Source of the DNA: Cytophagales bacterium Alg240-R148
Lineage (GTDB): Bacteria; Bacteroidota; Bacteroidia; Cytophagales; Cyclobacteriaceae
Direction of reading: 5' to 3'
Length of the DNA: 64,000 nt
NCBI GenBank assembly: GCA_900537185.1
Contig: LS999829.1
Coordinates: 275 to 64,274 of the forward strand
Under the pieces are notes generated by a model. It made no database searches, was not told the origin of the DNA, and saw only the letters and a program-made list of their open reading frames with translations. Below are positions 1 to 64,000 of the stretch, in pieces (position 1 is the stretch's first letter; the number at the start of each line of letters is the position of its first letter). A program made the position numbers and the translations under genes.

Positions 1-1195
1 ACATCTACTGCCAAACCGCCAGGTGTCGTATTCAAAACTATCGCTTGTGCACCGCCAGTATAGGTAAAAGTATTCGTTGTGACGCCAACCGTGGCAACCG
101 CCTTGTTGATCGTCATGCTGGTACTCAAGCTGCCCGTATAATTGGTCTCGTTAATCGTCGCTTCCACTGCATAGGTGCCGGCATTGGTTGGTACCGCAGC
201 GCTGCCATTGTAGGTAACATCTACTGCCAAACCGCCAGGTGTCGTATTCAAAACTATCGCTTGTGCACCGCCAGTATAGGTAAAAGTATTCGTCGTGACG
301 CCAACCGTGGCAACCGCTTTGTTGATCGTCATGCTGGTACTCAAGCTGCCCGTATAATTGGTCTCGTTGATCGTCGCTTCTACTGCATAGGTGCCGGCAT
401 TGGTTGGTACCGCAGCGCTGCCATTATAAGTAACATCTACTGCCAAACCGCCAGGTGTCGTATTCAAAACTATCGCTTGTGCACCGCCGGTATAGGTAAA
501 AGTATTCGTCGTGACGCCAACCGTGGCAACCGCCTTGTTGATGGTCATGCTGGTACTCAAGCTGCCTGTATAATTGGTCTCGTTAATCGTCGCTTCCACT
601 GCATAGGTGCCGGCATTGGTTGGTACCGCAGCGCTGCCATTGTAGGTGACATCTACTGCCAAACCGCCAGGTGTCGTATTCAAAACTATCGCTTGTGCAC
701 CGCCAGTATAGGTAAAAGTATTCGTCGCGACGCCAACCGTGGCAACCGCTTTGTTGATGGTCATGCTGGTACTCAAGCTGCCTGTATAATTGGTCTCGTT
801 GATTGTCGCTTCTACTGCATAGCTACCGGCATTGGTTGGTACCGCAGCGCTGCCATTGTAGGTGACATCTACTGCCAAACCGCCAGGTGTCGTATTCAAA
901 ACTATCGCTTGTGCACCGCCAGTATAGGTAAAAGTATTCGTCGTGACGCCAACCGTGGCAACCGCTTTGTTGATGGTCATGCTGGTACTCAAGCTGCCCG
1001 TATAATTGGTCTCGTTGATCGTCGCTTCCACTGCATAGGTGCCGGCATTGGTTGGTACCGCAGCACTGCCATTGTAAGTAACATCTACTGCCAAACCGCC
1101 CGGTGTCGTATTCAAAACTATGGCTTGTGCACCGCCGGTATAGGTAAAAGTATTTGTCGTGACGCCAACCGTGGCAACCGCCTTGTTGATCGTCA
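1..1195. repeat. 216-bp tandem repeat array, about 5.5 copies visible
   Basis: The marker ACATCTACTGCC recurs exactly at 1, 217, 433, 649, 865 and 1081, a 216-bp period equal to 72 codons. Units differ by only a few mostly synonymous changes. The array lies in frame inside the minus-strand MBG gene and continues beyond the left edge. Such identity predicts copy-number change by slipped recombination. Confidence 0.95.
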
Positions 1196-1760
1196 ATGTG
1201 CCAGGCGTAAATGAAAAATCATAATTATCATCGCTTCCTCCTGAACCGTTGATGTTATAAACACCAACATTGCTTGCAGGTGTAGCAGTGGTTGCACCTG
1301 TTGGCATCGTATTGATTACTCCTTCATTTTCTGAAAAAGCAAATCCTGTAATATTAAAATCAAAAGCAGGGTTGCCTTCTCCAAACAAGCGTACTTTGTC
1401 TTTTGCCACAAATAACAAGGTCTTTTTGGCTACCTCTATATTAAATACCTGGCTTACTTCATTTAGGTCCGGATCTGTTACTTTCAACGTAATTGCCTGG
1501 GTTCCTGCCTGGTTGGGAATCCCTGTTAACAAACCTGTGCCATTGCCATTGTCTGTTAGACTCAGCCACCCAGGTAAAGAAGCAGCAGTTATACTCAGTG
1601 CTCCTCCATCCACATCGCTTACTTGTATGTTATAAGCATAAGAAGTGCCATATTCTCCTGTCAATACAGGGCTGCTATCAAAAACAGGGTCTGTAAAAGC
1701 CCTTACTTCTGATATTAAAAAAGTGCATAAAACTGTGCAGATAATTTGAAATTGTCTCAT
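1..1760 (-). CDS. Secreted MBG/Ig-like repeat protein (5' part, runs off the window)
   Basis: The minus frame is open from an ATG at 1760 down to base 1, so only about 586 N-terminal residues are visible. The product opens with a signal peptide (MRQFQIICTVLCTFLISEVRA), then a He_PIG/cadherin-like Ig domain (about residues 22-110, with LPGWLSLTDNGNGTGLLTG), then one divergent MBG (YGX-type) domain. After that come near-identical 72-residue MBG units (NKAVATVGVTTNTFTYTGG...). Proteins of this kind are usually large surface adhesins or matrix proteins. No enzymatic motif is seen. The C-terminus, where a type IX sorting domain would lie, is outside the window. The gene is divergent from the glycosyltransferase at 1962 with about 200 bp of A+T-rich DNA between. 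The fold call is firm; the function is inferred. Confidence 0.85.
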   Translation of the reverse strand, partial: MRQFQIICTVLCTFLISEVRAFTDPVFDSSPVLTGEYGTSYAYNIQVSDVDGGALSITAASLPGWLSLTDNGNGTGLLTGIPNQAGTQAITLKVTDPDLNEVSQVFNIEVAKKTLLFVAKDKVRLFGEGNPAFDFNITGFAFSENEGVINTMPTGATTATPASNVGVYNINGSGGSDDNYDFSFTPGTLTINKAVATVGVTTNTFTYTGGAQAIVLNTTPGGLAVDVTYNGSAAVPTNAGTYAVEATINETNYTGSLSTSMTINKAVATVGVTTNTFTYTGGAQAIVLNTTPGGLAVDVTYNGSAAVPTNAGSYAVEATINETNYTGSLSTSMTINKAVATVGVATNTFTYTGGAQAIVLNTTPGGLAVDVTYNGSAAVPTNAGTYAVEATINETNYTGSLSTSMTINKAVATVGVTTNTFTYTGGAQAIVLNTTPGGLAVDVTYNGSAAVPTNAGTYAVEATINETNYTGSLSTSMTINKAVATVGVTTNTFTYTGGAQAIVLNTTPGGLAVDVTYNGSAAVPTNAGTYAVEATINETNYTGSLSTSMTINKAVATVGVTTNTFTYTGGAQAIVLNTTPGGLAVD

Positions 1761-1961
1761 AAAGCCAGCCAATAAAATTTGAAAAATGACCCTTCGGTCA
1801 ATTTCTTTATTCTTTTAATAAAAATCTTACATTAAAAGTAACCATTAAAAACGGCTTTTTTTTATTAAAAAAGCAAATATAGATTATTATTTGAATTATT
1901 TATAGTAAAACATTACATTATTATTTCGTATTATTGCAGGAGTATTAACTTTATTAACTTC

Positions 1962-3146
1962 ATGGCTCTTTCAAAAATTGAAATTGTTTTCTGGCTTTGT
2001 CTTTTTGTAGTATTCTATGCCTACATAGGCTATGGCTTCGTTTTGTTTGTTTTAATCAAAATAAAGCGTGTTTTTAGCAAGCAAAAAAGAGATTTTTATT
2101 CTGTTGCTGAATTACCAGAAGCCACATTAATTGTGGCCTGTTACAACGAAGAAGATATTTTAAAAGAAAAAATACGCAACACTTTAGATCTAAAATATCC
2201 AAAAGGACAACTTAATCTTTTTTTTGTTACAGACGGTTCAACCGACAAATCTTCTGAAATAATTGATTCAGTTGGTAAGATACAGCACTTCCATTCTCCT
2301 GAAAGAAGGGGCAAAGTGGCAGCCGTTAATAGAGTAATGCCTTTTGTTACTACTCCCATAGTAATTTATACAGATGCCAACACCTTTCTTAACGACGATG
2401 CCATCATCAACATCGTCAGGCACTACAAAGACCCGAAGGTTGGTGCGGTTGCAGGAGAAAAAAGAATAAAAAATTTATCCGAAGACCATGCTGCTGGATC
2501 TGGAGAAGGAGCCTATTGGAAATACGAATCTGCTCTAAAACGATGGGATTCTGAATTGCACAGTGTAGTAGGTGCTGCTGGAGAACTTTTTTCCATCCGA
2601 ACGGAGCTGTTTAAAACAGTACCGGAAAATATTTTAATTGAAGATTGTTTTGTCACACTCAACATTGCTAAAGACAATTATGTAGTCCGATACGAGCCAG
2701 AAGCATATGCTGAAGAATCTTCTTCGGCAGACATTAAAGAAGAATACAAAAGAAAAATAAGAATTTCAGCGGGAGGCGTGCAGGTAGTACATTTGTTCCC
2801 TGGCCTTTGGAATATTTTTAAGTATGGCTGGCTTTCTTTCCAGTATGTCTCCCACCGTGCTTTGCGATGGTCGCTTGCCCCTCTATGTTTGTTTTTTGTG
2901 CTGGCCCTCAACTTTATACTGGTAGCCGACAGCGTGTTATATGAAATTTTATTCTACTGTCAGTTGTTGTTTTATACAGCAGGCGCCATTGGATGGATTC
3001 TTCAAAACAGAAACCTAAAAATAAAAGCCTTTTTTATCCCATTTTACTTCCTGTTTATGAATTATTCTGTTTTTATAGGTTTTTTCAGGTATTTAAAAGG
3101 GAAACAAACGGTGGTTTGGGACAAAGCAAAAAGGGCCGCAGCTTAA
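1962..3146 (+). CDS. Membrane-bound family 2 glycosyltransferase
   Basis: 394 aa. One N-terminal TM helix (about 7-32) precedes a GT-A domain with VACYNEE near residue 58, TDGSTD near 90 and a TDAN (DxD-equivalent) near 136. An EDC motif lies near 226 and the basic RKIRI segment near 264 occupies the place of the Q/RxxRW motif of processive GT2 enzymes. Three or more TM helices close the protein (about 305-380). Known GT2 enzymes of this layout move a sugar from a nucleotide donor onto a growing polysaccharide at the cytoplasmic face of the inner membrane. The substrate cannot be read from sequence. It is alone: its end converges on the glycosylasparaginase stop only 11 bp away and there is no polysaccharide cluster nearby. 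Confidence 0.85.
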   Translation: MALSKIEIVFWLCLFVVFYAYIGYGFVLFVLIKIKRVFSKQKRDFYSVAELPEATLIVACYNEEDILKEKIRNTLDLKYPKGQLNLFFVTDGSTDKSSEIIDSVGKIQHFHSPERRGKVAAVNRVMPFVTTPIVIYTDANTFLNDDAIINIVRHYKDPKVGAVAGEKRIKNLSEDHAAGSGEGAYWKYESALKRWDSELHSVVGAAGELFSIRTELFKTVPENILIEDCFVTLNIAKDNYVVRYEPEAYAEESSSADIKEEYKRKIRISAGGVQVVHLFPGLWNIFKYGWLSFQYVSHRALRWSLAPLCLFFVLALNFILVADSVLYEILFYCQLLFYTAGAIGWILQNRNLKIKAFFIPFYFLFMNYSVFIGFFRYLKGKQTVVWDKAKRAAA

Positions 3147-3157
3147 GGCAGCCCTGC

Positions 3158-4135
3158 TTATTTGACCCAGTATTCCGCATCTACCAACTTTTCGTTTTTT
3201 TCATCTTTCCATGCATAGTTGAAGCCTTTCTGAATGCAATAAGAACCGCATTCACCTTTCTTGTTTAGCGCCAAAAAACCAACTTGGTACTTTTTGTAGT
3301 CGTCCAATTTTTCAGCAATTCTTTCCACTGCCTTTTTACATGCTTCGTTTGGAGAAAGACCCTGTCGCATCAATTCAACCACCAAGTGGCTTCCAACCGT
3401 TTTCATCACCAACTCTCCTAAACCAGTAGCCGTTGCAGCACCAACTTCGTTGTCCACATACAATCCTGCTCCAATAATAGGAGAATCTCCAACTCTCCCA
3501 TTCATTTTAAATGCCGCCCCGCTTGTGGTACATGCTCCCGACAAATTTCCGTTTTGGTCCAAGGCCAGCATGCCAATCGTATCGTGGTTTTCTACGTTTA
3601 TTATAGGCTGGTATTTGGATTTTTTGACCCATTCTTGCCAAGCCTTTTTAGCCTTATCTGTCAAAAGGTTCTCGTGTTTGAACCCGTTTTTTAAGGCAAA
3701 ACTCTTAGCCCCTGCTCCAACCAACATCACATGGGGTGTTTTATCCATAACCAAACGGGCTACACTAATTGGGTTTTGGATGCCCTGTAAAAATGCAACT
3801 GAACCGCAGTTTTGGTGTTGGTCCATGATGCAAGCGTCCAAGGTAACATTGCCATCTCTATCCGGAAAACCTCCGAGACCAACAGATGTATTGTTGGGGT
3901 CGGATTCTGGTACCCGAACACCTGCTTCCACTGCATCCACAGCGCTTCCATTGTTTTTTAAAATTTCCCATGCTGCTGCGTTGGCATCAAGCCCGTGGTT
4001 CCATGTAGAAATCACAACAGGTTTATTCACATTATTAGAACGTACCGTGTTGTTCTTGGCCAGAACGGAGGCTACAGGGCTAACCACCAAGGCAAGGCCT
4101 ATTTTTTTTACAAATGATCTTCTATTTTTATTCAT
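3158..4135 (-). CDS. N4-(beta-N-acetylglucosaminyl)-L-asparaginase (glycosylasparaginase), Tat-exported
   Basis: 325 aa Ntn-hydrolase of the asparaginase-2 family. The N-terminus NRRSFVKKIG followed by a hydrophobic stretch is a twin-arginine signal, so a folded periplasmic enzyme is expected. The self-cleavage/catalytic site is HDTIGM (Thr near residue 185). The downstream GRVGDSPIIGAG and ATATGLGE segments are the conserved substrate-binding loops. Family enzymes cut the GlcNAc-Asn bond of N-glycopeptides, or related beta-aspartyl amides. Because the window also has a GH92 mannosidase and an asparaginase, a role in glycoprotein or asparagine scavenging is reasonable, but the genes are not linked in one operon. 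The ATG at 4135 is chosen because it starts the Tat signal. Confidence 0.9.
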   Translation of the reverse strand: MNKNRRSFVKKIGLALVVSPVASVLAKNNTVRSNNVNKPVVISTWNHGLDANAAAWEILKNNGSAVDAVEAGVRVPESDPNNTSVGLGGFPDRDGNVTLDACIMDQHQNCGSVAFLQGIQNPISVARLVMDKTPHVMLVGAGAKSFALKNGFKHENLLTDKAKKAWQEWVKKSKYQPIINVENHDTIGMLALDQNGNLSGACTTSGAAFKMNGRVGDSPIIGAGLYVDNEVGAATATGLGELVMKTVGSHLVVELMRQGLSPNEACKKAVERIAEKLDDYKKYQVGFLALNKKGECGSYCIQKGFNYAWKDEKNEKLVDAEYWVK

Positions 4136-4150
4136 TTCAAGGGTATTTAT

Positions 4151-4158
4151 TAAGTTTG
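4151..4158 (+). promoter_or_regulatory. Possible -7 box for arsM
   Basis: TAAGTTTG matches the Bacteroidota -7 consensus TAnnTTTG, 62 bp before the arsM ATG. The expected upstream TTG is not present at the right distance (TTC at 4131), so only half of the promoter signature is met. Confidence 0.3.
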
Positions 4159-4220
4159 TCCGTTGGTAGACCTTTTACATCTGAATTAAAACCTACTTTA
4201 GAATTTTAAATTAATAAAAA

Positions 4221-5192
4221 ATGTCCAGTTATCTCGAAACCACCAAGAATGTATATAAGAAAGCAGCAGAGACCCCAGATGTTGGACTGTGCTGCACCAC
4301 AACTCCAGTTTGGCAACTGCCGGGTTTATCCATACCCAAAATTATGCTGGAAATGAATTATGGCTGTGGAAGCACGGTACATCCTAGAGATTTAGTTAAT
4401 AACCCAACCATTGCCTATGTGGGTGTTGGTGGAGGTATGGAATTGTTGCAATTCGCTTATTTCAATAGAAACACAAGCGGTGTTATTGGCATAGATGTAG
4501 TAGACGAAATGTTGGAAGCTTCTGCTCAAAACTTTCTTCAAGCGGAAAAGGAAAACTCTTGGTTTAAAAAAGAGTTCGTTGACCTCCGCAAAGGAGATGC
4601 CTTGCACCTACCTCTAGAAGACAGTTCCATTGACGTCGCAGCTCAAAATTGCCTTTTTAATATATTTAAAAAAGAAGATCTAATTCAGGCTTTAAAAGAA
4701 ATGTTTCGGGTTTTAAAACCCCATGGTCGTTTGGTACTTTCCGATCCAATCTGCAACCAAGTAATGCCCGAACACTTGCAAGACAACGACACCCTGCGCG
4801 CATTGTGTTTGAGCGGCGCCCTTCCTTTAAACGAATACATCAAAATGTTAACGGATGTGGGTTTTGGCACCATTGAAATCAGGGCCAGACGCCCCTATAG
4901 AATATTGGACACCAACACCTACAACATCAATGAAAATCTGTTCATTGAAAGCGTAGAAGTATGTGCCATTAAGGACCCAATGCCCGAAGACGGACCTTGT
5001 GTATTCACTGGTAAAACAGCAATATATTTTGGGTCTGAAGAATATTTTGACGATCACAAAGGACATGTACTTATGCCCAACCAACCCTTGTCTGTATGTG
5101 ATAAAACTGCCGGAGATTTAAACGCGCTCCAAAGACCAGATGTATTTATATCGGATTCGACCTTTTTCTACGATGGTGGCGGTTGTTGTTGA
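4221..5192 (+). CDS. arsM: Arsenosugar-type arsenite S-adenosylmethyltransferase
   Basis: 323 aa. Class I SAM methyltransferase with motif I YVGVGGGMEL near residue 65, the acidic DVVDEM strand after it and VLKPHGRLVLSDP in the core. Cysteines expected for As(III) binding are present: LCCTT near 24, NYGCGS near 48, NCLFN near 143, DPICN near 177. The C-terminus ends in GGGCC, typical of the ArsM subgroup linked to arsenosugar synthesis in marine bacteria. It methylates trivalent arsenic in the cytoplasm. The usual partner, a radical-SAM ArsS, is not next door, nor are arsR or arsenite efflux genes. It starts divergently from the glycosylasparaginase. Call rests on the N-terminal block and the Cys pattern. 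Confidence 0.85.
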   Translation: MSSYLETTKNVYKKAAETPDVGLCCTTTPVWQLPGLSIPKIMLEMNYGCGSTVHPRDLVNNPTIAYVGVGGGMELLQFAYFNRNTSGVIGIDVVDEMLEASAQNFLQAEKENSWFKKEFVDLRKGDALHLPLEDSSIDVAAQNCLFNIFKKEDLIQALKEMFRVLKPHGRLVLSDPICNQVMPEHLQDNDTLRALCLSGALPLNEYIKMLTDVGFGTIEIRARRPYRILDTNTYNINENLFIESVEVCAIKDPMPEDGPCVFTGKTAIYFGSEEYFDDHKGHVLMPNQPLSVCDKTAGDLNALQRPDVFISDSTFFYDGGGCC

Positions 5193-5241
5193 TTTGTAAA
5201 AATACGTCTATATTGTGGGGTTAATTAAAATTTCATCTTTT

Positions 5242-6351
5242 ATGAAGCGGTTAATCCCAATTTTTCTTTTGTTTTCTTTTTGTGCTTTTGGCCAAGCAAC
5301 CCAACCTGGTACCGACAAGGGTAAAAGCTTGATTGATGCAGAAAAATACGATGATGCGATCGTATATTTTACCGGCGTGATAAAAAATAATGCTCCCAAC
5401 AAATGGACCTATTATTATCGGGGGTATGCTAAAAATCAAGTCAATGACTTTTACGGTGCCATAGGAGACTACAACCAAGCGCTAGAAGTAGACAGCACTT
5501 TTGCTATGGCTTACAACCAAAGGGGTGCTTCCAAGTACAATTTGGACGATCCAGAAGCCGCTATTACCGATTACACACTAGCCATCCATTACAACGATTC
5601 GCTGGTAGAAGCCTACAACAATAGAGGCTTGGCATTTTATGAAATTTTTGAACTAGAATTGGCCAATTTTGATTTCTCTAAAGCCATTGAACTCAACGAT
5701 AGCGATGCAGACAAATACTTTAATCGTGCGGTAATTAGAGCAGAAATGGAAGAATACGTCGCTGCAATTGATGATTATAACAAATCCATTCAGTTGGACG
5801 GCAAAGACCCAGATGCCTACAACTTTAGGGGCGTAGCCTACTACAACTTGGGTCAATTTGAAATGGCCATAGAAAATTACGACGCCTCCATCGCCATGGA
5901 TTCTCTGGACGCCCTAAAGTTCGACAATAGGGCCTTGGCCAAATCAGCTATGGAAGACTACCAAGGAGCACTCCAAGATTACCAGACCTCTGTTGCAATA
6001 GAACCGGGAGATCCCGACACCTACAACTTAATGGGGGTGGTATACTACAACCTCCAACAAGTGGACCAGGCCATTGAATACTACGGAAAGGCCATCCAAA
6101 TTGATCCTGAAAATCCGGTTTTCTTTGACAACCGAGGCTTGGCTTATTACGACCAAGAAAAATACGAAACTGCTGTTGCAGACTTCACAAGTTCTCTAGC
6201 ACTTTACCCCGAAGATTCGGACACCTACTTGTTAAGAGGACTGTCCATGATCAAAATGGGCAACAAATACGATGGCTGTTTGGACCTGCAAAAAGCCAAA
6301 GAACTCGACCATCCCGACGCTAAAAACGAGATTAAAAACCACTGTAAATAA
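5242..6351 (+). CDS. Exported tetratricopeptide-repeat protein
   Basis: 369 aa from ATG 5242. An upstream in-frame GTG at 5215 would add nine residues ahead of an obvious signal peptide (MKRLIPIFLLFSFCAFGQA), so 5242 is preferred. The mature part is a run of about nine or ten TPRs with the hallmark A..dYn.A...d and YnnRG.a.y spacing, giving a superhelical protein-binding scaffold in the periplasm or at the outer membrane. No enzyme domain follows. Thirty bp separate it from the sugar permease downstream, so co-transcription is possible. Partner unknown. Confidence 0.85.
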   Translation: MKRLIPIFLLFSFCAFGQATQPGTDKGKSLIDAEKYDDAIVYFTGVIKNNAPNKWTYYYRGYAKNQVNDFYGAIGDYNQALEVDSTFAMAYNQRGASKYNLDDPEAAITDYTLAIHYNDSLVEAYNNRGLAFYEIFELELANFDFSKAIELNDSDADKYFNRAVIRAEMEEYVAAIDDYNKSIQLDGKDPDAYNFRGVAYYNLGQFEMAIENYDASIAMDSLDALKFDNRALAKSAMEDYQGALQDYQTSVAIEPGDPDTYNLMGVVYYNLQQVDQAIEYYGKAIQIDPENPVFFDNRGLAYYDQEKYETAVADFTSSLALYPEDSDTYLLRGLSMIKMGNKYDGCLDLQKAKELDHPDAKNEIKNHCK

Positions 6352-6380
6352 ATACAAATCCCCCACTAATTTTATTAACT

Positions 6381-7787
6381 ATGAAAAAACAAAACTATTC
6401 AGGGCCACTGGCCCTACTCACCTCGCTATTTTTTATGTGGGGTTTCATTACTTGCATGAACGACATTCTCATCCCTTATTTAAAAGGGGTTTTTGAATTG
6501 AGCGCAACACAAGCCCTTTTTGTTCAATCTGCTTTTTTTGGCGCCTATTTTATAGGGTCCTTAATTTACTTCTTAATTTCATCCAGTTCTGGCGACCCAA
6601 TAGCGAAAATTGGTTATAAAAATGGCATTATCATTGGACTCTTAATATCGGCATTTGGTTGTTCCTTGTTTTTTGTTGCTGCCAACGTTCAAGTCTATGG
6701 AATATTCTTATCCGCTTTGTTTGTACTAGGCCTTGGATTTACGATGTTACAAATTGCCGCCAACCCCTTTGTTTCTTTACTCGGTTCAGAAGAGTCAGCC
6801 TCGAGCAGACTCAATTTGGCGCAAGGTTTTAACTCTTTAGGAACAACAGTGGCACCCATCATTGGAGGTTTTTTAATCTTCACATATTTTGCCCAAAACA
6901 ATGAAGGAGCGGATGCGGTGGTAATACCCTACCTCTCTTTGGCTGCAATACTATTGGTGTTGGCTGTTTTTATCAAATTAGCAAAACTTCCAAATTTTCA
7001 AAACAATGAAACCATTGAGCCTGGCATTCAAGCGCTTAAATTCCCCAACCTTTCTAGGGGCATGATAAGCATTTTTGCTTATGTTGGTGGAGAAGTAGCC
7101 ATTGGCAGTGTTTTGATTCTGTTTTTATCTCAAAAAAACATTGCAGGCCTCGAAGAAGCAGAAGCTTCCATATATTTGGCATTTTACTGGGGAGGCTTGA
7201 TGATCGGACGTTTTATGGGCGCCATTTCGCTCAGTACGGCAATCAAAGGTGTTTCTAAGTACATCAGCATGTTCTTGGTTTCCTTGGTAGTAGCACTTTT
7301 ACTCATTTTTGTATCTTTATATGATTTAAAAACAGGAACTCAGATAAAAGAATTTGAAGAAGTCGTTCCTTTTTTTATATTCGTGGCAGCAAACTTTGTA
7401 GCTTTCATTTTGGGAAGAGGGTTGGCTGGCCGAACCTTGGCAGTTTTTAGCGCCTGTGTTGTAGTATTAATCTTCATTACCATCTTCACGGAGGGCCAAA
7501 TTGCCATGTGGTCTATAATTGGGGTAGGCATTTTCAACTCCATTATGTGGTCCAACATTTTCACCTTGGCCATTAAAGGTTTAGGCAAATTCACCTCACA
7601 AGGCTCATCGCTTTTAGTGATGATGGTTGCAGGAGGCGGTCTCGTACCGGCACTTCAAGGGCTGGTTATAGACCATGTTAACATGAAAATATCCTTTTTT
7701 ATACCTATGATTTGTTACCTCTACCTCTTTTATTATGGTATCCAGGGGTATAAAACAATTGATGAATTAAAAAAAACAGTAAAATGA
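6381..7787 (+). CDS. FucP/GluP-family sugar:H+ symporter (MFS)
   Basis: 468 aa, twelve predicted TM helices. The first helix GPLALLTSLFFMWGFITCMND and NDILIPYLK are characteristic of the FucP (FHS) subfamily, which imports fucose, glucose/galactose or N-acetylglucosamine with protons. AANPFVSLLG and SRLNLAQGFNSLGT in helices 4-5 also fit. The last codons overlap the start of the ROK kinase (ATGA, 4 bp), so uptake and phosphorylation are translationally coupled. Exact sugar cannot be decided; a hexose or GlcNAc is most likely given the kinase. Confidence 0.9.
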   Translation: MKKQNYSGPLALLTSLFFMWGFITCMNDILIPYLKGVFELSATQALFVQSAFFGAYFIGSLIYFLISSSSGDPIAKIGYKNGIIIGLLISAFGCSLFFVAANVQVYGIFLSALFVLGLGFTMLQIAANPFVSLLGSEESASSRLNLAQGFNSLGTTVAPIIGGFLIFTYFAQNNEGADAVVIPYLSLAAILLVLAVFIKLAKLPNFQNNETIEPGIQALKFPNLSRGMISIFAYVGGEVAIGSVLILFLSQKNIAGLEEAEASIYLAFYWGGLMIGRFMGAISLSTAIKGVSKYISMFLVSLVVALLLIFVSLYDLKTGTQIKEFEEVVPFFIFVAANFVAFILGRGLAGRTLAVFSACVVVLIFITIFTEGQIAMWSIIGVGIFNSIMWSNIFTLAIKGLGKFTSQGSSLLVMMVAGGGLVPALQGLVIDHVNMKISFFIPMICYLYLFYYGIQGYKTIDELKKTVK

Positions 7788-8743
7788 AAGACGTTTCGGT
7801 AGGCATTGACATTGGTGGTACTTTTACAAAAATTGGTATTGTAGACAGACAAGGCAACACTTTGGTGGACGATTCCATCTCCACCCAAATAGAAGGAGGG
7901 TTCCCTGCTTACATCAAGTATTTGTCTGAAAAAGTAAAAGCGATGTTATCTGACTTTGATGTCCAACTAGTTGGCATTGGTGTTGGAGCGCCCAACGGAA
8001 ATTATTACAGCGGCACCATCGAACACGCACCCAACTTAAAGTGGCATGGTGTCATTCATTTTTCTAAAGCCATGCAGGAGTATTTTGATGTCCCCGTAAT
8101 TCTCACCAACGATGCCAATGCTGCAGCCATTGGAGAAATGGTATATGGTGGTGCCAAGGGTATGAAAGACTTTATTGTATTTACTCTAGGAACTGGATTG
8201 GGATCGGGAATAGTTGCCAACGGACAATTAATTTACGGCCATGATGGTTTTGCAGGTGAAATTGGGCATACAATAGTGAACCCCAATGGTCGCGTTTGCG
8301 GCTGTGGGCGCAAGGGATGTTTGGAAACCTACGTATCCGCTACTGGCATTACCAGAACAGTATACAAGTTAATTGCGGATTACATGGTAGACAGTGAATT
8401 GAGAGGGGTTAGTTTCAATGACCTTACCGCCAAGATGATAACCGAAGCAGCAATTAGAAAAGATCCATTGGCCATCAAAGCCTTTGAGTATACTGGAGAA
8501 ATTCTTGGAAGAAAATTAGCAGATACAGTTGCGCATTTCAGCCCAGAGGCAATATTTTTATTTGGTGGTTTGGTAAAAGCTGGAGAATACCTTCTCAAAC
8601 CTACCAAATACCAAATGGATGCCAATATGTTAAGTGTTTACAAAAATAAAGTAAAACTACTTCCTTCGGCACTGACCGATACCAACGCAGCAGTGATGGG
8701 TGCTAGTTCGTTGGTTTGGAAGGAAATTGAAGATAAAAATTAA
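7784..8743 (+). CDS. ROK-family sugar kinase (glucokinase-like)
   Basis: 319 aa. The ATP phosphate-binding loop DIGGTFTKIG lies at residues 9-18. LTNDANAAAIGE near 106 supplies the catalytic Asp. The zinc-binding ROK signature VCGCGRKGCLET is near residue 170 and IGHTIVN just before it provides the zinc-ligand His. ROK kinases phosphorylate glucose, GlcNAc, ManNAc or related hexoses. No N-terminal helix-turn-helix is present, so this is the enzyme type and not the repressor type. It overlaps the upstream FucP-type permease, which delivers free sugar that this kinase would trap. A strong terminator follows at once. Confidence 0.9.
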   Translation: MKDVSVGIDIGGTFTKIGIVDRQGNTLVDDSISTQIEGGFPAYIKYLSEKVKAMLSDFDVQLVGIGVGAPNGNYYSGTIEHAPNLKWHGVIHFSKAMQEYFDVPVILTNDANAAAIGEMVYGGAKGMKDFIVFTLGTGLGSGIVANGQLIYGHDGFAGEIGHTIVNPNGRVCGCGRKGCLETYVSATGITRTVYKLIADYMVDSELRGVSFNDLTAKMITEAAIRKDPLAIKAFEYTGEILGRKLADTVAHFSPEAIFLFGGLVKAGEYLLKPTKYQMDANMLSVYKNKVKLLPSALTDTNAAVMGASSLVWKEIEDKN

Positions 8744-8744
8744 T

Positions 8745-8774
8745 AAAAAGCGGTGTTTCCACACCGCTTTTTTT
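8745..8774. terminator. Bidirectional intrinsic terminator
   Basis: AAAAAGCGGTGT (8745-8756), loop TTCC, ACACCGCTTTTT: a 12-bp perfect stem with A and T tracts on both sides. It serves the ROK kinase from the left and the M20 hydrolase, whose stop lies at 8773-8775, from the right. Confidence 0.9.
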
Positions 8775-10074
8775 ATTTCTTGTACATGTAGTCTATTGTT
8801 AAATTAACCATTGCTTTTAACCCGGTTTTCATACCCGACTCATCAATGTAAAAGTCTGGTGTGTGGTGTTGCCCTAAAGACGCTTTTGCACCATCTACTT
8901 CTAACGGCAGCCCGCCAATAAAAAAATAAAAACCAGGTACTTCCTTCTGAAAAAAGGAGAAATCCTCCGCTCCAGTAATGGCATTAACATTGTTTACCTT
9001 GTCTTTACCTGCTACCCGCTGCAAAGTAGGTACCACTTGGGCCGTCAGTTCCAAATTGTTATAAGTAACAGGGTATCCCCTCTGGATATCCACTTCCGCC
9101 GTTGCGCCCATGCTCTCTGCAATTTTAGTAGCAGTTAATTTAATTTTTTCGTGGATGGTTGCTTGCATGTCTGTATCCAAAGTTCGGATGGTGCCAATAA
9201 GCTCACAGGATTCTGGAATGATGTTGTTGCGCACCCCTCCTCTGATCATACCTACGGAAATTACAGCCGCTTCCTTGGTCAAAGGCGTTTGCCTGCTTAT
9301 AATGGTTTGAAGTCCGTTAATAATTTGAGCCGCTGTAACGATGGGATCCACACCTCCCCATGGAGAAGAGCCATGGGTCTGTTGCCCTTTAACTCGAATC
9401 ACAAAACGATCGGAAGCAGCCATCAAACCACCAGGTCTATAATTTATTTGCCCCACTGGTGTTCCCGAGCTGATGTGCAATCCAAAAATAGCATCCACAT
9501 CCGGGTTTTTCAAGACGCCTTCTTTTACCATCAATTCTGCACCTCCTTCTTCTCCCGGAGGAGCACCTTCTTCTGCGGGTTGAAAGATAAACTTTACCGT
9601 TCCTTTAAGATCGGCCTTCATACTGCTCAACACTTTGGCTGCACCCAACAATATAGCAATGTGGGTATCATGGCCACAGGCGTGCATCACACCTGTTTCA
9701 ATTCCATTGTATTCTGATTTCACCTTGGAGGCAAATGGGACATCTACTCTTTCTGTTACGGGCAGCGCATCGATGTCCGCACGAAGCCCTACCACTGGAC
9801 CGGGTTTACCTCCTTTTAATATCCCCACCACACCGGTATGGGCAATGCCAGTTTGTACCTCCAGACCCATGGATTTTAATTCTTCTGCAATTTTTTTTGC
9901 CGTGTTGAACTCGCGGTTGGATAGTTCCGGGTTTTCATGAAAATGCCTGCGCCATTGGATCACCTCAGGCTCTGTTTGATCTACCAGCTTGTCCAGCTTC
10001 GGATACAATTTGGATTGTGCGTAACCTGTACAAGCAAAACAGGCCAACAACAAAGTAGTAATAAATCTCGTCAT
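8773..10074 (-). CDS. Exported M20D amidohydrolase / carboxypeptidase
   Basis: 433 aa from ATG 10074, which opens a clean signal peptide (MTRFITTLLLACFACTGYAQ). An ATG at 10098 would add eight residues in front and is less likely. M20 metal-ligand motifs: ACGHDTHIA near residue 128, EEGAPPGEEGG near 165, GLHISSGTPVG near 205 and the C-terminal LGQHHTPDFYID. VGLRADIDALPVTE is the typical dimetal Asp region. The family removes N-acyl groups from amino acids or cuts small peptides (hippurate hydrolase, IAA-amino-acid hydrolase type). Export suggests action on external acylated amino acids. Stands alone, convergent with the ROK kinase. Confidence 0.9.
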   Translation of the reverse strand: MTRFITTLLLACFACTGYAQSKLYPKLDKLVDQTEPEVIQWRRHFHENPELSNREFNTAKKIAEELKSMGLEVQTGIAHTGVVGILKGGKPGPVVGLRADIDALPVTERVDVPFASKVKSEYNGIETGVMHACGHDTHIAILLGAAKVLSSMKADLKGTVKFIFQPAEEGAPPGEEGGAELMVKEGVLKNPDVDAIFGLHISSGTPVGQINYRPGGLMAASDRFVIRVKGQQTHGSSPWGGVDPIVTAAQIINGLQTIISRQTPLTKEAAVISVGMIRGGVRNNIIPESCELIGTIRTLDTDMQATIHEKIKLTATKIAESMGATAEVDIQRGYPVTYNNLELTAQVVPTLQRVAGKDKVNNVNAITGAEDFSFFQKEVPGFYFFIGGLPLEVDGAKASLGQHHTPDFYIDESGMKTGLKAMVNLTIDYMYKK

Positions 10075-10141
10075 ATGATTAGGTTTAAATTGGATCAATC
10101 TTTAATTTAATAAAAATACTTCACTAAAAAACTAAAATGTT

Positions 10142-10387
10142 ATGGGCGGATTTTTAACTACAATTCTAATAGGCGGTTTGGCCGGATGGATTGCAGGCAC
10201 TATTTCTAAAGGAAAAGGATTTGGACTAATTTTAAATATAATAATTGGAATCGTTGGAGGGTTGATTGGAAACTGGCTTTTTGAATTGGCGGGTGTATTT
10301 ACAGAATCCGGATTTTTCGCACAATTAGCCAAAAGCATTGTGGGTGCCATCGCTTTGTTATTTGTTGCTAGCTTGGTGAAAAAATAA
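10142..10387 (+). CDS. GlsB/YeaQ/YmgE-family small membrane protein
   Basis: 81 aa with three TM segments rich in Gly. GGLAGWIAGTISKG followed by GIVGGLIGNWLF is the hallmark of the transglycosylase-associated-protein family (YeaQ/YmgE), often induced under general stress. Exact role is not established. The sequence GWIAGTISKGKGFG fixes the frame; a 109-aa minus-strand reading frame over the same bases is its shadow. Short A+T-rich gaps lie on both sides. Confidence 0.9.
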   Translation: MGGFLTTILIGGLAGWIAGTISKGKGFGLILNIIIGIVGGLIGNWLFELAGVFTESGFFAQLAKSIVGAIALLFVASLVKK

Positions 10388-10539
10388 AGAAAAAATAAAT
10401 AAAGGTCAGGAGTCAAAAAAGTGATTCTTTCGAATACCGCTTTTCCTGAAAAATAGACCATTCAATAAAAACAATTACCCAAAACTTATAATGAATACAC
10501 GCAATTGCCTTTACCCCCTACTATTTTTCATAAAAAAAT

Positions 10540-11226
10540 TCACATAACCGGACCCAATCGTTGTAAGAAGTCCGGTTTGTAAGAAGCGCCAATCGGTACC
10601 AAAGAGGGCCCTACTTGTACTTTATTTTTCTCGAACTTTTCTACTTTGTTGAGGTTGATGATATAACTTTTGTGCACCCGCATAAAATTGTTGGGCAAAG
10701 TGGCCATTATTTTACTAAATGTACTGAGTACATATATTTTCTTGCCAGATGCCTCTAATACCAAATAATCTTTGAGCCCTTTGATAAGGACCAATTCGTC
10801 CAACACCACGCGTTCAATTCGGTGTTCTGTTTTGACCATAATAAACCCTGGGGATGGCCCTGCATTGGGCGTATTTTTTATTTTTTTAATCGCTTCTATT
10901 GTTTTCGCAAACCGTTCGAAAGCAATTGGTTTTAAAAGGTAGTCAAAGACCCGAAGCGCGTATCCTTCCAATGCATATTGATCGTATGCGGTGGTAAACA
11001 CAATAGGAATATCCTTATGCACCAAGCCTACCACGTCCAAACCCGAGAGCTGTGGCATTTGTATGTCCAACAAAACCAAATCAACTTTATTGTTATTAAC
11101 AAATTCGATTCCTTCCAATGGATTTTCAAATCCTTCCAACCAAGTTACCTGTGGTATTTGATTGCAATACGCTTCCATGAGCTCTAGTGCATATGGCTCG
11201 TCGTCAATTCCTATTACTTGTATCAT
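10540..11226 (-). CDS. LytTR-type response regulator
   Basis: 228 aa. Receiver domain (1-120) with acidic pair DDEP near residue 8, phospho-acceptor in LLDIQMP near 54, and FDYLLKPI (switch Lys) near 103. The C-terminal LytTR DNA-binding domain (about 135-228) includes the HKSYIINLNKVEKF signature. It would be phosphorylated by the kinase whose 3' end it overlaps by 4 bp. Divergent ABC exporter genes lie just beyond the kinase and are the most obvious target, by position only. Confidence 0.92.
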   Translation of the reverse strand: MIQVIGIDDEPYALELMEAYCNQIPQVTWLEGFENPLEGIEFVNNNKVDLVLLDIQMPQLSGLDVVGLVHKDIPIVFTTAYDQYALEGYALRVFDYLLKPIAFERFAKTIEAIKKIKNTPNAGPSPGFIMVKTEHRIERVVLDELVLIKGLKDYLVLEASGKKIYVLSTFSKIMATLPNNFMRVHKSYIINLNKVEKFEKNKVQVGPSLVPIGASYKPDFLQRLGPVM

Positions 11227-12263
11227 AATTGGATGGTTAATTTTACGGTATACAAAGTTTCTGTGGTTTCTATTTTTAACTCGTATTGGTCTTTGTAAAT
11301 AAGCGCCAACCTGCGCTGTACATTGCGCAGTCCAACCCCTCCTACAGCATCCTTTTTGTGCTGTGGGATTACCTTGTTTTCTACCATTAAATACAATTCA
11401 TTATTGGCCAAGCTCAAAACTACCTTGATGCCATTGCCTTCCATTAAATTACCGTGTTTGAAGGCATTTTCAATAAAAGGACTTAGAACCAAGGGTGCAA
11501 TAACGGTTTCAGACTGGCGTATGGAACTATCTATTTCTACTTTTGCCACGTCCTGCCTTTTAAGCCTTAATTCGTTCAGTTCGATATAGGCCATGATGTG
11601 CTCTACTTCCTTTGACAAAGGGACATTCTTTTCATTGCTTTCGTAAATCATGTAACGCATGATTTCAGACAATTTCATTATAGCCTTGGCCGCAACCGGA
11701 CTGTTGGCATAGGCCATGGAATAAATATTGTTCAAAGAATTGAACAAAAAATGCGGGTTCATCTGCGACTTCAAAAAATCCAGCTCACTGCTCAACCTTT
11801 CATTTTCTAGTGCCGCTTTTATTTTAATATTTTGGAACCAATCTACTGTAAAACGGGCAATGCCCGACATGGCAATTAAAAAAAACGGCGCCACCGCTCG
11901 AATTAAAAAGTGGTTCCAACCAGAGTAAGGAGGGTGTGCAGGAACAGGTACCAATTCTCCTGGGAACATTCCATGAACCCAAACATCCAAGTGGAACTTA
12001 ACCCAAGGGTATACAAGTAAAAGGACCAGCACCAACAATATAAACGGCAGCGCTTTGTTCTTTTCAAGCCACTTGGGGATAAAAAAAAGGTAAAAAGAAT
12101 AAAATATGCTTAAATCCAACAACAAATTATCTACCGTCCACCACATATAATGGCCAAAGGACATGGGTTTGGCTTGGTTGAATCCAATGAAATAAAATGG
12201 TGCCTGGTAGAGCAACCAAGCAGTAACATGAAAAACAACAATATAAAATCTAGAGGCAGCCAA
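11223..12263 (-). CDS. LytS-type sensor histidine kinase
   Basis: 346 aa. Four N-terminal TM helices (about 5-140) with no extracytoplasmic sensor domain of size, then the His_kinase dimerisation helix with FLKSQMNPHFLFNSLNN (phospho-His near residue 173) and an HATPase_c domain marked by LSPFIENAFKHG and GVGLRNVQRRL. Overlaps the LytTR regulator by 4 bp. The small sensor portion suggests it reads signals within the membrane, possibly via the neighbouring ABC exporter, as in BceS-type systems; this is inference from position and topology. Confidence 0.92.
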   Translation of the reverse strand: MAASRFYIVVFHVTAWLLYQAPFYFIGFNQAKPMSFGHYMWWTVDNLLLDLSIFYSFYLFFIPKWLEKNKALPFILLVLVLLLVYPWVKFHLDVWVHGMFPGELVPVPAHPPYSGWNHFLIRAVAPFFLIAMSGIARFTVDWFQNIKIKAALENERLSSELDFLKSQMNPHFLFNSLNNIYSMAYANSPVAAKAIMKLSEIMRYMIYESNEKNVPLSKEVEHIMAYIELNELRLKRQDVAKVEIDSSIRQSETVIAPLVLSPFIENAFKHGNLMEGNGIKVVLSLANNELYLMVENKVIPQHKKDAVGGVGLRNVQRRLALIYKDQYELKIETTETLYTVKLTIQL

Positions 12264-12465
12264 GTGTTTTTTATTGCTAAAATATACAATAATTTCTTTT
12301 TTCTAGGTCCAAAAACCCTAGATGCCCCACCCATCTATAAAAGTGCCCTTTTATTGGAATAGAAAATCCATCAATTGGTAGATCCTTCTGCCTTGTTGGT
12401 CGATAATGGCCAAGAATTCATTTCCATTTGTTCTTGTCCGTCGTTCTTCTACTAAAACATAGACC

Positions 12466-13365
12466 ATGAAAAACATGATTCAAATCGACAATTTGTGTTT
12501 TAGTTTCGGTAAAACACAAGTGCTCAACCACATCGATCTTAACGTTCCCTCCAACAGCATTTATGGCTTTCTAGGCCCGAATGGTGCTGGGAAAAGCACC
12601 ACCATTCGATGTATTTTAAATTTATTGAGACCCGAAAAAGGAACGATTTCCATAATGGGCAAATCTTTGGACAAAGACAGAAATCAAATTTTACAAAACA
12701 TTGGCGCAACCATAGAATACCCTTCGCTTTATGGACACCTCAATGCCATCGACAATTTAGAAATCACCAGGAAATTGGTGGGTGCCCCTGCTTCGAGGAT
12801 CCCTTTTGTACTCACTTTGGTGGGATTAAAACAAGACGCCCATAGAAAAACCAAGACTTACTCTATGGGGATGAAACAAAGGCTCACAATTGCCATGGCC
12901 TTATTAAACGACCCCGAATTGCTCATCCTGGACGAACCTATGAACGGGTTGGACCCTTCAGGCATCAATGAAATGAGGCGGTTAATCCATAACCTGCATG
13001 AGGCACATGGAAAAACCATTTTTCTCTCCAGTCATATTTTAAGTGAAATCGAAAAGACCGCTACCCACATCGGTGTTATAAACAAAGGTAAAATCATAAA
13101 AGAAACCACCATTGACAACATCATCGCTCCAAAAAATATCCCATTGTCCATTGTAAGCGATAACAACCAGTCTTGTTTCGACCTGCTTATGAAACTAGGA
13201 AAAATTCCACACAGGGTGAACGATCACATAGAAGTGGATATAGAGTCCCACAAAGAAGCTGCCTCCATCAATGCCCATTTGGTCAACAACAAATTAAACA
13301 TTTTTGAATTGACTCCATTAAAAGAAAACCTTGAAAACATCTACTTAGACCTAATCGAAAAATAA
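12466..13365 (+). CDS. ABC transporter ATP-binding protein (BcrA/lantibiotic-immunity type)
   Basis: 299 aa. Walker A GPNGAGKST near residue 35, signature YSMGMKQRL near 131, Walker B LLILDEPMNGLDP near 150 and the H-loop SSH near 187. A C-terminal extension of about 80 residues follows the nucleotide-binding domain, as in exporters of the BcrA/SpaF class. It overlaps the ABC-2 permease gene by one base. The half-transporter is divergent from a LytS/LytTR pair, a common Bacteroidota arrangement for sensing and pumping out membrane-active compounds; substrate unknown. Confidence 0.92.
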   Translation: MKNMIQIDNLCFSFGKTQVLNHIDLNVPSNSIYGFLGPNGAGKSTTIRCILNLLRPEKGTISIMGKSLDKDRNQILQNIGATIEYPSLYGHLNAIDNLEITRKLVGAPASRIPFVLTLVGLKQDAHRKTKTYSMGMKQRLTIAMALLNDPELLILDEPMNGLDPSGINEMRRLIHNLHEAHGKTIFLSSHILSEIEKTATHIGVINKGKIIKETTIDNIIAPKNIPLSIVSDNNQSCFDLLMKLGKIPHRVNDHIEVDIESHKEAASINAHLVNNKLNIFELTPLKENLENIYLDLIEK

Positions 13366-14129
13366 TGAAACTATACCACGCATTACAAGCTGAAATTCTA
13401 AAATACAAAAATACGTGGGCACTATATTTGTCCATTGGAGCCCCACTTTTTATAACGAGTGTTATGTTCTTAGTCTTCTATTTTAAAGGCCAAGAAATAT
13501 TACAAGACACACCAGAACCCTGGGCCATTTGGTCGAGTTACAACATCAATTCAGGGCTGTCCATTTTGTATCCTTTGTTCCTCATTCTAATAACCGTTTT
13601 AGTGAACAATACAGAACACAGCAACAACAGTTGGAAGCATATTTTTGCTTTACCAGTCTCAAAAACCACCATTTATAGAAGCAAATACCTCTTTGTACTC
13701 CTACTGGTTTTTTTTAGCATTTGCATTTACACCATTTTAATTTTGGCCTATGGCAATGCTTTGGCTTGGTTCCGTCCAGAATTGAATTTCGTTCCATTCG
13801 AATATACCCTTCGAATACTCAATTTAGTTGCGCAAGGGTTTGCAGCCGCCCTGGGTATTTTGTCCATTCAATTTTTTGTAAGTTGGCGGTGGCGGTCTGT
13901 AGTGGTTCCGATTGGTTTGGGCATGGCCATGTTTGTATTTAGCATGGTGCTAAGCCGCTGGGAGTATATTGTCTATTTTCCTTATGCCTATCCATTATTT
14001 GCTGCTGTAAAAGCCAACTTTGATGATTCTGTTGCTATCTCTGCCCAAGTTTGGTACGGCTGCGGGGTTTTTGTTTTCATGTACTTAGTTGGGTTGTTCG
14101 ATACCAAATACCGGAATATTGTGGATTAA
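13365..14129 (+). CDS. ABC-2 family permease, partner of the preceding ATPase
   Basis: 254 aa with about six TM helices. Begins MKLYHALQAEILKYKNTWAL, the amphipathic N-terminal helix usual for ABC-2 permeases of the BcrB/lantibiotic-immunity class. Conserved sequence motifs are weak in this family, so the call rests on topology, length and the one-base overlap with the ATPase gene. An intrinsic terminator follows 9 bp after the stop. Confidence 0.85.
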   Translation: MKLYHALQAEILKYKNTWALYLSIGAPLFITSVMFLVFYFKGQEILQDTPEPWAIWSSYNINSGLSILYPLFLILITVLVNNTEHSNNSWKHIFALPVSKTTIYRSKYLFVLLLVFFSICIYTILILAYGNALAWFRPELNFVPFEYTLRILNLVAQGFAAALGILSIQFFVSWRWRSVVVPIGLGMAMFVFSMVLSRWEYIVYFPYAYPLFAAVKANFDDSVAISAQVWYGCGVFVFMYLVGLFDTKYRNIVD

Positions 14130-14138
14130 AAGGACCGT

Positions 14139-14173
14139 AAAAAGAGGCCAGAGATTACTTTGGCCTCTTTTTT
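14139..14173 (+). terminator. Intrinsic terminator of the ABC operon
   Basis: AAAAAGAGGCCA, a 10-nt loop, TGGCCTCTTTTT: a 12-bp stem followed by T residues. Confidence 0.92.
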
Positions 14174-14232
14174 GTAAAACTAATCTTAGGTAAAGTAAAA
14201 TAAAATGATTTACTTTTAATCGTAAATATTCG

Positions 14233-15876
14233 ATGTCTACTATTATGTTATTGTCAAAAAAACCATTGTTATTTGCCCTCCTTATGATGGGCAGCTGGGC
14301 TGTACTAGGGCAAGCATCCAAACGCTTGTTGCCCCACAACATCAACCTTTCTGGGTACAATAATTTTTCTCCTGCCATTTCTGGAGATGGCAATGTACTG
14401 GTATATTTATCGGATTATTCCAACGATGGTGAAATGATCATGTTGTATTCTACTCGATTGACCATGAGAAGTTGGAAGGACAGCAAAGAAGTGGACCGAC
14501 CAGCCAACATACCAAGCATTACTTTTAGAGGCGGATATGCACTCAATTTCGATGGAAGTGTATTGTACATTACCAATAAAAAAACAGGTGGATTGGGTGG
14601 ATATGACATTTGGTACAGCGAATGGAATGGAAGCAGTTGGGGAAGCCCAAAAAACTTTGGCAAGCCTATTAATTCTTCGGTAAACGATGGAAGCCCCTCG
14701 TTGTCAACGGATGGTCTAGTAATGTATTTTATGCGTTGCGAAAAAATGACCAACGGCAGTGCAGAAAATTGCCGCATCATGATGTCTGAAAAAATCAAAG
14801 GGCGCTGGCAAGAAGCAACAGAATTGCCTTCTCCGATCAACAATGGTAATGAAATGGCTCCAAAAATATTATCGGATAACCAAACGTTGATTTTTGCTTC
14901 GGATAGAATAGGTGGCAAGGGAGGCTTTGATCTGTACCTTTCAAGAAGGACCGAAACAGGTTGGTCAGAACCAATCAATTTAGATTTTGTAAACACCCCG
15001 GAAGACGATATTTTCTCTTCGGTAGCTGCCAAAGGCAGGTACATCATGATTGACAGAAATGGGGGTAGAGGCCGGGTAATAGAAGAAGTGTTGATTCCTT
15101 CTGAACTTCAACCCAAAAAAGTTTTACAAGTAGTGGGCCACGCGGTGGATGGCAATACGAGTTTGCCGCTTTCTGCTACAGCCAAAGTGTACATACCCGA
15201 CACCAGAAAAAGAATAATATTCAAAAAAACCGATACCAAAGGAGACTATAATTTTGGTTTGATAGAAGGTGAGGTATATGATTTTAGTTTAGAGCCAGAA
15301 GACGCCAGCTTCTATACTTTCTCAAAGCTCTATGATTTAAGTACTATGAAAAATAGTACACGCGATGAACTTAAAGTTAAATTTAACAAAAAAGAACCCG
15401 GTATTAAAAACGAACTTGGTGCCATTGCCTACCAACCTGAAACCTCCGAATTATCGGATGCATCGGTTTATGAATTGAGAAGACTCACCCGATTGATAAA
15501 AGCCAACCCAGCAGAACAATTTGTTTTCAGTGTTGAATTGTATGACTTCAGGTCCGATTCTATTGCGGCCAACGAATTAACGGAAGTGCGCCGCGACACT
15601 TTACAATGGGAAGAAGAAACGGCGGTATTGGATTCGCTCACCAACGAACCCACTGACTCCGTTCAAATCCAACATTTCACTAAAGTTACAACCACTTACG
15701 ACAACAATAAGACTGAAAAACAAGCACAGGCCTTGTTAGATTATTTAGTATCCAAAGGCATTCCAGAAGAACAACTTAGTTACGAAACCGCCACCTCTAT
15801 AAAACCAGAAGGAGTAGATGGGCCAAGAAGCAAATGGAAACCCTTGCGCATTTTTATTAGAATCAAAGAAGAATAA
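14233..15876 (+). CDS. Exported PD40 beta-propeller protein with OmpA-like tail
   Basis: 547 aa. A signal peptide of about 30 residues is followed by four to five WD40-like/PD40 blades (FSPAISGDGNVLVYLSD, ALNFDGSVLYITNKK, SPSLSTDGLVMYFMR, KILSDNQTLIFASDR). A CarboxypepD_reg-like or Cna-B segment follows (VVGHAVDGNTSLPLSATAKVYI, about 297-360), and a C-terminal region (about 430-547) resembles the OmpA peptidoglycan-binding fold, with QALLDYLVSKGIPEEQLSYE. This layout is common in Bacteroidota envelope proteins of the PorE/type IX accessory group, but similar proteins exist outside that system and no other T9SS gene is nearby. The OmpA call is tentative. Confidence 0.75.
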   Translation: MSTIMLLSKKPLLFALLMMGSWAVLGQASKRLLPHNINLSGYNNFSPAISGDGNVLVYLSDYSNDGEMIMLYSTRLTMRSWKDSKEVDRPANIPSITFRGGYALNFDGSVLYITNKKTGGLGGYDIWYSEWNGSSWGSPKNFGKPINSSVNDGSPSLSTDGLVMYFMRCEKMTNGSAENCRIMMSEKIKGRWQEATELPSPINNGNEMAPKILSDNQTLIFASDRIGGKGGFDLYLSRRTETGWSEPINLDFVNTPEDDIFSSVAAKGRYIMIDRNGGRGRVIEEVLIPSELQPKKVLQVVGHAVDGNTSLPLSATAKVYIPDTRKRIIFKKTDTKGDYNFGLIEGEVYDFSLEPEDASFYTFSKLYDLSTMKNSTRDELKVKFNKKEPGIKNELGAIAYQPETSELSDASVYELRRLTRLIKANPAEQFVFSVELYDFRSDSIAANELTEVRRDTLQWEEETAVLDSLTNEPTDSVQIQHFTKVTTTYDNNKTEKQAQALLDYLVSKGIPEEQLSYETATSIKPEGVDGPRSKWKPLRIFIRIKEE

Positions 15877-16051
15877 CCGAGGTAGTGTCTGGGTCAAAAT
15901 TAAGTTTTTAAACCCGTTCTATTTGACTAATATTGTTCCGGTCATCAGCAATAAGCAGCTTTTGGTCTAAATTCAGTGCATATTGAGACTATTTTACACT
16001 CAATTTCGCGTTTTTTATGAAGAAATTTGTTGTTAAGAAAAAATCCGCTAC

Positions 16052-18247
16052 ATGAGACTCATTACTTTGTTGCTTTTGTCCTGCATAGCAGTATCCACAC
16101 AAGCTCAAATTTTAAAACCCATTCAATGGTCTTCTAAAGAAAGCTCCAAAACTTTACAAGTAGGAGAAGAAGTAGAGCTAATTTTCTCGGCTATGATAGA
16201 AGACGACTGGTACCTTTACTCTTCGGATTTTGACCCAGATTGCGGCCCTATTCTTACATCGGTTGAATTCAAAACAACTGCCGCATTTGAATTGGTTGGA
16301 GGGTTAAAACCCATTGGTGCTAAGAAAAAACACGACGAGATATTTGATTGTGAGTATACCTATTTTACAGATGTAGCTGAATTCAGGCAAACAATTAAAG
16401 TATTGTCTTCGGGTTTGAAAATAGAAGCAATAGCAGAATACCAAGTTTGTAGCAATATCGATGGCAAGTGCATCGCATTTGAAGAAGAGTTCGTTTTTAA
16501 CCAATTCGAAATAACCGGTTTGGAAACCGATGTAAAACAAGCGGAACCTCAAAACGACCCTATAGCGTCGATAGAAACAACCAATCCTCCTTCTACAACA
16601 GAAAACACCACCTCTAGTGAACAACTCAACACGTCAAAAGAAAACATATTTGTAGAAGAAGACAGTACAACCGAAGAAACTCCTATGGTGGTTGCCGAAA
16701 CTACTCCAGAAGCAACCAACACGGTCGAGTTGGTTGAAACAGAGGAAGGTAGTTTTGAATTAAAAACCTATACTTCGTTTTTTGATGAAGATGTTTATAC
16801 TAAAAAACAAAGCCATTTGTGGTTCATGTTGGCTGCTTTTGTTGCGGGTTTGGCAGCTCTTTTTACCCCTTGTGTTTTTCCCATGATACCCATGACTGTT
16901 TCCTTTTTTACTAGCCAAGGAGGTAAATCCAAGGCCGTAATTTACGGCATCAGCATCATTGTAATATACTCCTTAATAGGCGCCATTATTGCGCCATTTA
17001 TGGGGCCAGCCACTGCCAACCATTTGGCTACAAATTGGATTCCAAATGTAATTTTCTTTGTAGTATTTTTGGCTTTCGCTTTGTCCTTTTTTGGAGCCTT
17101 TGAAATTACTTTGCCTTCATCCTTTGTAAATAAAGTAGATGCGGAATCGGACAAAGGCGGTTTGATCGGGGTCTTTTTTATGGCCTTTACGCTGGTTTTG
17201 GTTTCTTTTTCTTGTACCGGACCCATAGTAGGCACCATACTGGTTGAAGCAGCTGGTGGCGCAGTGTTAAAGCCAATTTTGGGCATGTTTGCCTTCTCAG
17301 CTGCATTTGCCATTCCTTTTACAATATTTGCATTGTTTCCGAGTTTGCTCAACAGCTTACCAAAATCGGGCGGTTGGTTGAACTCTGTTAAAGTTGTATT
17401 GGGCTTTATTGAGTTGGCTCTTGCCTTCAAATTTTTAAGCATTGCAGACCAAGCCTACCATTGGAACCTTCTGGATAGAGAGATCAATATTGCCATATGG
17501 ATTGTTATACTCGCTTTGCTGGGCTTCTATTTGCTTGGTAAAATTAAGTTGCCCCACGACAGCGACCTTGCCCACATAAGCGTATTTAGGTTAATGTTGT
17601 CCATCGTTACATTTTCTTTTGTAGTGTATTTGATCCCAGGCATGTTTGGCGCTCCTTTAAAAGCCTTAGCAGGATACTTGCCACCTATGTACACCCATGA
17701 TTTTGATTTGGTATCGAAAGTCAGGGGAGACCAGGACGGGTTGGACGCTAAAACCATTGCTGGCTGTGCAAGCCCAAAGTATGCTGACTTTCTGCACCTG
17801 CCCCATGGCCTAAAAGGGTTTTATGATTACGAACAAGCCATGGCCTGCGCTACAGCACAAAACAAACCCTTGTTTATTGATTTTACTGGGCATGGTTGTA
17901 CCAACTGCAGAGAAATGGAAGCCAATGTTTGGTCGGATCCTAGGGTCTTGAACAAATTAAAAAATGACTTTGTCGTATTGGCCTTGTACGTAGATGACAA
18001 AACCGAGCTACCAGCAAGTGATTGGTATGTTTCTGTCTATGACAACAAAATAAAAAAGACCATAGGCAAACAAAACGCAGACTTTCAAATTCAGCGGGTC
18101 AACAACAATGCCCAGCCCAATTATTTACTTATTGGACACGATGAGAAAGGACTTACCCAACCCATTAGTTACGACAATGTGGATAATTTTCTTATGTTTT
18201 TAAACGACGGATTGGCCAATTTCAACCAACAAAGCCAAAGTAAATAG
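16052..18247 (+). CDS. dsbD: Thiol:disulfide interchange protein DsbD
   Basis: 731 aa with the three-part DsbD layout. A signal peptide leads into the N-terminal periplasmic domain (about 20-155), whose exchange pair is CSNIDGKC near 132. A Thr/Glu-rich linker follows, then the eight-helix membrane domain with FTPCVFPMIPM near 272 and SFSCTGPIVG near 386. The C-terminal thioredoxin-like domain has GHGCTNCREM near 614. It carries electrons from cytoplasmic thioredoxin to periplasmic oxidised proteins. All six working cysteines are present. The 175-bp upstream gap holds nothing firm beyond a weak inverted repeat ATTGAG/CTCAAT near 15981. Confidence 0.93.
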   Translation: MRLITLLLLSCIAVSTQAQILKPIQWSSKESSKTLQVGEEVELIFSAMIEDDWYLYSSDFDPDCGPILTSVEFKTTAAFELVGGLKPIGAKKKHDEIFDCEYTYFTDVAEFRQTIKVLSSGLKIEAIAEYQVCSNIDGKCIAFEEEFVFNQFEITGLETDVKQAEPQNDPIASIETTNPPSTTENTTSSEQLNTSKENIFVEEDSTTEETPMVVAETTPEATNTVELVETEEGSFELKTYTSFFDEDVYTKKQSHLWFMLAAFVAGLAALFTPCVFPMIPMTVSFFTSQGGKSKAVIYGISIIVIYSLIGAIIAPFMGPATANHLATNWIPNVIFFVVFLAFALSFFGAFEITLPSSFVNKVDAESDKGGLIGVFFMAFTLVLVSFSCTGPIVGTILVEAAGGAVLKPILGMFAFSAAFAIPFTIFALFPSLLNSLPKSGGWLNSVKVVLGFIELALAFKFLSIADQAYHWNLLDREINIAIWIVILALLGFYLLGKIKLPHDSDLAHISVFRLMLSIVTFSFVVYLIPGMFGAPLKALAGYLPPMYTHDFDLVSKVRGDQDGLDAKTIAGCASPKYADFLHLPHGLKGFYDYEQAMACATAQNKPLFIDFTGHGCTNCREMEANVWSDPRVLNKLKNDFVVLALYVDDKTELPASDWYVSVYDNKIKKTIGKQNADFQIQRVNNNAQPNYLLIGHDEKGLTQPISYDNVDNFLMFLNDGLANFNQQSQSK

Positions 18248-18389
18248 CACTTTTAAATAGTAAATTCAGACATTTTGGATGCAAATCGTCCATTTTTCAT
18301 ACATAAACAGGCTTTTTTATACAAATTTCTTTTGGTTCTAATTAAGAAATCTTAATATAGGGTGCCCAAAAGCCAACGTTATTGAGATT

Positions 18390-19697
18390 ATGAACAAGAA
18401 AATTGTTGTAGGAATTAGTACATTCCTGCTTGTTTCGGTTGCTATTTATTTTGTAGGACAGGAACTTAATACCCAACAAAAACAGGTTGAAGAGAAAGAA
18501 GTTGCAACGCAAAAGGCAGACTCCTTGGCCATATTAGAAGCCAAAGTGGAACCGAAAAAGCTTTTTGGATTTACCATTGACTCCATGGTCATTGTACAAG
18601 ACAAAATAAAATTCAATGAGAATTTATCTGAAATACTGAGCAAATTTAATGTCGGTTACCAAGATGTACACCAACTAGCCATTCAGAGCAAAAAAATATT
18701 TGATGTTCGCAAAATTGCTGCCAACAAACCCTACACTTTGATATGTTACCCAGACTCGCTTCATACAGCCAAAGCTTTTGTATACGAACCCAATAAAACT
18801 GAATATGTAGTATTCCATTTGGAAGACTCCATGCTCATCGAAAAAATTCAAAGAAAAATAACGGTACACGAGCGCAGTCTTACGGGCACCATCCATTCTT
18901 CTCTATCTAAAACAATGGATGATTTGAACATCACACAACAGTTAACCAACGACATGGTAGATGTTTTAGGGTGGCAGATCGACTTTTTTCGATTACAAAA
19001 AGGGGATCGATTCAAAATTGTTTACGACGAAAAGTTGATCGATGGAGAAGTAGTAGGTATCGGTGGTATTAAAGCTGTTCAGTTTGAACATTTTGGCAAT
19101 GACTTTTTCGCCTATGCTTATGACCAGGGCGAAGGCATTGATTATTTTGACGAAGAAGGCCACAGTTTAAGAAAAGCTTTGTTAAAATACCCTTTAGAAT
19201 TTTCGAGAATTAGCTCTAGGTATTCCTTAAAACGTTTTCACCCCGTTCAAAAAAGGTGGAAGTCACACCTTGGAACAGATTTCGCAGCTGCGCGGGGCAC
19301 TCCAATTAGAACCGTTGGGGATGGTATTATTACAGAGGCCAAATACAAAAGGGCCAATGGAAATTATGTAAAAGTAAAACACAACGGGACCTATACCACC
19401 CAGTATTTGCACATGTCCAAAATTGCAAGCGGTATAAAAGCCGGTGGCAAGGTAAAACAAGGGCAAGTAATTGGTTATGTTGGCAGCACTGGATTGGCAA
19501 CAGGCAACCACCTTTGTTATAGATTTTGGAAAAACGGGGTGCAAGTAGATGCCCTGCGTGTAAAACTACCACCAGCATCTCCTATAAAAGAAGAGGCAAA
19601 AGATGCTTTCAATCTGGCAGTTCAATCGCATATGTCCAAACTACAAAACATTCCATTTGCTGAACCAGAAGAACCATTGATGGCCTCTGCTCAATAA
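18390..19697 (+). CDS. Membrane-anchored M23-family peptidoglycan endopeptidase-like protein
   Basis: 435 aa. One N-terminal TM helix (about 5-22), a LysM/OapA-like region (about 70-130), a middle domain, then the M23 (LytM) fold at about 280-400. HLGTDFAA near residue 292 supplies the first zinc His and Asp. The final HxH motif reads HLCYRFWKNG near 373: the second His, normally a zinc ligand, is Cys. Similar HxC versions are, to my recollection, frequent in this phylum, so activity may be kept with a Cys ligand, or the protein may be an activator. The QVD and following residues keep the family pattern. Confidence 0.85.
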   Translation: MNKKIVVGISTFLLVSVAIYFVGQELNTQQKQVEEKEVATQKADSLAILEAKVEPKKLFGFTIDSMVIVQDKIKFNENLSEILSKFNVGYQDVHQLAIQSKKIFDVRKIAANKPYTLICYPDSLHTAKAFVYEPNKTEYVVFHLEDSMLIEKIQRKITVHERSLTGTIHSSLSKTMDDLNITQQLTNDMVDVLGWQIDFFRLQKGDRFKIVYDEKLIDGEVVGIGGIKAVQFEHFGNDFFAYAYDQGEGIDYFDEEGHSLRKALLKYPLEFSRISSRYSLKRFHPVQKRWKSHLGTDFAAARGTPIRTVGDGIITEAKYKRANGNYVKVKHNGTYTTQYLHMSKIASGIKAGGKVKQGQVIGYVGSTGLATGNHLCYRFWKNGVQVDALRVKLPPASPIKEEAKDAFNLAVQSHMSKLQNIPFAEPEEPLMASAQ

Positions 19698-19827
19698 TCT
19701 TTTTCAAATTATTTATGCAGCACCTGGCAAAACAGTTATTGGAATCAATTTAATAATCCATCCATTTTTAATTAAATTAATCCTATAAATTATTAAATTA
19801 AAGGTTCATTGTATGGTACAGTATTAA

Positions 19828-21477
19828 ATGAACGCTTTGAAACCATTATACCAATCAGACGAAATTGAAAATAATCGAAAATTACTCTTTTATTTTTGCG
19901 CTATCACAGGAGTTTTTTCAGTTTTTTATTGTCTGATCGCCTACGTCATTTCTTTTGACATTTTAATGTATGCCGCATTTCTGGATGCGTTTTGTTTTTT
20001 ATTGCTGGCTTATTTAACAAAGTCCAAAGTCCCTTCTATAGTCGTTGCGTTTCTTTATCTCTTGTTCTTTTTTGTCACCACGGTTGTATTATCTTATTTT
20101 TCTGGTGGTCTGTACAGCCCTGTTTTACCTTGGCTGCTCATAATACCATTGATGTCGATGTTGTTAAGGAATGTTAAAAACGGACTTTTCTGGGGAGTTT
20201 TATGTGTGCTTACCTTCATTTTATTTGGTCTGCTTCAATCGTCAGGAAAGACGGTGGCCTTAGGCTACAATCCTGAATTCAAAACTTTCTATACTGCATT
20301 GTGTTTGATTGGCCTGTTGTGCATCATGACCTACCTTACTTTTTTGTTCACCAAAATTAAGAACAAGGCCATGGATAAGTTATCTACCAATATCATAGAG
20401 GTAAAAGAAATCAACCAGCTGTACGATGAGCAAACCAAAGAAATGATCAGCCAGAATGAAGAGCTCCGACAACAACAAGAGGAAATCCTAGCGCAAAGGG
20501 AGTACATAGAAGACCAAAACGACATATTAAAAGCTACTCTGGAAGAACTGACCAGACAAAACAAAAATATTGAAAAACAGAAAAAAGTTTTCGAAAACAA
20601 AAATCTATTCATTGAAAAATTCAACCGGGTATTGCTCAACCTTACCAAATCGCATAACATACAAAATGGAAATTTTAGTATTTCGTTAGAAGAAATAACG
20701 GCCCTCTCGTCCAACATACTTAATGCCACTCGGGTTTCGGTGTGGACTTTTAGGCGGGAATCGCAAGACATTCTTTGCGAAAAACTCTACAACAAAGACG
20801 AACACGAATACAAAGACGGCCTGGTACTTAGTAAAAAAAACATTCCCAAATTTTTAGCAGAAGCTAAAAAATTAAGTGTCATGAAGGTTTTCAAATCGGA
20901 TGATACCAAGTTGTCCAAGGAGGTTTTTTCTATCCAATTGCAACCGGAATCTGTACAATCCATTTTGTTTATCCCATTTGTTTTTAACAATGAACTCGGA
21001 GGCATCATTGCTTTTGAAGTAGAAGATGCCAAAAGAGACTGGTCTCCTGAGGAAATAGCTTTTGCGGTTGCCATAGGGGACATCGTTAACTTAGCTTACA
21101 GCATGTACCTCAGAAAAATTTCGGAAGAAAAGATAATTGAGCAAAAAGAAGAAATTGAGGCCATCAATGCTTCCTTGGAAAAAAGGGTGGAAGAACGGAC
21201 CAAAGCTTTGAATGAACAAAATGAAAAATTAGCAGAATACGCCTTTATAAATTCTCATTTGCTTCGAGGCCCTTTGTGCAGAATCATTGGTTTGATTTAC
21301 TTACTTAAAATTGATAACGACAAGGACCTACCAGAAATTCTACAGCACATGACCGAAGCCACCAATGAGTTAGATGATGTGGTAGATCACATCAACAGAG
21401 CCTTAGACGAAGGCAATCATTTTAGCAGAGAAGATTTTGGCAAGCAAAATTACCAGTTTGTACAAGGAACAAAATAA
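19828..21477 (+). CDS. Membrane sensor with coiled coil, GAF and a DHp-like helix pair but no kinase ATPase domain
   Basis: 549 aa. Five or six TM helices (about 15-175), a long coiled coil (about 185-270), a GAF-like domain (about 275-430, ending IAFAVAIGDIVNLAYSMYL), another coiled coil, then a histidine-kinase dimerisation segment with an H-box-like YAFINSHLLRGPL (His near 478) and a second helix to about 530. The protein stops at 549, and the 120 bases after it hold no HATPase_c sequence in any frame. It therefore looks like a kinase that lacks its catalytic half. It could accept phosphate from another kinase, dimerise with one, or be a signalling relic. The intact frame and clean end argue against recent decay. 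Confidence 0.8.
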   Translation: MNALKPLYQSDEIENNRKLLFYFCAITGVFSVFYCLIAYVISFDILMYAAFLDAFCFLLLAYLTKSKVPSIVVAFLYLLFFFVTTVVLSYFSGGLYSPVLPWLLIIPLMSMLLRNVKNGLFWGVLCVLTFILFGLLQSSGKTVALGYNPEFKTFYTALCLIGLLCIMTYLTFLFTKIKNKAMDKLSTNIIEVKEINQLYDEQTKEMISQNEELRQQQEEILAQREYIEDQNDILKATLEELTRQNKNIEKQKKVFENKNLFIEKFNRVLLNLTKSHNIQNGNFSISLEEITALSSNILNATRVSVWTFRRESQDILCEKLYNKDEHEYKDGLVLSKKNIPKFLAEAKKLSVMKVFKSDDTKLSKEVFSIQLQPESVQSILFIPFVFNNELGGIIAFEVEDAKRDWSPEEIAFAVAIGDIVNLAYSMYLRKISEEKIIEQKEEIEAINASLEKRVEERTKALNEQNEKLAEYAFINSHLLRGPLCRIIGLIYLLKIDNDKDLPEILQHMTEATNELDDVVDHINRALDEGNHFSREDFGKQNYQFVQGTK

Positions 21478-21596
21478 AACCAGCGGGCCCTTGCAATTCT
21501 ACAATTTATACAAATGATCTTAACATTTTAATATTAAGTTATGCCACTAATGGTATATTTTACAATACTTTAGAAGATTATTTGTTATATTATTCT

Positions 21597-23135
21597 ATGG
21601 CTTTGAAATTCAAAACTGCTGTCTTTTCGGTAATCTTTTTGTGTTGTTATAGTGGGCTACATGCGCAGTTCTATGCTGGTTTGGTTACGGGAAATTATTC
21701 CGGAATTGTTGGGGCAACAGACAACCCAGCTTCCATTGCTGGCAATTACTACGATTTGGATATCGCTATTTTGGGCGTTAATGCTTTTGGAGAAACCAAT
21801 TTCGCAAAAATCACAAGAGAAAGTGCCTTTATGAATTTCAATTTTGGATCTGCAACTTCGTCCTTAATTAGAAATGATAAAGTAAAATTTGGTACCATCA
21901 AGGCAGAAGTGCTGCTGCCATCGGCAATGATTCGCTACAAAAAAGGTTGGTCTTTTGGGTTGATCAATCGTTTCAGGGCTTACATCAACTTGGCCCAACT
22001 CAGCCCAGATTTTGCCAATTTATGGGCCGATGGTTTCGAAAATTCAGATTATTTTGGCACAACTTATTCGGACGAAAACATGTTCTGGTATGGCCAGTAT
22101 TGGCTGGAAATCGGGGCGGTGGCAGCCAAAGAAATCAAGATAAAGAGTGGGCGCCTTAAATTTGGGGGCACCATTAAATATTTAAGAGGGTACGGGGCCA
22201 TGCACGCCCAAATGTACGACATGGATGTTACCCCCAATGCCCAAAAAGAAGTTATCATGACCAACGTAAATGGGCGGATTGGCTATTCCGATAACTTGGA
22301 GCAGGGATTTTCCATGACCACGGCATCACAAGGGTTGAATTTTGGCTTGGATCTTGGCGCCGTCTATGAGCACGACCCCAAGTTGGTTTCTAACCCTGGG
22401 CACCCACATGCTAAGGACAAATACTATGAAGAAAAATGGGGCATTCGCTATTATATGTATCGCCTTGGTTTGGCAGTAAAAGACATAGGAGGTATAAAAT
22501 ACAACATGGGCTCTTCTGGCCTTAAAGTGACAGGAATTAGAGACCCTTTTGTGCCCATTAACTTAGACGACATTCGCAATTCTGTTAACGACCCCCAAGA
22601 TATTGCAGCCGCCTTGGACCCTTATTTTTTCACAGAACCCGAAACGGGAAGCTATAAAATGGGCCTGCCTACCAGTATTGAAGCCAATTTCGACTATAAT
22701 TTAAACAATGGCCGATACATCAATGTGCATACCACCTATAGCTTAAGAAAAAAGAACAGCAACAAAAACCCAGTACAAGAATTTAACAATATTGTGGTGA
22801 CCCCTCGTTGGGAAAATGCTAAGTATGGTGTTTACATGCCTATTTACCACCATTTCGGCCGTACCACCAATGTTGGCTTGGCAGGTAGAGCTGGTGCGCT
22901 TACCTTGGGCATCCACAACATTATCCCATTTTTATTTACCAAAGACATGAGCAGTGCGGGGTTCTATTTTGTTATCAAGACCAACTTTTTACCAAAATCC
23001 CAACTCCGCTGTGCCGCACCTAAATGGAAGCGGGGCAAAACCAAAAAGAAAAACATTCCAGACTTAAAAGAAAACCACAGTACGGATGTGGAAAAAAGAA
23101 CCAAGTGGAGGAAGAAAAACTTCAAAAAAGGTTAA
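21597..23135 (+). CDS. DUF5723 family outer-membrane-type protein
   Basis: 512 aa from ATG 21597; the in-frame TTG at 21582 would only add MLYYS before the signal peptide (MALKFKTAVFSVIFLCCYSGLHAQ). The start of the mature part, with GATDNPASIA and DIAILGVNAFGETNF, is the conserved front of DUF5723, a Bacteroidota family predicted to form a beta-barrel. Long amphipathic strands continue to about 480 and the tail is strongly basic (KRGKTKKKN and KRTKWRKKNFKKG). Function not established. The last 4 bp overlap the convergent TAXI-type gene. Confidence 0.8.
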   Translation: MALKFKTAVFSVIFLCCYSGLHAQFYAGLVTGNYSGIVGATDNPASIAGNYYDLDIAILGVNAFGETNFAKITRESAFMNFNFGSATSSLIRNDKVKFGTIKAEVLLPSAMIRYKKGWSFGLINRFRAYINLAQLSPDFANLWADGFENSDYFGTTYSDENMFWYGQYWLEIGAVAAKEIKIKSGRLKFGGTIKYLRGYGAMHAQMYDMDVTPNAQKEVIMTNVNGRIGYSDNLEQGFSMTTASQGLNFGLDLGAVYEHDPKLVSNPGHPHAKDKYYEEKWGIRYYMYRLGLAVKDIGGIKYNMGSSGLKVTGIRDPFVPINLDDIRNSVNDPQDIAAALDPYFFTEPETGSYKMGLPTSIEANFDYNLNNGRYINVHTTYSLRKKNSNKNPVQEFNNIVVTPRWENAKYGVYMPIYHHFGRTTNVGLAGRAGALTLGIHNIIPFLFTKDMSSAGFYFVIKTNFLPKSQLRCAAPKWKRGKTKKKNIPDLKENHSTDVEKRTKWRKKNFKKG

Positions 23136-24193
23136 TTTTTCGCTCGCTTTATAATCCTTTGTTTTCTGATAAGCGTACCTATGAAACCAATAAACAGGAC
23201 GCCAAACGAAACCACAAGAGCCATCACTTCGGCATATCGCTCTATAAAATTCGGCTTGTCTCTATTGATGTAATCCAAACTACCCGTGTGTAATGGAAAC
23301 GTTAACCTATAAGTTTCTTTGTTTAAAAAGGGCAGCAGGTTGTACCGGTTGTCGCGCTGCATCAACAAGTTCCGTTTTTCACTCAACACTTCTACAATAT
23401 CATAAATGATGGAAGAGGAGATATCTTTGTGGCAAAGCAAAACATCTCTAATGGCCAATGTAGGGGTGGCCTGCTCTGGACGTCCACCAAATACATTTTC
23501 TGGAATTAAATACGCATAGGACTGAGGATAAACCAGGGCAAAACCTTCTAGGCTATTGCCTTCACTCCAATCATCTAAAGGATAAAGCTCGTATCCATAA
23601 GCGTACAAACTATCAATTAAATAATTGCGCATATGCCCTATGGTTATAAAAACATCCGCCGAATCCAATTGAGATTTTATTTGTGGATAGGCAGGTGCAC
23701 CATCAAAAATACTAAAATGGTAACTATCGGTCTCCAAAGCATAATGGTCTACAAGATTGCTATAAAATACAGAATCGTTGGACCCTGTGAGCTCGTAGGT
23801 AATTTTTTTGCCTTTGAGCAACTCGTTGAGGGAGGGCTTGTATTCGTCTTTATGAAAAATCATCAACATCCTGGGCAATAAGGGCGTTACGGTTCTGATG
23901 ACTCTTGCTTCCAGATTGACTTTCGAATTATTGGGTATGATAGCCAAGTCAATTTCCTTGTTGATTATTTTCTCTATTACATCATCGGTCGATTGGCTGT
24001 ACTGCAATTCAATGACCAAGTCCTTTTCTTCCAATAATACATGGACCAAGGCTTCATCGCTTATTTTGGCCCCTCCCGACTCCAATACCTTGATGGTCTT
24101 TAATTTGTTTTTACCTGAGCAATTCCATAAAAAAAACAAGGGAATCAACACAACACATAAATAGAATTTGGTACCCTTAAAATCAGAAGCCAT
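23132..24193 (-). CDS. TAXI-family (TRAP-type) solute-binding lipoprotein with a C-terminal TM helix
   Basis: 353 aa. The N-terminus ends in FFLWNCSGKN, a lipobox-like site (Cys near 25). The body is a two-lobed NMT1/TAXI periplasmic binding fold: EIDLAIIPNNS, the repeated lobe 2, and the typical C-terminal HTGSLDYINRDKPNF. A TM helix (about 325-345) and a short basic tail follow. TAXI proteins normally hand ligand to TRAP membrane subunits, but no dctM/dctQ-like gene is present in this window and the fused TM helix is unusual. It may be a membrane-tethered sensor. It is convergent with the DUF5723 gene. Confidence 0.8.
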   Translation of the reverse strand: MASDFKGTKFYLCVVLIPLFFLWNCSGKNKLKTIKVLESGGAKISDEALVHVLLEEKDLVIELQYSQSTDDVIEKIINKEIDLAIIPNNSKVNLEARVIRTVTPLLPRMLMIFHKDEYKPSLNELLKGKKITYELTGSNDSVFYSNLVDHYALETDSYHFSIFDGAPAYPQIKSQLDSADVFITIGHMRNYLIDSLYAYGYELYPLDDWSEGNSLEGFALVYPQSYAYLIPENVFGGRPEQATPTLAIRDVLLCHKDISSSIIYDIVEVLSEKRNLLMQRDNRYNLLPFLNKETYRLTFPLHTGSLDYINRDKPNFIERYAEVMALVVSFGVLFIGFIGTLIRKQRIIKRAKN

Positions 24194-24361
24194 GGTATAA
24201 AAAAGTGGTTTTAGATAGAATTAACTAGAAGCTACAATTTGCAACTATTAAAATAACAAAAACAGGATAAAAAGACAAAATTAGTCGTTTCACTCTAGAA
24301 TGGTCAGGGACTTACCCGATTGCATTCAAAGAGTAAAACTTTCGCAATAAAAAAGGTGGTG

Positions 24362-24394
24362 TTTACCGATAATTTTCTGGCATTAACCGGTAAA
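24362..24394. promoter_or_regulatory. Inverted repeat TTTACCG-N19-CGGTAAA upstream of the LiaF-like operon
   Basis: Perfect 7-bp arms 57 bp before the operon start, a fitting place for an operator. The same half-sites abut to form TTTACCGGTAAA at 30790, ahead of the Cys-rich peptide gene. Regulatory role is inferred. Confidence 0.35.
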
Positions 24395-24450
24395 GGGCAG
24401 CAAAACACTTCCTTTATCGTGTATATTAGTAAACAAAAACACTTAAAGTT

Positions 24451-25158
24451 ATGGCTGAAAACGAAAATCAACACAAAAAACACACCTGGTTGGGTATCAT
24501 TTTTTTAACCATTGGTATTCTATGGATATTAAGAAATATGGACATCATGCCCTATTTTGTAGAGGATTTGATATTCAACTGGCCCAATATTTTGATCATT
24601 CTCGGGGGGTATTTAATCATAGTAAAAGGCAAAAGAGACCCTGGTATCATACTATTGATTATTGGTAGTGTCTTTTTTATAAGAGAACTGGGCTTTTTCC
24701 ATTTTAGAGACGTCATCACCTTTTGGCCCCTTGTATTTATTCTGGTAGGCGCATCGTTCTTATTCAGAAGAAACAAAAGCACTTCTGGGCATGAAGTACC
24801 ACAGGGAGAAGGTCCTGACTACATCGACGACATATCATTCTTCAGTGGAGGGGAAAGAAAAATTACTTCACAATCTTTTAAAGGTGGTAAAATTACTTCT
24901 GTATTTGGTGGTTCCGAAATCAACTTGACCAGAGCAGACATTCAAGGCAATAACAATGTAATAGATGTATTTGTAATGTTTGGAGGGTGTGAAATCACGG
25001 TGCCTGCCGACTGGAATGTAAAAGTAGAAACCACTGCCATATTTGGCGCCTTTGACGACAAAAGAAGCACGGTTGTTGAAGTTATTCCCGACGATGAAAA
25101 AGTGCTTATTATAAAAGGATTTATAATGTTTGGCGGAGGAGAAGTAAAGTCTTACTAA
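24451..25158 (+). CDS. LiaF-like membrane protein (DUF5668 plus cell-wall-active antibiotics response domain)
   Basis: 235 aa. Four N-terminal TM helices (about 12-105) with GIIFLTIGILWILRNMDI, FNWPNILIILGGYLI and FWPLVFILVGASFLF, the LiaI/LiaF-type TM domain. The cytoplasmic or periplasmic beta-helical C-terminal domain (about 135-235) has the FGG repeats of LiaF (SVFGGSEINL, VMFGGCEITVP, AIFGAFDDKR, IMFGGGEV). In Firmicutes LiaF holds back a kinase until cell-wall stress occurs. Here it is followed after one base by a LytS kinase and then a LytTR regulator, so the same check on a different kinase type is likely. Confidence 0.88.
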   Translation: MAENENQHKKHTWLGIIFLTIGILWILRNMDIMPYFVEDLIFNWPNILIILGGYLIIVKGKRDPGIILLIIGSVFFIRELGFFHFRDVITFWPLVFILVGASFLFRRNKSTSGHEVPQGEGPDYIDDISFFSGGERKITSQSFKGGKITSVFGGSEINLTRADIQGNNNVIDVFVMFGGCEITVPADWNVKVETTAIFGAFDDKRSTVVEVIPDDEKVLIIKGFIMFGGGEVKSY

Positions 25159-25159
25159 G

Positions 25160-26218
25160 ATGCGACATCCCCTAATAGGCAATTTAGGATTACTCATTTA
25201 CCTCATCGTTTGGAATGTCATTATTGTAGCACATTTCTTAGTGTTGTACAAGTACTATGAACTTCCATTGGATACTTCCATCACGGACGCATTGACATTT
25301 AATGTCATGTTGTGTGGTGTGGGACTCAGCTATTGGAACGTGGTGAAATATACCCACGTAAAAGAGGGCGACTGGCAGAATTTATTCTCCATTCACTTAC
25401 CGGCTTCGCTTGTTGCAGTAGGCATTTGTATGTGGCCCTCTTCTATCATCCTCCATCTTGTTTACAACCAAGACGTAGATTACATCTCTTTTTTAGAAAA
25501 AGCAGCTGTATGGCGCTGGGTGGAAGGGCTTTTGATTATCTGGGTGATCATATTAATTTATTACTTGATTAAATATTACGACGACCTTCAGGAAAAATCA
25601 AAGAATGAAGCGCAATTGAAGCAGTTGGTAAAAGAGGCAGAATTGGACATGTTAAAGGCGCAGATTAACCCGCACTTTATTTTCAACAGTCTTAATTCTA
25701 TCAGTTCTCTAACCATTACCAATCCAGAAAATGCCCAAGAAATGATTGTAAACTTGTCTCAATTTTTGAGAAGTTCACTGGGTAAAGGCAAAGAAGAGTT
25801 GGATACCTTAAAGGATGAACTTGAACACATCATGTTGTACTTAGACATTGAAAAAGTTCGGTTCGGAGACCGCCTAAAAGTAAGCCAAAACATTCCCGAC
25901 AAATGCGCCATGGCCAAAGTACCCAACTTGATCTTGCAGCCCCTAGTGGAAAACGCAATTAAATACGGTATTTACGAAACACTTAGAGGGGTAGAGTTGA
26001 ATATTACAGCCAATTGCAAACTCGAAAACCTCGAAATAAGGATTTCCAACCCATACGACCCGCAAGGCATCCCTCAAAAAGGGGCGGGTATAGGGCTAAA
26101 AAATGTAGAAAGTCGGATGTCCATTTTATATGGCAAAGGACAGTGGATTAGAATTGAACGAGAAAACGGTATATTTACTGTGACACTTGTTATTCCACAA
26201 TTCGAAAATTATATATAA
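25160..26218 (+). CDS. LytS-type sensor histidine kinase of the LiaF-like operon
   Basis: 352 aa. Four TM helices (about 8-145), a short coiled coil, then the His_kinase helix with MLKAQINPHFIFNSLNS (phospho-His near 173) and an HATPase_c domain marked by LQPLVENAIKYG and GAGIGLKNVESRM. It follows the LiaF-like gene by one base and overlaps the LytTR regulator by one base, so the three proteins should be made together. No large extracellular sensor is seen, which fits sensing through the LiaF-like partner. Confidence 0.92.
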   Translation: MRHPLIGNLGLLIYLIVWNVIIVAHFLVLYKYYELPLDTSITDALTFNVMLCGVGLSYWNVVKYTHVKEGDWQNLFSIHLPASLVAVGICMWPSSIILHLVYNQDVDYISFLEKAAVWRWVEGLLIIWVIILIYYLIKYYDDLQEKSKNEAQLKQLVKEAELDMLKAQINPHFIFNSLNSISSLTITNPENAQEMIVNLSQFLRSSLGKGKEELDTLKDELEHIMLYLDIEKVRFGDRLKVSQNIPDKCAMAKVPNLILQPLVENAIKYGIYETLRGVELNITANCKLENLEIRISNPYDPQGIPQKGAGIGLKNVESRMSILYGKGQWIRIERENGIFTVTLVIPQFENYI

Positions 26219-26961
26219 TGATCAGAACTATCATCATTGATGACGAACAACCAGCAAGAGACCTGATTCAAGCATATTTGAAAGATTATGCGGACATTCA
26301 GGTTATTGCTGAGTGTTCCAATGGTTTTGAAGGGTTTAAAGCCATCCAAGAACACCAACCCGACTTAATTTTTTTAGACATTCAAATGCCAAAAATTACG
26401 GGATTTGAAATGATCGAACTTCTAGAAAACCCTCCGGCCATCATATTCAGTACAGCTTTTGATCAATATGCATTGCAAGCCTTCGAAAAAAATGCTTGTG
26501 ACTACTTGCTCAAACCTTACAATAGAAAAAGGATGCAAGAGGCCCTCGAAAAGGTGCGAGCCAAACTTAAAATTGAAGCACCACAAGACCTGGACCCGCT
26601 ATTAGACAGCTATACAGAAGCCCAATCTGATAACATCAACCGTTTGGTTGTAAAAAATGGCCCCAATATCAAAGTAATTGGACTCCATGACATTAAATAC
26701 ATCCAAGCAGACGACGATTACATGGCTATTTTCACCAACGACGGCAAGTACCTAAAACAAATTACCATGAAGCGGTTGGAACAACAGTTGCCTCCAGCCC
26801 GTTTTGTTCGGGCCCACCGCTCGTATATTGTGGCCGTTGAAGGCATTAGTAAGTTGGAGCAATTGGACAAAGAGTCCTACCAAATTAGATTAAAAACAGA
26901 AGAGGCTATTCCGGTTAGTAAATCGGGTTACCAAAAACTAAAAGGAGTGCTACAATTTTAA
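26218..26961 (+). CDS. LytTR-type response regulator of the LiaF-like operon
   Basis: 247 aa. Receiver domain with DDEQ near residue 9, FLDIQMPKITG (phospho-Asp near 55) and CDYLLKPYN near 104. A linker (about 120-145) leads to the LytTR domain (about 145-247) with FVRAHRSYIVAVEGI and VSKSGYQKL. Expected output is transcription control from LytTR sites; the inverted repeat at 24362 is a candidate for autoregulation, though classic LytTR sites are direct repeats. Ends 42 bp from the convergent methyltransferase gene. Confidence 0.92.
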   Translation: MIRTIIIDDEQPARDLIQAYLKDYADIQVIAECSNGFEGFKAIQEHQPDLIFLDIQMPKITGFEMIELLENPPAIIFSTAFDQYALQAFEKNACDYLLKPYNRKRMQEALEKVRAKLKIEAPQDLDPLLDSYTEAQSDNINRLVVKNGPNIKVIGLHDIKYIQADDDYMAIFTNDGKYLKQITMKRLEQQLPPARFVRAHRSYIVAVEGISKLEQLDKESYQIRLKTEEAIPVSKSGYQKLKGVLQF

Positions 26962-27003
26962 GATGTTTCCATTGGGTTATAACGCCTTGTTATGCTTGAA
27001 ATG

Positions 27004-27540
27004 TTATGCCTTTTGCATCAAACCCTTGTAAAATTCCCAAACCACTATGCCCAAACTCACCGAAATGTTGAGCGAATGTTTGGTGCCATGTTGTGGGATT
27101 TCTATGCAAATATCCGCTGCTTCTACAATGGCATCTTCCACACCAAAAACTTCATTTCCGAATACCAAGGCATATTTACGGTTGGGATCAATTTCCATAC
27201 TTTCTAAAGAAACAGAGGCATCTGCTTGCTCTACGGTAGCGATTTCGTATCCTTCCTTTTTCAGGGTTTCTACGGCCAAAGTAGTACTAGCGAAATAGGT
27301 CCACTCCACCGATTCTGTAGCACCTAACGCTGTTTTGTTGATCTCCCGATGGGGTGGTTGGGCGGTGATACCACATAGCGCAATTTGTTCTACCAAAAAA
27401 GCATCGGAAGTTCGAAAGGCTGCTCCTACGTTGTTCATGCTCCGAATATTGTCTAAAACCACTACAATAGGCAATTTTTGAACCTTTTTGAATGTTTCTA
27501 AATCCGGCCTGCCCAATTCTTCGTTTTTCAACTTTCTCAT
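27004..27540 (-). CDS. TrmH/SpoU-family RNA 2'-O-methyltransferase
   Basis: 178 aa SPOUT-fold protein. Motif 1 LDNIRSMNNVGAAFRTSDAF (Asn and Arg conserved), motif 2 LVFGNEVFGV and motif 3 IPQHGTKHSLNISVSLGIV, which form the knotted SAM site. Members methylate a ribose 2'-OH in tRNA or rRNA. It lacks the N-terminal substrate-binding extension of rRNA enzymes, so a tRNA target is a little more likely, but not proven. Divergent from mutS with about 118 bp between. Confidence 0.9.
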   Translation of the reverse strand: MRKLKNEELGRPDLETFKKVQKLPIVVVLDNIRSMNNVGAAFRTSDAFLVEQIALCGITAQPPHREINKTALGATESVEWTYFASTTLAVETLKKEGYEIATVEQADASVSLESMEIDPNRKYALVFGNEVFGVEDAIVEAADICIEIPQHGTKHSLNISVSLGIVVWEFYKGLMQKA

Positions 27541-27596
27541 ATCGGCAACAATCCTAAAATTTATCCATTAAAAAAAATAAATTCGTTCAATTCTTG

Positions 27597-27628
27597 ATTG
27601 GCTATCCCAAGCAAAAAGGGCATATTTG
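27597..27628 (+). promoter_or_regulatory. Possible mutS promoter
   Basis: TTG at 27597-27599, 21 nt, then CATATTTG at 27621-27628: one base off the Bacteroidota TAnnTTTG box, and about 30 bp ahead of the mutS ATG. Confidence 0.35.
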
Positions 27629-27658
27629 TACAATTTATCAAAATACACGCATACGATT

Positions 27659-30268
27659 ATGGCCAAAAAAGCTGCACCGAAAGAAACGCCGTTGATGAAA
27701 CAGTACAATGCAATCAAAGCCAAGCACCCAGGCGCATTGCTTCTTTTTAGAGTGGGTGATTTTTACGAAACCTTCGGCGAAGATGCGGTAAAAGCCAGCA
27801 AAATACTCGATATAGTTTTAACCAAGCGTGCCAATGGATCGGCTTCACACATAGAGCTGGCTGGATTCCCCCACCATTCGTTGGACACTTATTTGCCCAA
27901 ATTGGTTCGCGCCGGACAGCGGGTGGCTATATGTGACCAACTAGAAGATCCCAAACAAGTAAAAGGCATTGTAAAAAGAGGGGTTACGGAGTTGGTAACA
28001 CCAGGGCTTTCCTTGAACGACAATGTACTCGAGCAGAAAACCAACAATTATTTGGCTTCGGTTTATTTCGGTAAAGATTTTCATGGGGTGTCGTTTTTAG
28101 ATTTATCTACGGGAGAGTTTTTAGCGGCCAAAGGCAACATCGATTACATCGGCAAACTTTTCCAAGGACTCAACCCTTCGGAAGTCATTTATTCCAAGGC
28201 CCAAAAAGAAATTTTCCAGCAACATTTTGGAGAAGAGTACAATACATTTACCCTAGAAGAATGGATTTATCAATTCGACTTCGGACAGGACAAATTGCTC
28301 CAACATTTTAATACCAACAACTTAAAAGGCTTTGGTATTGACAACATGTTAGAATCTATTATTGCCTCGGGGGCCATATTGCATTACTTAGAAGAAACCG
28401 AGCACAAAGAACTTGGCCATATATCGTCAATTGGTAGAATAGAAGAAGACAAATACGTTTGGTTGGATAAATTCACAATAAGAAACCTAGAGCTGCTCTA
28501 CCCGCAACAAGACGGTGGCATCCCATTGTTGGACATCCTAGATGATACCGTCACGCCAATGGGGTCAAGAATGCTTAAAAGGTGGGTGGTGCTGCCTTTG
28601 AAAGAGCTCAATGTCATCCATGAAAGACAAAACATAGTGGCCTGTTTCCATCAAAATGAAACACTCAAAGAAGCCGTATTGGACAACCTCCAACACATTG
28701 GAGACATAGAAAGGTTAATTTCCAAAGTAGCAGTAAACCGCATTAATCCAAGGGAATTGAACCACTTGAACAAAGCATTGACCAATAGCATTCCAATAAA
28801 ACAAGCTTTGGAAAACAGCAATTTTGCTCCATTGCAACAATTGGGTAGTGGCATCAACGATTGTGCCCACCTCAACCAACGCATCCATGCTGTTTTGAAA
28901 GAAGATGCCCCCATGCTGGTGCACCAAGGCGGCATCATCCAAGATGGCATTGACCCGGAGTTAGACGAACTGAGAAAAATTGCTTTTTCTGGTAAAGATT
29001 ATTTGCAGCAATTAAAAGAGCGGGAGATTGAACGCACGGGCATTACTTCTTTAAAAATTAGTTACAACAAAGTATTTGGTTACTACTTAGAAGTGAGCAA
29101 CGCCCACAAAGACAAAGTGCCAGAAGAATGGATCCGAAAACAAACATTGGTAAACGCCGAACGCTACATTACCGAAGAATTAAAGATCTACGAAGAAAAA
29201 ATTCTTACCGCCGAAGACAAGCTTTCGGGTATTGAACAAAACCTTTACCAGCAGCTCGTTGCAGAAGCACGAGAATTTGTGGAAGTCATCCAACAAAATG
29301 CCAAGCGTTTGGCCACCTTGGATGTATTGCTGTCTTTTGCCACACTCGCGCTTAAAAACAATTATTGCCAGCCTATTGTAGACGACACAGAGGAATTGAA
29401 CATACAAGATGGTCGCCACCCCGTAATTGAGCAACAACTGCCTCCTGGTGAACCCTACATACCCAATGATGTAAGGCTCGACAATGGCAAACAGCAAATA
29501 GTGGTCATTACAGGCCCCAACATGGCAGGTAAATCGGCATTGTTGCGACAAACCGCTTTAATCGTATTGATGGCTCAGATGGGCTCTTTTGTACCTGCAT
29601 CCGCCGCTCAAATTGGGCTGGTAGATAAAATATTTACTCGGGTAGGAGCTTCGGATAATTTATCCAGGGGCGAATCTACCTTCATGGTTGAAATGACCGA
29701 AACAGCCAGCATCTTGAACAACCTCAGCAGCCGCAGTTTGGTTCTCATGGATGAGATAGGCCGTGGTACCAGCACCTACGATGGTGTTTCCATTGCCTGG
29801 AGTATTGTAGAGTATTTACACAACAACCCAGCAGCCAGAGCCAAAACCCTTTTTGCAACACATTACCACGAATTGAACCAACTTACGGAGGATTTTCCAA
29901 GGATCAAAAATTTCAACGTATCGGTAAAAGAAGTGGGCGACAAAGTAGTGTTTTTGCGCAAACTCACCGAAGGTGGAAGCGAACACAGTTTTGGGATTCA
30001 CGTTGCGCAAATGGCCGGAATGCCTAACAAAGTGGTGATTCGAGCCAACGAGATTTTGCACTTTTTAGAAAAAGACAAACATAAAAACCAAGACAAAGCC
30101 AAAATGGAGGAATTGCCGAAGAACAATTTCCAGTTGAATCTGTTTGAATCGGACCCAAGATTCAAAGAAGTGCAGGGAATGGTCGACGCATTGGACATCA
30201 ATACCATCTCTCCAGTAGAAGCTTTGTTGAAATTGAACGAAATAAAGGGCATTTTACAAAAAAAATAA
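27659..30268 (+). CDS. mutS: DNA mismatch repair protein MutS
   Basis: 869 aa from ATG 27659; a start at 27626 would add an 11-residue stretch unlike MutS N-termini. Domain I has the mismatch-reading motif GDFYETFGEDA near residue 33. The ATPase has Walker A GPNMAGKSALLRQ near 618 and Walker B VLMDEIGRGTSTYDG near 694, plus ATHYHEL. The Ala after GKS is usual in this phylum. Full length with the C-terminal dimer region. It recognises mispairs and small loops and recruits MutL. Stands alone, ahead of two tRNA genes with their own promoter. Confidence 0.97.
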   Translation: MAKKAAPKETPLMKQYNAIKAKHPGALLLFRVGDFYETFGEDAVKASKILDIVLTKRANGSASHIELAGFPHHSLDTYLPKLVRAGQRVAICDQLEDPKQVKGIVKRGVTELVTPGLSLNDNVLEQKTNNYLASVYFGKDFHGVSFLDLSTGEFLAAKGNIDYIGKLFQGLNPSEVIYSKAQKEIFQQHFGEEYNTFTLEEWIYQFDFGQDKLLQHFNTNNLKGFGIDNMLESIIASGAILHYLEETEHKELGHISSIGRIEEDKYVWLDKFTIRNLELLYPQQDGGIPLLDILDDTVTPMGSRMLKRWVVLPLKELNVIHERQNIVACFHQNETLKEAVLDNLQHIGDIERLISKVAVNRINPRELNHLNKALTNSIPIKQALENSNFAPLQQLGSGINDCAHLNQRIHAVLKEDAPMLVHQGGIIQDGIDPELDELRKIAFSGKDYLQQLKEREIERTGITSLKISYNKVFGYYLEVSNAHKDKVPEEWIRKQTLVNAERYITEELKIYEEKILTAEDKLSGIEQNLYQQLVAEAREFVEVIQQNAKRLATLDVLLSFATLALKNNYCQPIVDDTEELNIQDGRHPVIEQQLPPGEPYIPNDVRLDNGKQQIVVITGPNMAGKSALLRQTALIVLMAQMGSFVPASAAQIGLVDKIFTRVGASDNLSRGESTFMVEMTETASILNNLSSRSLVLMDEIGRGTSTYDGVSIAWSIVEYLHNNPAARAKTLFATHYHELNQLTEDFPRIKNFNVSVKEVGDKVVFLRKLTEGGSEHSFGIHVAQMAGMPNKVVIRANEILHFLEKDKHKNQDKAKMEELPKNNFQLNLFESDPRFKEVQGMVDALDINTISPVEALLKLNEIKGILQKK

Positions 30269-30287
30269 TTTTTTTTACCCTTAGCTA

Positions 30288-30317
30288 TTGCAAAATAAAA
30301 ACCCTTAATTATCTTTG
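30288..30317 (+). promoter_or_regulatory. Bacteroidota housekeeping promoter for the tRNA pair
   Basis: TTG (30288-30290), exactly 19 nt, TATCTTTG (30310-30317): a full match to the -33/-7 consensus TTG and TAnnTTTG. The first tRNA starts 35 bp later. Confidence 0.85.
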
Positions 30318-30351
30318 CAGTCCGTTTAGAGCAAGTCTAAGCGAAATATAA

Positions 30352-30424
<73 letters not shown>

Positions 30425-30454
30425 CATAATAAAACTGACTATCCAATAGTCGAT

Positions 30455-30539
30455 GCCCGGGTGGTGGAATTGGTAGACACGCAGGACTTAAAATCCTGTG
30501 GCCTTTGCGGCCGTGCGGGTTCAAGTCCCGCCCCGGGTA
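30455..30539 (+). tRNA. tRNA-Leu (anticodon TAA)
   Basis: 85 nt with a long variable arm (class II). Acceptor GCCCGGG/CCCGGGT, anticodon loop ACTTAAAAT reading UUA, T arm GCGGG-TTCAAGT-CCCGC, discriminator A. It lies 30 bp after tRNA-Gly, on the same transcript. Confidence 0.97.
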
Positions 30540-30551
30540 CAAGAAAAAATC

Positions 30552-30583
30552 AAAAGCTTTTCAGAAATGAAAGGCTTTTTTTA
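30552..30583 (+). terminator. Intrinsic terminator after the tRNA pair
   Basis: AAAGCTTTTC (30553-30562) pairs with GAAAGGCTTT (30569-30578) with one G-U pair, followed by a T run. Confidence 0.85.
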
Positions 30584-30738
30584 TGTCGAATGGTATGCCG
30601 ACAACTGGGCCCTTCCGACCCTAGCCCTCCATACCAAGCCCCAACATCTCTAGGAGTTCATAAACGTAATTATTCAAATATTAATCGTAAGTCATAAATA
30701 AATTTATTCCATTTTATATAACTATATTGTGTAATTTA
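30584..30738. other. Gap without a recognisable gene
   Basis: A short stretch of mixed composition turning strongly A+T-rich. No convincing reading frame or structure seen before the putative promoter at 30739. Confidence 0.6.
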
Positions 30739-30768
30739 TTGTTTATTTGGTTATTCTTGTTAAGTTTA
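30739..30768 (+). promoter_or_regulatory. Candidate promoter of the Cys-rich peptide gene
   Basis: TTG at 30739-30741, 19 nt, TAAGTTTA at 30761-30768 (one base off TAnnTTTG). Places the transcription start about 90 bp before the ATG. Confidence 0.45.
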
Positions 30769-30789
30769 TTTTATTGTATTTGTGAATTT

Positions 30790-30801
30790 TTTACCGGTAA
30801 A
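30790..30801. promoter_or_regulatory. Perfect palindrome TTTACCGGTAAA, possible operator
   Basis: A 12-bp palindrome just after the inferred transcription start and 66 bp before the peptide ATG. Its half-site matches those at 24362 ahead of the LiaF-like operon. Confidence 0.4.
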
Positions 30802-30867
30802 CTTTTTTCAAGCGATGGCCGAAAAGCTTATACAATAGAGTAGGCACCATTCAATTACACTAATAAA

Positions 30868-31086
30868 ATGAAAAATTCATTCAGAACACTCTTGTTCGTT
30901 GTTCCTGTTTTGGCCCTTTCGTTGGCCTTTACTACTGCAGACAAATCCGAAAAAACAGCTCCAATTGTTGATGAGGGCTGGGTTTGTTGTACCGTTTCTT
31001 CAGCTGACAGTGAAGTTACCAGCTGCAGGGCCGATGGCAACTTGCGCAAGGCATGTAGAACAGCCAGAGGACTTATCATGTTATAA
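30868..31086 (+). CDS. Small secreted Cys-rich peptide, 72 aa
   Basis: A clear signal peptide (MKNSFRTLLFVVPVLALSLA, cut near residue 24) precedes a mature part of about 48 residues with four cysteines: EGWVCCTV, EVTSCRAD and RKACRTA, ending in GLIML. This is a sensible layout for a secreted peptide held by two disulfides. No known family is recognised. A strong terminator sits 8 bp after the stop and the GLPGLI and barrel genes follow, so the peptide mRNA should be more abundant than theirs. A 63-aa frame over the same bases lacks a signal peptide and is set aside. Function unknown; bacteriocin-like, signalling or binding roles are all open. Confidence 0.7.
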   Translation: MKNSFRTLLFVVPVLALSLAFTTADKSEKTAPIVDEGWVCCTVSSADSEVTSCRADGNLRKACRTARGLIML

Positions 31087-31094
31087 TTAATATT

Positions 31095-31127
31095 GGAGCA
31101 CTTGTACAAGTGCTCCTACTTTTTTTA
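31095..31127 (+). terminator. Strong terminator or attenuator between peptide and GLPGLI genes
   Basis: GGAGCACTTG-TA-CAAGTGCTCC is a 22-bp perfect palindrome followed by TAC and seven or more T. Partial read-through would give high peptide and low downstream expression. Confidence 0.85.
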
Positions 31128-31143
31128 AATCAACCCATTACTT

Positions 31144-31932
31144 ATGAATTTCAAAGGATTTTTTGCCCTATTTTTGTGTAGTTTCTCCTGCATATGTTTT
31201 TCGAGCACGGCCCAGACCGATCAAATCATTGTCGAATACAATGTGATTAAAAACTACATACAATCAACCTACCACTTGGTACACCAAGACGAATTGAGTT
31301 ATTGGAAGGAAATAACAGAACCAGAATTGATCAATAACAACATCAATTATGCAGGCAAATCCAACTACGAAAAAGAAGCTCTTTTTAAGGATTTAAAAAA
31401 CAACACCATGTTTTCTAAATACAAAGTTCTTGAGAAGATGTTTTATGTGAAAGATCCGCTTCCAGCCGTAGAATGGGAAATATTGGACTCTACAACCGTA
31501 TTTTTGGGATACCAATGCCAATTGGCTAAAACCCGATTTAGAGGCCGCAGCTATCTGGCCCTTTATTCCACTGAAATTGCCGCAGCCAATGGACCTTGGA
31601 AGTTCAGTGGACTGCCCGGCCTGATCTTAAAAGTATCTTCTATGGGTGGTTACGAAGCTTATGTTTTTGAATGTACCAAGATCACCCAAACCAAAAAGGA
31701 AAACTTAAACAAAGCCTATCTTAATTATGTGAAAGAAAATAAGAAAAAAGAATTTATTAGTTGGGAAACCTTTACATCCGGTATGTGCGATCATATTGAA
31801 AACTATAAAAAGATTTTGATTTCTTCACAAGAAGCCGACGACTCGGGGTACAGCTTAAATTTCAAAGCAAAAAACTATATGGAAATATTCAATGAACCCT
31901 TGCAAACAGAAGGCATCACCATGCAATTTTAA
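31144..31932 (+). CDS. GLPGLI family protein
   Basis: 262 aa. Signal peptide (MNFKGFFALFLCSFSCICFSS, then TAQ), then a beta-rich domain with the diagnostic WKFSGLPGLILKV near residue 155-167. GLPGLI proteins are Bacteroidota-only exported proteins of unknown function. They are commonly encoded next to TonB-receptor-like or carboxypeptidase-regulatory proteins, exactly as here: the next gene starts 9 bp later. The Cys-rich peptide gene is just upstream. A shared role in peptide handling at the outer membrane is inference. Confidence 0.92.
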   Translation: MNFKGFFALFLCSFSCICFSSTAQTDQIIVEYNVIKNYIQSTYHLVHQDELSYWKEITEPELINNNINYAGKSNYEKEALFKDLKNNTMFSKYKVLEKMFYVKDPLPAVEWEILDSTTVFLGYQCQLAKTRFRGRSYLALYSTEIAAANGPWKFSGLPGLILKVSSMGGYEAYVFECTKITQTKKENLNKAYLNYVKENKKKEFISWETFTSGMCDHIENYKKILISSQEADDSGYSLNFKAKNYMEIFNEPLQTEGITMQF

Positions 31933-31941
31933 ACCAACCCA

Positions 31942-34557
31942 TTGAGTAATAAAATACGCTGTAGCGCCTTTTTTGCATTTATACTGAGCACCATCCCTTT
32001 GTTTTTATCTGCTCAAACCATCTTTGGAACCATCCAAGATGCAAACGGGCGTGCAATACCATCGGCCAACTTACTTCTACGACAGGAGCCGGGTGCTGCT
32101 GTTTCTGAATTTAAAATTGTCGACAACGGTCGTTTCCAATTCTCCCTAAAAAAAGAATACGACACCCTCTACTTGGAAGCCAGCAGTTTTAATTTCAAAC
32201 GCAGTTTTAAAAAGATCTATGATTTAAAAAAAAACGTCCAATATGAATTTAACTTTGTACTCGAAGAAAAAGAGCCCAGAGTACTGGACGAGTTGGTTAT
32301 TCTTACCCGGCCATTGCCCATTCTTGAAAAAAAAGATACGTTAACTTATAATCCGGATAGTTTTAAAGATGGAACAGAAGAAAAAGTAGAAGACCTATTA
32401 AGCAAACTACCAGGCATTGATGTGAACGCAGTAACCGGAGAGATTCAATACAAAGGAAAATCGGTGGAAACCGTCCTTTTAGAAGGAGACAACCTTTTTG
32501 GCTACAATTACACTTTAGGCACGCGCAACATCGATGTGGGCATGGTAGAACAAGTTGAGGCCATAGACCACTACATTGAAAACCCTTTGCTCCAAGCCAT
32601 CGAATCTAGCGACAAAGTAGTTCTCAATTTAAAATTAAAAAAAGGCAAGTTCGACTTTTCCGGAAATGTCGAAATAGGCGCAGGTGCTTTTGTTGAATCC
32701 AAATGGGCCCGTACATTGGACTTTAACTTATTGGGCATCACCAAAGGGTATAAATCGTTTGCTACTGCATCGCACAACAACATTGGCCACAACCCTACTC
32801 CTTTTGATTATTTTGGATTTTCTAATGGAACGGAACAAATGCAACAACCTATGCTATGGGCCAAAAAAATCATTCCTGAGACAACTTTTTTAAGCCAAAT
32901 ACCGGATGAAAGAAGCAATATCAACGAGCAATATTTCGCTAATTACAATGCTATATTTAGGATAAACAAAACGCTTAATATCAAAACCAACCTCTATTAT
33001 CTACAGGACGATCTGTACAACCAAGAAATTTTAACCACACAATACCGCTTCAGCGACCAACAATTGAATACCCAAGACCAGACAACTTGGAACAAAAGAC
33101 CAACTAACAAACGTTTTGAAACCACTCTCCAATGGAATACCCACAAAAATGCCCTATTGGAATACGAGCTAAAATTGGGAGCAGAATCCATCCAAACCAG
33201 CAGCAATGTATTGCAAAACAACACTACCAACTTTAGCACAACGTTGGATTCTAAAAATGATATTCAATACCACAAATTGATGTATACCCACAAGATAGCA
33301 GCACAACAAGCATTACAATTGTCTTATCTTAACTCCAGAAACAAGGCCCCGCAAAGCCTCATAATAGACTCTCCTGAAGCAGACACCCTCCAGTCGGTTA
33401 AACAACAGAGCCAGTTTAACAACAACTACCAATTGGCTGAAATGTCTTGGTTGTCGGCTAATTCCCTAGGCAAATGGAAAGTGAACCTAGGCTTTGAACA
33501 AAAAACGACCCCTTACCAATCTGAGGTGTTTTCCTTCCAAAACAATTTCAGTTACCAACAAAAAAACATCTACCAAAGCACCACCTTCGATTTCAAAAAA
33601 AACAAAATAGGTTTCCAGGCTTTTTACAAGCTCAAACACCTCAATTTAATCTTAGAAGACAACAACGCCAACCACTGGATTGTTGAGGGAAAAGTCAACC
33701 TCCGGTATAAAACTGGCCAGCATTCCAAAATGGACTTTTTCTGGAACCGGAACCAAAAACCCAATAGCGAAGCCTATTTATTCCCACAACCGGTGATCAT
33801 CAACAGCCGAACTACTTTAATTGGCAACCCAGGCTTGGACCTTAGGAAAATCCAATCTTTCACTTTGAACTATCAATTGCACGATGTGTATAACCTGTTT
33901 AAGTTGAATGGAAAGGCCACTTATGCCAGCATGCTTGGCAATAGTTATTCAAATAATATTTACGGTGAAAAAAATACAGTAACCGAATATTTCTTTCTAA
34001 AGGAACGTAACGAACAACTGGGCATTGAACTTGATATTAGCAAATTCAGCCCTGCTTTGGGCAGTACTTTCCGACTGTCCAGTGCACTTCACCAATTAAA
34101 ATATAAAAATAGGGTCAATTTATCGGAGCTAAGAAACAACCAACACACCCTATTCAACCAAGCCTTATTTTTCAAAACTGGCTGGGACTTTCCGATGAAT
34201 TTCGAAAACATTTTTAAATGGCAGCACAGCTTGAGCAGCAGCCAAAATCAATTTACCAACAATGCCTTCAACAACACATTTAAGGCCATTTTTAAGCCAC
34301 ACAAAAATTACCATGTATTTCTAAAATACGAATGGTACCTGCCCAACACCAACCATGCCAACGACAACTACCACTTTTGGGACTTTTCCATTCGCTACCA
34401 CCCTACCAATCGCAAACTTTCTTGGCAACTATTCCTTAAAAACATCGGCCAACAAAATTTCTTAATAGAAACCAAAACCAACGACGCTTTTATTGCAGAG
34501 AATCAAAAATCACTGCTACCTGCCCACGCCATGTTCAAAATAGCCTTCTCTTTTTAA
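31942..34557 (+). CDS. TonB-receptor-like outer membrane protein with CarboxypepD_reg domain
   Basis: 871 aa, apparently starting at TTG 31942, since no ATG precedes the signal peptide (RCSAFFAFILSTIPLFLSAQ). A CarboxypepD_reg-like domain (about 25-105, TIFGTIQDANGRAIPSANLLL) leads into a plug-like segment (about 150-230: VEDLLSKLPGIDVNA, VETVLLEGDNLFGYNY, VEQVEAIDHY) and a long beta-barrel ending in a C-terminal Phe (FKIAFSF). No SusD partner is present, so it is not a standard polysaccharide locus. The 9-bp gap to the GLPGLI gene implies one transcript. Substrate unknown; TonB box not identified. Confidence 0.85.
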   Translation: MSNKIRCSAFFAFILSTIPLFLSAQTIFGTIQDANGRAIPSANLLLRQEPGAAVSEFKIVDNGRFQFSLKKEYDTLYLEASSFNFKRSFKKIYDLKKNVQYEFNFVLEEKEPRVLDELVILTRPLPILEKKDTLTYNPDSFKDGTEEKVEDLLSKLPGIDVNAVTGEIQYKGKSVETVLLEGDNLFGYNYTLGTRNIDVGMVEQVEAIDHYIENPLLQAIESSDKVVLNLKLKKGKFDFSGNVEIGAGAFVESKWARTLDFNLLGITKGYKSFATASHNNIGHNPTPFDYFGFSNGTEQMQQPMLWAKKIIPETTFLSQIPDERSNINEQYFANYNAIFRINKTLNIKTNLYYLQDDLYNQEILTTQYRFSDQQLNTQDQTTWNKRPTNKRFETTLQWNTHKNALLEYELKLGAESIQTSSNVLQNNTTNFSTTLDSKNDIQYHKLMYTHKIAAQQALQLSYLNSRNKAPQSLIIDSPEADTLQSVKQQSQFNNNYQLAEMSWLSANSLGKWKVNLGFEQKTTPYQSEVFSFQNNFSYQQKNIYQSTTFDFKKNKIGFQAFYKLKHLNLILEDNNANHWIVEGKVNLRYKTGQHSKMDFFWNRNQKPNSEAYLFPQPVIINSRTTLIGNPGLDLRKIQSFTLNYQLHDVYNLFKLNGKATYASMLGNSYSNNIYGEKNTVTEYFFLKERNEQLGIELDISKFSPALGSTFRLSSALHQLKYKNRVNLSELRNNQHTLFNQALFFKTGWDFPMNFENIFKWQHSLSSSQNQFTNNAFNNTFKAIFKPHKNYHVFLKYEWYLPNTNHANDNYHFWDFSIRYHPTNRKLSWQLFLKNIGQQNFLIETKTNDAFIAENQKSLLPAHAMFKIAFSF

Positions 34558-34560
34558 AAC

Positions 34561-34591
34561 AAAAAAACCACTTCAAATGAATCAAGTGGTT
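34561..34591 (-). terminator. Intrinsic terminator of the GH92 gene
   Basis: Read on the minus strand: AACCACTT, 10-nt loop, AAGTGGTT, then a run of T (the A tract at 34561-34567). Confidence 0.8.
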
Positions 34592-34630
34592 CTGGTTAAT
34601 TAATAGTACTCCAGCCTATAGCTGTGGTTA

Positions 34631-37084
34631 TTATTGATTATTAGTAAAATTCGGAAATTGGTTTTTTTCCAACACCCCCCATTCCAGGTTGGGTTGGTTG
34701 TTTAATTCAAAGTTTATGGTACCCCCGTCTCGCATGACCGTACCTGGCAACCAAGATTTCTTATAGGGTTGCCCATTCAGCCTGACCTTGTTGATATACC
34801 AACTACTATCCGACTCCATTTCGGATACAATATTGATATCCCCTTTTTCTCTCTTAATTTTTATATTGGCAAAAAGCGGACTGCTTAGTGCCATATCGGC
34901 CTTTCCTGGTACCAACGGGTACATACCCATCGCAGAAAATACATACCAAGAAGACATCTGCCCTAAATCGTCTTGTCCAGGAATTCCTGTGGTACTGTCG
35001 TTCCATAATAATTGCATGGTTGCTCTTACGGTCTCTGGGGTTTTATAGGGTTTGTCGGTAAACAAATACATCCAAGGAGCATTGATGGAAGGTTGGTTGG
35101 AAACATCAGCGTAAGCGCCACCTGCTCGGTACAGTGCCCAATCTCCATCTTCTTTTCGAAAAAATTTGTCCAGCCTTTTTGAAGCCTTTTGTTTGCCTCC
35201 AACAATGGCCACCAAACGGTGGCCGTCGTGTGGCACCATCCAAAAATATTGCCTTGGGCTGCCTTCCACAAACAACCATTCGGAAGCAGGGTCGAACCCT
35301 TCCTTCCATTCTCCATTGAATTTTTTTCCTTGGATGTACCCTTCCTCAGCAGTAGCCTTTGGATTGTAAAGGTTGGTCCAATTGGTGGATTGTTTAAGAA
35401 ACACTTGGCTGCGTTGCGGGTCTTGCATATAGGAGGCCAATTGGGCCAATGCAAAATAGGAAGCTGCTTGTTCCAACGTTTCAGAAGCACCCTCCCAGGT
35501 ATTGGAAGAATCAGAAATATACCCTTTGCTCAGCCATTGGTCCAATGAAGGTTTTTGACCCCTGCAAAATATTGGGCAGCCTATGTTGCTTGAATCCAAA
35601 TGGGTTGGCACCTCTGCAGCCTTTCTTAGAGAGGCATAGGCTCCTTTTGTATCAAAATCTTTGGCTCCAAAAGCCACAAAATTGGCAATAGCAATGCTCG
35701 AGGGGTCGCCGGTCATTACGCCTGTAGGCCCACTATTGTGTGTCCATCGGTCCCAAACGCCATTGTATTGTTCTGACTGGTTGAATAAGGATTGGGCAAT
35801 ATCACTGGCCCGTTCTGGGTGTAAAAGGGCCAATAATTGCAATTGAGAACGGTAAACGTCCCAACCAGAAAAATTGGCATATTGCTCCCTTTGGTTTCCA
35901 TTAATCGTATGGGTTTGTTGGTCAAAACCGGTATACTGCCCATTGACATCAGAAAACACATTGGGGTGCATCTGCGCATGGTACAAAGCGGTGTAAAAAG
36001 TAGTTAGATCTTTTTTAGTACCCTGCTCCACCTGTACTTTACCCAACGAAATTTCCCATTGGTCTCTGGCTCTTTTTTTAATGGTTTCTAAGCTGGGGTT
36101 ATTCGCTTGCTCCGTATCTAAGTTTAAAATGGCATTGTCCAGGCTGACATAAGAAATGCCTACCCGCATTCTTACTTTGCTGTTGGTTTGGGTATCCAAT
36201 TCAATCCAAACCCCTGAACCTTTGCCTACTTTTGGGATGCCATTGTCTCCATAAGGCATATTGCCCTCGGCAACTCTGCCACCTTTTACAAGAGTATCAT
36301 TTTCCCAACTTCCAGTATTTACAATTTGATTTTCAAACCGGGCGACAAAATACAAAGTATAGTAGTCCCTTCTGTTGTAGGCGCCCAGATATCCACAAAA
36401 ATTACCGCTTTTGACCATACCAGTGACTTCCCCTTTGTTCACATCTATCTTTGTCTGCGCTGTCCCACTGCCCAACTGGCTGTAAGAAGTTCTAAATAAA
36501 ACTTGGGCCGGTTGGCCTTTTGGATAATCGAATGTTGCCATTCCAGTTCTATCGGTTGCGGTTAGCGCTACCTGCACGCCATTGTCCAATTGAACACCGT
36601 AAAATCCTGGGCTAGCCGATTCTTTTGAATGGTCAAAGCCCACAGAATAATATTGGTCCAGGGTATCGCGAGCAGGCGTTTCAATAATTGGGCGTGTAAA
36701 AGGTAAAATTGGTATGTCACCCGAAGCACCCAGACACCCAGTGCCCGAAAGTCTGGTTAAAGAAAACCCTTTTATTCTAGAGGCGGCATAGTTGTAACCT
36801 CCTGGAGAAACCGGGACTCTGTACCCTTCTTTTTTGGACATTTTATACCTTCTATGTTCGGATAAGTCTGCACTAAAGGCCACTTCTGGCCCAAAATTCA
36901 ACATTCCAAACGGCAGTAACGCTCCAGGTGTAGTATTAGCTGCATCGGTTATATTCCTTGCGCCGGCCGTGCCGATAAAAGGATCCACATATTCTACAAC
37001 ACTTTTCTCTAGTTGCTCAGACCAACACCCAGCCAGCAGTTGCATTAAAAAATAAACGCTCGTATAGGCAATCAATTTCTTCAT
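34631..37084 (-). CDS. GH92 family alpha-mannosidase-like lipoprotein
   Basis: 817 aa from ATG 37084, which opens a lipoprotein signal ending LLAGC; a start at 37135 would put 17 residues before it. GH92 features: VDPFIGT at the front, PGALLPFGM, SGTGCLGASGDIPILP near 112 and the C-terminal GIPGQDDLGQMSSWYVF near 700 with the catalytic Asp residues. The front calcium/substrate loop is unusual (GARNITDAANTTPGA where GHGHTYPGA-like sequence is common), and the usual GNDD reads GQDD. GH92 enzymes trim alpha-linked mannose from N-glycans or mannans at the cell surface. It stands alone, without SusC/D. Confidence 0.9.
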   Translation of the reverse strand: MKKLIAYTSVYFLMQLLAGCWSEQLEKSVVEYVDPFIGTAGARNITDAANTTPGALLPFGMLNFGPEVAFSADLSEHRRYKMSKKEGYRVPVSPGGYNYAASRIKGFSLTRLSGTGCLGASGDIPILPFTRPIIETPARDTLDQYYSVGFDHSKESASPGFYGVQLDNGVQVALTATDRTGMATFDYPKGQPAQVLFRTSYSQLGSGTAQTKIDVNKGEVTGMVKSGNFCGYLGAYNRRDYYTLYFVARFENQIVNTGSWENDTLVKGGRVAEGNMPYGDNGIPKVGKGSGVWIELDTQTNSKVRMRVGISYVSLDNAILNLDTEQANNPSLETIKKRARDQWEISLGKVQVEQGTKKDLTTFYTALYHAQMHPNVFSDVNGQYTGFDQQTHTINGNQREQYANFSGWDVYRSQLQLLALLHPERASDIAQSLFNQSEQYNGVWDRWTHNSGPTGVMTGDPSSIAIANFVAFGAKDFDTKGAYASLRKAAEVPTHLDSSNIGCPIFCRGQKPSLDQWLSKGYISDSSNTWEGASETLEQAASYFALAQLASYMQDPQRSQVFLKQSTNWTNLYNPKATAEEGYIQGKKFNGEWKEGFDPASEWLFVEGSPRQYFWMVPHDGHRLVAIVGGKQKASKRLDKFFRKEDGDWALYRAGGAYADVSNQPSINAPWMYLFTDKPYKTPETVRATMQLLWNDSTTGIPGQDDLGQMSSWYVFSAMGMYPLVPGKADMALSSPLFANIKIKREKGDINIVSEMESDSSWYINKVRLNGQPYKKSWLPGTVMRDGGTINFELNNQPNLEWGVLEKNQFPNFTNNQ

Positions 37085-37258
37085 CAGTTTTTGTCTTTGA
37101 ATTAATGGAGCAGGTACAACTAACAATCTACCCATTGCCCACAGAATTTTTATTCCTCTACTTTTTGAAAAGCAAAAAAAAGAAAGCAGAAACCGCGGTT
37201 TTGACAGTTGCCCATAAGTTGGTTGTAAGTTTTAGAATGTGCTGTAGGGTGTTGTCCT

Positions 37259-37350
37259 AAACTAAGGCATTGCGACCTTCCTGATGGTGAGGCGTTTAAA
37301 CTATAAGGAAAGTTTTGCAGCCATTTCCACTATAAGCAATGCCCTAGTTT
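37259..37350. repeat. 92-bp imperfect inverted repeat with nested stem
   Basis: AAACTAAGGCATTGC (37259-37273) faces GCAATGCCCTAGTTT (37336-37350), 14 of 15 bases paired. Inside lies a smaller GGAAA/TTTCC stem (37307-37328). It fills the gap between the GH92 gene and the TPR sensor. Could be a MITE-like relic or an RNA structure. Confidence 0.6.
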
Positions 37351-37395
37351 GTATAATTTTTATTATATTGATACAATGTTTTCTTGAAAATACAT

Positions 37396-39042
37396 ATGAA
37401 AAAACTAATAGTTGGCTGCTATTGTTTGTTACTTTCTTCTTTGCTTTTTGGGCAAGATTCTTCCGAAGGGTTATGGAATACTTGGAACAATACAGCCCAA
37501 TCCGATACGGTGCGCCTCAAGGCTTTCAGTGACTACATAGTAGATGAATATTTGTACTCTGATCCAGACTCAGCCTTATTTTATACGCAACAGCTTCTCA
37601 ACTTTGCCAGTACGCATCAATCCAGAAAATGGGAGGGCAATGCCTACAGACTTCAGGGAATGGCCTACTTTGTAAAAGGGGAATACGAACAAGCAAGTGC
37701 AAGTTTTGAATCTTGTCTGGAAGTTAATAAAGAACTAAATTTTACTGAAGGCATAGGGGGCTCCCTCAACAATATTGCCGCCATAGCCAACCAAAGAGGG
37801 CAGTACATCAAAGCGCTCGACTATTATGCCCAGGCACTCATCATTTTTGAAACCCTCAACCAGCCCAAAACCATTGGAATTATACTTAGCAACATTGGCA
37901 TCATATACAACCGACAAAACGAGTACCAAAAGGCCATTCAAATATTAAAAAGAAGCATTGAAATTGGACTGGAGACCAGCAACAAACGCCTGCTCTCTGG
38001 CAACTTCAACAACCTCGCCACGGCTTATCTTGGGCTAGAACTGACCGACTCTGCCTTATTTTACTACCAAAAAAGCCACCAACTAAAAATTGAGCTAGAA
38101 GACGATTTTGGGAAAATGGTCACCTTGCGCGGTATGGGCCAATGCAAACTCAAACAAGGCAAAACCAAAGAGGCGTTACAGTTGGCCACCGAAAGTTTTG
38201 AAATGGCCAATGCCATTGACAACAAAAAAGAAGCTGCAGGTGCCATGGGGCTACTTGCCGACATCCACTTCCAAGACAAAAACTACCTCAAAGCCATTGA
38301 ATTGTCAGAATCTGCTTTGGAATATGAAAATCTTCCGCTTTCTCAAAAATCTTCTACCTGTAAACTGCTCTACGATTGCCATAAAATACTAGGCAACAAA
38401 GCAGCATCATTGGAATATTTTGAAAAATACGTAGCCCTAGACAAGGAACTTACCAACAACGAAGTTAAAAGTGAATTGCTAAAATTTGAGTTGGAGTATG
38501 AATACAAACAAAAAAAACTCATCGACAGCTTGCAGTTTGCCATGAAAACCCAACTCAAAGACGCTAAAATAGAAGAGCAAAACAAACAAATTGAAAGTGA
38601 TGCCCTTACCAAAATTGGCCTTTTGGTTATTATTTTGTTTGCATTGGCCATTATATTCTTAGTATTTAGAAACAACGATATTAAAAAACGCGACAATGAG
38701 ATCATAAAAATGCAAAAAGCAGAAGTGGAATCGCAACGCGATGAAATTACTTCCTTAAACAACAACCTAGAACTTCTTGTAACCTCTAAAACTACCCAAC
38801 TAGAATCTTCCTTAGAAAAGTTGCGCAAACACCAATGGGAGCTAGCACATGAAATTAAAGCCCCTATTGCTACGCTGCTGGGATTGATGCATTTGGTGCA
38901 AGACAACAAGCTGGAGTCTGAAGAAAATCAAATTATTTTTAAAATGCTCCAACAAAATGCATCCAATATTTCTGCTGTTATAAGCCAGATTTCTCAGCGA
39001 TTGGATGTGAGTGAAGAAAACCCAGAAGAAAGTATTGATTAA
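37396..39042 (+). CDS. TPR sensor with TM helix and DHp-like H-box but no ATPase domain
   Basis: 548 aa from ATG 37396 (an in-frame TTG at 37384 precedes the signal peptide by four codons). Signal peptide, six to seven TPRs (about 55-350), a coiled coil, one TM helix (about 408-425), a second coiled coil, then WELAHEIKAPIATLLGLM with the H-box-like His near 485 and a second helix to about 535. Bacteroidota kinases with outside TPRs normally continue into HATPase_c; this one stops after PEESID. It is the second kinase-like protein in the window to end after its dimerisation helices. The frame is clean. Confidence 0.8.
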   Translation: MKKLIVGCYCLLLSSLLFGQDSSEGLWNTWNNTAQSDTVRLKAFSDYIVDEYLYSDPDSALFYTQQLLNFASTHQSRKWEGNAYRLQGMAYFVKGEYEQASASFESCLEVNKELNFTEGIGGSLNNIAAIANQRGQYIKALDYYAQALIIFETLNQPKTIGIILSNIGIIYNRQNEYQKAIQILKRSIEIGLETSNKRLLSGNFNNLATAYLGLELTDSALFYYQKSHQLKIELEDDFGKMVTLRGMGQCKLKQGKTKEALQLATESFEMANAIDNKKEAAGAMGLLADIHFQDKNYLKAIELSESALEYENLPLSQKSSTCKLLYDCHKILGNKAASLEYFEKYVALDKELTNNEVKSELLKFELEYEYKQKKLIDSLQFAMKTQLKDAKIEEQNKQIESDALTKIGLLVIILFALAIIFLVFRNNDIKKRDNEIIKMQKAEVESQRDEITSLNNNLELLVTSKTTQLESSLEKLRKHQWELAHEIKAPIATLLGLMHLVQDNKLESEENQIIFKMLQQNASNISAVISQISQRLDVSEENPEESID

Positions 39043-39080
39043 TCGTTGGCACAATACAAGTAGAAATTTACAAGCCTCTG

Positions 39081-39112
39081 GCTCTCCTATTGAATTTATT
39101 CAATAGGAGAGC
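39081..39112. terminator. Long perfect hairpin after the TPR sensor
   Basis: GCTCTCCTATTGAAT, TT, ATTCAATAGGAGAGC: 15-bp arms, 38 bp after the stop. No good T run follows, so it may end transcription inefficiently or protect the 3' end. Confidence 0.55.
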
Positions 39113-39221
39113 AATAAATTAACATTTTCTTGATATTAATTTAACATACGCACGCTGTGCTGGTTTTTATACATCACCGCACGTAAATTATTCTAATCAA
39201 ATGCATTAGCTGCCACTAGTA

Positions 39222-39250
39222 TTGGATTGATTTTAGATAAAATACATTTT
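39222..39250 (+). promoter_or_regulatory. Candidate promoter of the asparagine-use operon
   Basis: TTG (39222-39224), 18 nt, TACATTTT (39243-39250), one base off TAnnTTTG, 64 bp before the asparaginase ATG. Confidence 0.4.
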
Positions 39251-39313
39251 TCATCTTTTATCTTATAAAATTTTTTCACGATATTATACCAACAAATCAA
39301 CACACCTATAATT

Positions 39314-40387
39314 ATGACAAATTTTATGCAACTGCGCTACCGAGTATTGGTTATTCTATTGTTTTCTATTACAAGTTTGGTATGTGCTCAGCAAAAAAAG
39401 CTGCCCAACATAGTAATTTTGGCTACCGGTGGCACCATTGCTGGAGCTGCTGAATCCGGTACATCGGCCGGCTACACCTCAGGCCAAGTAGGCGTACAAA
39501 CCATGATTGATGCGGTGCCTGGCATTAAAGACATTGCCAATGTTACAGGCGAACAAATTGCGAACGTAGGCTCGCAAGACATGAGCATAAAAATTTGGTT
39601 GGACCTTGCCCATAAAATCAACGAACTATTGGCCACCGATGCGGTAGATGGCATAGTGATCACCCATGGTACCGACACCCAAGAAGAAACAGCCTACTTT
39701 TTAAACTTGGTTGTAAAAAGCGACAAGCCAGTAGTAACAACCGGTTCTATGCGCCCCTCCACCGCTGTGAGTGCAGAGGGTCCGCTCAATTTGTACAACG
39801 CTGTTGCTGTGGCAGCCAATAAAAAAGCCAAAGGCCGTGGCGTTATGATCGTAATGAACGATCAAATTCATTCCCCGCAAGCGGCTACCAAAACCAATAC
39901 CACTTCGGTACAAACCTTTTTATCGCCCATGCAAGGCATGTTGGGTGCTGTTTTGTATGGGCAGTTGGAGTTTTACAGGATGCCGCACAACATCCATACT
40001 ACAAAAAGTGAATTTTCTGTTAAAGGGGTGAAGGAATTGCCTCGTGTGGATGTCATTTTTGGCGCCGCTGATATGAACCCTGACCTCATCGACCTATCGG
40101 TAAAAGCAGGGGCCAAGGGCATTGTAATTGCTGGTGTGGGCAACGGCAATATGAACGCCGCTTCGCTTGAAGCCTGCAAAAAAGCCATTGACAAAGGCAT
40201 CGTAGTGGTGCGGAGCACAAGGGTGCCTACAGGCTATGTTTTGCGCAATGGGGAAGTCAACGACGACAAATATGGCACCATTGCTTCCGATGAGCTTAAT
40301 GCCCAAAAGTCCCGCGTATTGCTGATGCTCGCTTTGATGAAAAAACACACAGCAGCTGAAATTCAAGAAATTTTTTACAATTATTAA
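39314..40387 (+). CDS. ansB: Type II L-asparaginase, exported
   Basis: 357 aa. Signal peptide ending VCAQ, then the two threonine motifs of the family: ATGGTIAG near residue 37 (nucleophile Thr) and ITHGTDTQEETAYF near 115 (Thr-Asp pair), with TTGSMRP and the Lys in SPQAATKTNT. Converts asparagine to aspartate and ammonia in the periplasm. It heads a tight operon with a porin, a Dcu carrier and an aspartase (gaps of 9, 2 and 22 bp). A type II enzyme with a signal peptide is high-affinity and scavenging in other bacteria. Confidence 0.95.
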   Translation: MTNFMQLRYRVLVILLFSITSLVCAQQKKLPNIVILATGGTIAGAAESGTSAGYTSGQVGVQTMIDAVPGIKDIANVTGEQIANVGSQDMSIKIWLDLAHKINELLATDAVDGIVITHGTDTQEETAYFLNLVVKSDKPVVTTGSMRPSTAVSAEGPLNLYNAVAVAANKKAKGRGVMIVMNDQIHSPQAATKTNTTSVQTFLSPMQGMLGAVLYGQLEFYRMPHNIHTTKSEFSVKGVKELPRVDVIFGAADMNPDLIDLSVKAGAKGIVIAGVGNGNMNAASLEACKKAIDKGIVVVRSTRVPTGYVLRNGEVNDDKYGTIASDELNAQKSRVLLMLALMKKHTAAEIQEIFYNY

Positions 40388-40396
40388 TTGAAACAC

Positions 40397-41575
40397 ATGA
40401 GAATTGTAGCGCTACTACTACTCTTCAGCTTGTGCATAGGTCCAACGTATGCGCAAACCAGGCAAGACGAAGCCCTGAGCACCTACACCCCCATCATCCC
40501 AACAGACAAACAGAAGCTGTTAAAGAACATGGATGTGATTGCCAATATGAATTACAACTTTAGAAGTGATTTTAGGGATGGGGAATTTCTTGGATCAAAA
40601 TTTAGGTTTGAACAGTTTCGTTTAGAATTTAAAGGCATGGTTTCAGACAAAGTCTTTTTTAGATTCCGACACCGGTATACCTCCACATTTGAACCACAAT
40701 CGGTAGACAAAATCATCAAAGGAGTAGATTTTGCCTACCTGCGTTTTGATCTTAACGACAAATGGCAAATAACGGCGGGTAAAACCTTTGCCGATTGGGG
40801 AGGTTGGGAATTTGACATCAACCCAATAGAAATATACGAGTATTCTGACATAATTGAACAAGCCGACAATTTCTTGTCCGGGGTTGGAGTTTACCACCAA
40901 TTGACCGACAACCACGGTTTGTCTTTTCAAGTGCTCGATTCCAGAACCAGTACCTTCGAAGACATCTACGACTCCATCCCCAATGTAGAACCTTCTAAAA
41001 TGCCGCTGGCATTAGTATTCAACTGGAGGGGCAAACTATTCGGAGAAAAAGTCACTACACTGTGGTCGTATTCTTTGTTTACCGAAGCCAAAGATGCTTT
41101 CAAAAACTACATTGCCCTGGGGCAGCAGTACAAAGGCGACAAGCTGAGCATTGCCTACGATTACAAAATATCGGACGAAAGCGTGGACAGAACGGGCATT
41201 ATCAGCGACGAAATACCCGACAACTTGTACAATTATGCCGTCCGCAATACCCAATACCAAAGCCATTGGACGCGAACAACCTACAAAATCAATGAAAAAT
41301 GGCATGTTAGCCTCGATGCTTTTGTAGATTTTGCTTATTGGAAAGACGATTTGGATCCACTCAAAACAGGCGATTTGTTCAGAACTGTCTACAGCTATGT
41401 ACCCACTGTTGAATATTTTCCGTGGGACGATGTCAACCTTAAGTTCTTTGCAGGTTATGTAGGCCGGCATTATAAATATTCGGACTACGCCAAAAACCGA
41501 ACCGGTTTAAACAAACAAGACTACAACACCAGCCGCATTATGATCGGCTTTATTTCTCCTCTTACCATATTATAA
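40397..41575 (+). CDS. Phosphate-selective porin O/P-like outer membrane porin
   Basis: 392 aa from ATG 40397, just inside an upstream TTG. Signal peptide ending TYAQ, then an OprO/OprP-like beta-barrel: FRFEQFRLEFKGMVSDKVFF, HRYTSTFEPQ, AYLRFDLNDKWQITAGK. It ends TSRIMIGFISPLTIL. Set between the asparaginase and the Dcu carrier, it probably admits asparagine or dicarboxylates rather than phosphate. That substrate is inferred from context only. Confidence 0.85.
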   Translation: MRIVALLLLFSLCIGPTYAQTRQDEALSTYTPIIPTDKQKLLKNMDVIANMNYNFRSDFRDGEFLGSKFRFEQFRLEFKGMVSDKVFFRFRHRYTSTFEPQSVDKIIKGVDFAYLRFDLNDKWQITAGKTFADWGGWEFDINPIEIYEYSDIIEQADNFLSGVGVYHQLTDNHGLSFQVLDSRTSTFEDIYDSIPNVEPSKMPLALVFNWRGKLFGEKVTTLWSYSLFTEAKDAFKNYIALGQQYKGDKLSIAYDYKISDESVDRTGIISDEIPDNLYNYAVRNTQYQSHWTRTTYKINEKWHVSLDAFVDFAYWKDDLDPLKTGDLFRTVYSYVPTVEYFPWDDVNLKFFAGYVGRHYKYSDYAKNRTGLNKQDYNTSRIMIGFISPLTIL

Positions 41576-41577
41576 GT

Positions 41578-42903
41578 ATGATGGGATTGGAGCTTGCCCT
41601 GCTTTTGGGTTGCATAGTGATTGGCTCGCGCATAGGTGGCATGGGCATGGGAACCATGGGCGGTATTGGCTTGCTGTTGTTTGTCTTTATTTTCCGCCTG
41701 CCACCAGGTGGGCCGCCGGTAACAGTGTTGGGTATGATACTGGCAGTAATTACCGCTTTGGCCACCATGGAAGCCGCTGGTGGGCTTACTTATTTGGTTG
41801 GGGTGGCAGAAAAGGTAATGCGGAAAAGACCGCAGAACATTACTTTTGTGGCCCCCTTTGTAAGTTATATTTTGATCTTTTTGTCGGGCACCCAGCATGT
41901 TATTTACGCCTTGTTGCCGGTTATATCGGAGATATCCAGAAAGTCGAACATCCGGCCTGAAAGACCCTTGTCCATTTCGGTGATTGCTTCCATGCAAGGT
42001 TTAATTGCTTCGCCCATTTCTGCTGCAACGGTGGCTTTGGTAAGTGTGTTAACACCCAGAGAAGTAAGCATCCCTCAGGTAATGATGATTACCATACCTG
42101 CAACCCTATTAGCCGTAGGCGTAGGGGCCATAGTGGCCAGCCGCATGGGCAAGAACTTAGCCGAGGACCCTGTTTATCAAGAAAAACTTAAAACGGCCAC
42201 TTTCAAACAGGCCACTGTAGAAAAACTTGAGGGCAAAGCTCTGCGCAACGCCAAAGGAGCTACTTTTCTGTTTTTTGCTACTGTGGCTTTTATTGTATTG
42301 ATGGGCTTGTTTCCTGACATTAGGCCATCCCATACCGCGCTGGTGGAAGGACAAGAAACCAAAAAAGTTTTGGCCATGGCCGATGCCATTATCATCCTTA
42401 TGGTCGCGGTTGCAGGCGTGATGATGCTGGCGTTTCAGTCAGATGCCAAAAAAGCCGTAAGCGGTGCCATTATGAAAAGTGGTATTGTGGCCATCATCTC
42501 TATTCTGGGCATCTCGTGGATGGGTTCTTCCTTTTTTACTGGCAACGAAAACACCATCGTAGCAGGCATCAACCAGTTGATATCTGGCAACGAATGGCTT
42601 TTTGGACTTGGCCTGTTTGTTTTGTCGGTGCTTTTATTTTCTCAGGCAGCTACCATTGTAACTTTGTTGCCTGTTGCTTTGGCATTGGACATTCCTACAG
42701 AATTAATTCTGGCACTTTACCCCGCCGTAAACGGGCTGTTCTTTTTACCTACTTACGGCACCATATTGGCGGCGGTGTCTTTTGACCCTACAGGCACCAC
42801 CAAAATAGGCAAGTATTTGCTCAACCACAGTTTTATGTTACCGGGCTTGGTAACTACCACTACAGCTGTAGCCATTGCCTTGTTACTTTCCAACTTCCTA
42901 TAA
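41578..42903 (+). CDS. Anaerobic C4-dicarboxylate transporter, Dcu family
   Basis: 441 aa, ten to twelve TM helices. Begins LALLLGCIVIGSRIGGMGMG and carries GLTYLVGVAEKVMRKRPQ and FLSGTQHVIYALLPVISEI, hallmarks of DcuA/DcuB. Known carriers exchange aspartate, fumarate, malate and succinate. It starts 2 bp after the porin stop. Product of the exported enzymes on either side (aspartate, fumarate) would be its cargo. DcuA versus DcuB cannot be settled from sequence alone. Confidence 0.93.
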   Translation: MMGLELALLLGCIVIGSRIGGMGMGTMGGIGLLLFVFIFRLPPGGPPVTVLGMILAVITALATMEAAGGLTYLVGVAEKVMRKRPQNITFVAPFVSYILIFLSGTQHVIYALLPVISEISRKSNIRPERPLSISVIASMQGLIASPISAATVALVSVLTPREVSIPQVMMITIPATLLAVGVGAIVASRMGKNLAEDPVYQEKLKTATFKQATVEKLEGKALRNAKGATFLFFATVAFIVLMGLFPDIRPSHTALVEGQETKKVLAMADAIIILMVAVAGVMMLAFQSDAKKAVSGAIMKSGIVAIISILGISWMGSSFFTGNENTIVAGINQLISGNEWLFGLGLFVLSVLLFSQAATIVTLLPVALALDIPTELILALYPAVNGLFFLPTYGTILAAVSFDPTGTTKIGKYLLNHSFMLPGLVTTTTAVAIALLLSNFL

Positions 42904-42925
42904 ACAAACATGAACCAACAATAAC

Positions 42926-44383
42926 ATGAAAAAATTAACAACAGTACTTTTGCTTTCTTTTCTGATAATTGGCGCTGTTTCGGCACAAAAATTCAGAACA
43001 GAAGAAGACCTACTGGGTAAAAAGGAGATCCCTTTTGATGCCTACTACGGCATCCAAACCCATCGGGCACTTGAAAATTTTCAAATTAGTGGCCTCACCC
43101 CGCAGCACTATCCCAAATTAATAGAAGCCTTTGCAGTGGTAAAGCTGGCTTGTGCCCGCGCCAACCACAAGGCCGATCCAAAAGCCTTACCAGCCAATGT
43201 TTTGGAAGGCATTGAAAAAGCCTGTAAAGCCATTGTAGAGGGTCAATACCACGACCAATTTGTGGTGGATTTGTTCCAAGGTGGTGCCGGCACCTCTGCC
43301 AATATGAATGCCAACGAAGTAATTGCCAATGTGGCCCTTGAAATGATTGGCAAGAAAAAAGGGGATTACCACAGCATTGAACCCCACGACCATTTGAACC
43401 TCTCGCAGTCTACCAACGACTATTACCCTACGGCGCTAAAGGTGGCCATGGTATTAAAAAACAAAGCGCTGCTTGAAGAAATGGTACTGTTGCAAAAGGC
43501 TTTTGAACAAAAAGCAGTTGTTTACAAAGACATCCTTAAAATGGGCCGCACCGAATTACAAGATGCCGTACCCATGACCGTGGGCCAGGAGTTCCAAGCT
43601 TTTGCTTCTGCTATGAAAAGTGAAATCAAACAGCTCAAAGCCGCTGAAGCCCACTTGTATTCTGTGAACATGGGTGGTACTGCCATTGGCACCAAACTCA
43701 ATGCTTTGGATGGTTTTGTAGAAGGCTGTGCTAAGGAGCTGGCTGTGCTTACCGGCAAGCCTATAACGCCGGCAGAAGATTTAATTTATGCCACTTCAGA
43801 CCTCAGTGCTTTTGTGGCCTTTTCTTCTGGTTTAAAATCGGTAGCGGTGCGCATGTCTAAAACTGCCAACGATTTGATTTTACTTTCTTCCGGACCCAGA
43901 ACTGGCTTGTACGAAATCAATTTGCCTGCCATGCAACCTGGGTCTAGTATCATGCCCGGTAAAGTAAACCCAGTAATGGCAGAGCTTATGAACTTGGTGA
44001 GCATGCGGGTAATGGCCAACGACCTGGCCATCACTTTGAGTGCCAAGTCGGGCCAGCTGCAATTGAATGCCTATGAGCCATTGGTATTGTCGGCCACCAT
44101 GGAATCCCAGAAAATACTGACCAATACCCTCCGTACTTTCAGGACCAAATGCATCGATGGCATTACGGTAAACGAAGCCACCGTAGCCGGCCACATCGAG
44201 CGGAGCATTGGTATTGTAACGGCCCTCAACCCAGTACTGGGGTACGATAAAGCCACGGAATTGGCCGCCGAAGCCATGAAAACAGGCAAAGGCATATTGG
44301 AGTTGGTGCGAGAAAAGAAATTGTTGTCTGAAAAACAGATCAAAGAAATATTAGATCCGGCTAAGATGACCGGGCAAGAGTAA
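42926..44383 (+). CDS. aspA: Aspartate ammonia-lyase with an N-terminal signal peptide
   Basis: 485 aa. Fumarase/aspartase superfamily: QTHRALENFQISG, SQSTNDYYPTALKV, GRTELQDAVPMTVGQE and the signature GSSIMPGKVNPVMAEL near residue 337. It releases ammonia from aspartate to give fumarate. Unusually, the protein starts MKKLTTVLLLSFLIIGAVSAQ, a good Sec signal, before the enzyme proper (KFRTEEDLLGKKEIP). E. coli AspA is cytoplasmic. With the exported asparaginase, the whole Asn to fumarate route would run in the periplasm. Last gene of the operon; terminator follows. Confidence 0.93.
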   Translation: MKKLTTVLLLSFLIIGAVSAQKFRTEEDLLGKKEIPFDAYYGIQTHRALENFQISGLTPQHYPKLIEAFAVVKLACARANHKADPKALPANVLEGIEKACKAIVEGQYHDQFVVDLFQGGAGTSANMNANEVIANVALEMIGKKKGDYHSIEPHDHLNLSQSTNDYYPTALKVAMVLKNKALLEEMVLLQKAFEQKAVVYKDILKMGRTELQDAVPMTVGQEFQAFASAMKSEIKQLKAAEAHLYSVNMGGTAIGTKLNALDGFVEGCAKELAVLTGKPITPAEDLIYATSDLSAFVAFSSGLKSVAVRMSKTANDLILLSSGPRTGLYEINLPAMQPGSSIMPGKVNPVMAELMNLVSMRVMANDLAITLSAKSGQLQLNAYEPLVLSATMESQKILTNTLRTFRTKCIDGITVNEATVAGHIERSIGIVTALNPVLGYDKATELAAEAMKTGKGILELVREKKLLSEKQIKEILDPAKMTGQE

Positions 44384-44398
44384 AGATGTTGATAATGG

Positions 44399-44434
44399 GC
44401 AAAGGCAGGTTTTGAACATCTGCCTTTGTTTTTT
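44399..44434 (+). terminator. Intrinsic terminator of the asparagine-use operon
   Basis: CAAAGGCAG (44400-44408), 11-nt loop, CTGCCTTTG (44420-44428), then a T run. The dispersed repeat R1 begins directly after it. Confidence 0.88.
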
Positions 44435-44439
44435 ATCTT

Positions 44440-44620
44440 CAAGCTCGTTCGCATTTAGCGCTAGCGCAATGCGACCGTAATCAAACTTGACATTTGCAAT
44501 GCCAGTGCACTAACCCTTTAGAAGAGCAATGCTAAACACCTCAATAACCTGCATTCCAAATGCTGCTATTGAACTTTCATAGTTTAGGTTAGGGCCTCCT
44601 TGCAAATGAAGCCTAGCGGG
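44440..44620. repeat. Dispersed structured repeat R1, copy 1 (full, 181 bp)
   Basis: Runs from CAAGCTCG to GCCTAGCGGG. Shares most bases with copies at 45741 and 46216. Holds the GCATT/AATGC hairpin with a GCGC-rich tip. Read on the minus strand it lies 51 bp after the stop of the ParE/RelE-type toxin gene and is the outer edge of the array. Confidence 0.9.
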
Positions 44621-44671
44621 AAAAAAATCTATAATTTTAAAAGTGATGCAGTTTATTGAACAGAACCTTGC

Positions 44672-44959
44672 TTAACGTTCCAATCCTTTCGGGTTACGAC
44701 TGGTATGGAAAACTGCGTATACAACAACTATATTATCTTCAAGGCCAAACACAATTTTATACGGGAAGCGTTTCATTACCGCAACTCTATCTTCTCCATG
44801 AGCTGGGTATTGTAAAGGTTTGCTGGTTATTTTTTCAAAATAGTTTTCAAGCATCTCAACAAATTCTCCTCCCAAACCCTCCTTTTGATCTGCATACCAA
44901 GTAAAAGCATCACTGATCTCATCAGAGGCCTCTTCTTTGATTTCTAATATGTATTGCAT
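44672..44959 (-). CDS. ParE/RelE-superfamily toxin
   Basis: 95 aa. Typical fold markers: ILEIKEEASDEISDAFTWY at the front, LGGEFVEMLENYFEKI, then the basic core RFPYKIVFGLEDNIVVVYAVFHTSRNP, where RFPYKI...VYAVFH is the hallmark of ParE/RelE toxins. Target could be gyrase (ParE) or ribosome-bound mRNA (RelE); sequence alone does not settle it. The antitoxin gene ends at the base before its start codon, so the pair is one unit. Confidence 0.9.
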   Translation of the reverse strand: MQYILEIKEEASDEISDAFTWYADQKEGLGGEFVEMLENYFEKITSKPLQYPAHGEDRVAVMKRFPYKIVFGLEDNIVVVYAVFHTSRNPKGLER

Positions 44960-45181
44960 TTACCCCTGGAGACGCTGTTTTACTTCTTCCCAACTGTAGG
45001 ATTTCGACTTACCATTTTTATGGTGGTATTTCCGCTTCTCAAGCTCTTCTTGCTCCGCTTCTGTAAGCAAGTACTCTTTGGATTTATCCGCTTGCATCAT
45101 CCCATAGACCAACTGGATAAAACGCTCATCCGCTTGATTGATATATTCATGTAACATCTCTCTGATCTGTCCTGTACTCAT
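44960..45181 (-). CDS. Antitoxin of the ParE/RelE-type pair
   Basis: 73 aa from ATG 45181 (a GTG at 45220 would add 13 residues and is less likely). The N-terminal half has MSTGQIREMLHEYINQADE and the C-terminal half has LTEAEQEELEKRKYHHKNG and SYSWEEVKQRL, the pattern of addiction-module antitoxins that accompany such toxins in Bacteroidota. It directly abuts the toxin start. It should bind its own promoter as well as the toxin. Confidence 0.85.
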   Translation of the reverse strand: MSTGQIREMLHEYINQADERFIQLVYGMMQADKSKEYLLTEAEQEELEKRKYHHKNGKSKSYSWEEVKQRLQG

Positions 45182-45299
45182 CTTTGTTCCTTTTCTGTAT
45201 TGTAAATATAACGCTTTCACAGCTACTTTTCGTTTCGTTACTGCTCTTTTTCTACTAAACGATAATAATAACCCTTACCTACAGTCCATATTCTTTCTA

Positions 45300-45755
45300 T
45301 TATCCCATTGTTATAAAGTTTTCTGATACAGGGTGTTTATACCCCCCACAACTCCCTTTATTTCCTTGCAAAACCTGATAGGACAATTGATTATAGTGTT
45401 GTTTATATACTTTTAGGACTTCCGCTATATGCACTTTATTCTGATAAGTAACTCTTCTTTCGGTAATACCATGAGGAGTATGTCCAGAACCTTGCCAATC
45501 ATAAGTTGTATTTCCAAAAGGTTCAACAATTGGCACAGTCCTAATTAACTCGTGGTTCATCAATAAGAACCATTTTAAAGAGTTTATTTTCACATCGTTA
45601 TAATCATTAATTCTTAAACTAAATACATAAATTAAAAAACACAAGGTGAATACTAAAGCGAAACTTATTAAATATACTACTTTTTTCAAGTTACCAATTT
45701 TTAAAATTTTTAATGAACGAACTAGGGGGTTTCTTATATTCAAGCTCGGTCGCAT
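45300..45755 (-). CDS. TM-anchored small protein of the array, unknown
   Basis: Up to 151 aa. One TM helix (about residues 26-47, VVYLISFALVFTLCFLIYVF) precedes a soluble part with several aromatic residues and two Cys near the end (GSCGGYKH has one). The ATG at 45755 lies inside repeat R1 (it reads MRPSL from the repeat), so a TTG at 45689, directly before KKVVYLIS, may be the real start. No family recognised. Unlike the other array genes it has no repeat right after its stop; the toxin-antitoxin pair follows 80 bp later. Orphan immunity role is inferred from position. Confidence 0.55.
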   Translation of the reverse strand: MRPSLNIRNPLVRSLKILKIGNLKKVVYLISFALVFTLCFLIYVFSLRINDYNDVKINSLKWFLLMNHELIRTVPIVEPFGNTTYDWQGSGHTPHGITERRVTYQNKVHIAEVLKVYKQHYNQLSYQVLQGNKGSCGGYKHPVSENFITMG

Positions 45756-45920
45756 TTAGCGCAAGCGCAATGCGACCGCAATTAAACTTGGCATTTGCAA
45801 TGCCAATACACCATACCTTTAGAAGAGCAATGCTAAACACCTCTATTACCCGCATTCCAAATGCTGGTGTTCAACTTTCATAGCTTAGGGTAAGGCCTCA
45901 TTTGAAATGAGGCCAAGCGG
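45741..45920. repeat. Dispersed structured repeat R1, copy 2 (full, 180 bp)
   Basis: Contains three strong hairpins: CGGTCGCATT/AATGCGACCG (45747-45778), GGCATT/AATGCC (45790-45804) and GGCCTCATTT/AAATGAGGCC (45894-45914). Read on the minus strand it starts 5 bp after the stop of the 87-aa membrane protein gene. Over 80 consecutive bases are identical to copy 3. Confidence 0.92.
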
Positions 45921-45925
45921 AGTGT

Positions 45926-46189
45926 TTAATGTAAGTTAGCTACTACAATTAGCATAATTAAAAAAGGTGATGCTATAACAGTTAATACTATAGTTATCCA
46001 CATCCATAGATTTTTAGTTTTTTGAGATGAAAACAACCAATTAAAAATTATTATCACACCTATAAAGCAGCTTAAATAATACGATATTAAAGAGTTAGCA
46101 AAAAAATCACTTGCTATAACACTAAAAACAAATACTATATGAAAAACAAAATATAGTGCAGCAACATATGCTTTTTTATTAACCTTCAT
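45926..46189 (-). CDS. Small three-helix membrane protein of the array
   Basis: 87 aa from ATG 46189, with three TM helices (about 8-27, 33-53, 60-83: YVAALYFVFHIVFVFSVIA, YYLSCFIGVIIIFNWLF, LWMWITIVLTVIASPFLIML). No known family. Small polytopic proteins are often immunity factors against membrane-damaging toxins, and its place in a row of orphan genes after an RHS toxin fits that, but this is inference. A repeat R1 copy starts 5 bp after its stop. Confidence 0.65.
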   Translation of the reverse strand: MKVNKKAYVAALYFVFHIVFVFSVIASDFFANSLISYYLSCFIGVIIIFNWLFSSQKTKNLWMWITIVLTVIASPFLIMLIVVANLH

Positions 46190-46215
46190 CTTTTATACAA
46201 CTTTATTTACTTTTT

Positions 46216-46373
46216 CAAGCTCGGTCGCATGTAGCACTAGCGCAATGCGAACGCAATTCAACTTGGCATTTACAATGCCAATACGCAAAACCTTTAGAAG
46301 AGCAATGCTAAACACCTCTATTACCCGCATTCCAAATGCTGGTGTTCAACTTTCATAGCTTAGGGTAAGGCCT
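46216..46373. repeat. Dispersed structured repeat R1, copy 3 (158 bp, one end cut)
   Basis: Begins with CAAGCTCGGTCGCAT and matches copy 2 nearly throughout, but stops at AAGGCCT, losing the second arm of the final hairpin. On the minus strand it starts 6 bp after the stop of the SUKH gene, where the break has occurred. Confidence 0.9.
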
Positions 46374-46379
46374 GGGGAA

Positions 46380-47069
46380 CTAAAGCTCAGCTAAATCTTG
46401 TGCCGTTAGATTATGTTTCTTCATAAACGCTTTTGTTTCTTCTAACCAATAAGGAATATAGTTTTTTCTTTCTTTATATAACATTCTTTCTAACACATCA
46501 ACACCCCCAATAGGAACTGTAGGTCTAAATGGAGTGTTTTTCCCTTCAGGCGTGTGCAATTTTTTAAGTCGCAAAATTTCGTCATTTAAAAAAACGTTAA
46601 AGTTTTTCCATTTAAAGCTAAAAGCTTTAGAGTCTTTTTCGAAATATTCAATTTCATTATTTAACAAATTATAAAAAATTTCACTACCATTCCAACCATA
46701 ACTACCTAACTTTAGTTTGGTATCATCCTGTCTAAATATTTTACTTCTGTTATTTGCATCAATTATATCAAACGGTTGAATATTTTCAAAATTAGATCTA
46801 GAAAAAGCACCTCTTATTCCGAGAATTGTAATCGCTGAATTAAATAACCATACCCCGTTATATTTTTTATAAAATTCAACTAGATCAACAGGCAACGAAA
46901 TACCTAGTTGCTCTTGAATTATTTGAACCTCATCTCCTTTAGGTTTAAATAAATAATGGATATAGGCCAAAGGAGCTATAAACTCTGCTTTACCAATTTT
47001 TTTTGTGCCATCTTCTTGGACATCCATGCCCTTTGTTTCATAATTCTTTATTAACTCTTCCAAATTCAT
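46380..47069 (-). CDS. SUKH (SMI1/KNR4) family immunity protein
   Basis: 229 aa. The SUKH core lies at about 45-190: IIQEQLGISLPVDLVEFYKKYNG (quoted in part: LPVDLVEFYKKYNGVWLF) near residue 60 is the family's diagnostic helix and loop, followed by FYNLLNNEIEYF and the beta-strand segment. SUKH proteins are the most common immunity proteins for polymorphic nuclease toxins in contact-dependent and RHS systems. No cognate toxin is adjacent; only a seven-codon tail (LKTEEIL, stop overlapping the ATG) precedes it, so it is an orphan. This gene gives the best evidence that the array is an immunity bank. Confidence 0.85.
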   Translation of the reverse strand: MNLEELIKNYETKGMDVQEDGTKKIGKAEFIAPLAYIHYLFKPKGDEVQIIQEQLGISLPVDLVEFYKKYNGVWLFNSAITILGIRGAFSRSNFENIQPFDIIDANNRSKIFRQDDTKLKLGSYGWNGSEIFYNLLNNEIEYFEKDSKAFSFKWKNFNVFLNDEILRLKKLHTPEGKNTPFRPTVPIGGVDVLERMLYKERKNYIPYWLEETKAFMKKHNLTAQDLAEL

Positions 47070-47336
47070 AAAATTTCTTCTGTTTTTAATTAATCCCCCT
47101 TCTGGCCTTAGCGTCTCCTAAGACCTACTATTACGAGAGCCTCCGCTCGAAACGACAACATACCAACGAATCAACTTCCGAGCAAATTCTTAACAACCAT
47201 TCATTCCAAACACAACGATCGGGGGGAAGGCTATGCTCTATTCTCTCTATTGAAAAATGGCCTCTTATTTCGTTTATCTAATACCACTGTAAAATTAAAA
47301 TTTCACTTTCCTCGCTCTTCTCACAAAATAGGTACA
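47070..47336. other. Non-coding spacer ahead of repeat R2
   Basis: No reading frame of note. Holds a small inverted repeat GGTCTTAG/CTAAGGCC (near 47110-47130, minus strand) and a stretch AGAAGAGCGAGGAAAG that continues the R2 family. Probably remnant of a mobile or repeat unit. Confidence 0.5.
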
Positions 47337-47375
47337 GTCGTAGGACCGCTGCGCTTAACCTACGAGTAGGGGGGG
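47337..47375. repeat. Dispersed hairpin repeat R2, copy A
   Basis: CGTAGG, 14-nt loop ACCGCTGCGCTTAA, CCTACG, then a run of seven G. On the minus strand the run of C starts directly after the stop of the lipoprotein gene at 47376. Shares its core with copy B at 48861. Confidence 0.88.
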
Positions 47376-47861
47376 CTATCTATAATCTCCTAAATAAATT
47401 TTATAAAAAAAATATGAATCTATACTATCAATACTTTCCAAAGAATAACTATTATCTTTAAGGGTGTAAAAATAGTCTTTGTTTATAAAATAAGGATCCT
47501 CAAATATAGGTTTCGAATTAATTTCTCTACTGTACAATTTATTTTTCCATTCAAATGATTCCTCTCCTCGTATAAATCCGCCCTTTATATCAAACTCATA
47601 ATTAAAATCAGAAGTACATTCAAAACAATAAATTCTTTTTTTATAGCTACTATCATTATACTCATAAAGCATTTGAAATTTCCGTCTATAAACTTCCTTA
47701 ATGTATAATTTAAAATTATCATCAAATTCAGTGAAAAGCACTTCTTCCCTAGGCAACCTATTTATATCAATCTTTTCATTACAACAAACAATTAAAATTG
47801 TTAATAAAAAAAATACAATTCTAACCATTATCACCATTGTTACTTTCTTTAGTTGAATCAT
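47376..47861 (-). CDS. Small lipoprotein of the array, unknown
   Basis: Up to 161 aa. The hydrophobic start MVRIVFFLLTILIVCC (ATG at 47828) ends in a lipobox-like site, so the true start may be there rather than at 47861. The mature part of about 130 residues is acidic and rich in Tyr and Phe (EVLFTEFDDNFKLYIKEVY, IYLGDYR). No family recognised. A separate frame ending at 47821 overlaps its start and looks like the tail of a lost toxin. Immunity function in the periplasm is inferred. Confidence 0.65.
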   Translation of the reverse strand: MIQLKKVTMVIMVRIVFFLLTILIVCCNEKIDINRLPREEVLFTEFDDNFKLYIKEVYRRKFQMLYEYNDSSYKKRIYCFECTSDFNYEFDIKGGFIRGEESFEWKNKLYSREINSKPIFEDPYFINKDYFYTLKDNSYSLESIDSIDSYFFYKIYLGDYR

Positions 47862-47946
47862 AGTATTCAGGTATCATTATAATTTTTGGATTTTCCTCAT
47901 TGAATTTTTTGATCAAATCTTCCATTCGGTTTGCTAGGTTGAGACC
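47821..47946 (-). pseudogene. Orphan 3' tail of a lost gene, overlapping the next gene's start
   Basis: After a stop, 41 codons stay open: LANRMEDLIKKFNEENP followed by KIIMIPEYYDSTKESNNGDNG. This is protein-like, charged and helical. Its end overlaps the lipoprotein start at 47861 in another frame, as toxin and immunity genes often do. Its upstream part is fused to a repeat R1 stub. Read as the remnant C-terminus of a displaced toxin. Confidence 0.45.
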
Positions 47947-47970
47947 TCAATGCCAACAAGGCCTAGCGGG
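47933..47970. repeat. Dispersed repeat R1, copy 5 (38-bp stub)
   Basis: GCTAGG...GGCCTAGCGGG matches the outer end of the full copies and forms a GCTAGG/CCTAGC stem. On the minus strand it starts 7 bp after the stop of the lipoprotein gene at 47978. Confidence 0.65.
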
Positions 47971-47977
47971 GCAATGG

Positions 47978-48535
47978 CTACAATTTAACTGAGTTGGATG
48001 TAACACAGGTAACGGGCCCATCATGTGTTTCTAAAAACATAACAAAATCTTCCGTTATTAAATTAATTCTAATCTCTTTCAACATAATTTGGTCACTAGC
48101 AATTCTTTTCTGGTTGATTTTATAAGAATACCATCCCTTTTCATTTTTATTCAAGAACTTAATTTTTGCATCCTTTAATAATAGTGTATTTGTATTCACT
48201 TCTGTTTGTTCCCCTTCACTTCCATTAAAATTTATAAAAATCTGTTCCTCATTGCCCTTTCGTTCTTTGTAAAACAACCGGTTATCTTCAAACCTAAAAT
48301 ATCCAGAGTAAGGAACGGTTATTTTTTTATAATCCAATTTGAATTTATTGTACACCAAACCATTTTCCTCCATCAATTCTTTGTAAATAATTAACTCTAC
48401 ATCATGGCTACGAACTCTTTCCAATTTAATATTGGAACAATTACACCGCTTTTTTTCTATGCTTTTTTCAGAAAAGAATGGCGAGCAAGAAACACAAGTT
48501 ATAAATGTCAAAAATACGTACACAAAACATTTCAT
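47978..48535 (-). CDS. Lipoprotein of the array, unknown
   Basis: 185 aa. MKCFVYVFLTFITCVSCSPF is a lipoprotein signal with the acceptor Cys near 17. The mature domain alternates short strands (NKFKLDYKKITVPYSGYFRFED, LFYKERKGNEEQIFINF) and ends with THDGPVTCVTSNSVKL. No known family recognised. It lies between R1 stubs like its neighbours. An outer- or inner-membrane-anchored immunity protein against a periplasm-entering toxin is a fair guess and no more. Confidence 0.7.
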   Translation of the reverse strand: MKCFVYVFLTFITCVSCSPFFSEKSIEKKRCNCSNIKLERVRSHDVELIIYKELMEENGLVYNKFKLDYKKITVPYSGYFRFEDNRLFYKERKGNEEQIFINFNGSEGEQTEVNTNTLLLKDAKIKFLNKNEKGWYSYKINQKRIASDQIMLKEIRINLITEDFVMFLETHDGPVTCVTSNSVKL

Positions 48536-48542
48536 ATATCAT

Positions 48543-48677
48543 CTATCTTATCATGTAAAAACAACAGACTTTTGAGTGTTCAATTCCTCTTCTCAATTTA
48601 ACGATGGTTTTAACTATTGCATAATCATAGGACGCCATATCGGCAATAAAATCAAAAACGTTGGTCCTTGTTAAATA
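48543..48677 (-). pseudogene. Possible gene fragment upstream of the 47978 lipoprotein
   Basis: An open stretch of 44 codons without a good start: TRTNVFDFIADMASYDYAIV followed by KTIVKLRRGIEHSKVCC. It reads like folded-protein sequence, is cut off at its 5' side, and ends 8 bp before the lipoprotein ATG. Chance is not excluded at this length. Confidence 0.35.
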
Positions 48678-48756
48678 CTAAACACTTTAAATCGATTAAT
48701 GCTATGATTTTGTGTGTCAGTCTTATGGTTTTGTTTGAATACGCTATCTCTTTAAA

Positions 48757-48831
48757 ACCCGCATTCCAAATGCTGGTATTCCTCTTTTCATAGTTAAAGA
48801 TAAGGCCTCATTGCAAATGAGGCCTAGCGGG
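48757..48831. repeat. Dispersed repeat R1, copy 4 (75-bp half)
   Basis: ACCCGCATTCCAAATGCTGG through GGCCTAGCGGG. Keeps the final GGCCTCATT/AATGAGGCC hairpin; the other half is lost or too changed to see. Confidence 0.85.
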
Positions 48832-48860
48832 AACGAGCGGACGCTCTCATCACAAAAAGG

Positions 48861-48899
48861 GTCGTAGGACCGCTGCGCTTAACCTACGACCAGGGGGGG
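48861..48899. repeat. Dispersed hairpin repeat R2, copy B
   Basis: GTCGTAGG, ACCGCTGCGCTTAA, CCTACGAC, then CA and seven G. On the minus strand the C run begins one base after the stop of the gene at 48901. R1 copy 4 follows about 30 bp further on. Confidence 0.9.
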
Positions 48900-48900
48900 A

Positions 48901-49311
48901 TTAAAATGTAAAATTATCCCAATAGTTACAATCAAAACTCTTCTCACATGAAAGATCAATTTTTTTTGACCTTTTACCATCCTTATATAGGATAAATGAA
49001 AAAGACCCTTTTTGTTTCCCTATTGAATCTCCTTTTTGAATATATGCTTCTGGGTGCTTTAAACATAAATTTTTTACTATTAAAATTTCTCCATTACTCA
49101 AAACTGAAAATTGAAAGATGCCTCTATTGGCGTAATTTTTCCCACATTTAATAACAACACCTGCAAATTTTAGATCTTTAAATTTAACACAGTTCCTTTT
49201 ATTTACTTCAAATACCTCATTCTTTGTTAAATTTATGAAAAGCTTATACACACCAAAACTAAACATAAAAAACATCAATAACACGAGTAAATAATAAATC
49301 CTAATTTTCAT
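48901..49311 (-). CDS. Likely cognate immunity protein of the giant RHS toxin
   Basis: 136 aa, starting 12 bp after the giant gene's stop. One TM helix (about 6-27, YLLVLLMFFMFSFGVYKLF) anchors a soluble domain of about 105 residues with four or five Cys (RNCVKF, IKCGK, LCLKHP, LSCEKSFDCNYW). No known family. In RHS loci the gene right after the toxin tip nearly always encodes immunity, so this call rests on position. A periplasm-facing anchor suggests the toxin acts in the envelope or is met there. Confidence 0.7.
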   Translation of the reverse strand: MKIRIYYLLVLLMFFMFSFGVYKLFINLTKNEVFEVNKRNCVKFKDLKFAGVVIKCGKNYANRGIFQFSVLSNGEILIVKNLCLKHPEAYIQKGDSIGKQKGSFSFILYKDGKRSKKIDLSCEKSFDCNYWDNFTF

Positions 49312-49323
49312 ATTTAAATAACA

Positions 49324-52300
49324 TTACTCTTTATTTTGTGGTTTGGGAAACTTCAGCTGAGTTTCAGTAGTAACTTCTGTTTTACTTAAAGGTAGCACAC
49401 CTGATGCAGTTCCTTTTGAAAACCCATACCATATAACATTCCCTGAGTTATCGTAACCTATCCATCTTCCACTTTCCCAAGCCAAAATTCCTTCAGAATA
49501 GTTATAACCAGCCCCTTCAAGTGAAGAGGGTGTAGGGTTTTTATCTGGCCCTGCATATTTACCAGTGATTGACCCTCCAGAAACAGCTACATCAAAACCT
49601 ACACCTTGGAACTGATAAGTGAATTGACTATACCCATACCCTTTTACATATCCTTGAATAATCCCAGCTCCCTTGCCCCCTATTGCAACCATTCCAGATT
49701 GGGAATAATCACCTACAAAATCATTTTCACCATAAAATGAACCAAACACCTTTTCATATTCTTTTGTGGCCCTAACATCCACAGGGTAAGTTGCATCCGG
49801 ATAAGCTCCTTCAATTGGACTAAAATGATAAATTGTTGAATTAAGGATTTTCCCTTTATTTATATCCTTGTTTTCATAGGAATATGTATAAACATCAACG
49901 CCTTTTATCGAAGGATCATAAAATATTTCTGCCACTTTCCTATCCTCAGATAATTTACCGATAACGATGTTCTTTTCAACCCAATCATCTTTAAAATAAT
50001 TGTTAAGAGCCCAGTAAGTTAACCTTCTCTGTTCATGAATATCATTCAAATTAAGAGCTTTAACAAAATCGACGGATATATTTGGACTATATATTTTAAC
50101 TACCCATTCTTGCCCATCCAAATCTATACCATCAATAGGCCTATTGCTAGCAAATTGATAAGGTGTCAACATTGGATAGCTCTGTGTCAACGGATCCACA
50201 GACAAAAACTTCGCGATGGCTGGGTTGTAAATCCTAAAGCCATAGTCATAATGGGTTTGAGAACCCCATTCTTTATCCGTATCTTTTTCTTTGCCATTAA
50301 AGCCATACCTATACCCATCACTACTTTGACTTCTTCCCTCCATGGCCAAGCCAAATGGGTAGTAGTCGGAAGTACTCAGCACTTCAGCTTCGAATATTTG
50401 TCCGCCTTGGCCGTCGGCTGTGCCCGATTTGTAGTCACTAACAACGGTAAGCACGTTGCCTAGGTGGTTGCTGAGCTCGTAGCTGCGTTGGCCTAATTTC
50501 CTCTGGCCGTCGGCGATTTCGCCGCGCAAATGGCCCAATCGGCTGCTTCCGTAAATAGGCGTTTCTTTAACTGCCCCGCCCTCGTAAATAGCCATTACAT
50601 TGCCACTGGCATCTCTAAGATAGTGAGAATTTTTGGTAATGCCATCGGTACCCGTGGCGGCTTTTAATACCCGGTTGCCCGCAGCATCGTAGGCAAAACG
50701 AACTGCAGAGCCATCGTCTTTGTTGATTTGTTTTACTTTGCCATATGGCGTCCACTCAATGCTTACCCCTTCTTCATTGTCGCGCACCAGGTTGCCTATC
50801 TCATCGTATTCGTATTGCATGTTGATGGCGGCTGGGTCTACGGTAATTCTGGTTAATTTAGAATCTATATGGGTACCCGGCTTTAAGGTTACACTGTTTT
50901 GTGCCACCATCCATTCAGAGTCTTCGTGCTCCATGTTAAAGGCTTGCTGCGTGGTAAGGCTTTCATAGGCCTTCCAGAACTGTCCTTCTGCATCTGGTTG
51001 GTAGTTGTTGTAGGTCTGTGCCGGGAAATTAGTGCCCATTTCTGGGGTCTGCACCATTTTTAATCGGTTGCTGCCTTTGTAGTAATGGTAATTAAAATTG
51101 TGCAACTCTACGCCGTCCTTGTCGTTTCTATTTAAGGTCAGCAAATTGCCATTGCCATCGTAGCTGTAGCTGGTATTGTACGCACCGGTGCCTCCTCCAA
51201 ATCCTTTGAGTGGGTCGTAGTTGGTCAAACTCTTGGCTGCTTTTATTCTATTCAACTGGTCGTATTGGTACAACATGCCTTGGTAGCGGTTGGCTGGTTC
51301 TAAGCCTGGCAAGTCTGTGGCCATCCAAGCAATGTTGCCATTGTACAAGCCGCTGTTGTTGTGCACTAAGTTTTGTTGCAACCACATTTGGTCGCGCTGC
51401 CCAGGCATATTGGCCTCAATGTTGGATCCTATGGCTTTGTAATCGCCATCAAAATAACCCAAGGTATAGGCAAAAGCATCGCGGGCCACTAAGTTGCTTG
51501 CAGTGCCATCGGCTCCAGGATCTCCGGCCATTGGCATGTTCACTCCTTTGATCCACCCTTGTAAGGTATACACGTAGTCCAAGCCTTGTACATCGTAATG
51601 CCCTAAGGTCGTACGGGCCAGTGGGCCGTGGGCATAATACGTGTATTCCGCTTCTTTGTTCCAAACAAAACGGTCGGTAGTGGTTTCCACTACACTGATG
51701 CGGTTGTCGGCATCGTACTCGTAGTGGTGGATGAACTGGTCTTCGGCACCAAACTGGTACATGGCGTAGTTGACATTGCCACTAATTAAGTCGTATACAT
51801 AATCCAATCGTTTGGGGCTTAGGCCCTCTGGCGATTGTAATACTGTTGTTACGTTGCCATGGGCATCGTAGGTATAATGTGTTTTGTTGTTATTGTTTTG
51901 GGCAGCATCGTCCATGGTTTCTACCCAAGATACCCGCGTTCTTAAATTCTCTTGTTCCAAGGTGCCGGCTAAGCTGGCGTCTGGCAAGTCGTAGTGTGTA
52001 CGGGTAATATCCGTAGGGCTTGCGTAGGCCACATATTGGATGCCGTTGGCAGGATCGCCCGTCATTGGAAAGAACGGGTTGGATTGCATTTCGGCTTCAA
52101 TTTCGGCCATGCTCTGGCTACCCATGCTCATTTCTCCAACTTCTACAATCCTAGCTTGCGCATCGTACACCGTATAACTCAACTTGCTGTCGATGCGCTG
52201 CTGGGCATTTTGAGACAGGGTCAAGCGCTGGGCATCATCGTAATAGAACTTGGTAGTACCACCGTCTGGTGAATTTTGCCAGATCAATTGGTTGAGCGAG

Positions 52301-55300
52301 TTGTATTGGTAACGCGTTTTTAACTCATGGGCTGGTTCTATATTTTGCCCTCCAGCCAACTGTGCATTGGTAAGCGGTTTAACTCCTGCCGGAGGCACCG
52401 TCTGTACTAAATTGCCTGCTTGGTCGTAGTAGTACAAGGTATAGTGGTATTCAGTTGGTTTATAAGAATAACTGAAGTCTTCTTCTATGTGGCTGAAACA
52501 GTCTGTTTCTAAGGCATTTAGATACTCTGTAATTTTAAGGTCAATGTATTTATCAATTTCCTCTTCTATGGTAATGTCCACAATGGTTTGTAAATCTTCC
52601 AAACATTGTGCCTCCATATCAGCCAAATTGATTGGGTTTTGATACAACCCAACATCTTTTGAATCATAATTAGGCCCGTAACGTTTGCAAATTCTTAAGA
52701 CATTGTCTTTTTTAAGTCGGTAAGTTATTGGCTCCGATCTTAAAATTACATCCGGAACTCCATCGGTAGTTAGGTTGTCATGAATAATTTCATAGTGGTA
52801 AACTCCTTGTTGCTCACTGGTAAAGACCCCCATATTTAAAATGTGGTTGTCTGCCTCAAAGGTCTCTTTTCCTGGAATTAAATTGCCATTTTTGTACCAC
52901 CTGTATTTGGCTGAACCGTAAAGCGGGTTGTCTTTTAAACTAACATCCACTTCAGTGGATAAAGTATATTGCGCCCCTTCTGCTACAAACACAACATAGG
53001 CTTCTCCAACATTTTGTTGGTATAAAGAATTTATATTAGATTCATTATTAGAATAGACAATAGCTGGGTTGTTCTCTAAGTAAGGTAATATATCTTCAAA
53101 ACTCAATTTATTGCCCTTAATAAAGCCACTATTATTCAATACAGAAACATTACCCAACCCACCTCGAATATTATTCAAACTTAAATCTAAGGTATGTACG
53201 TTTAAAGAAGGAACATTCCCTATAAACGCACAATTTCTTAACAAGAGTCTATAATAATCTTGTTGACTAAAAAACGCTGGAACTTCTTCTGGAGTTTTAT
53301 TAGGGTTATCCGAACAATCAAAATTATTTAATTTAGTCAACCTCCCATAGGACAATGGGATCGTACCAATTCTATTGGTATTATTTATAACTACACCAGT
53401 AATGTTTGATGAGTTTGATAACCCTTCAGGGAATCTTTGAGCAGATAAACCTGGATTATTGCCAATAGAAAAATATGTTAATTCCGGTAATTCCAATTCT
53501 GGAACCAGCCCTATTCTTTGTGTAAGGTATAAATTCAAGTAGGTCAATTTTTTCAAACTATTAATCCAACTTGGTATTGGTGCTGGATCCAATTTGCTAC
53601 AAAGATTTAAATTCAATGTGTGCATTTCTGTTGAACCAGATAGGTCAGGAATTACACCTGTAAAATTATTATATGATAAGTTTAGTGTTTTAAGGTTGGT
53701 TAGATTGGCTAAACCTTTAGGAAAAACACCAGAATAATTCCCTCCGCTTAGATCAATTTTATTCAAGTTAACCAATTTACTAAAGTCAATTACAGCGCCT
53801 GCGTCTTCAAACGGTCTATCCCTATTTAGTGATAAGGTAAGCAATTGCACCATATCCTCAATACAAGCGGGCATTGGAGATATCTCATTATTATAATCTA
53901 TTGTAATAGAATTAAGATTGGGCATGTAACACAAAAATTCCAGCTTGCCACTAATTCCTTGAAGATTAATTTTTTCAATATTTTCTAAAGGTTCACTTAA
54001 AACTGGTAATTTAAAATTTGAATTCCGTTTAAAGCCCAAAATCAACCAATTAAGGTGTTGAAATTTTGTCAAATTCAATGGGAAGGCACCCGAATTATCG
54101 CTATTAATGGTGCTAATATTGGCAACATGAGTAACAAACCCATCAAAATTAGTCGTTATTCCATTCCATGTACTAATATCCACACCGAACCCATCAGCTG
54201 CAAGAGGCGCGTCTTTCCAGCCAACTCTACTAGAAGCCACCCACAAATCACCCTCAGTAGCATTGTAAAAGTCAATCAATGCAGCACGTTCAGCAGCTTG
54301 TGCATCCATTTGCTCTTGAGTTAACACCGCAGGAACTGCCATAGCCATTGGGCTGGCCATTTGCTGTTCGAATGGGGGTTCTCCATTGCCTGGGCCTCCA
54401 CCGCCGCCATCGAACAAGTTAACTTGTACCACTTTGGTTGTGGTCGGTCCAGTTGGGCAACCCAATCGGCTTACATTAACAGATAATAAAATATCATTGG
54501 TATTGTTGGCAGGAAACGGCTGCACGTTTACCGATTTGCTGTTTGGACCAGCCAACACAATGTTTTCTGCCGGGGACCAGTCATATACATAGGTCTTGTT
54601 AAGGTCGTTAATGTGCTCCGCAGTGAATAGATTATGTATACCATTCTCTTGGCCTGCAATTATAACATCTGCCCCGGATATTTGAGAAACAATTACATCG
54701 TTGCAATTGTCTGTTCCACAAGTGATTGTTGAGCAATCTACTTCAAAAACTTGTGATCGAATTAGTTTAATCTCACCATTGCTTCTTTCATATACCTTCA
54801 CTTCTACTCCATCACATGAGTTGTCATTCAGCTTTATTTGAAGGTTTTTAGACCCCAAACCTGAAATTATTTCAGCATTTGTTACTTCCCATGAAAAACA
54901 ACTTATGTCCTCATTGGAACAAGGTCTGGATAGTGAAATAGTATATACCCCTCCGTTTTGACATTTAACCATGGGGTTGCCATCGTTAGCAGACATCAGC
55001 CAAGAGCAGTTGAATGCTGCCTGTGATGCCTCAGAAATCCTTTTTGGATCAAAGCTGCTGTTCAACTGGGCCCCACCCTGGACCAGAGGATTGCACCATA
55101 CTTCCACTGGTTTTAAGTTTACATTGCCTTGCTCTAGACATTCGTTGGTCGCAACAACTTCTACATTATAATTCCCACAAGACAAGTTATAAGGGTCAAT
55201 ATATATTCTGTCAGTGCCCTGGCCTCTTAGAATTGGTACCTCAACAAAATTCCAAGTATAGGTAAAATTAGGCTTCGGATCTATTACATAAAAACTAACT

Positions 55301-58300
55301 TCTTCAACTCCTGGTCCCGTAATTACATCTCTTTGAATCACATTTGGCCCTTGGATTGTAAAATCTTCCAATGGAGTACACCCAACCACAGGTGGGCAAT
55401 CTGTTTCTGAACAGTCTACATCAATGGTTTGTTTCGTAATTACACTGCTCAAATTGCAGAGGCAATTAAAAACCGAAGCACTTACTTTTAATCCAGCACC
55501 ACAAGCATTGGCATCCAACTCAACTTCAATAGTACCTGTTCCAAAACCTCCTACAATGGTGCCATTTTCTATGCTCCAATTGTATAAATATTCCGGATCG
55601 TTATTCTCTACCGTTACAAAAACTCTATTGTTGTTATTACCACATCTTTTTAAAGTAGTAACATTTATTATTGGCGCATCAGGCAAAGCCAGACACTTAG
55701 GATCGTTATAAGTTATTTCTTCCCATTCTTCGCACACCATCGGATCCTCTACTGCTATGGCATTGAGGTCACAAAATTCTCGGGCCCTATCCAATAACGG
55801 AATTAAAGAAGGGTGGGTGGTTCCAGGTCCTGTTGGATCAGTCAAATCCAAATCCTGAGACCGAATGGACATCATATAGTTTCCGTTGGTTCTTAGCTCG
55901 GTAAAATAATCTTTGAGACCTAAAGCTACTTCTGTATCATTTTCAAAAGTCAAGTTTGCTTCTTCACATTGAAAATACAAGGAGTTTATAAAGCTTTCAA
56001 TTTCACCATCGGTTGGCACCAATCTCCCTTCTTGGTCTCGTAAGTCACTCACTTGATCAGAAGTGGTAAAATTATTCAGTAAGTCATCGGTTACGTCCAA
56101 GTTCTTGGCCGCACGCAAACTGTTATAAACTTCTACATATATCTGTTTCTTTAGTTTCCTTTTTGCTTCTCTATAATAAGACAAATAGAGTGTCCAACTG
56201 TTCTTATCCAATTCCTCAAAAGACTCCGCATCAAATTCAGCTTGGGTAATTTCACCATTATCCAATCTAAATTGAATTTTTTGCATAAAATCAAAATAAA
56301 GTGGGTGGAAAACAGGTTTTTGACCTGTTCCAAAATATTGCGGGTTATTTCCAGCAAAATAGCCTTCATCATCAATATAAATAGCCGTATTCCAAGGATC
56401 TACCAAAGCCCCTATGCTTCCTTCAATTATTACTTCTCCGGCAGTTCGTCCATGTTCATCTGTTAAATTGATTTGCAAATTAGAAACCCGTTGTTCCATG
56501 CCTTCTATTGGGCCAGCGTTTATCAAATAGCCCAATCCTGTGGGGTCATCTATGTCATCAGAAGGATCTCCATTAGCATTTAATGGATTTTCGTAAAAAT
56601 AAGGATCTGAACTTAAAAAGTTAATGATCCCAGTATGTGGTATACGCTCCGTTTGCGGATAATTATGCCCTTCAATTTCTGAAAACTTCGTTATTCCAAA
56701 CATTTCCAAATCAAACTTATCGCTTATGATATCTCGCTGGCATATTTCATAGGCAGTATAATCTGGGTGTGCCTTGTAGTCGCTTTGGTCAGGATTAAAA
56801 ATACCTGATTCTTCTAAACTCAGCCTGATTTCTTCTAATATCTGGTTGCAATTAAAATGGAGTGCAGTTATTATTTTTTCATTTACAATTTCGTCGTCAA
56901 CACATTCTGGCTCCCCACAAAAATCACAATCGCTCACATCTACAACATGTTCGGAACGTATGGCATTGATTCTTTCTTGCACCTCTGTGGTCTGAGAAAT
57001 CATTGCATACAACTCTTCATAAGTTACATCCAACGCCCTGAGTTCTTTTACCAAAGTGTACTCTCCAATATCCAATAACTTTACAGCAGTATTCAATCCG
57101 TTGCCAAGCTGAATGCCCGTTCCCGGTGATTCCAAACAATTTAAATCGAAAGCCTCTACATAACTGTCTCCTTCAATTCCAGCAGTTAAATCAATTGTTT
57201 GTCCGGTAGCATCGTACAATGTTATCCTCAACTCATAGTTGCAATTTTCGCAATCGAAGGCTTCAATTTCGCTTTCAATTCTATTCAATTTGTAGTTAAA
57301 GAAATAATCTGTAAGATCGTTGTTGTCTTTGATAAAGGTATGTTTGGTTTTAAATACTGAACCTTCAAGAAGGTTCTCATTGGCCAAATCTATTTCTAAT
57401 AAATCATTAGGCAAATTGGTTAATTCTGGCAAGGCATCTAAATTAGTTGGGTTGCTTCCTGCCAACGCAGTCGCAATGGTGCGTCCTTCTTGGTCTACAT
57501 AACTAATGCTCATTTGATGGTTTGCATCTAATACAGCATTTTTCTTATAATGGCTCGATTTACCTACATTTGAGCCAAACAAACGCCTCATTTCCGTTTG
57601 GTTTGCACCAGCATAAAAGTAACGTATGCTGCGGTCGCCGTCAATAGCAAAAGTAGCGCCAACCCCACCTTGTTTAACAACTTTACCAGAATTATCATTG
57701 GCAAACATGGTTTGCGTATATGCGAAACCTTCTGCATTTGGAATATAATCTTTATGTTCTGTACTAATGTCATTGGACGGAGAATAATACCTTCCAGCAC
57801 CAATATATGGGTCAGACACCAATCCGGCACTTAGCACACTGTTTTGTGTTAGCCCTATTTCTGTAACACCGTCGCTGTCCAAATACTTGGTATGAAACGC
57901 GTCGTTGTCGTAGTTGTATTTTATTTTTGTTGTGCTAATGCTATTGGCTGGTAAACTTGCATTGGCCGCAAAAGGGTTCAAGTTTTCTACATATTCTAAA
58001 GATTCGCAATCTATAGGACTCGGCAATACGTTTACAGAAGGCCTTCCTTCATAGTCATAAAAAGTTTCTGCAACCAAGGTGGTTTTATCGGTATTAAGAT
58101 TGGTTAAGGTTTGGCGATTTTTTAAACTGCCGTCAAAATATGAAACCACCTGTTTGTACTTACCTTCCTCGGCAAAAGTATTAGAAATTTGCCAATTCTT
58201 ATCATTTTGATGGCCATCACTAAGACTAATACTAGCCGTCTCCAGGTAAACCCATGAATTGGAATTGACCATAAAGCCTGGATAATCTGGACTTTCTCCA

Positions 58301-61300
58301 TATGCTTTGGCTCGTACGTAAACCCAACCTTTTGGATAATGCAATGGAATTTCTAATGTATTGGAGAACACCCTTCTATTAACAGGTTCCTTATAATCGA
58401 AAGGGCCAGAAGGAACAGCAGGGTCGTATACAAAACCGTCCTCATCGTCTATAAAAACATATTCGAAATCATAGCCCTTGTTGGCCAAATCTGCACCAGT
58501 TTCTAATGTACCTATGTTAAACAAAGCTGTATTTAGGCCTGAACCATCACAATTGTTTTTTACTGACGCTGTGTGCAACGTAAAAGTTTGGGCTATGTTA
58601 AAAGCTGGTAATTCAGCAGGAAAATAAGACAAGTCCAAATAAACAGTGGACTCTACAATGCTTCCGGTAGTGTTTTTTGTTTTCAATCGGAAGCTGTAAT
58701 TATCGTTACAACTCAGAACCAAATTGTCAACAATTGAACTTAAGAGTGTTTTATTGTTGGCATCCAAGGCCAGGGGTTTTTCCCATATCACGGCATTGGA
58801 AGCGTTCAATAATTCTATGGTAATGTTAGCAGTCCAATCCTGGGCCTGATCTTGGTAGATCAAGTCGTGGCGCAATTGCCAGACCACATAGTAAGATCCT
58901 TCTTTACATGGGTTGGCAAAAACTGGTTGAACATTGTTAACCAATAATTGATCCAACGCAATAGAGCGCGGTGCTCCATCGTGCTCTGGCCTCTCTCCAT
59001 TGCGCTTCAAAAGCAAGTTTGCAGCCAATGGAACCACAGGCACATCGTTTTGTATGCTGGCCTCGTTGCTAAAAGCAGAAAAAACAGAAGCTGCCTTAGA
59101 AGCCACTCTATAGGTATAAGTGCCAGTGGAAGCAACAATGTGGCTATAACTGCTAGAGTTGGCAGGCAATTCGGTCAACAATTCAAAAGATCCATTGTCT
59201 TTCTTTAATTCTACCACAAAGCCTTCTTCTTCGTTGGAGTTGTCTGTCCAGGTCAAATCTACAGTTCCATTGCTGTTTAATACTGCCGATAAATTGCTCG
59301 GCGCCGCTAGGCCTTGAATTATTTCAAATGGATCCGTTTCAATGCTTTTGCCCGGTATCCAAGCATTGGTCATTGTGGCTTTAAAGGTTCCCGCCAATGA
59401 AGCATCTGGATTGGTTATTTTATACTCTCCAACCACGGCACTTTCATTGTCTGCTGTAACATCCGTCCAACCGCCAGCACCGTTATCTTTGAGCCAAGTT
59501 ACAGTTGTATTGATCCCAACTCCTTGTAAGCTAAATGCAAAAGCCACACCAGCTTCATATTGTTGGTCTGCAATAATTTGGTTTTTTTGCGGGGCGTAGG
59601 TAATGCTTTTTCCAGCAATCAATGCGTCCGGTGCAGTAAATAATTTTTCTAATTCAGCAAATGGTAATTGGTTGTTTTCTACAAAAACATTGAGTGCCGC
59701 TAAATTCGGATGGTTTTTAAAGTCGGGAATAGACGAGAAGTTATTATTTTGAACTCGAAAATTCCCAAGACTACCATAATGGTCCAATGTGGCAGGCAAA
59801 GCTCCTGTAAAGTTATTGTCATACGCATACAAGATTTTCAGGTTCGCGGCGCCCCAGTTTTCAAGCTCCAATGGGCCTTCCAGTTGATTGTCTTGTAGAT
59901 AAACATTTTGCAATTTACTCAATTGCTTAAAGCTATTGGGAAGTTCTCCTATCAAGTCGTTATCTCCTATGTGGACATAGATCAAATTGGGTGTAAGATG
60001 AAACAAGTCTGGTACTTGTCCTGTTCGGTTGGTACTGTACAAGTACAACAAATTTAAATCAGGTAAATCGAATAAAAAGGATGGTATAGGGCCTGCATCA
60101 AAATTGTTGCCAGACAAGTACAAATACCTCAATTTTTTCATATTGCCCAGCCAGTTAGGGATAGGGCCTGTAAATTTTCCGTTTTCAATGGAAAGGGTTT
60201 CCAAATTGATCAAATTTTGATACGAATTAGGAATTGGGCCAGGATTTAAATCTCTTGCATATTGCAAACCCAGGCTTATTAGCTGGGTCATGTTTCCTAA
60301 ATAGGCTGGTATATCTCCGGTAAATTTATTGGCTCCTAAGCCAATGTAAAGCAATTCTGGGAATTGGTCCAAGAAATCAGGAAACACGCCATTGAGTAGG
60401 TTGTTGTAAAAATATATTCTGTTCAATTTTTGTACGCCAGATAGTGCCACTGGTAATGGCCCCACCATATTGTTATTGCCTAGACTAATTTCAGTCACAT
60501 CACCATCTACAACGGTAATACCATGCCAAGCAGCCATCTCTGCAGCCGTTGCTGTTGCAGGCCAAGCCCCAGATGCAGGCCAACCTGTGTTGTCGGTCCA
60601 ATTCGCCCCATCGGTACTTTCGTACAACGCTTTTAGCGCGAGAAATTCTTGATGATCCGATACCATCCCAATTTCTTCTGAAACTGTAAATGGATCCGTT
60701 TCAATGCTTTTGCCCGGTATCCAAGCATTGGTCATTACTACTTTGTAAGTTCCTGCATGGGATGCATCCGCCGTTGCTACGAGGTATTCACCTACTACCG
60801 CACTCTCGTTACTTGCCGTAACATCTATCCAGCCCCCTGCACCATTATCTTTGAACCAGGTTGCCGTGGTTTGAACACCAGGATTTAAAATTGATACTTT
60901 TAATTGCCCACCAATTTCAAAGTCTACTGGTGCTACAATGGTATTTTTCTGGTCCCCAACGCCAACAGATGCTGCTGCAATTCTTTGGTCTGGCCCGTCG
61001 TATAGCTTTTCAAGTTCACCGAATGGCAATCTGCTATTTTGAACTTGAATGGTGAGATTGGCTAAATTTGGGTGGGTTTTGAACTCTGGAATTCTGGTTA
61101 TGGGGTTGTCATAAAAATGAAAGTTTTTAAGGTTTAGTAAATGATCCAAATTTTCGTCCAATACTGCATTAAAATCATTTGATGGAAAAATAATTTCTGT
61201 AAAAATGTTAGACGCCCAATTGTGGAAATTTAAATCTCCTGTCAACAAACTCCCTTGTATTCTTACTTGTTTTAATTTGCTTAAACTCTTAAAACTTGGA

Positions 61301-64000
61301 GGTATTTCTCCACTCAATTGGTTATGCCCTGCAAACCAAACCGTTAATTCTGGCAGTGCAGCAAACTGATCTGGCATTATATCTTTGATATTACAATTGT
61401 TTATGTAAACGCTAGCTAAGCCAGGCATAGAGAAAATACTGACTGGAAACGGTTGCTCATCAAAATTATTTTCACCCAACATTAAGGTTTTCAACCCAAT
61501 ATAATTAGACAACCAACTTGGAATTACCCCAGTTCTGTTCGTAGAATAGATAGAGAAATTAACAAGGTTTACTAAGTTCTGATAGGTATCCGGCACAGCG
61601 CCTGCATCAAACCCTCCATTGTAAGACATCTTAAGTCGTTGCAAAGATGTAACGCTACCAATTTCAGCTGGCATGGGGCCAGTAAAATCATTGCTAGTTA
61701 TATCCAATAGGGTCAATTTGTTTAATCCAGCTATACCAGTTGGAAATGTCCCGGACAAATTGTTATTGTAAAACCCAAGATGGTCTACTTGCGTTATCCC
61801 AAACAATTCGGAAGGCAAATTACCAGTCAGGTTGTTGCTTTCCAATTTAACCATAAACACATCACCGTCCACTACGGTAATACCATGCCAAGCAGCCATC
61901 TCTGCAGCCGTTGCTGTTGCAGGCCAAGCCCCAGCCGTTGGCCAACCAGTATTATTGGTCCAATTAGCACCGTCGGTATTATCGTACAACGCTTTAAGTG
62001 CTAAAAATTCTTGGTGGTCGGGTACGATTCCAATTTCTTGCGTTACAACAAAAGGGTCTGTTTCAATGGTCATGCCTGTTACCCAAGCGTTGCTCATGCT
62101 CGCTTTATAAGTACCCGCATGGCTGGCGTCAGGAGTAGTAATTTCAAAGGTACCTGGAACAACACTTTGGTTTTGTGCCGTTACGTCGGTCCAACCACCG
62201 GCACCATCGTCTTTTAACCATGTAATGGTCGTTTGTGCACCCGTATTTTGAAGAGCAACAGTCAACGGGTTGTTGAGGGTGAAGCCGATTGGGGCTACGG
62301 CAATGTTTTGTTGATTATCTAAGTTGATGGTATTGGCGGGTATCAAAACACCACCTGCACCGTAGAGTTTTTCTAATGCACCAAATGGCATTTGGTTGCC
62401 TCTAACATCAATTGTAATATTACTTAGATTCGGGTGGTTGCTAAAATCTGGAATAGAAACAAAATTATTGGTAGCCACCCGCAATTGATTAAAATTAGGC
62501 TTACCATCTAAGTTGGCTGTTAATTCTCCTGTAAAGCCATTGGTATAAAGGTACACTTCAACTAAGTCTGGGCTGATTATACTGGTCAAATCAAAGTTTC
62601 CAGAAAGTTGATTGGCGTGCAAATACAACCTTTTTAGCGCTGGCAAATTGTACACAGATGGCGGTACTGTGCCGGTTAATTTGTTACTGGACAAGTGTAA
62701 AGTTTGAATTTTTGTCAGTCCCCCAAAAATATCAGGAATATTTCCGTTTCTGTGTGTACCATAAATTTGCAAGTCTACAACGTTCACCAAATTGCCAATT
62801 CCATTTGGAATTGGGCCTTCAGCAAATACATTGTTATTTAACTGAAGTTGAGTCAACTGTGTAAGATTGCCTATCCAACTTGGGAATTCACCCGTTCTTT
62901 TGGAATTAGACATATACAATATTTCTAATGATGTCAAATTGCCATAGGTTACTGGAATTGCCCCTTCATTGAGTGAAAGCAAATTGTGCAAAAATAATTG
63001 CCTTAAAGTAGCAATATTACCAATGCTCGAAGGCAAATCGCCTGTAAACGCATTGGATCCCAAGGATAAAAAATATAGCTCAGAAAACCCATCAAAATAG
63101 CTAGGTATGGAACCATTAAGTTGGTTGCCATATACTAAAAAGTAATCCATTTTAGCCAGATTCACCAATTCATTTGGAAGTGGCCCTACTAAGTTATTTT
63201 GAGATAATTTTATTTTAGTTATATCTCCATCAGTAGAAGTAATACCAAACCAAGCATCCATTTCTGTTGCAGTGGCAGTTAAAGGCCAAGCCCCAGCCGC
63301 AGGCCAACCGGTATTGTTCGTCCAATTCGCTCCATCGGTATTGTCGTATAAAGCTTTTAGTGCTAAAAATTCTTGGTGGTCGGGTACCGATCCAATTTCT
63401 TGGGTTACAACAAATGGGTCTGTTTCAATGGTCATGCCTGTTGCCCAAGCGTTGCTCATGCTCGCTTTATAGGTACCCGCATGGCTGGCGTCAGGAGTAG
63501 TAATTTCAAATGTGCCCGGAACAACACTTTGGTTTTGTGCCGTTACGTCGGTCCAACCACCGGCACCATCGTCTTTTAACCATGTAATGGTCGTTTGTGC
63601 ACCCGTTTTTTGAAGAGCAACAGTCAACGGGTTGTTGAGGGTGAAGCCGATTGGGGTTACAACAGTATTGTATTGGTTATCCAAATGGATGGTATTGGCA
63701 GCCAATAAAGCACCACCAGCGGTGTACAGTTTTTCCAATTCACCAAAGGGCATTTGGTTGTACCGAACATCTATTATGAGGTTGCCTAAATTTGGATGGT
63801 TCGAAAAATCTGGAACCGTGGTAAATGCATTTTTCTTTACATCAAACGCATACAATTGCAATTGGTTATCCAAATTATTTGGTAATTGGCCCTCCAACTG
63901 GTTGTTGTAAAAATACACAACATTCAAATCGGTAGAGACCCAATTTTCTAAACTTAATTCACCAGAGAGCTGGTTGTTTTGTAAATACAAATAAGATAAG
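49324..64000 (-). CDS. Giant LRR-Ig-RHS polymorphic toxin (5' end outside the window)
   Basis: One frame stays open from the right edge to the stop at 49324, about 4,890 residues, without start or signal peptide in view. In order (by base): LRR/Ig modules, 64000-59310, each of DHQEFLALKALYDNTDGANW, plant-type LRRs, an FxELEKLY segment and an Ig-like domain; FnIII, 59310-59050; beta-rich linker, 59050-58200; a DUF6443-like segment with FYDYEGRPSVNVLP, 58200-57950; helical region, to 55740; PKD-like domains, 55740-54400; a second LRR block, 54310-52960; YD repeats, 52480-50260; RHS core GFRIYNPAIAKFLSVDPLT; and a 262-residue variable tip. The YD part should form a shell round the tip, which is freed by self-cleavage in known RHS toxins. 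The tip is Gly/Tyr-rich and no known toxin fold is recognised. Confidence 0.9.
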   Translation of the reverse strand, partial: LSYLYLQNNQLSGELSLENWVSTDLNVVYFYNNQLEGQLPNNLDNQLQLYAFDVKKNAFTTVPDFSNHPNLGNLIIDVRYNQMPFGELEKLYTAGGALLAANTIHLDNQYNTVVTPIGFTLNNPLTVALQKTGAQTTITWLKDDGAGGWTDVTAQNQSVVPGTFEITTPDASHAGTYKASMSNAWATGMTIETDPFVVTQEIGSVPDHQEFLALKALYDNTDGANWTNNTGWPAAGAWPLTATATEMDAWFGITSTDGDITKIKLSQNNLVGPLPNELVNLAKMDYFLVYGNQLNGSIPSYFDGFSELYFLSLGSNAFTGDLPSSIGNIATLRQLFLHNLLSLNEGAIPVTYGNLTSLEILYMSNSKRTGEFPSWIGNLTQLTQLQLNNNVFAEGPIPNGIGNLVNVVDLQIYGTHRNGNIPDIFGGLTKIQTLHLSSNKLTGTVPPSVYNLPALKRLYLHANQLSGNFDLTSIISPDLVEVYLYTNGFTGELTANLDGKPNFNQLRVATNNFVSIPDFSNHPNLSNITIDVRGNQMPFGALEKLYGAGGVLIPANTINLDNQQNIAVAPIGFTLNNPLTVALQNTGAQTTITWLKDDGAGGWTDVTAQNQSVVPGTFEITTPDASHAGTYKASMSNAWVTGMTIETDPFVVTQEIGIVPDHQEFLALKALYDNTDGANWTNNTGWPTAGAWPATATAAEMAAWHGITVVDGDVFMVKLESNNLTGNLPSELFGITQVDHLGFYNNNLSGTFPTGIAGLNKLTLLDITSNDFTGPMPAEIGSVTSLQRLKMSYNGGFDAGAVPDTYQNLVNLVNFSIYSTNRTGVIPSWLSNYIGLKTLMLGENNFDEQPFPVSIFSMPGLASVYINNCNIKDIMPDQFAALPELTVWFAGHNQLSGEIPPSFKSLSKLKQVRIQGSLLTGDLNFHNWASNIFTEIIFPSNDFNAVLDENLDHLLNLKNFHFYDNPITRIPEFKTHPNLANLTIQVQNSRLPFGELEKLYDGPDQRIAAASVGVGDQKNTIVAPVDFEIGGQLKVSILNPGVQTTATWFKDNGAGGWIDVTASNESAVVGEYLVATADASHAGTYKVVMTNAWIPGKSIETDPFTVSEEIGMVSDHQEFLALKALYESTDGANWTDNTGWPASGAWPATATAAEMAAWHGITVVDGDVTEISLGNNNMVGPLPVALSGVQKLNRIYFYNNLLNGVFPDFLDQFPELLYIGLGANKFTGDIPAYLGNMTQLISLGLQYARDLNPGPIPNSYQNLINLETLSIENGKFTGPIPNWLGNMKKLRYLYLSGNNFDAGPIPSFLFDLPDLNLLYLYSTNRTGQVPDLFHLTPNLIYVHIGDNDLIGELPNSFKQLSKLQNVYLQDNQLEGPLELENWGAANLKILYAYDNNFTGALPATLDHYGSLGNFRVQNNNFSSIPDFKNHPNLAALNVFVENNQLPFAELEKLFTAPDALIAGKSITYAPQKNQIIADQQYEAGVAFAFSLQGVGINTTVTWLKDNGAGGWTDVTADNESAVVGEYKITNPDASLAGTFKATMTNAWIPGKSIETDPFEIIQGLAAPSNLSAVLNSNGTVDLTWTDNSNEEEGFVVELKKDNGSFELLTELPANSSSYSHIVASTGTYTYRVASKAASVFSAFSNEASIQNDVPVVPLAANLLLKRNGERPEHDGAPRSIALDQLLVNNVQPVFANPCKEGSYYVVWQLRHDLIYQDQAQDWTANITIELLNASNAVIWEKPLALDANNKTLLSSIVDNLVLSCNDNYSFRLKTKNTTGSIVESTVYLDLSYFPAELPAFNIAQTFTLHTASVKNNCDGSGLNTALFNIGTLETGADLANKGYDFEYVFIDDEDGFVYDPAVPSGPFDYKEPVNRRVFSNTLEIPLHYPKGWVYVRAKAYGESPDYPGFMVNSNSWVYLETASISLSDGHQNDKNWQISNTFAEEGKYKQVVSYFDGSLKNRQTLTNLNTDKTTLVAETFYDYEGRPSVNVLPSPIDCESLEYVENLNPFAANASLPANSISTTKIKYNYDNDAFHTKYLDSDGVTEIGLTQNSVLSAGLVSDPYIGAGRYYSPSNDISTEHKDYIPNAEGFAYTQTMFANDNSGKVVKQGGVGATFAIDGDRSIRYFYAGANQTEMRRLFGSNVGKSSHYKKNAVLDANHQMSISYVDQEGRTIATALAGSNPTNLDALPELTNLPNDLLEIDLANENLLEGSVFKTKHTFIKDNNDLTDYFFNYKLNRIESEIEAFDCENCNYELRITLYDATGQTIDLTAGIEGDSYVEAFDLNCLESPGTGIQLGNGLNTAVKLLDIGEYTLVKELRALDVTYEELYAMISQTTEVQERINAIRSEHVVDVSDCDFCGEPECVDDEIVNEKIITALHFNCNQILEEIRLSLEESGIFNPDQSDYKAHPDYTAYEICQRDIISDKFDLEMFGITKFSEIEGHNYPQTERIPHTGIINFLSSDPYFYENPLNANGDPSDDIDDPTGLGYLINAGPIEGMEQRVSNLQINLTDEHGRTAGEVIIEGSIGALVDPWNTAIYIDDEGYFAGNNPQYFGTGQKPVFHPLYFDFMQKIQFRLDNGEITQAEFDAESFEELDKNSWTLYLSYYREAKRKLKKQIYVEVYNSLRAAKNLDVTDDLLNNFTTSDQVSDLRDQEGRLVPTDGEIESFINSLYFQCEEANLTFENDTEVALGLKDYFTELRTNGNYMMSIRSQDLDLTDPTGPGTTHPSLIPLLDRAREFCDLNAIAVEDPMVCEEWEEITYNDPKCLALPDAPIINVTTLKRCGNNNNRVFVTVENNDPEYLYNWSIENGTIVGGFGTGTIEVELDANACGAGLKVSASVFNCLCNLSSVITKQTIDVDCSETDCPPVVGCTPLEDFTIQGPNVIQRDVITGPGVEEVSFYVIDPKPNFTYTWNFVEVPILRGQGTDRIYIDPYNLSCGNYNVEVVATNECLEQGNVNLKPVEVWCNPLVQGGAQLNSSFDPKRISEASQAAFNCSWLMSANDGNPMVKCQNGGVYTISLSRPCSNEDISCFSWEVTNAEIISGLGSKNLQIKLNDNSCDGVEVKVYERSNGEIKLIRSQVFEVDCSTITCGTDNCNDVIVSQISGADVIIAGQENGIHNLFTAEHINDLNKTYVYDWSPAENIVLAGPNSKSVNVQPFPANNTNDILLSVNVSRLGCPTGPTTTKVVQVNLFDGGGGGPGNGEPPFEQQMASPMAMAVPAVLTQEQMDAQAAERAALIDFYNATEGDLWVASSRVGWKDAPLAADGFGVDISTWNGITTNFDGFVTHVANISTINSDNSGAFPLNLTKFQHLNWLILGFKRNSNFKLPVLSEPLENIEKINLQGISGKLEFLCYMPNLNSITIDYNNEISPMPACIEDMVQLLTLSLNRDRPFEDAGAVIDFSKLVNLNKIDLSGGNYSGVFPKGLANLTNLKTLNLSYNNFTGVIPDLSGSTEMHTLNLNLCSKLDPAPIPSWINSLKKLTYLNLYLTQRIGLVPELELPELTYFSIGNNPGLSAQRFPEGLSNSSNITGVVINNTNRIGTIPLSYGRLTKLNNFDCSDNPNKTPEEVPAFFSQQDYYRLLLRNCAFIGNVPSLNVHTLDLSLNNIRGGLGNVSVLNNSGFIKGNKLSFEDILPYLENNPAIVYSNNESNINSLYQQNVGEAYVVFVAEGAQYTLSTEVDVSLKDNPLYGSAKYRWYKNGNLIPGKETFEADNHILNMGVFTSEQQGVYHYEIIHDNLTTDGVPDVILRSEPITYRLKKDNVLRICKRYGPNYDSKDVGLYQNPINLADMEAQCLEDLQTIVDITIEEEIDKYIDLKITEYLNALETDCFSHIEEDFSYSYKPTEYHYTLYYYDQAGNLVQTVPPAGVKPLTNAQLAGGQNIEPAHELKTRYQYNSLNQLIWQNSPDGGTTKFYYDDAQRLTLSQNAQQRIDSKLSYTVYDAQARIVEVGEMSMGSQSMAEIEAEMQSNPFFPMTGDPANGIQYVAYASPTDITRTHYDLPDASLAGTLEQENLRTRVSWVETMDDAAQNNNNKTHYTYDAHGNVTTVLQSPEGLSPKRLDYVYDLISGNVNYAMYQFGAEDQFIHHYEYDADNRISVVETTTDRFVWNKEAEYTYYAHGPLARTTLGHYDVQGLDYVYTLQGWIKGVNMPMAGDPGADGTASNLVARDAFAYTLGYFDGDYKAIGSNIEANMPGQRDQMWLQQNLVHNNSGLYNGNIAWMATDLPGLEPANRYQGMLYQYDQLNRIKAAKSLTNYDPLKGFGGGTGAYNTSYSYDGNGNLLTLNRNDKDGVELHNFNYHYYKGSNRLKMVQTPEMGTNFPAQTYNNYQPDAEGQFWKAYESLTTQQAFNMEHEDSEWMVAQNSVTLKPGTHIDSKLTRITVDPAAINMQYEYDEIGNLVRDNEEGVSIEWTPYGKVKQINKDDGSAVRFAYDAAGNRVLKAATGTDGITKNSHYLRDASGNVMAIYEGGAVKETPIYGSSRLGHLRGEIADGQRKLGQRSYELSNHLGNVLTVVSDYKSGTADGQGGQIFEAEVLSTSDYYPFGLAMEGRSQSSDGYRYGFNGKEKDTDKEWGSQTHYDYGFRIYNPAIAKFLSVDPLTQSYPMLTPYQFASNRPIDGIDLDGQEWVVKIYSPNISVDFVKALNLNDIHEQRRLTYWALNNYFKDDWVEKNIVIGKLSEDRKVAEIFYDPSIKGVDVYTYSYENKDINKGKILNSTIYHFSPIEGAYPDATYPVDVRATKEYEKVFGSFYGENDFVGDYSQSGMVAIGGKGAGIIQGYVKGYGYSQFTYQFQGVGFDVAVSGGSITGKYAGPDKNPTPSSLEGAGYNYSEGILAWESGRWIGYDNSGNVIWYGFSKGTASGVLPLSKTEVTTETQLKFPKPQNKE
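50113..50255 (-). other. RHS-associated core, junction to the variable tip
   Basis: Encodes YDYGFRIYNPAIAKFLSVDP and YQFASNRPIDGIDLDG, the conserved end of RHS shells. Sequence before it is conserved in the family, sequence after it is strain-specific, so recombination that swaps tips is expected here. Confidence 0.9.
59310..64000. repeat. Tandem modules of about 1.37 kb in the RHS gene
   Basis: Ig-like segments recur at about 63440, 62060, 60690 and 59340 and the LRR-front segment at about 63350, 61970 and 60610, a spacing of 1.35-1.38 kb. The two modules nearest the edge are almost identical in the Ig part (63480-63650 against 62100-62270). Confidence 0.9.

Follow-up and report, generated by a model that had tools for sequence, protein, structure and literature searches.

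A secreted four-cysteine peptide gene ahead of GLPGLI and outer-membrane barrel genes in Cytophagales bacterium Alg240-R148: a candidate peptide system

Introduction

GLPGLI proteins are widespread in Bacteroidota and have no assigned job. In the window, the 64,000-nucleotide stretch of Cytophagales bacterium Alg240-R148 DNA analysed here, a gene for a small cysteine-containing peptide with a signal-like N terminus is followed by a GLPGLI gene and a gene for an outer-membrane barrel. This raises the question of whether the three genes form one system and, if so, what the GLPGLI protein and the barrel do for the peptide.

Results

Organisation of the locus

The locus consists of four features, all located on the same strand:

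30868-31086, + strand: peptide ORF, 72 aa, signal-like N terminus, four Cys
31095-31126, + strand: hairpin with T-run (stem 31095-31116), between the peptide and GLPGLI genes
31144-31932, + strand: GLPGLI ORF, 262 aa, TIGR01200 E 1e-33
31942-34557, + strand: barrel ORF, TTG start, 871 aa, TonB-dependent-transporter-like, with a CarboxypepD_reg-like N-terminal domain and a plug

Stop-to-start distances are 57 bp between the peptide and GLPGLI genes and 9 bp between the GLPGLI and barrel genes. The layout described in an earlier note on this DNA, a 72-aa signal-bearing peptide with four Cys followed by a terminator-like hairpin, a GLPGLI gene and a barrel gene, was confirmed in both coordinates and order. 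The hairpin has 9 pairs (5 GC) and a 4-nt loop, is followed by TACTTTTTTT, and has a folding z of -2.6; with the GC stem and T-run of an intrinsic terminator, it bears out, as a structure in the sequence, the strong terminator that had been placed 3' of the peptide gene. A sigma-ABfr-like promoter (TAnnTTTG) is absent upstream in the window, and the motif is not enriched in the relatives (11/45, 8.5 expected). Genes for tRNA-Gly and tRNA-Leu lie upstream of the locus, behind an 880-aa ORF that we take, from reading its sequence, to be mutS. A genomic island was considered for the locus and rejected, as no convincing direct repeat of a tRNA end was found.

The peptide is variable in sequence and conserved in position

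The window peptide appears to be a Sec-type secreted precursor with four Cys and the core WVCCTVSSADSEVTSCRADGNLRKACRTARG. Comparison with Pfam and NCBIfam assigned it to no family (for NVEALA and DUF6520 there was no Pfam match up to E 1, and it does not have the GG leader of TIGR04149 precursors), and the peptides of relatives likewise gave no significant match, with one weakly matching DUF6520 (E 0.05). A tblastn search of 98 related genomes with the window peptide alone returned weak matches only, none convincing and most of them stop-containing or within other genes. The peptide varies too much to be found by direct search, and GLPGLI was therefore used as the anchor.

The closest relative is Psychroflexus tropicus (L037), where the GLPGLI protein is 42% identical over 256 aligned positions and the barrel 38%, and the order peptide, GLPGLI, barrel is the same. 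Its upstream secreted peptide, of 87 aa and ending ...GDWACCTVTRNGGSATVCRRDGNVGRACREARRL, is plainly homologous to the ...GWVCCTVSSADSEVTSCRADGNLRKACRTARGL of the window peptide (E 6.6e-6, 47% over 36 aa). Searching the genus Psychroflexus with this peptide identified two further loci (L219 and L220), in which a peptide directly precedes GLPGLI and barrel genes, having 15-18 of 20 leader residues in common with the L037 peptide and a different core. Two other peptides (L060 and L189) are present in 1 of 118 and 1 of 199 genomes of their respective genera. Judged from these sequences, the peptide cores are species-specific, and it is the position of the peptide gene that is conserved while the peptide sequence varies.

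A secreted Cys peptide precedes a subset of GLPGLI genes

An upstream peptide was defined as an ORF of 40-130 aa with a signal-like N terminus and at least two Cys, located no more than 250 bp upstream of the anchor gene. Three sets of GLPGLI anchors were used: 148 family genomes, 80 named loci that were the closest among 84,980 species, and 148 phylum genomes searched with TIGR01200. Such a peptide was found for 12 of 25 GLPGLI genes in the family set, 16 of 140 in the closest loci and 17 of 106 in the phylum set, giving 45/271 compared with 8/394 control genes from the same loci (Fisher p 7e-12 for the summed sets, which is indicative only, since the surveyed loci are related and the counts non-independent). 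When barrels served as anchors, a secreted Cys peptide was found upstream of 1/126. In 50 peptide-GLPGLI pairs the quartiles of the intergenic gap were 54 and 75 bp, and a barrel gene followed in 42, directly or past further GLPGLI genes.

The majority of GLPGLI genes, including those of barrel-bearing clades, have no detectable peptide. Mapped on a tree of 108 GLPGLI proteins, the presence of a peptide was clustered, changing 14 times against a mean of 17.8 for shuffled labels (4 of 500 shuffles were equally low), and large clades were peptide-free. The peptide link is therefore confined to part of the GLPGLI family, and a carrier role is not the whole explanation for the family. The expectation that a peptide stands upstream of related GLPGLI pairs accordingly holds for a subset, the L037 homolog included, and fails for most GLPGLI genes. 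The earlier note would have abandoned its proposal had the peptide gene been absent or unconserved upstream of such pairs; in the subset the gene is present, its position being kept and its sequence variable.

A hairpin separates the peptide and GLPGLI genes in most pairs

Folding analysis of the peptide-GLPGLI gaps gave z<-2 in 33 of 43 (median z -3.0), compared with 32 of 240 (13%, median 0.0) sites taken as controls ahead of other GLPGLI ORFs. The stems are often perfect or near-perfect, roughly 10-20 bp long and unrelated to each other in sequence, and a stem with a T-run was present in 11 of 47 gaps (1.0 expected). Many of the gap hairpins have no long T-run, so both attenuation and mRNA stabilisation are possible. 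On this comparison the window hairpin is no local accident; it may be an intrinsic terminator or attenuator, or an mRNA-stabilising stem, past which transcription would read through into the GLPGLI and barrel genes.

The GLPGLI protein has a predicted carrier-like fold and co-varies with the peptide core

The GLPGLI ORF matches TIGR01200 with 117 bits, above the curated cut-off of 50. It is predicted to carry a plain signal peptide and, in its AF2 model (pLDDT 83.6), a LolA/RseB-like bowl domain, that is, the unclosed beta-barrel or bowl fold of LolA/LolB/RseB-like carriers. The model aligned with the N-terminal bowl of PNGF-II at a VIA Z of 14-15 over 170 residues and with LolA and RseB at a VIA Z of 8-9 over ~130-145 residues, with ependymin-type proteins also among the more distant matches (Z 8-9). 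A sequence search with profile A3 reached PNGF-II at 1.5e-6, and structure 7zgn bears the deposited title 'Glpgli family protein'. The modelled fold belongs to a ligand-holding class, and the GLPGLI protein is likely a peptide-binding periplasmic partner.

Similarity between peptide cores tracks the identity between the corresponding GLPGLI proteins (Mantel r 0.43, with 0 of 2000 permutations as high; the peptide of L062, likely spurious, was left out), and r was 0.16 for the leaders. Species history in common contributes to the co-variation of core and GLPGLI. At one locus (L070), three related peptides are each followed by their own GLPGLI gene, with a single terminal barrel gene, and a similar array (L199) has several peptide and GLPGLI units with one barrel. 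The repetition of these units next to one barrel indicates that GLPGLI is the peptide-specific element and that the barrel is common to the units.

The barrel resembles TonB-dependent transporters

The N-terminal domain of the barrel protein resembles CarboxypepD_reg (PF13620, residues 26-107, E 5.8e-6), with a score of 27 bits that does not reach the cut-off of 32.3. The AF2 model (pLDDT 87.7) shows a plug and a barrel of long strands behind an N-terminal domain; it matched TonB-dependent transporter (TBDT) structures with Foldseek E values down to 7e-17 and VIA Z 13-15, and has the predicted plug and about 22-stranded barrel of this class. In the barrel alignment, the plug is preceded by a conserved segment of the type L(D/K)E(V/L)(V/I), a possible TonB box.

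GLPGLI genes within RiPP clusters of Bacteroidales

GLPGLI genes were also found in RiPP clusters, a small set selected via GLPGLI from which no frequency is derivable. A phylum survey with TIGR04148 gave no matches, so the linkage was looked at in GLPGLI-bearing genomes, a biased set. In three clusters (L231, L235/L238 and L236) a TIGR04149 precursor is directly followed by GLPGLI, then come TIGR04148, TIGR04150 and a C39 ABC exporter, and a barrel lies at one end of the cluster; a hairpin lies between precursor and GLPGLI in L237, L238 and L231. In L233 a 6-bladed propeller lipoprotein takes the place of GLPGLI behind each precursor, an HlyD adaptor is present and there is no barrel within 15 kb; L236 encodes both an HlyD adaptor and a barrel, and its adaptor could, with TolC, provide a barrel-independent export route. 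No TIGR04148 maturase was found beside the window locus, and at E 1e-60 the genome to which the window belongs gave no match either. As GLPGLI is common to Sec-type and ABC-type peptides, its step most likely follows passage of the inner membrane.

Discussion

Gene order, spacing, hairpin, co-variation, co-duplication and the RiPP clusters all tie the peptide to GLPGLI and the barrel, as the earlier note had proposed, in part of the GLPGLI family and not family-wide. We consider it probable (roughly 85%) that peptide, GLPGLI protein and barrel form one functional system. Peptide-dedicated outer-membrane transport, in its likeliest form the export of a peptide resembling a bacteriocin or pheromone, is our tentative reading of its purpose, at a little under an even chance. 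The peptide would be overproduced relative to GLPGLI and the barrel, the latter two being supplied by the smaller share of transcripts that run past the hairpin or by a 3' portion that is processed separately. Sec would take the peptide into the periplasm, where its Cys would probably pair into disulfides; the periplasmic GLPGLI protein, with a PNGF-II-bowl/LolA-type cavity, would hold its own peptide and hand it to the TBDT-like barrel, which would let it out through the outer membrane. In this scheme we infer the peptide binding, the hand-off, the export direction, the disulfides and the peptide's biological role.

Import is the usual direction of TBDTs. By analogy, outward transport is here more likely than inward; an exporter role has been proposed for the TonB-receptor-related proteins of graspetide loci (PMC8939145), and outward passage of PopC via Oar has been argued in Myxococcus xanthus (PMC6434023). 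A broader proposal, plausible but speculative, is that the members of a GLPGLI subfamily act in the periplasm as cognate chaperones of a large and hypervariable set of secreted peptides and, with an Oar-type barrel, form a novel two-step secretion route fed by Sec or C39 ABC exporters.

The species-specific cores and their co-variation with GLPGLI would also be expected if the peptide were a bacteriocin, GLPGLI a sequestering periplasmic immunity protein and the barrel an exporter, target or receptor. The paired duplication of peptide and GLPGLI fits toxin and immunity equally well, and peptide-free tandem GLPGLI genes resemble orphan immunity arrays. However, many GLPGLI genes directly precede a barrel gene with the peptide absent, and GLPGLI is tightly linked to the barrel in addition to the peptide, which makes this arrangement possible but unlikely. 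Uptake is a serious though unlikely alternative: the peptide, which might for instance bind metal or act as a signal, would exit elsewhere, and the TonB-dependent barrel would recapture it, with GLPGLI receiving it in the periplasm. The TBDT fold and the N-terminal domain are like those of importers such as SusC, and the HlyD adaptor of L236 is a potential separate exporter, but a second outer-membrane exporter was not seen beside the Sec-type loci examined.

That the peptide is not transported and instead serves a GLPGLI-barrel complex as a lid, a regulator or a subunit in the periplasm or at the surface agrees with the constant, tight linkage and with arrays of one peptide per GLPGLI; we regard it as very unlikely, given cores far more variable than GLPGLI, multiple distinct peptides per barrel, and RiPP precursors occupying the peptide's place. 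The absence of a convincing tblastn relative in the 98 genomes might point to a chance small ORF next to an ordinary, unrelated GLPGLI-barrel pair, but the L037 homolog in the same position, together with the enrichment, the hairpin and the co-variation, has largely refuted this.

TBDTs, TIGR04149 RiPPs and LolA-type folds are already known. The open-access papers searched that mention GLPGLI do not connect it with peptides, and within that literature we find no description of a maturase-free Sec-type peptide family or of its link with GLPGLI. Part of the GLPGLI family here gains a specific candidate role, as a peptide partner with a LolA-like fold, and the peptide class lies outside all Pfam and NCBIfam models. 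Genome mining for new bacteriocins or signals may profit from inspecting the region upstream of GLPGLI genes, and the system bears on whether TonB-dependent transporters can export.

Comparison with known systems

The SusC/SusD and RagA/RagB importers of Bacteroidota likewise combine a TBDT barrel with an accessory protein. In the window, the partner is instead a GLPGLI protein with a plain signal peptide and a predicted LolA/PNGF-II-bowl fold, not a SusD-like lipoprotein, and a peptide gene precedes the accessory gene. The predicted GLPGLI fold is that of the PNGF-II/7zgn bowl, LolA, LolB and RseB, with the glycanase domain of PNGF-II missing. The graspetide loci of Bacteroidetes (PMC8939145) share fast-evolving precursors and TonB-receptor-related outer-membrane proteins, but require ATP-grasp maturases, and GLPGLI (pfam09697, TIGR01200) is not named there. 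The TIGR04148/TIGR04149/TIGR04150 RiPP clusters (PMC4573289) are alike in having a short Cys precursor, a hairpin and then GLPGLI, with a barrel nearby, whereas the signal of the window peptide is of the Sec type, and a GG leader, an rSAM maturase and a C39 exporter are lacking. In the Oar-PopC system (PMC6434023), PopC is a large protease with no signal peptide and a GLPGLI partner is not described. Oar combines CarboxypepD_reg, a plug and a TBDT barrel; the window protein has a predicted plug and TBDT barrel and an N terminus whose CarboxypepD_reg match lies below the cut-off. PopC is periplasmic before it passes the outer membrane, as the window peptide would be in the proposed scheme.

Repeated stretch and origin of the window operon

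A 17-nt stretch, TTTTAAA(T/C)CAACCCATT, is found once ahead of the GLPGLI start (window 31123-31139) and once ahead of the barrel start (31927-31943), with 16 of 17 positions identical between the copies, and possibly serves both genes as a common translation-initiation region. Upstream of the operon (30868-34557) lie tRNA-Gly and tRNA-Leu (30352-30540), and its nearest relative is in Psychroflexus, a member of another order and not of the window's own family; horizontal gain of the operon is therefore possible. A direct repeat flanking the operon behind the tRNAs was looked for and none was found.

Related loci and occupants of the GLPGLI position

Notable among the surveyed loci (L, own coordinates) are the following:
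L214, 1365-5436: second peptide-GLPGLI-barrel locus of the window's own genome (contig C4, about 290 kb), with two differing secreted Cys peptides
L077, 3332-4549, and L111, 3289-4507: GLPGLI immediately preceded by Cys peptides whose leaders are long and hydrophobic
L233, 7820-14204: TIGR04149 precursors, then 6-bladed beta-propeller lipoproteins (DUF5128)
L237, 2069-2884: 271-aa ORF with an FDTGC stretch, in the GLPGLI place

The long-leader Cys peptides had no Pfam or NCBIfam match, and the genes behind peptide and GLPGLI there are propeller-like or signal-peptidase genes. The DUF5128 lipoproteins occupy the position held by GLPGLI in other TIGR04149 clusters and may be its functional replacement. 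The FDTGC ORF, which stands behind one of three RiPP precursors, matched nothing in Pfam or NCBIfam.

Profile and fold show that GLPGLI has a homolog in the bowl domain at the N terminus of PNGF-II-type glycanases, and solved structures of the family therefore exist already (PDB 7zgn, 4r4x, 4r4z).
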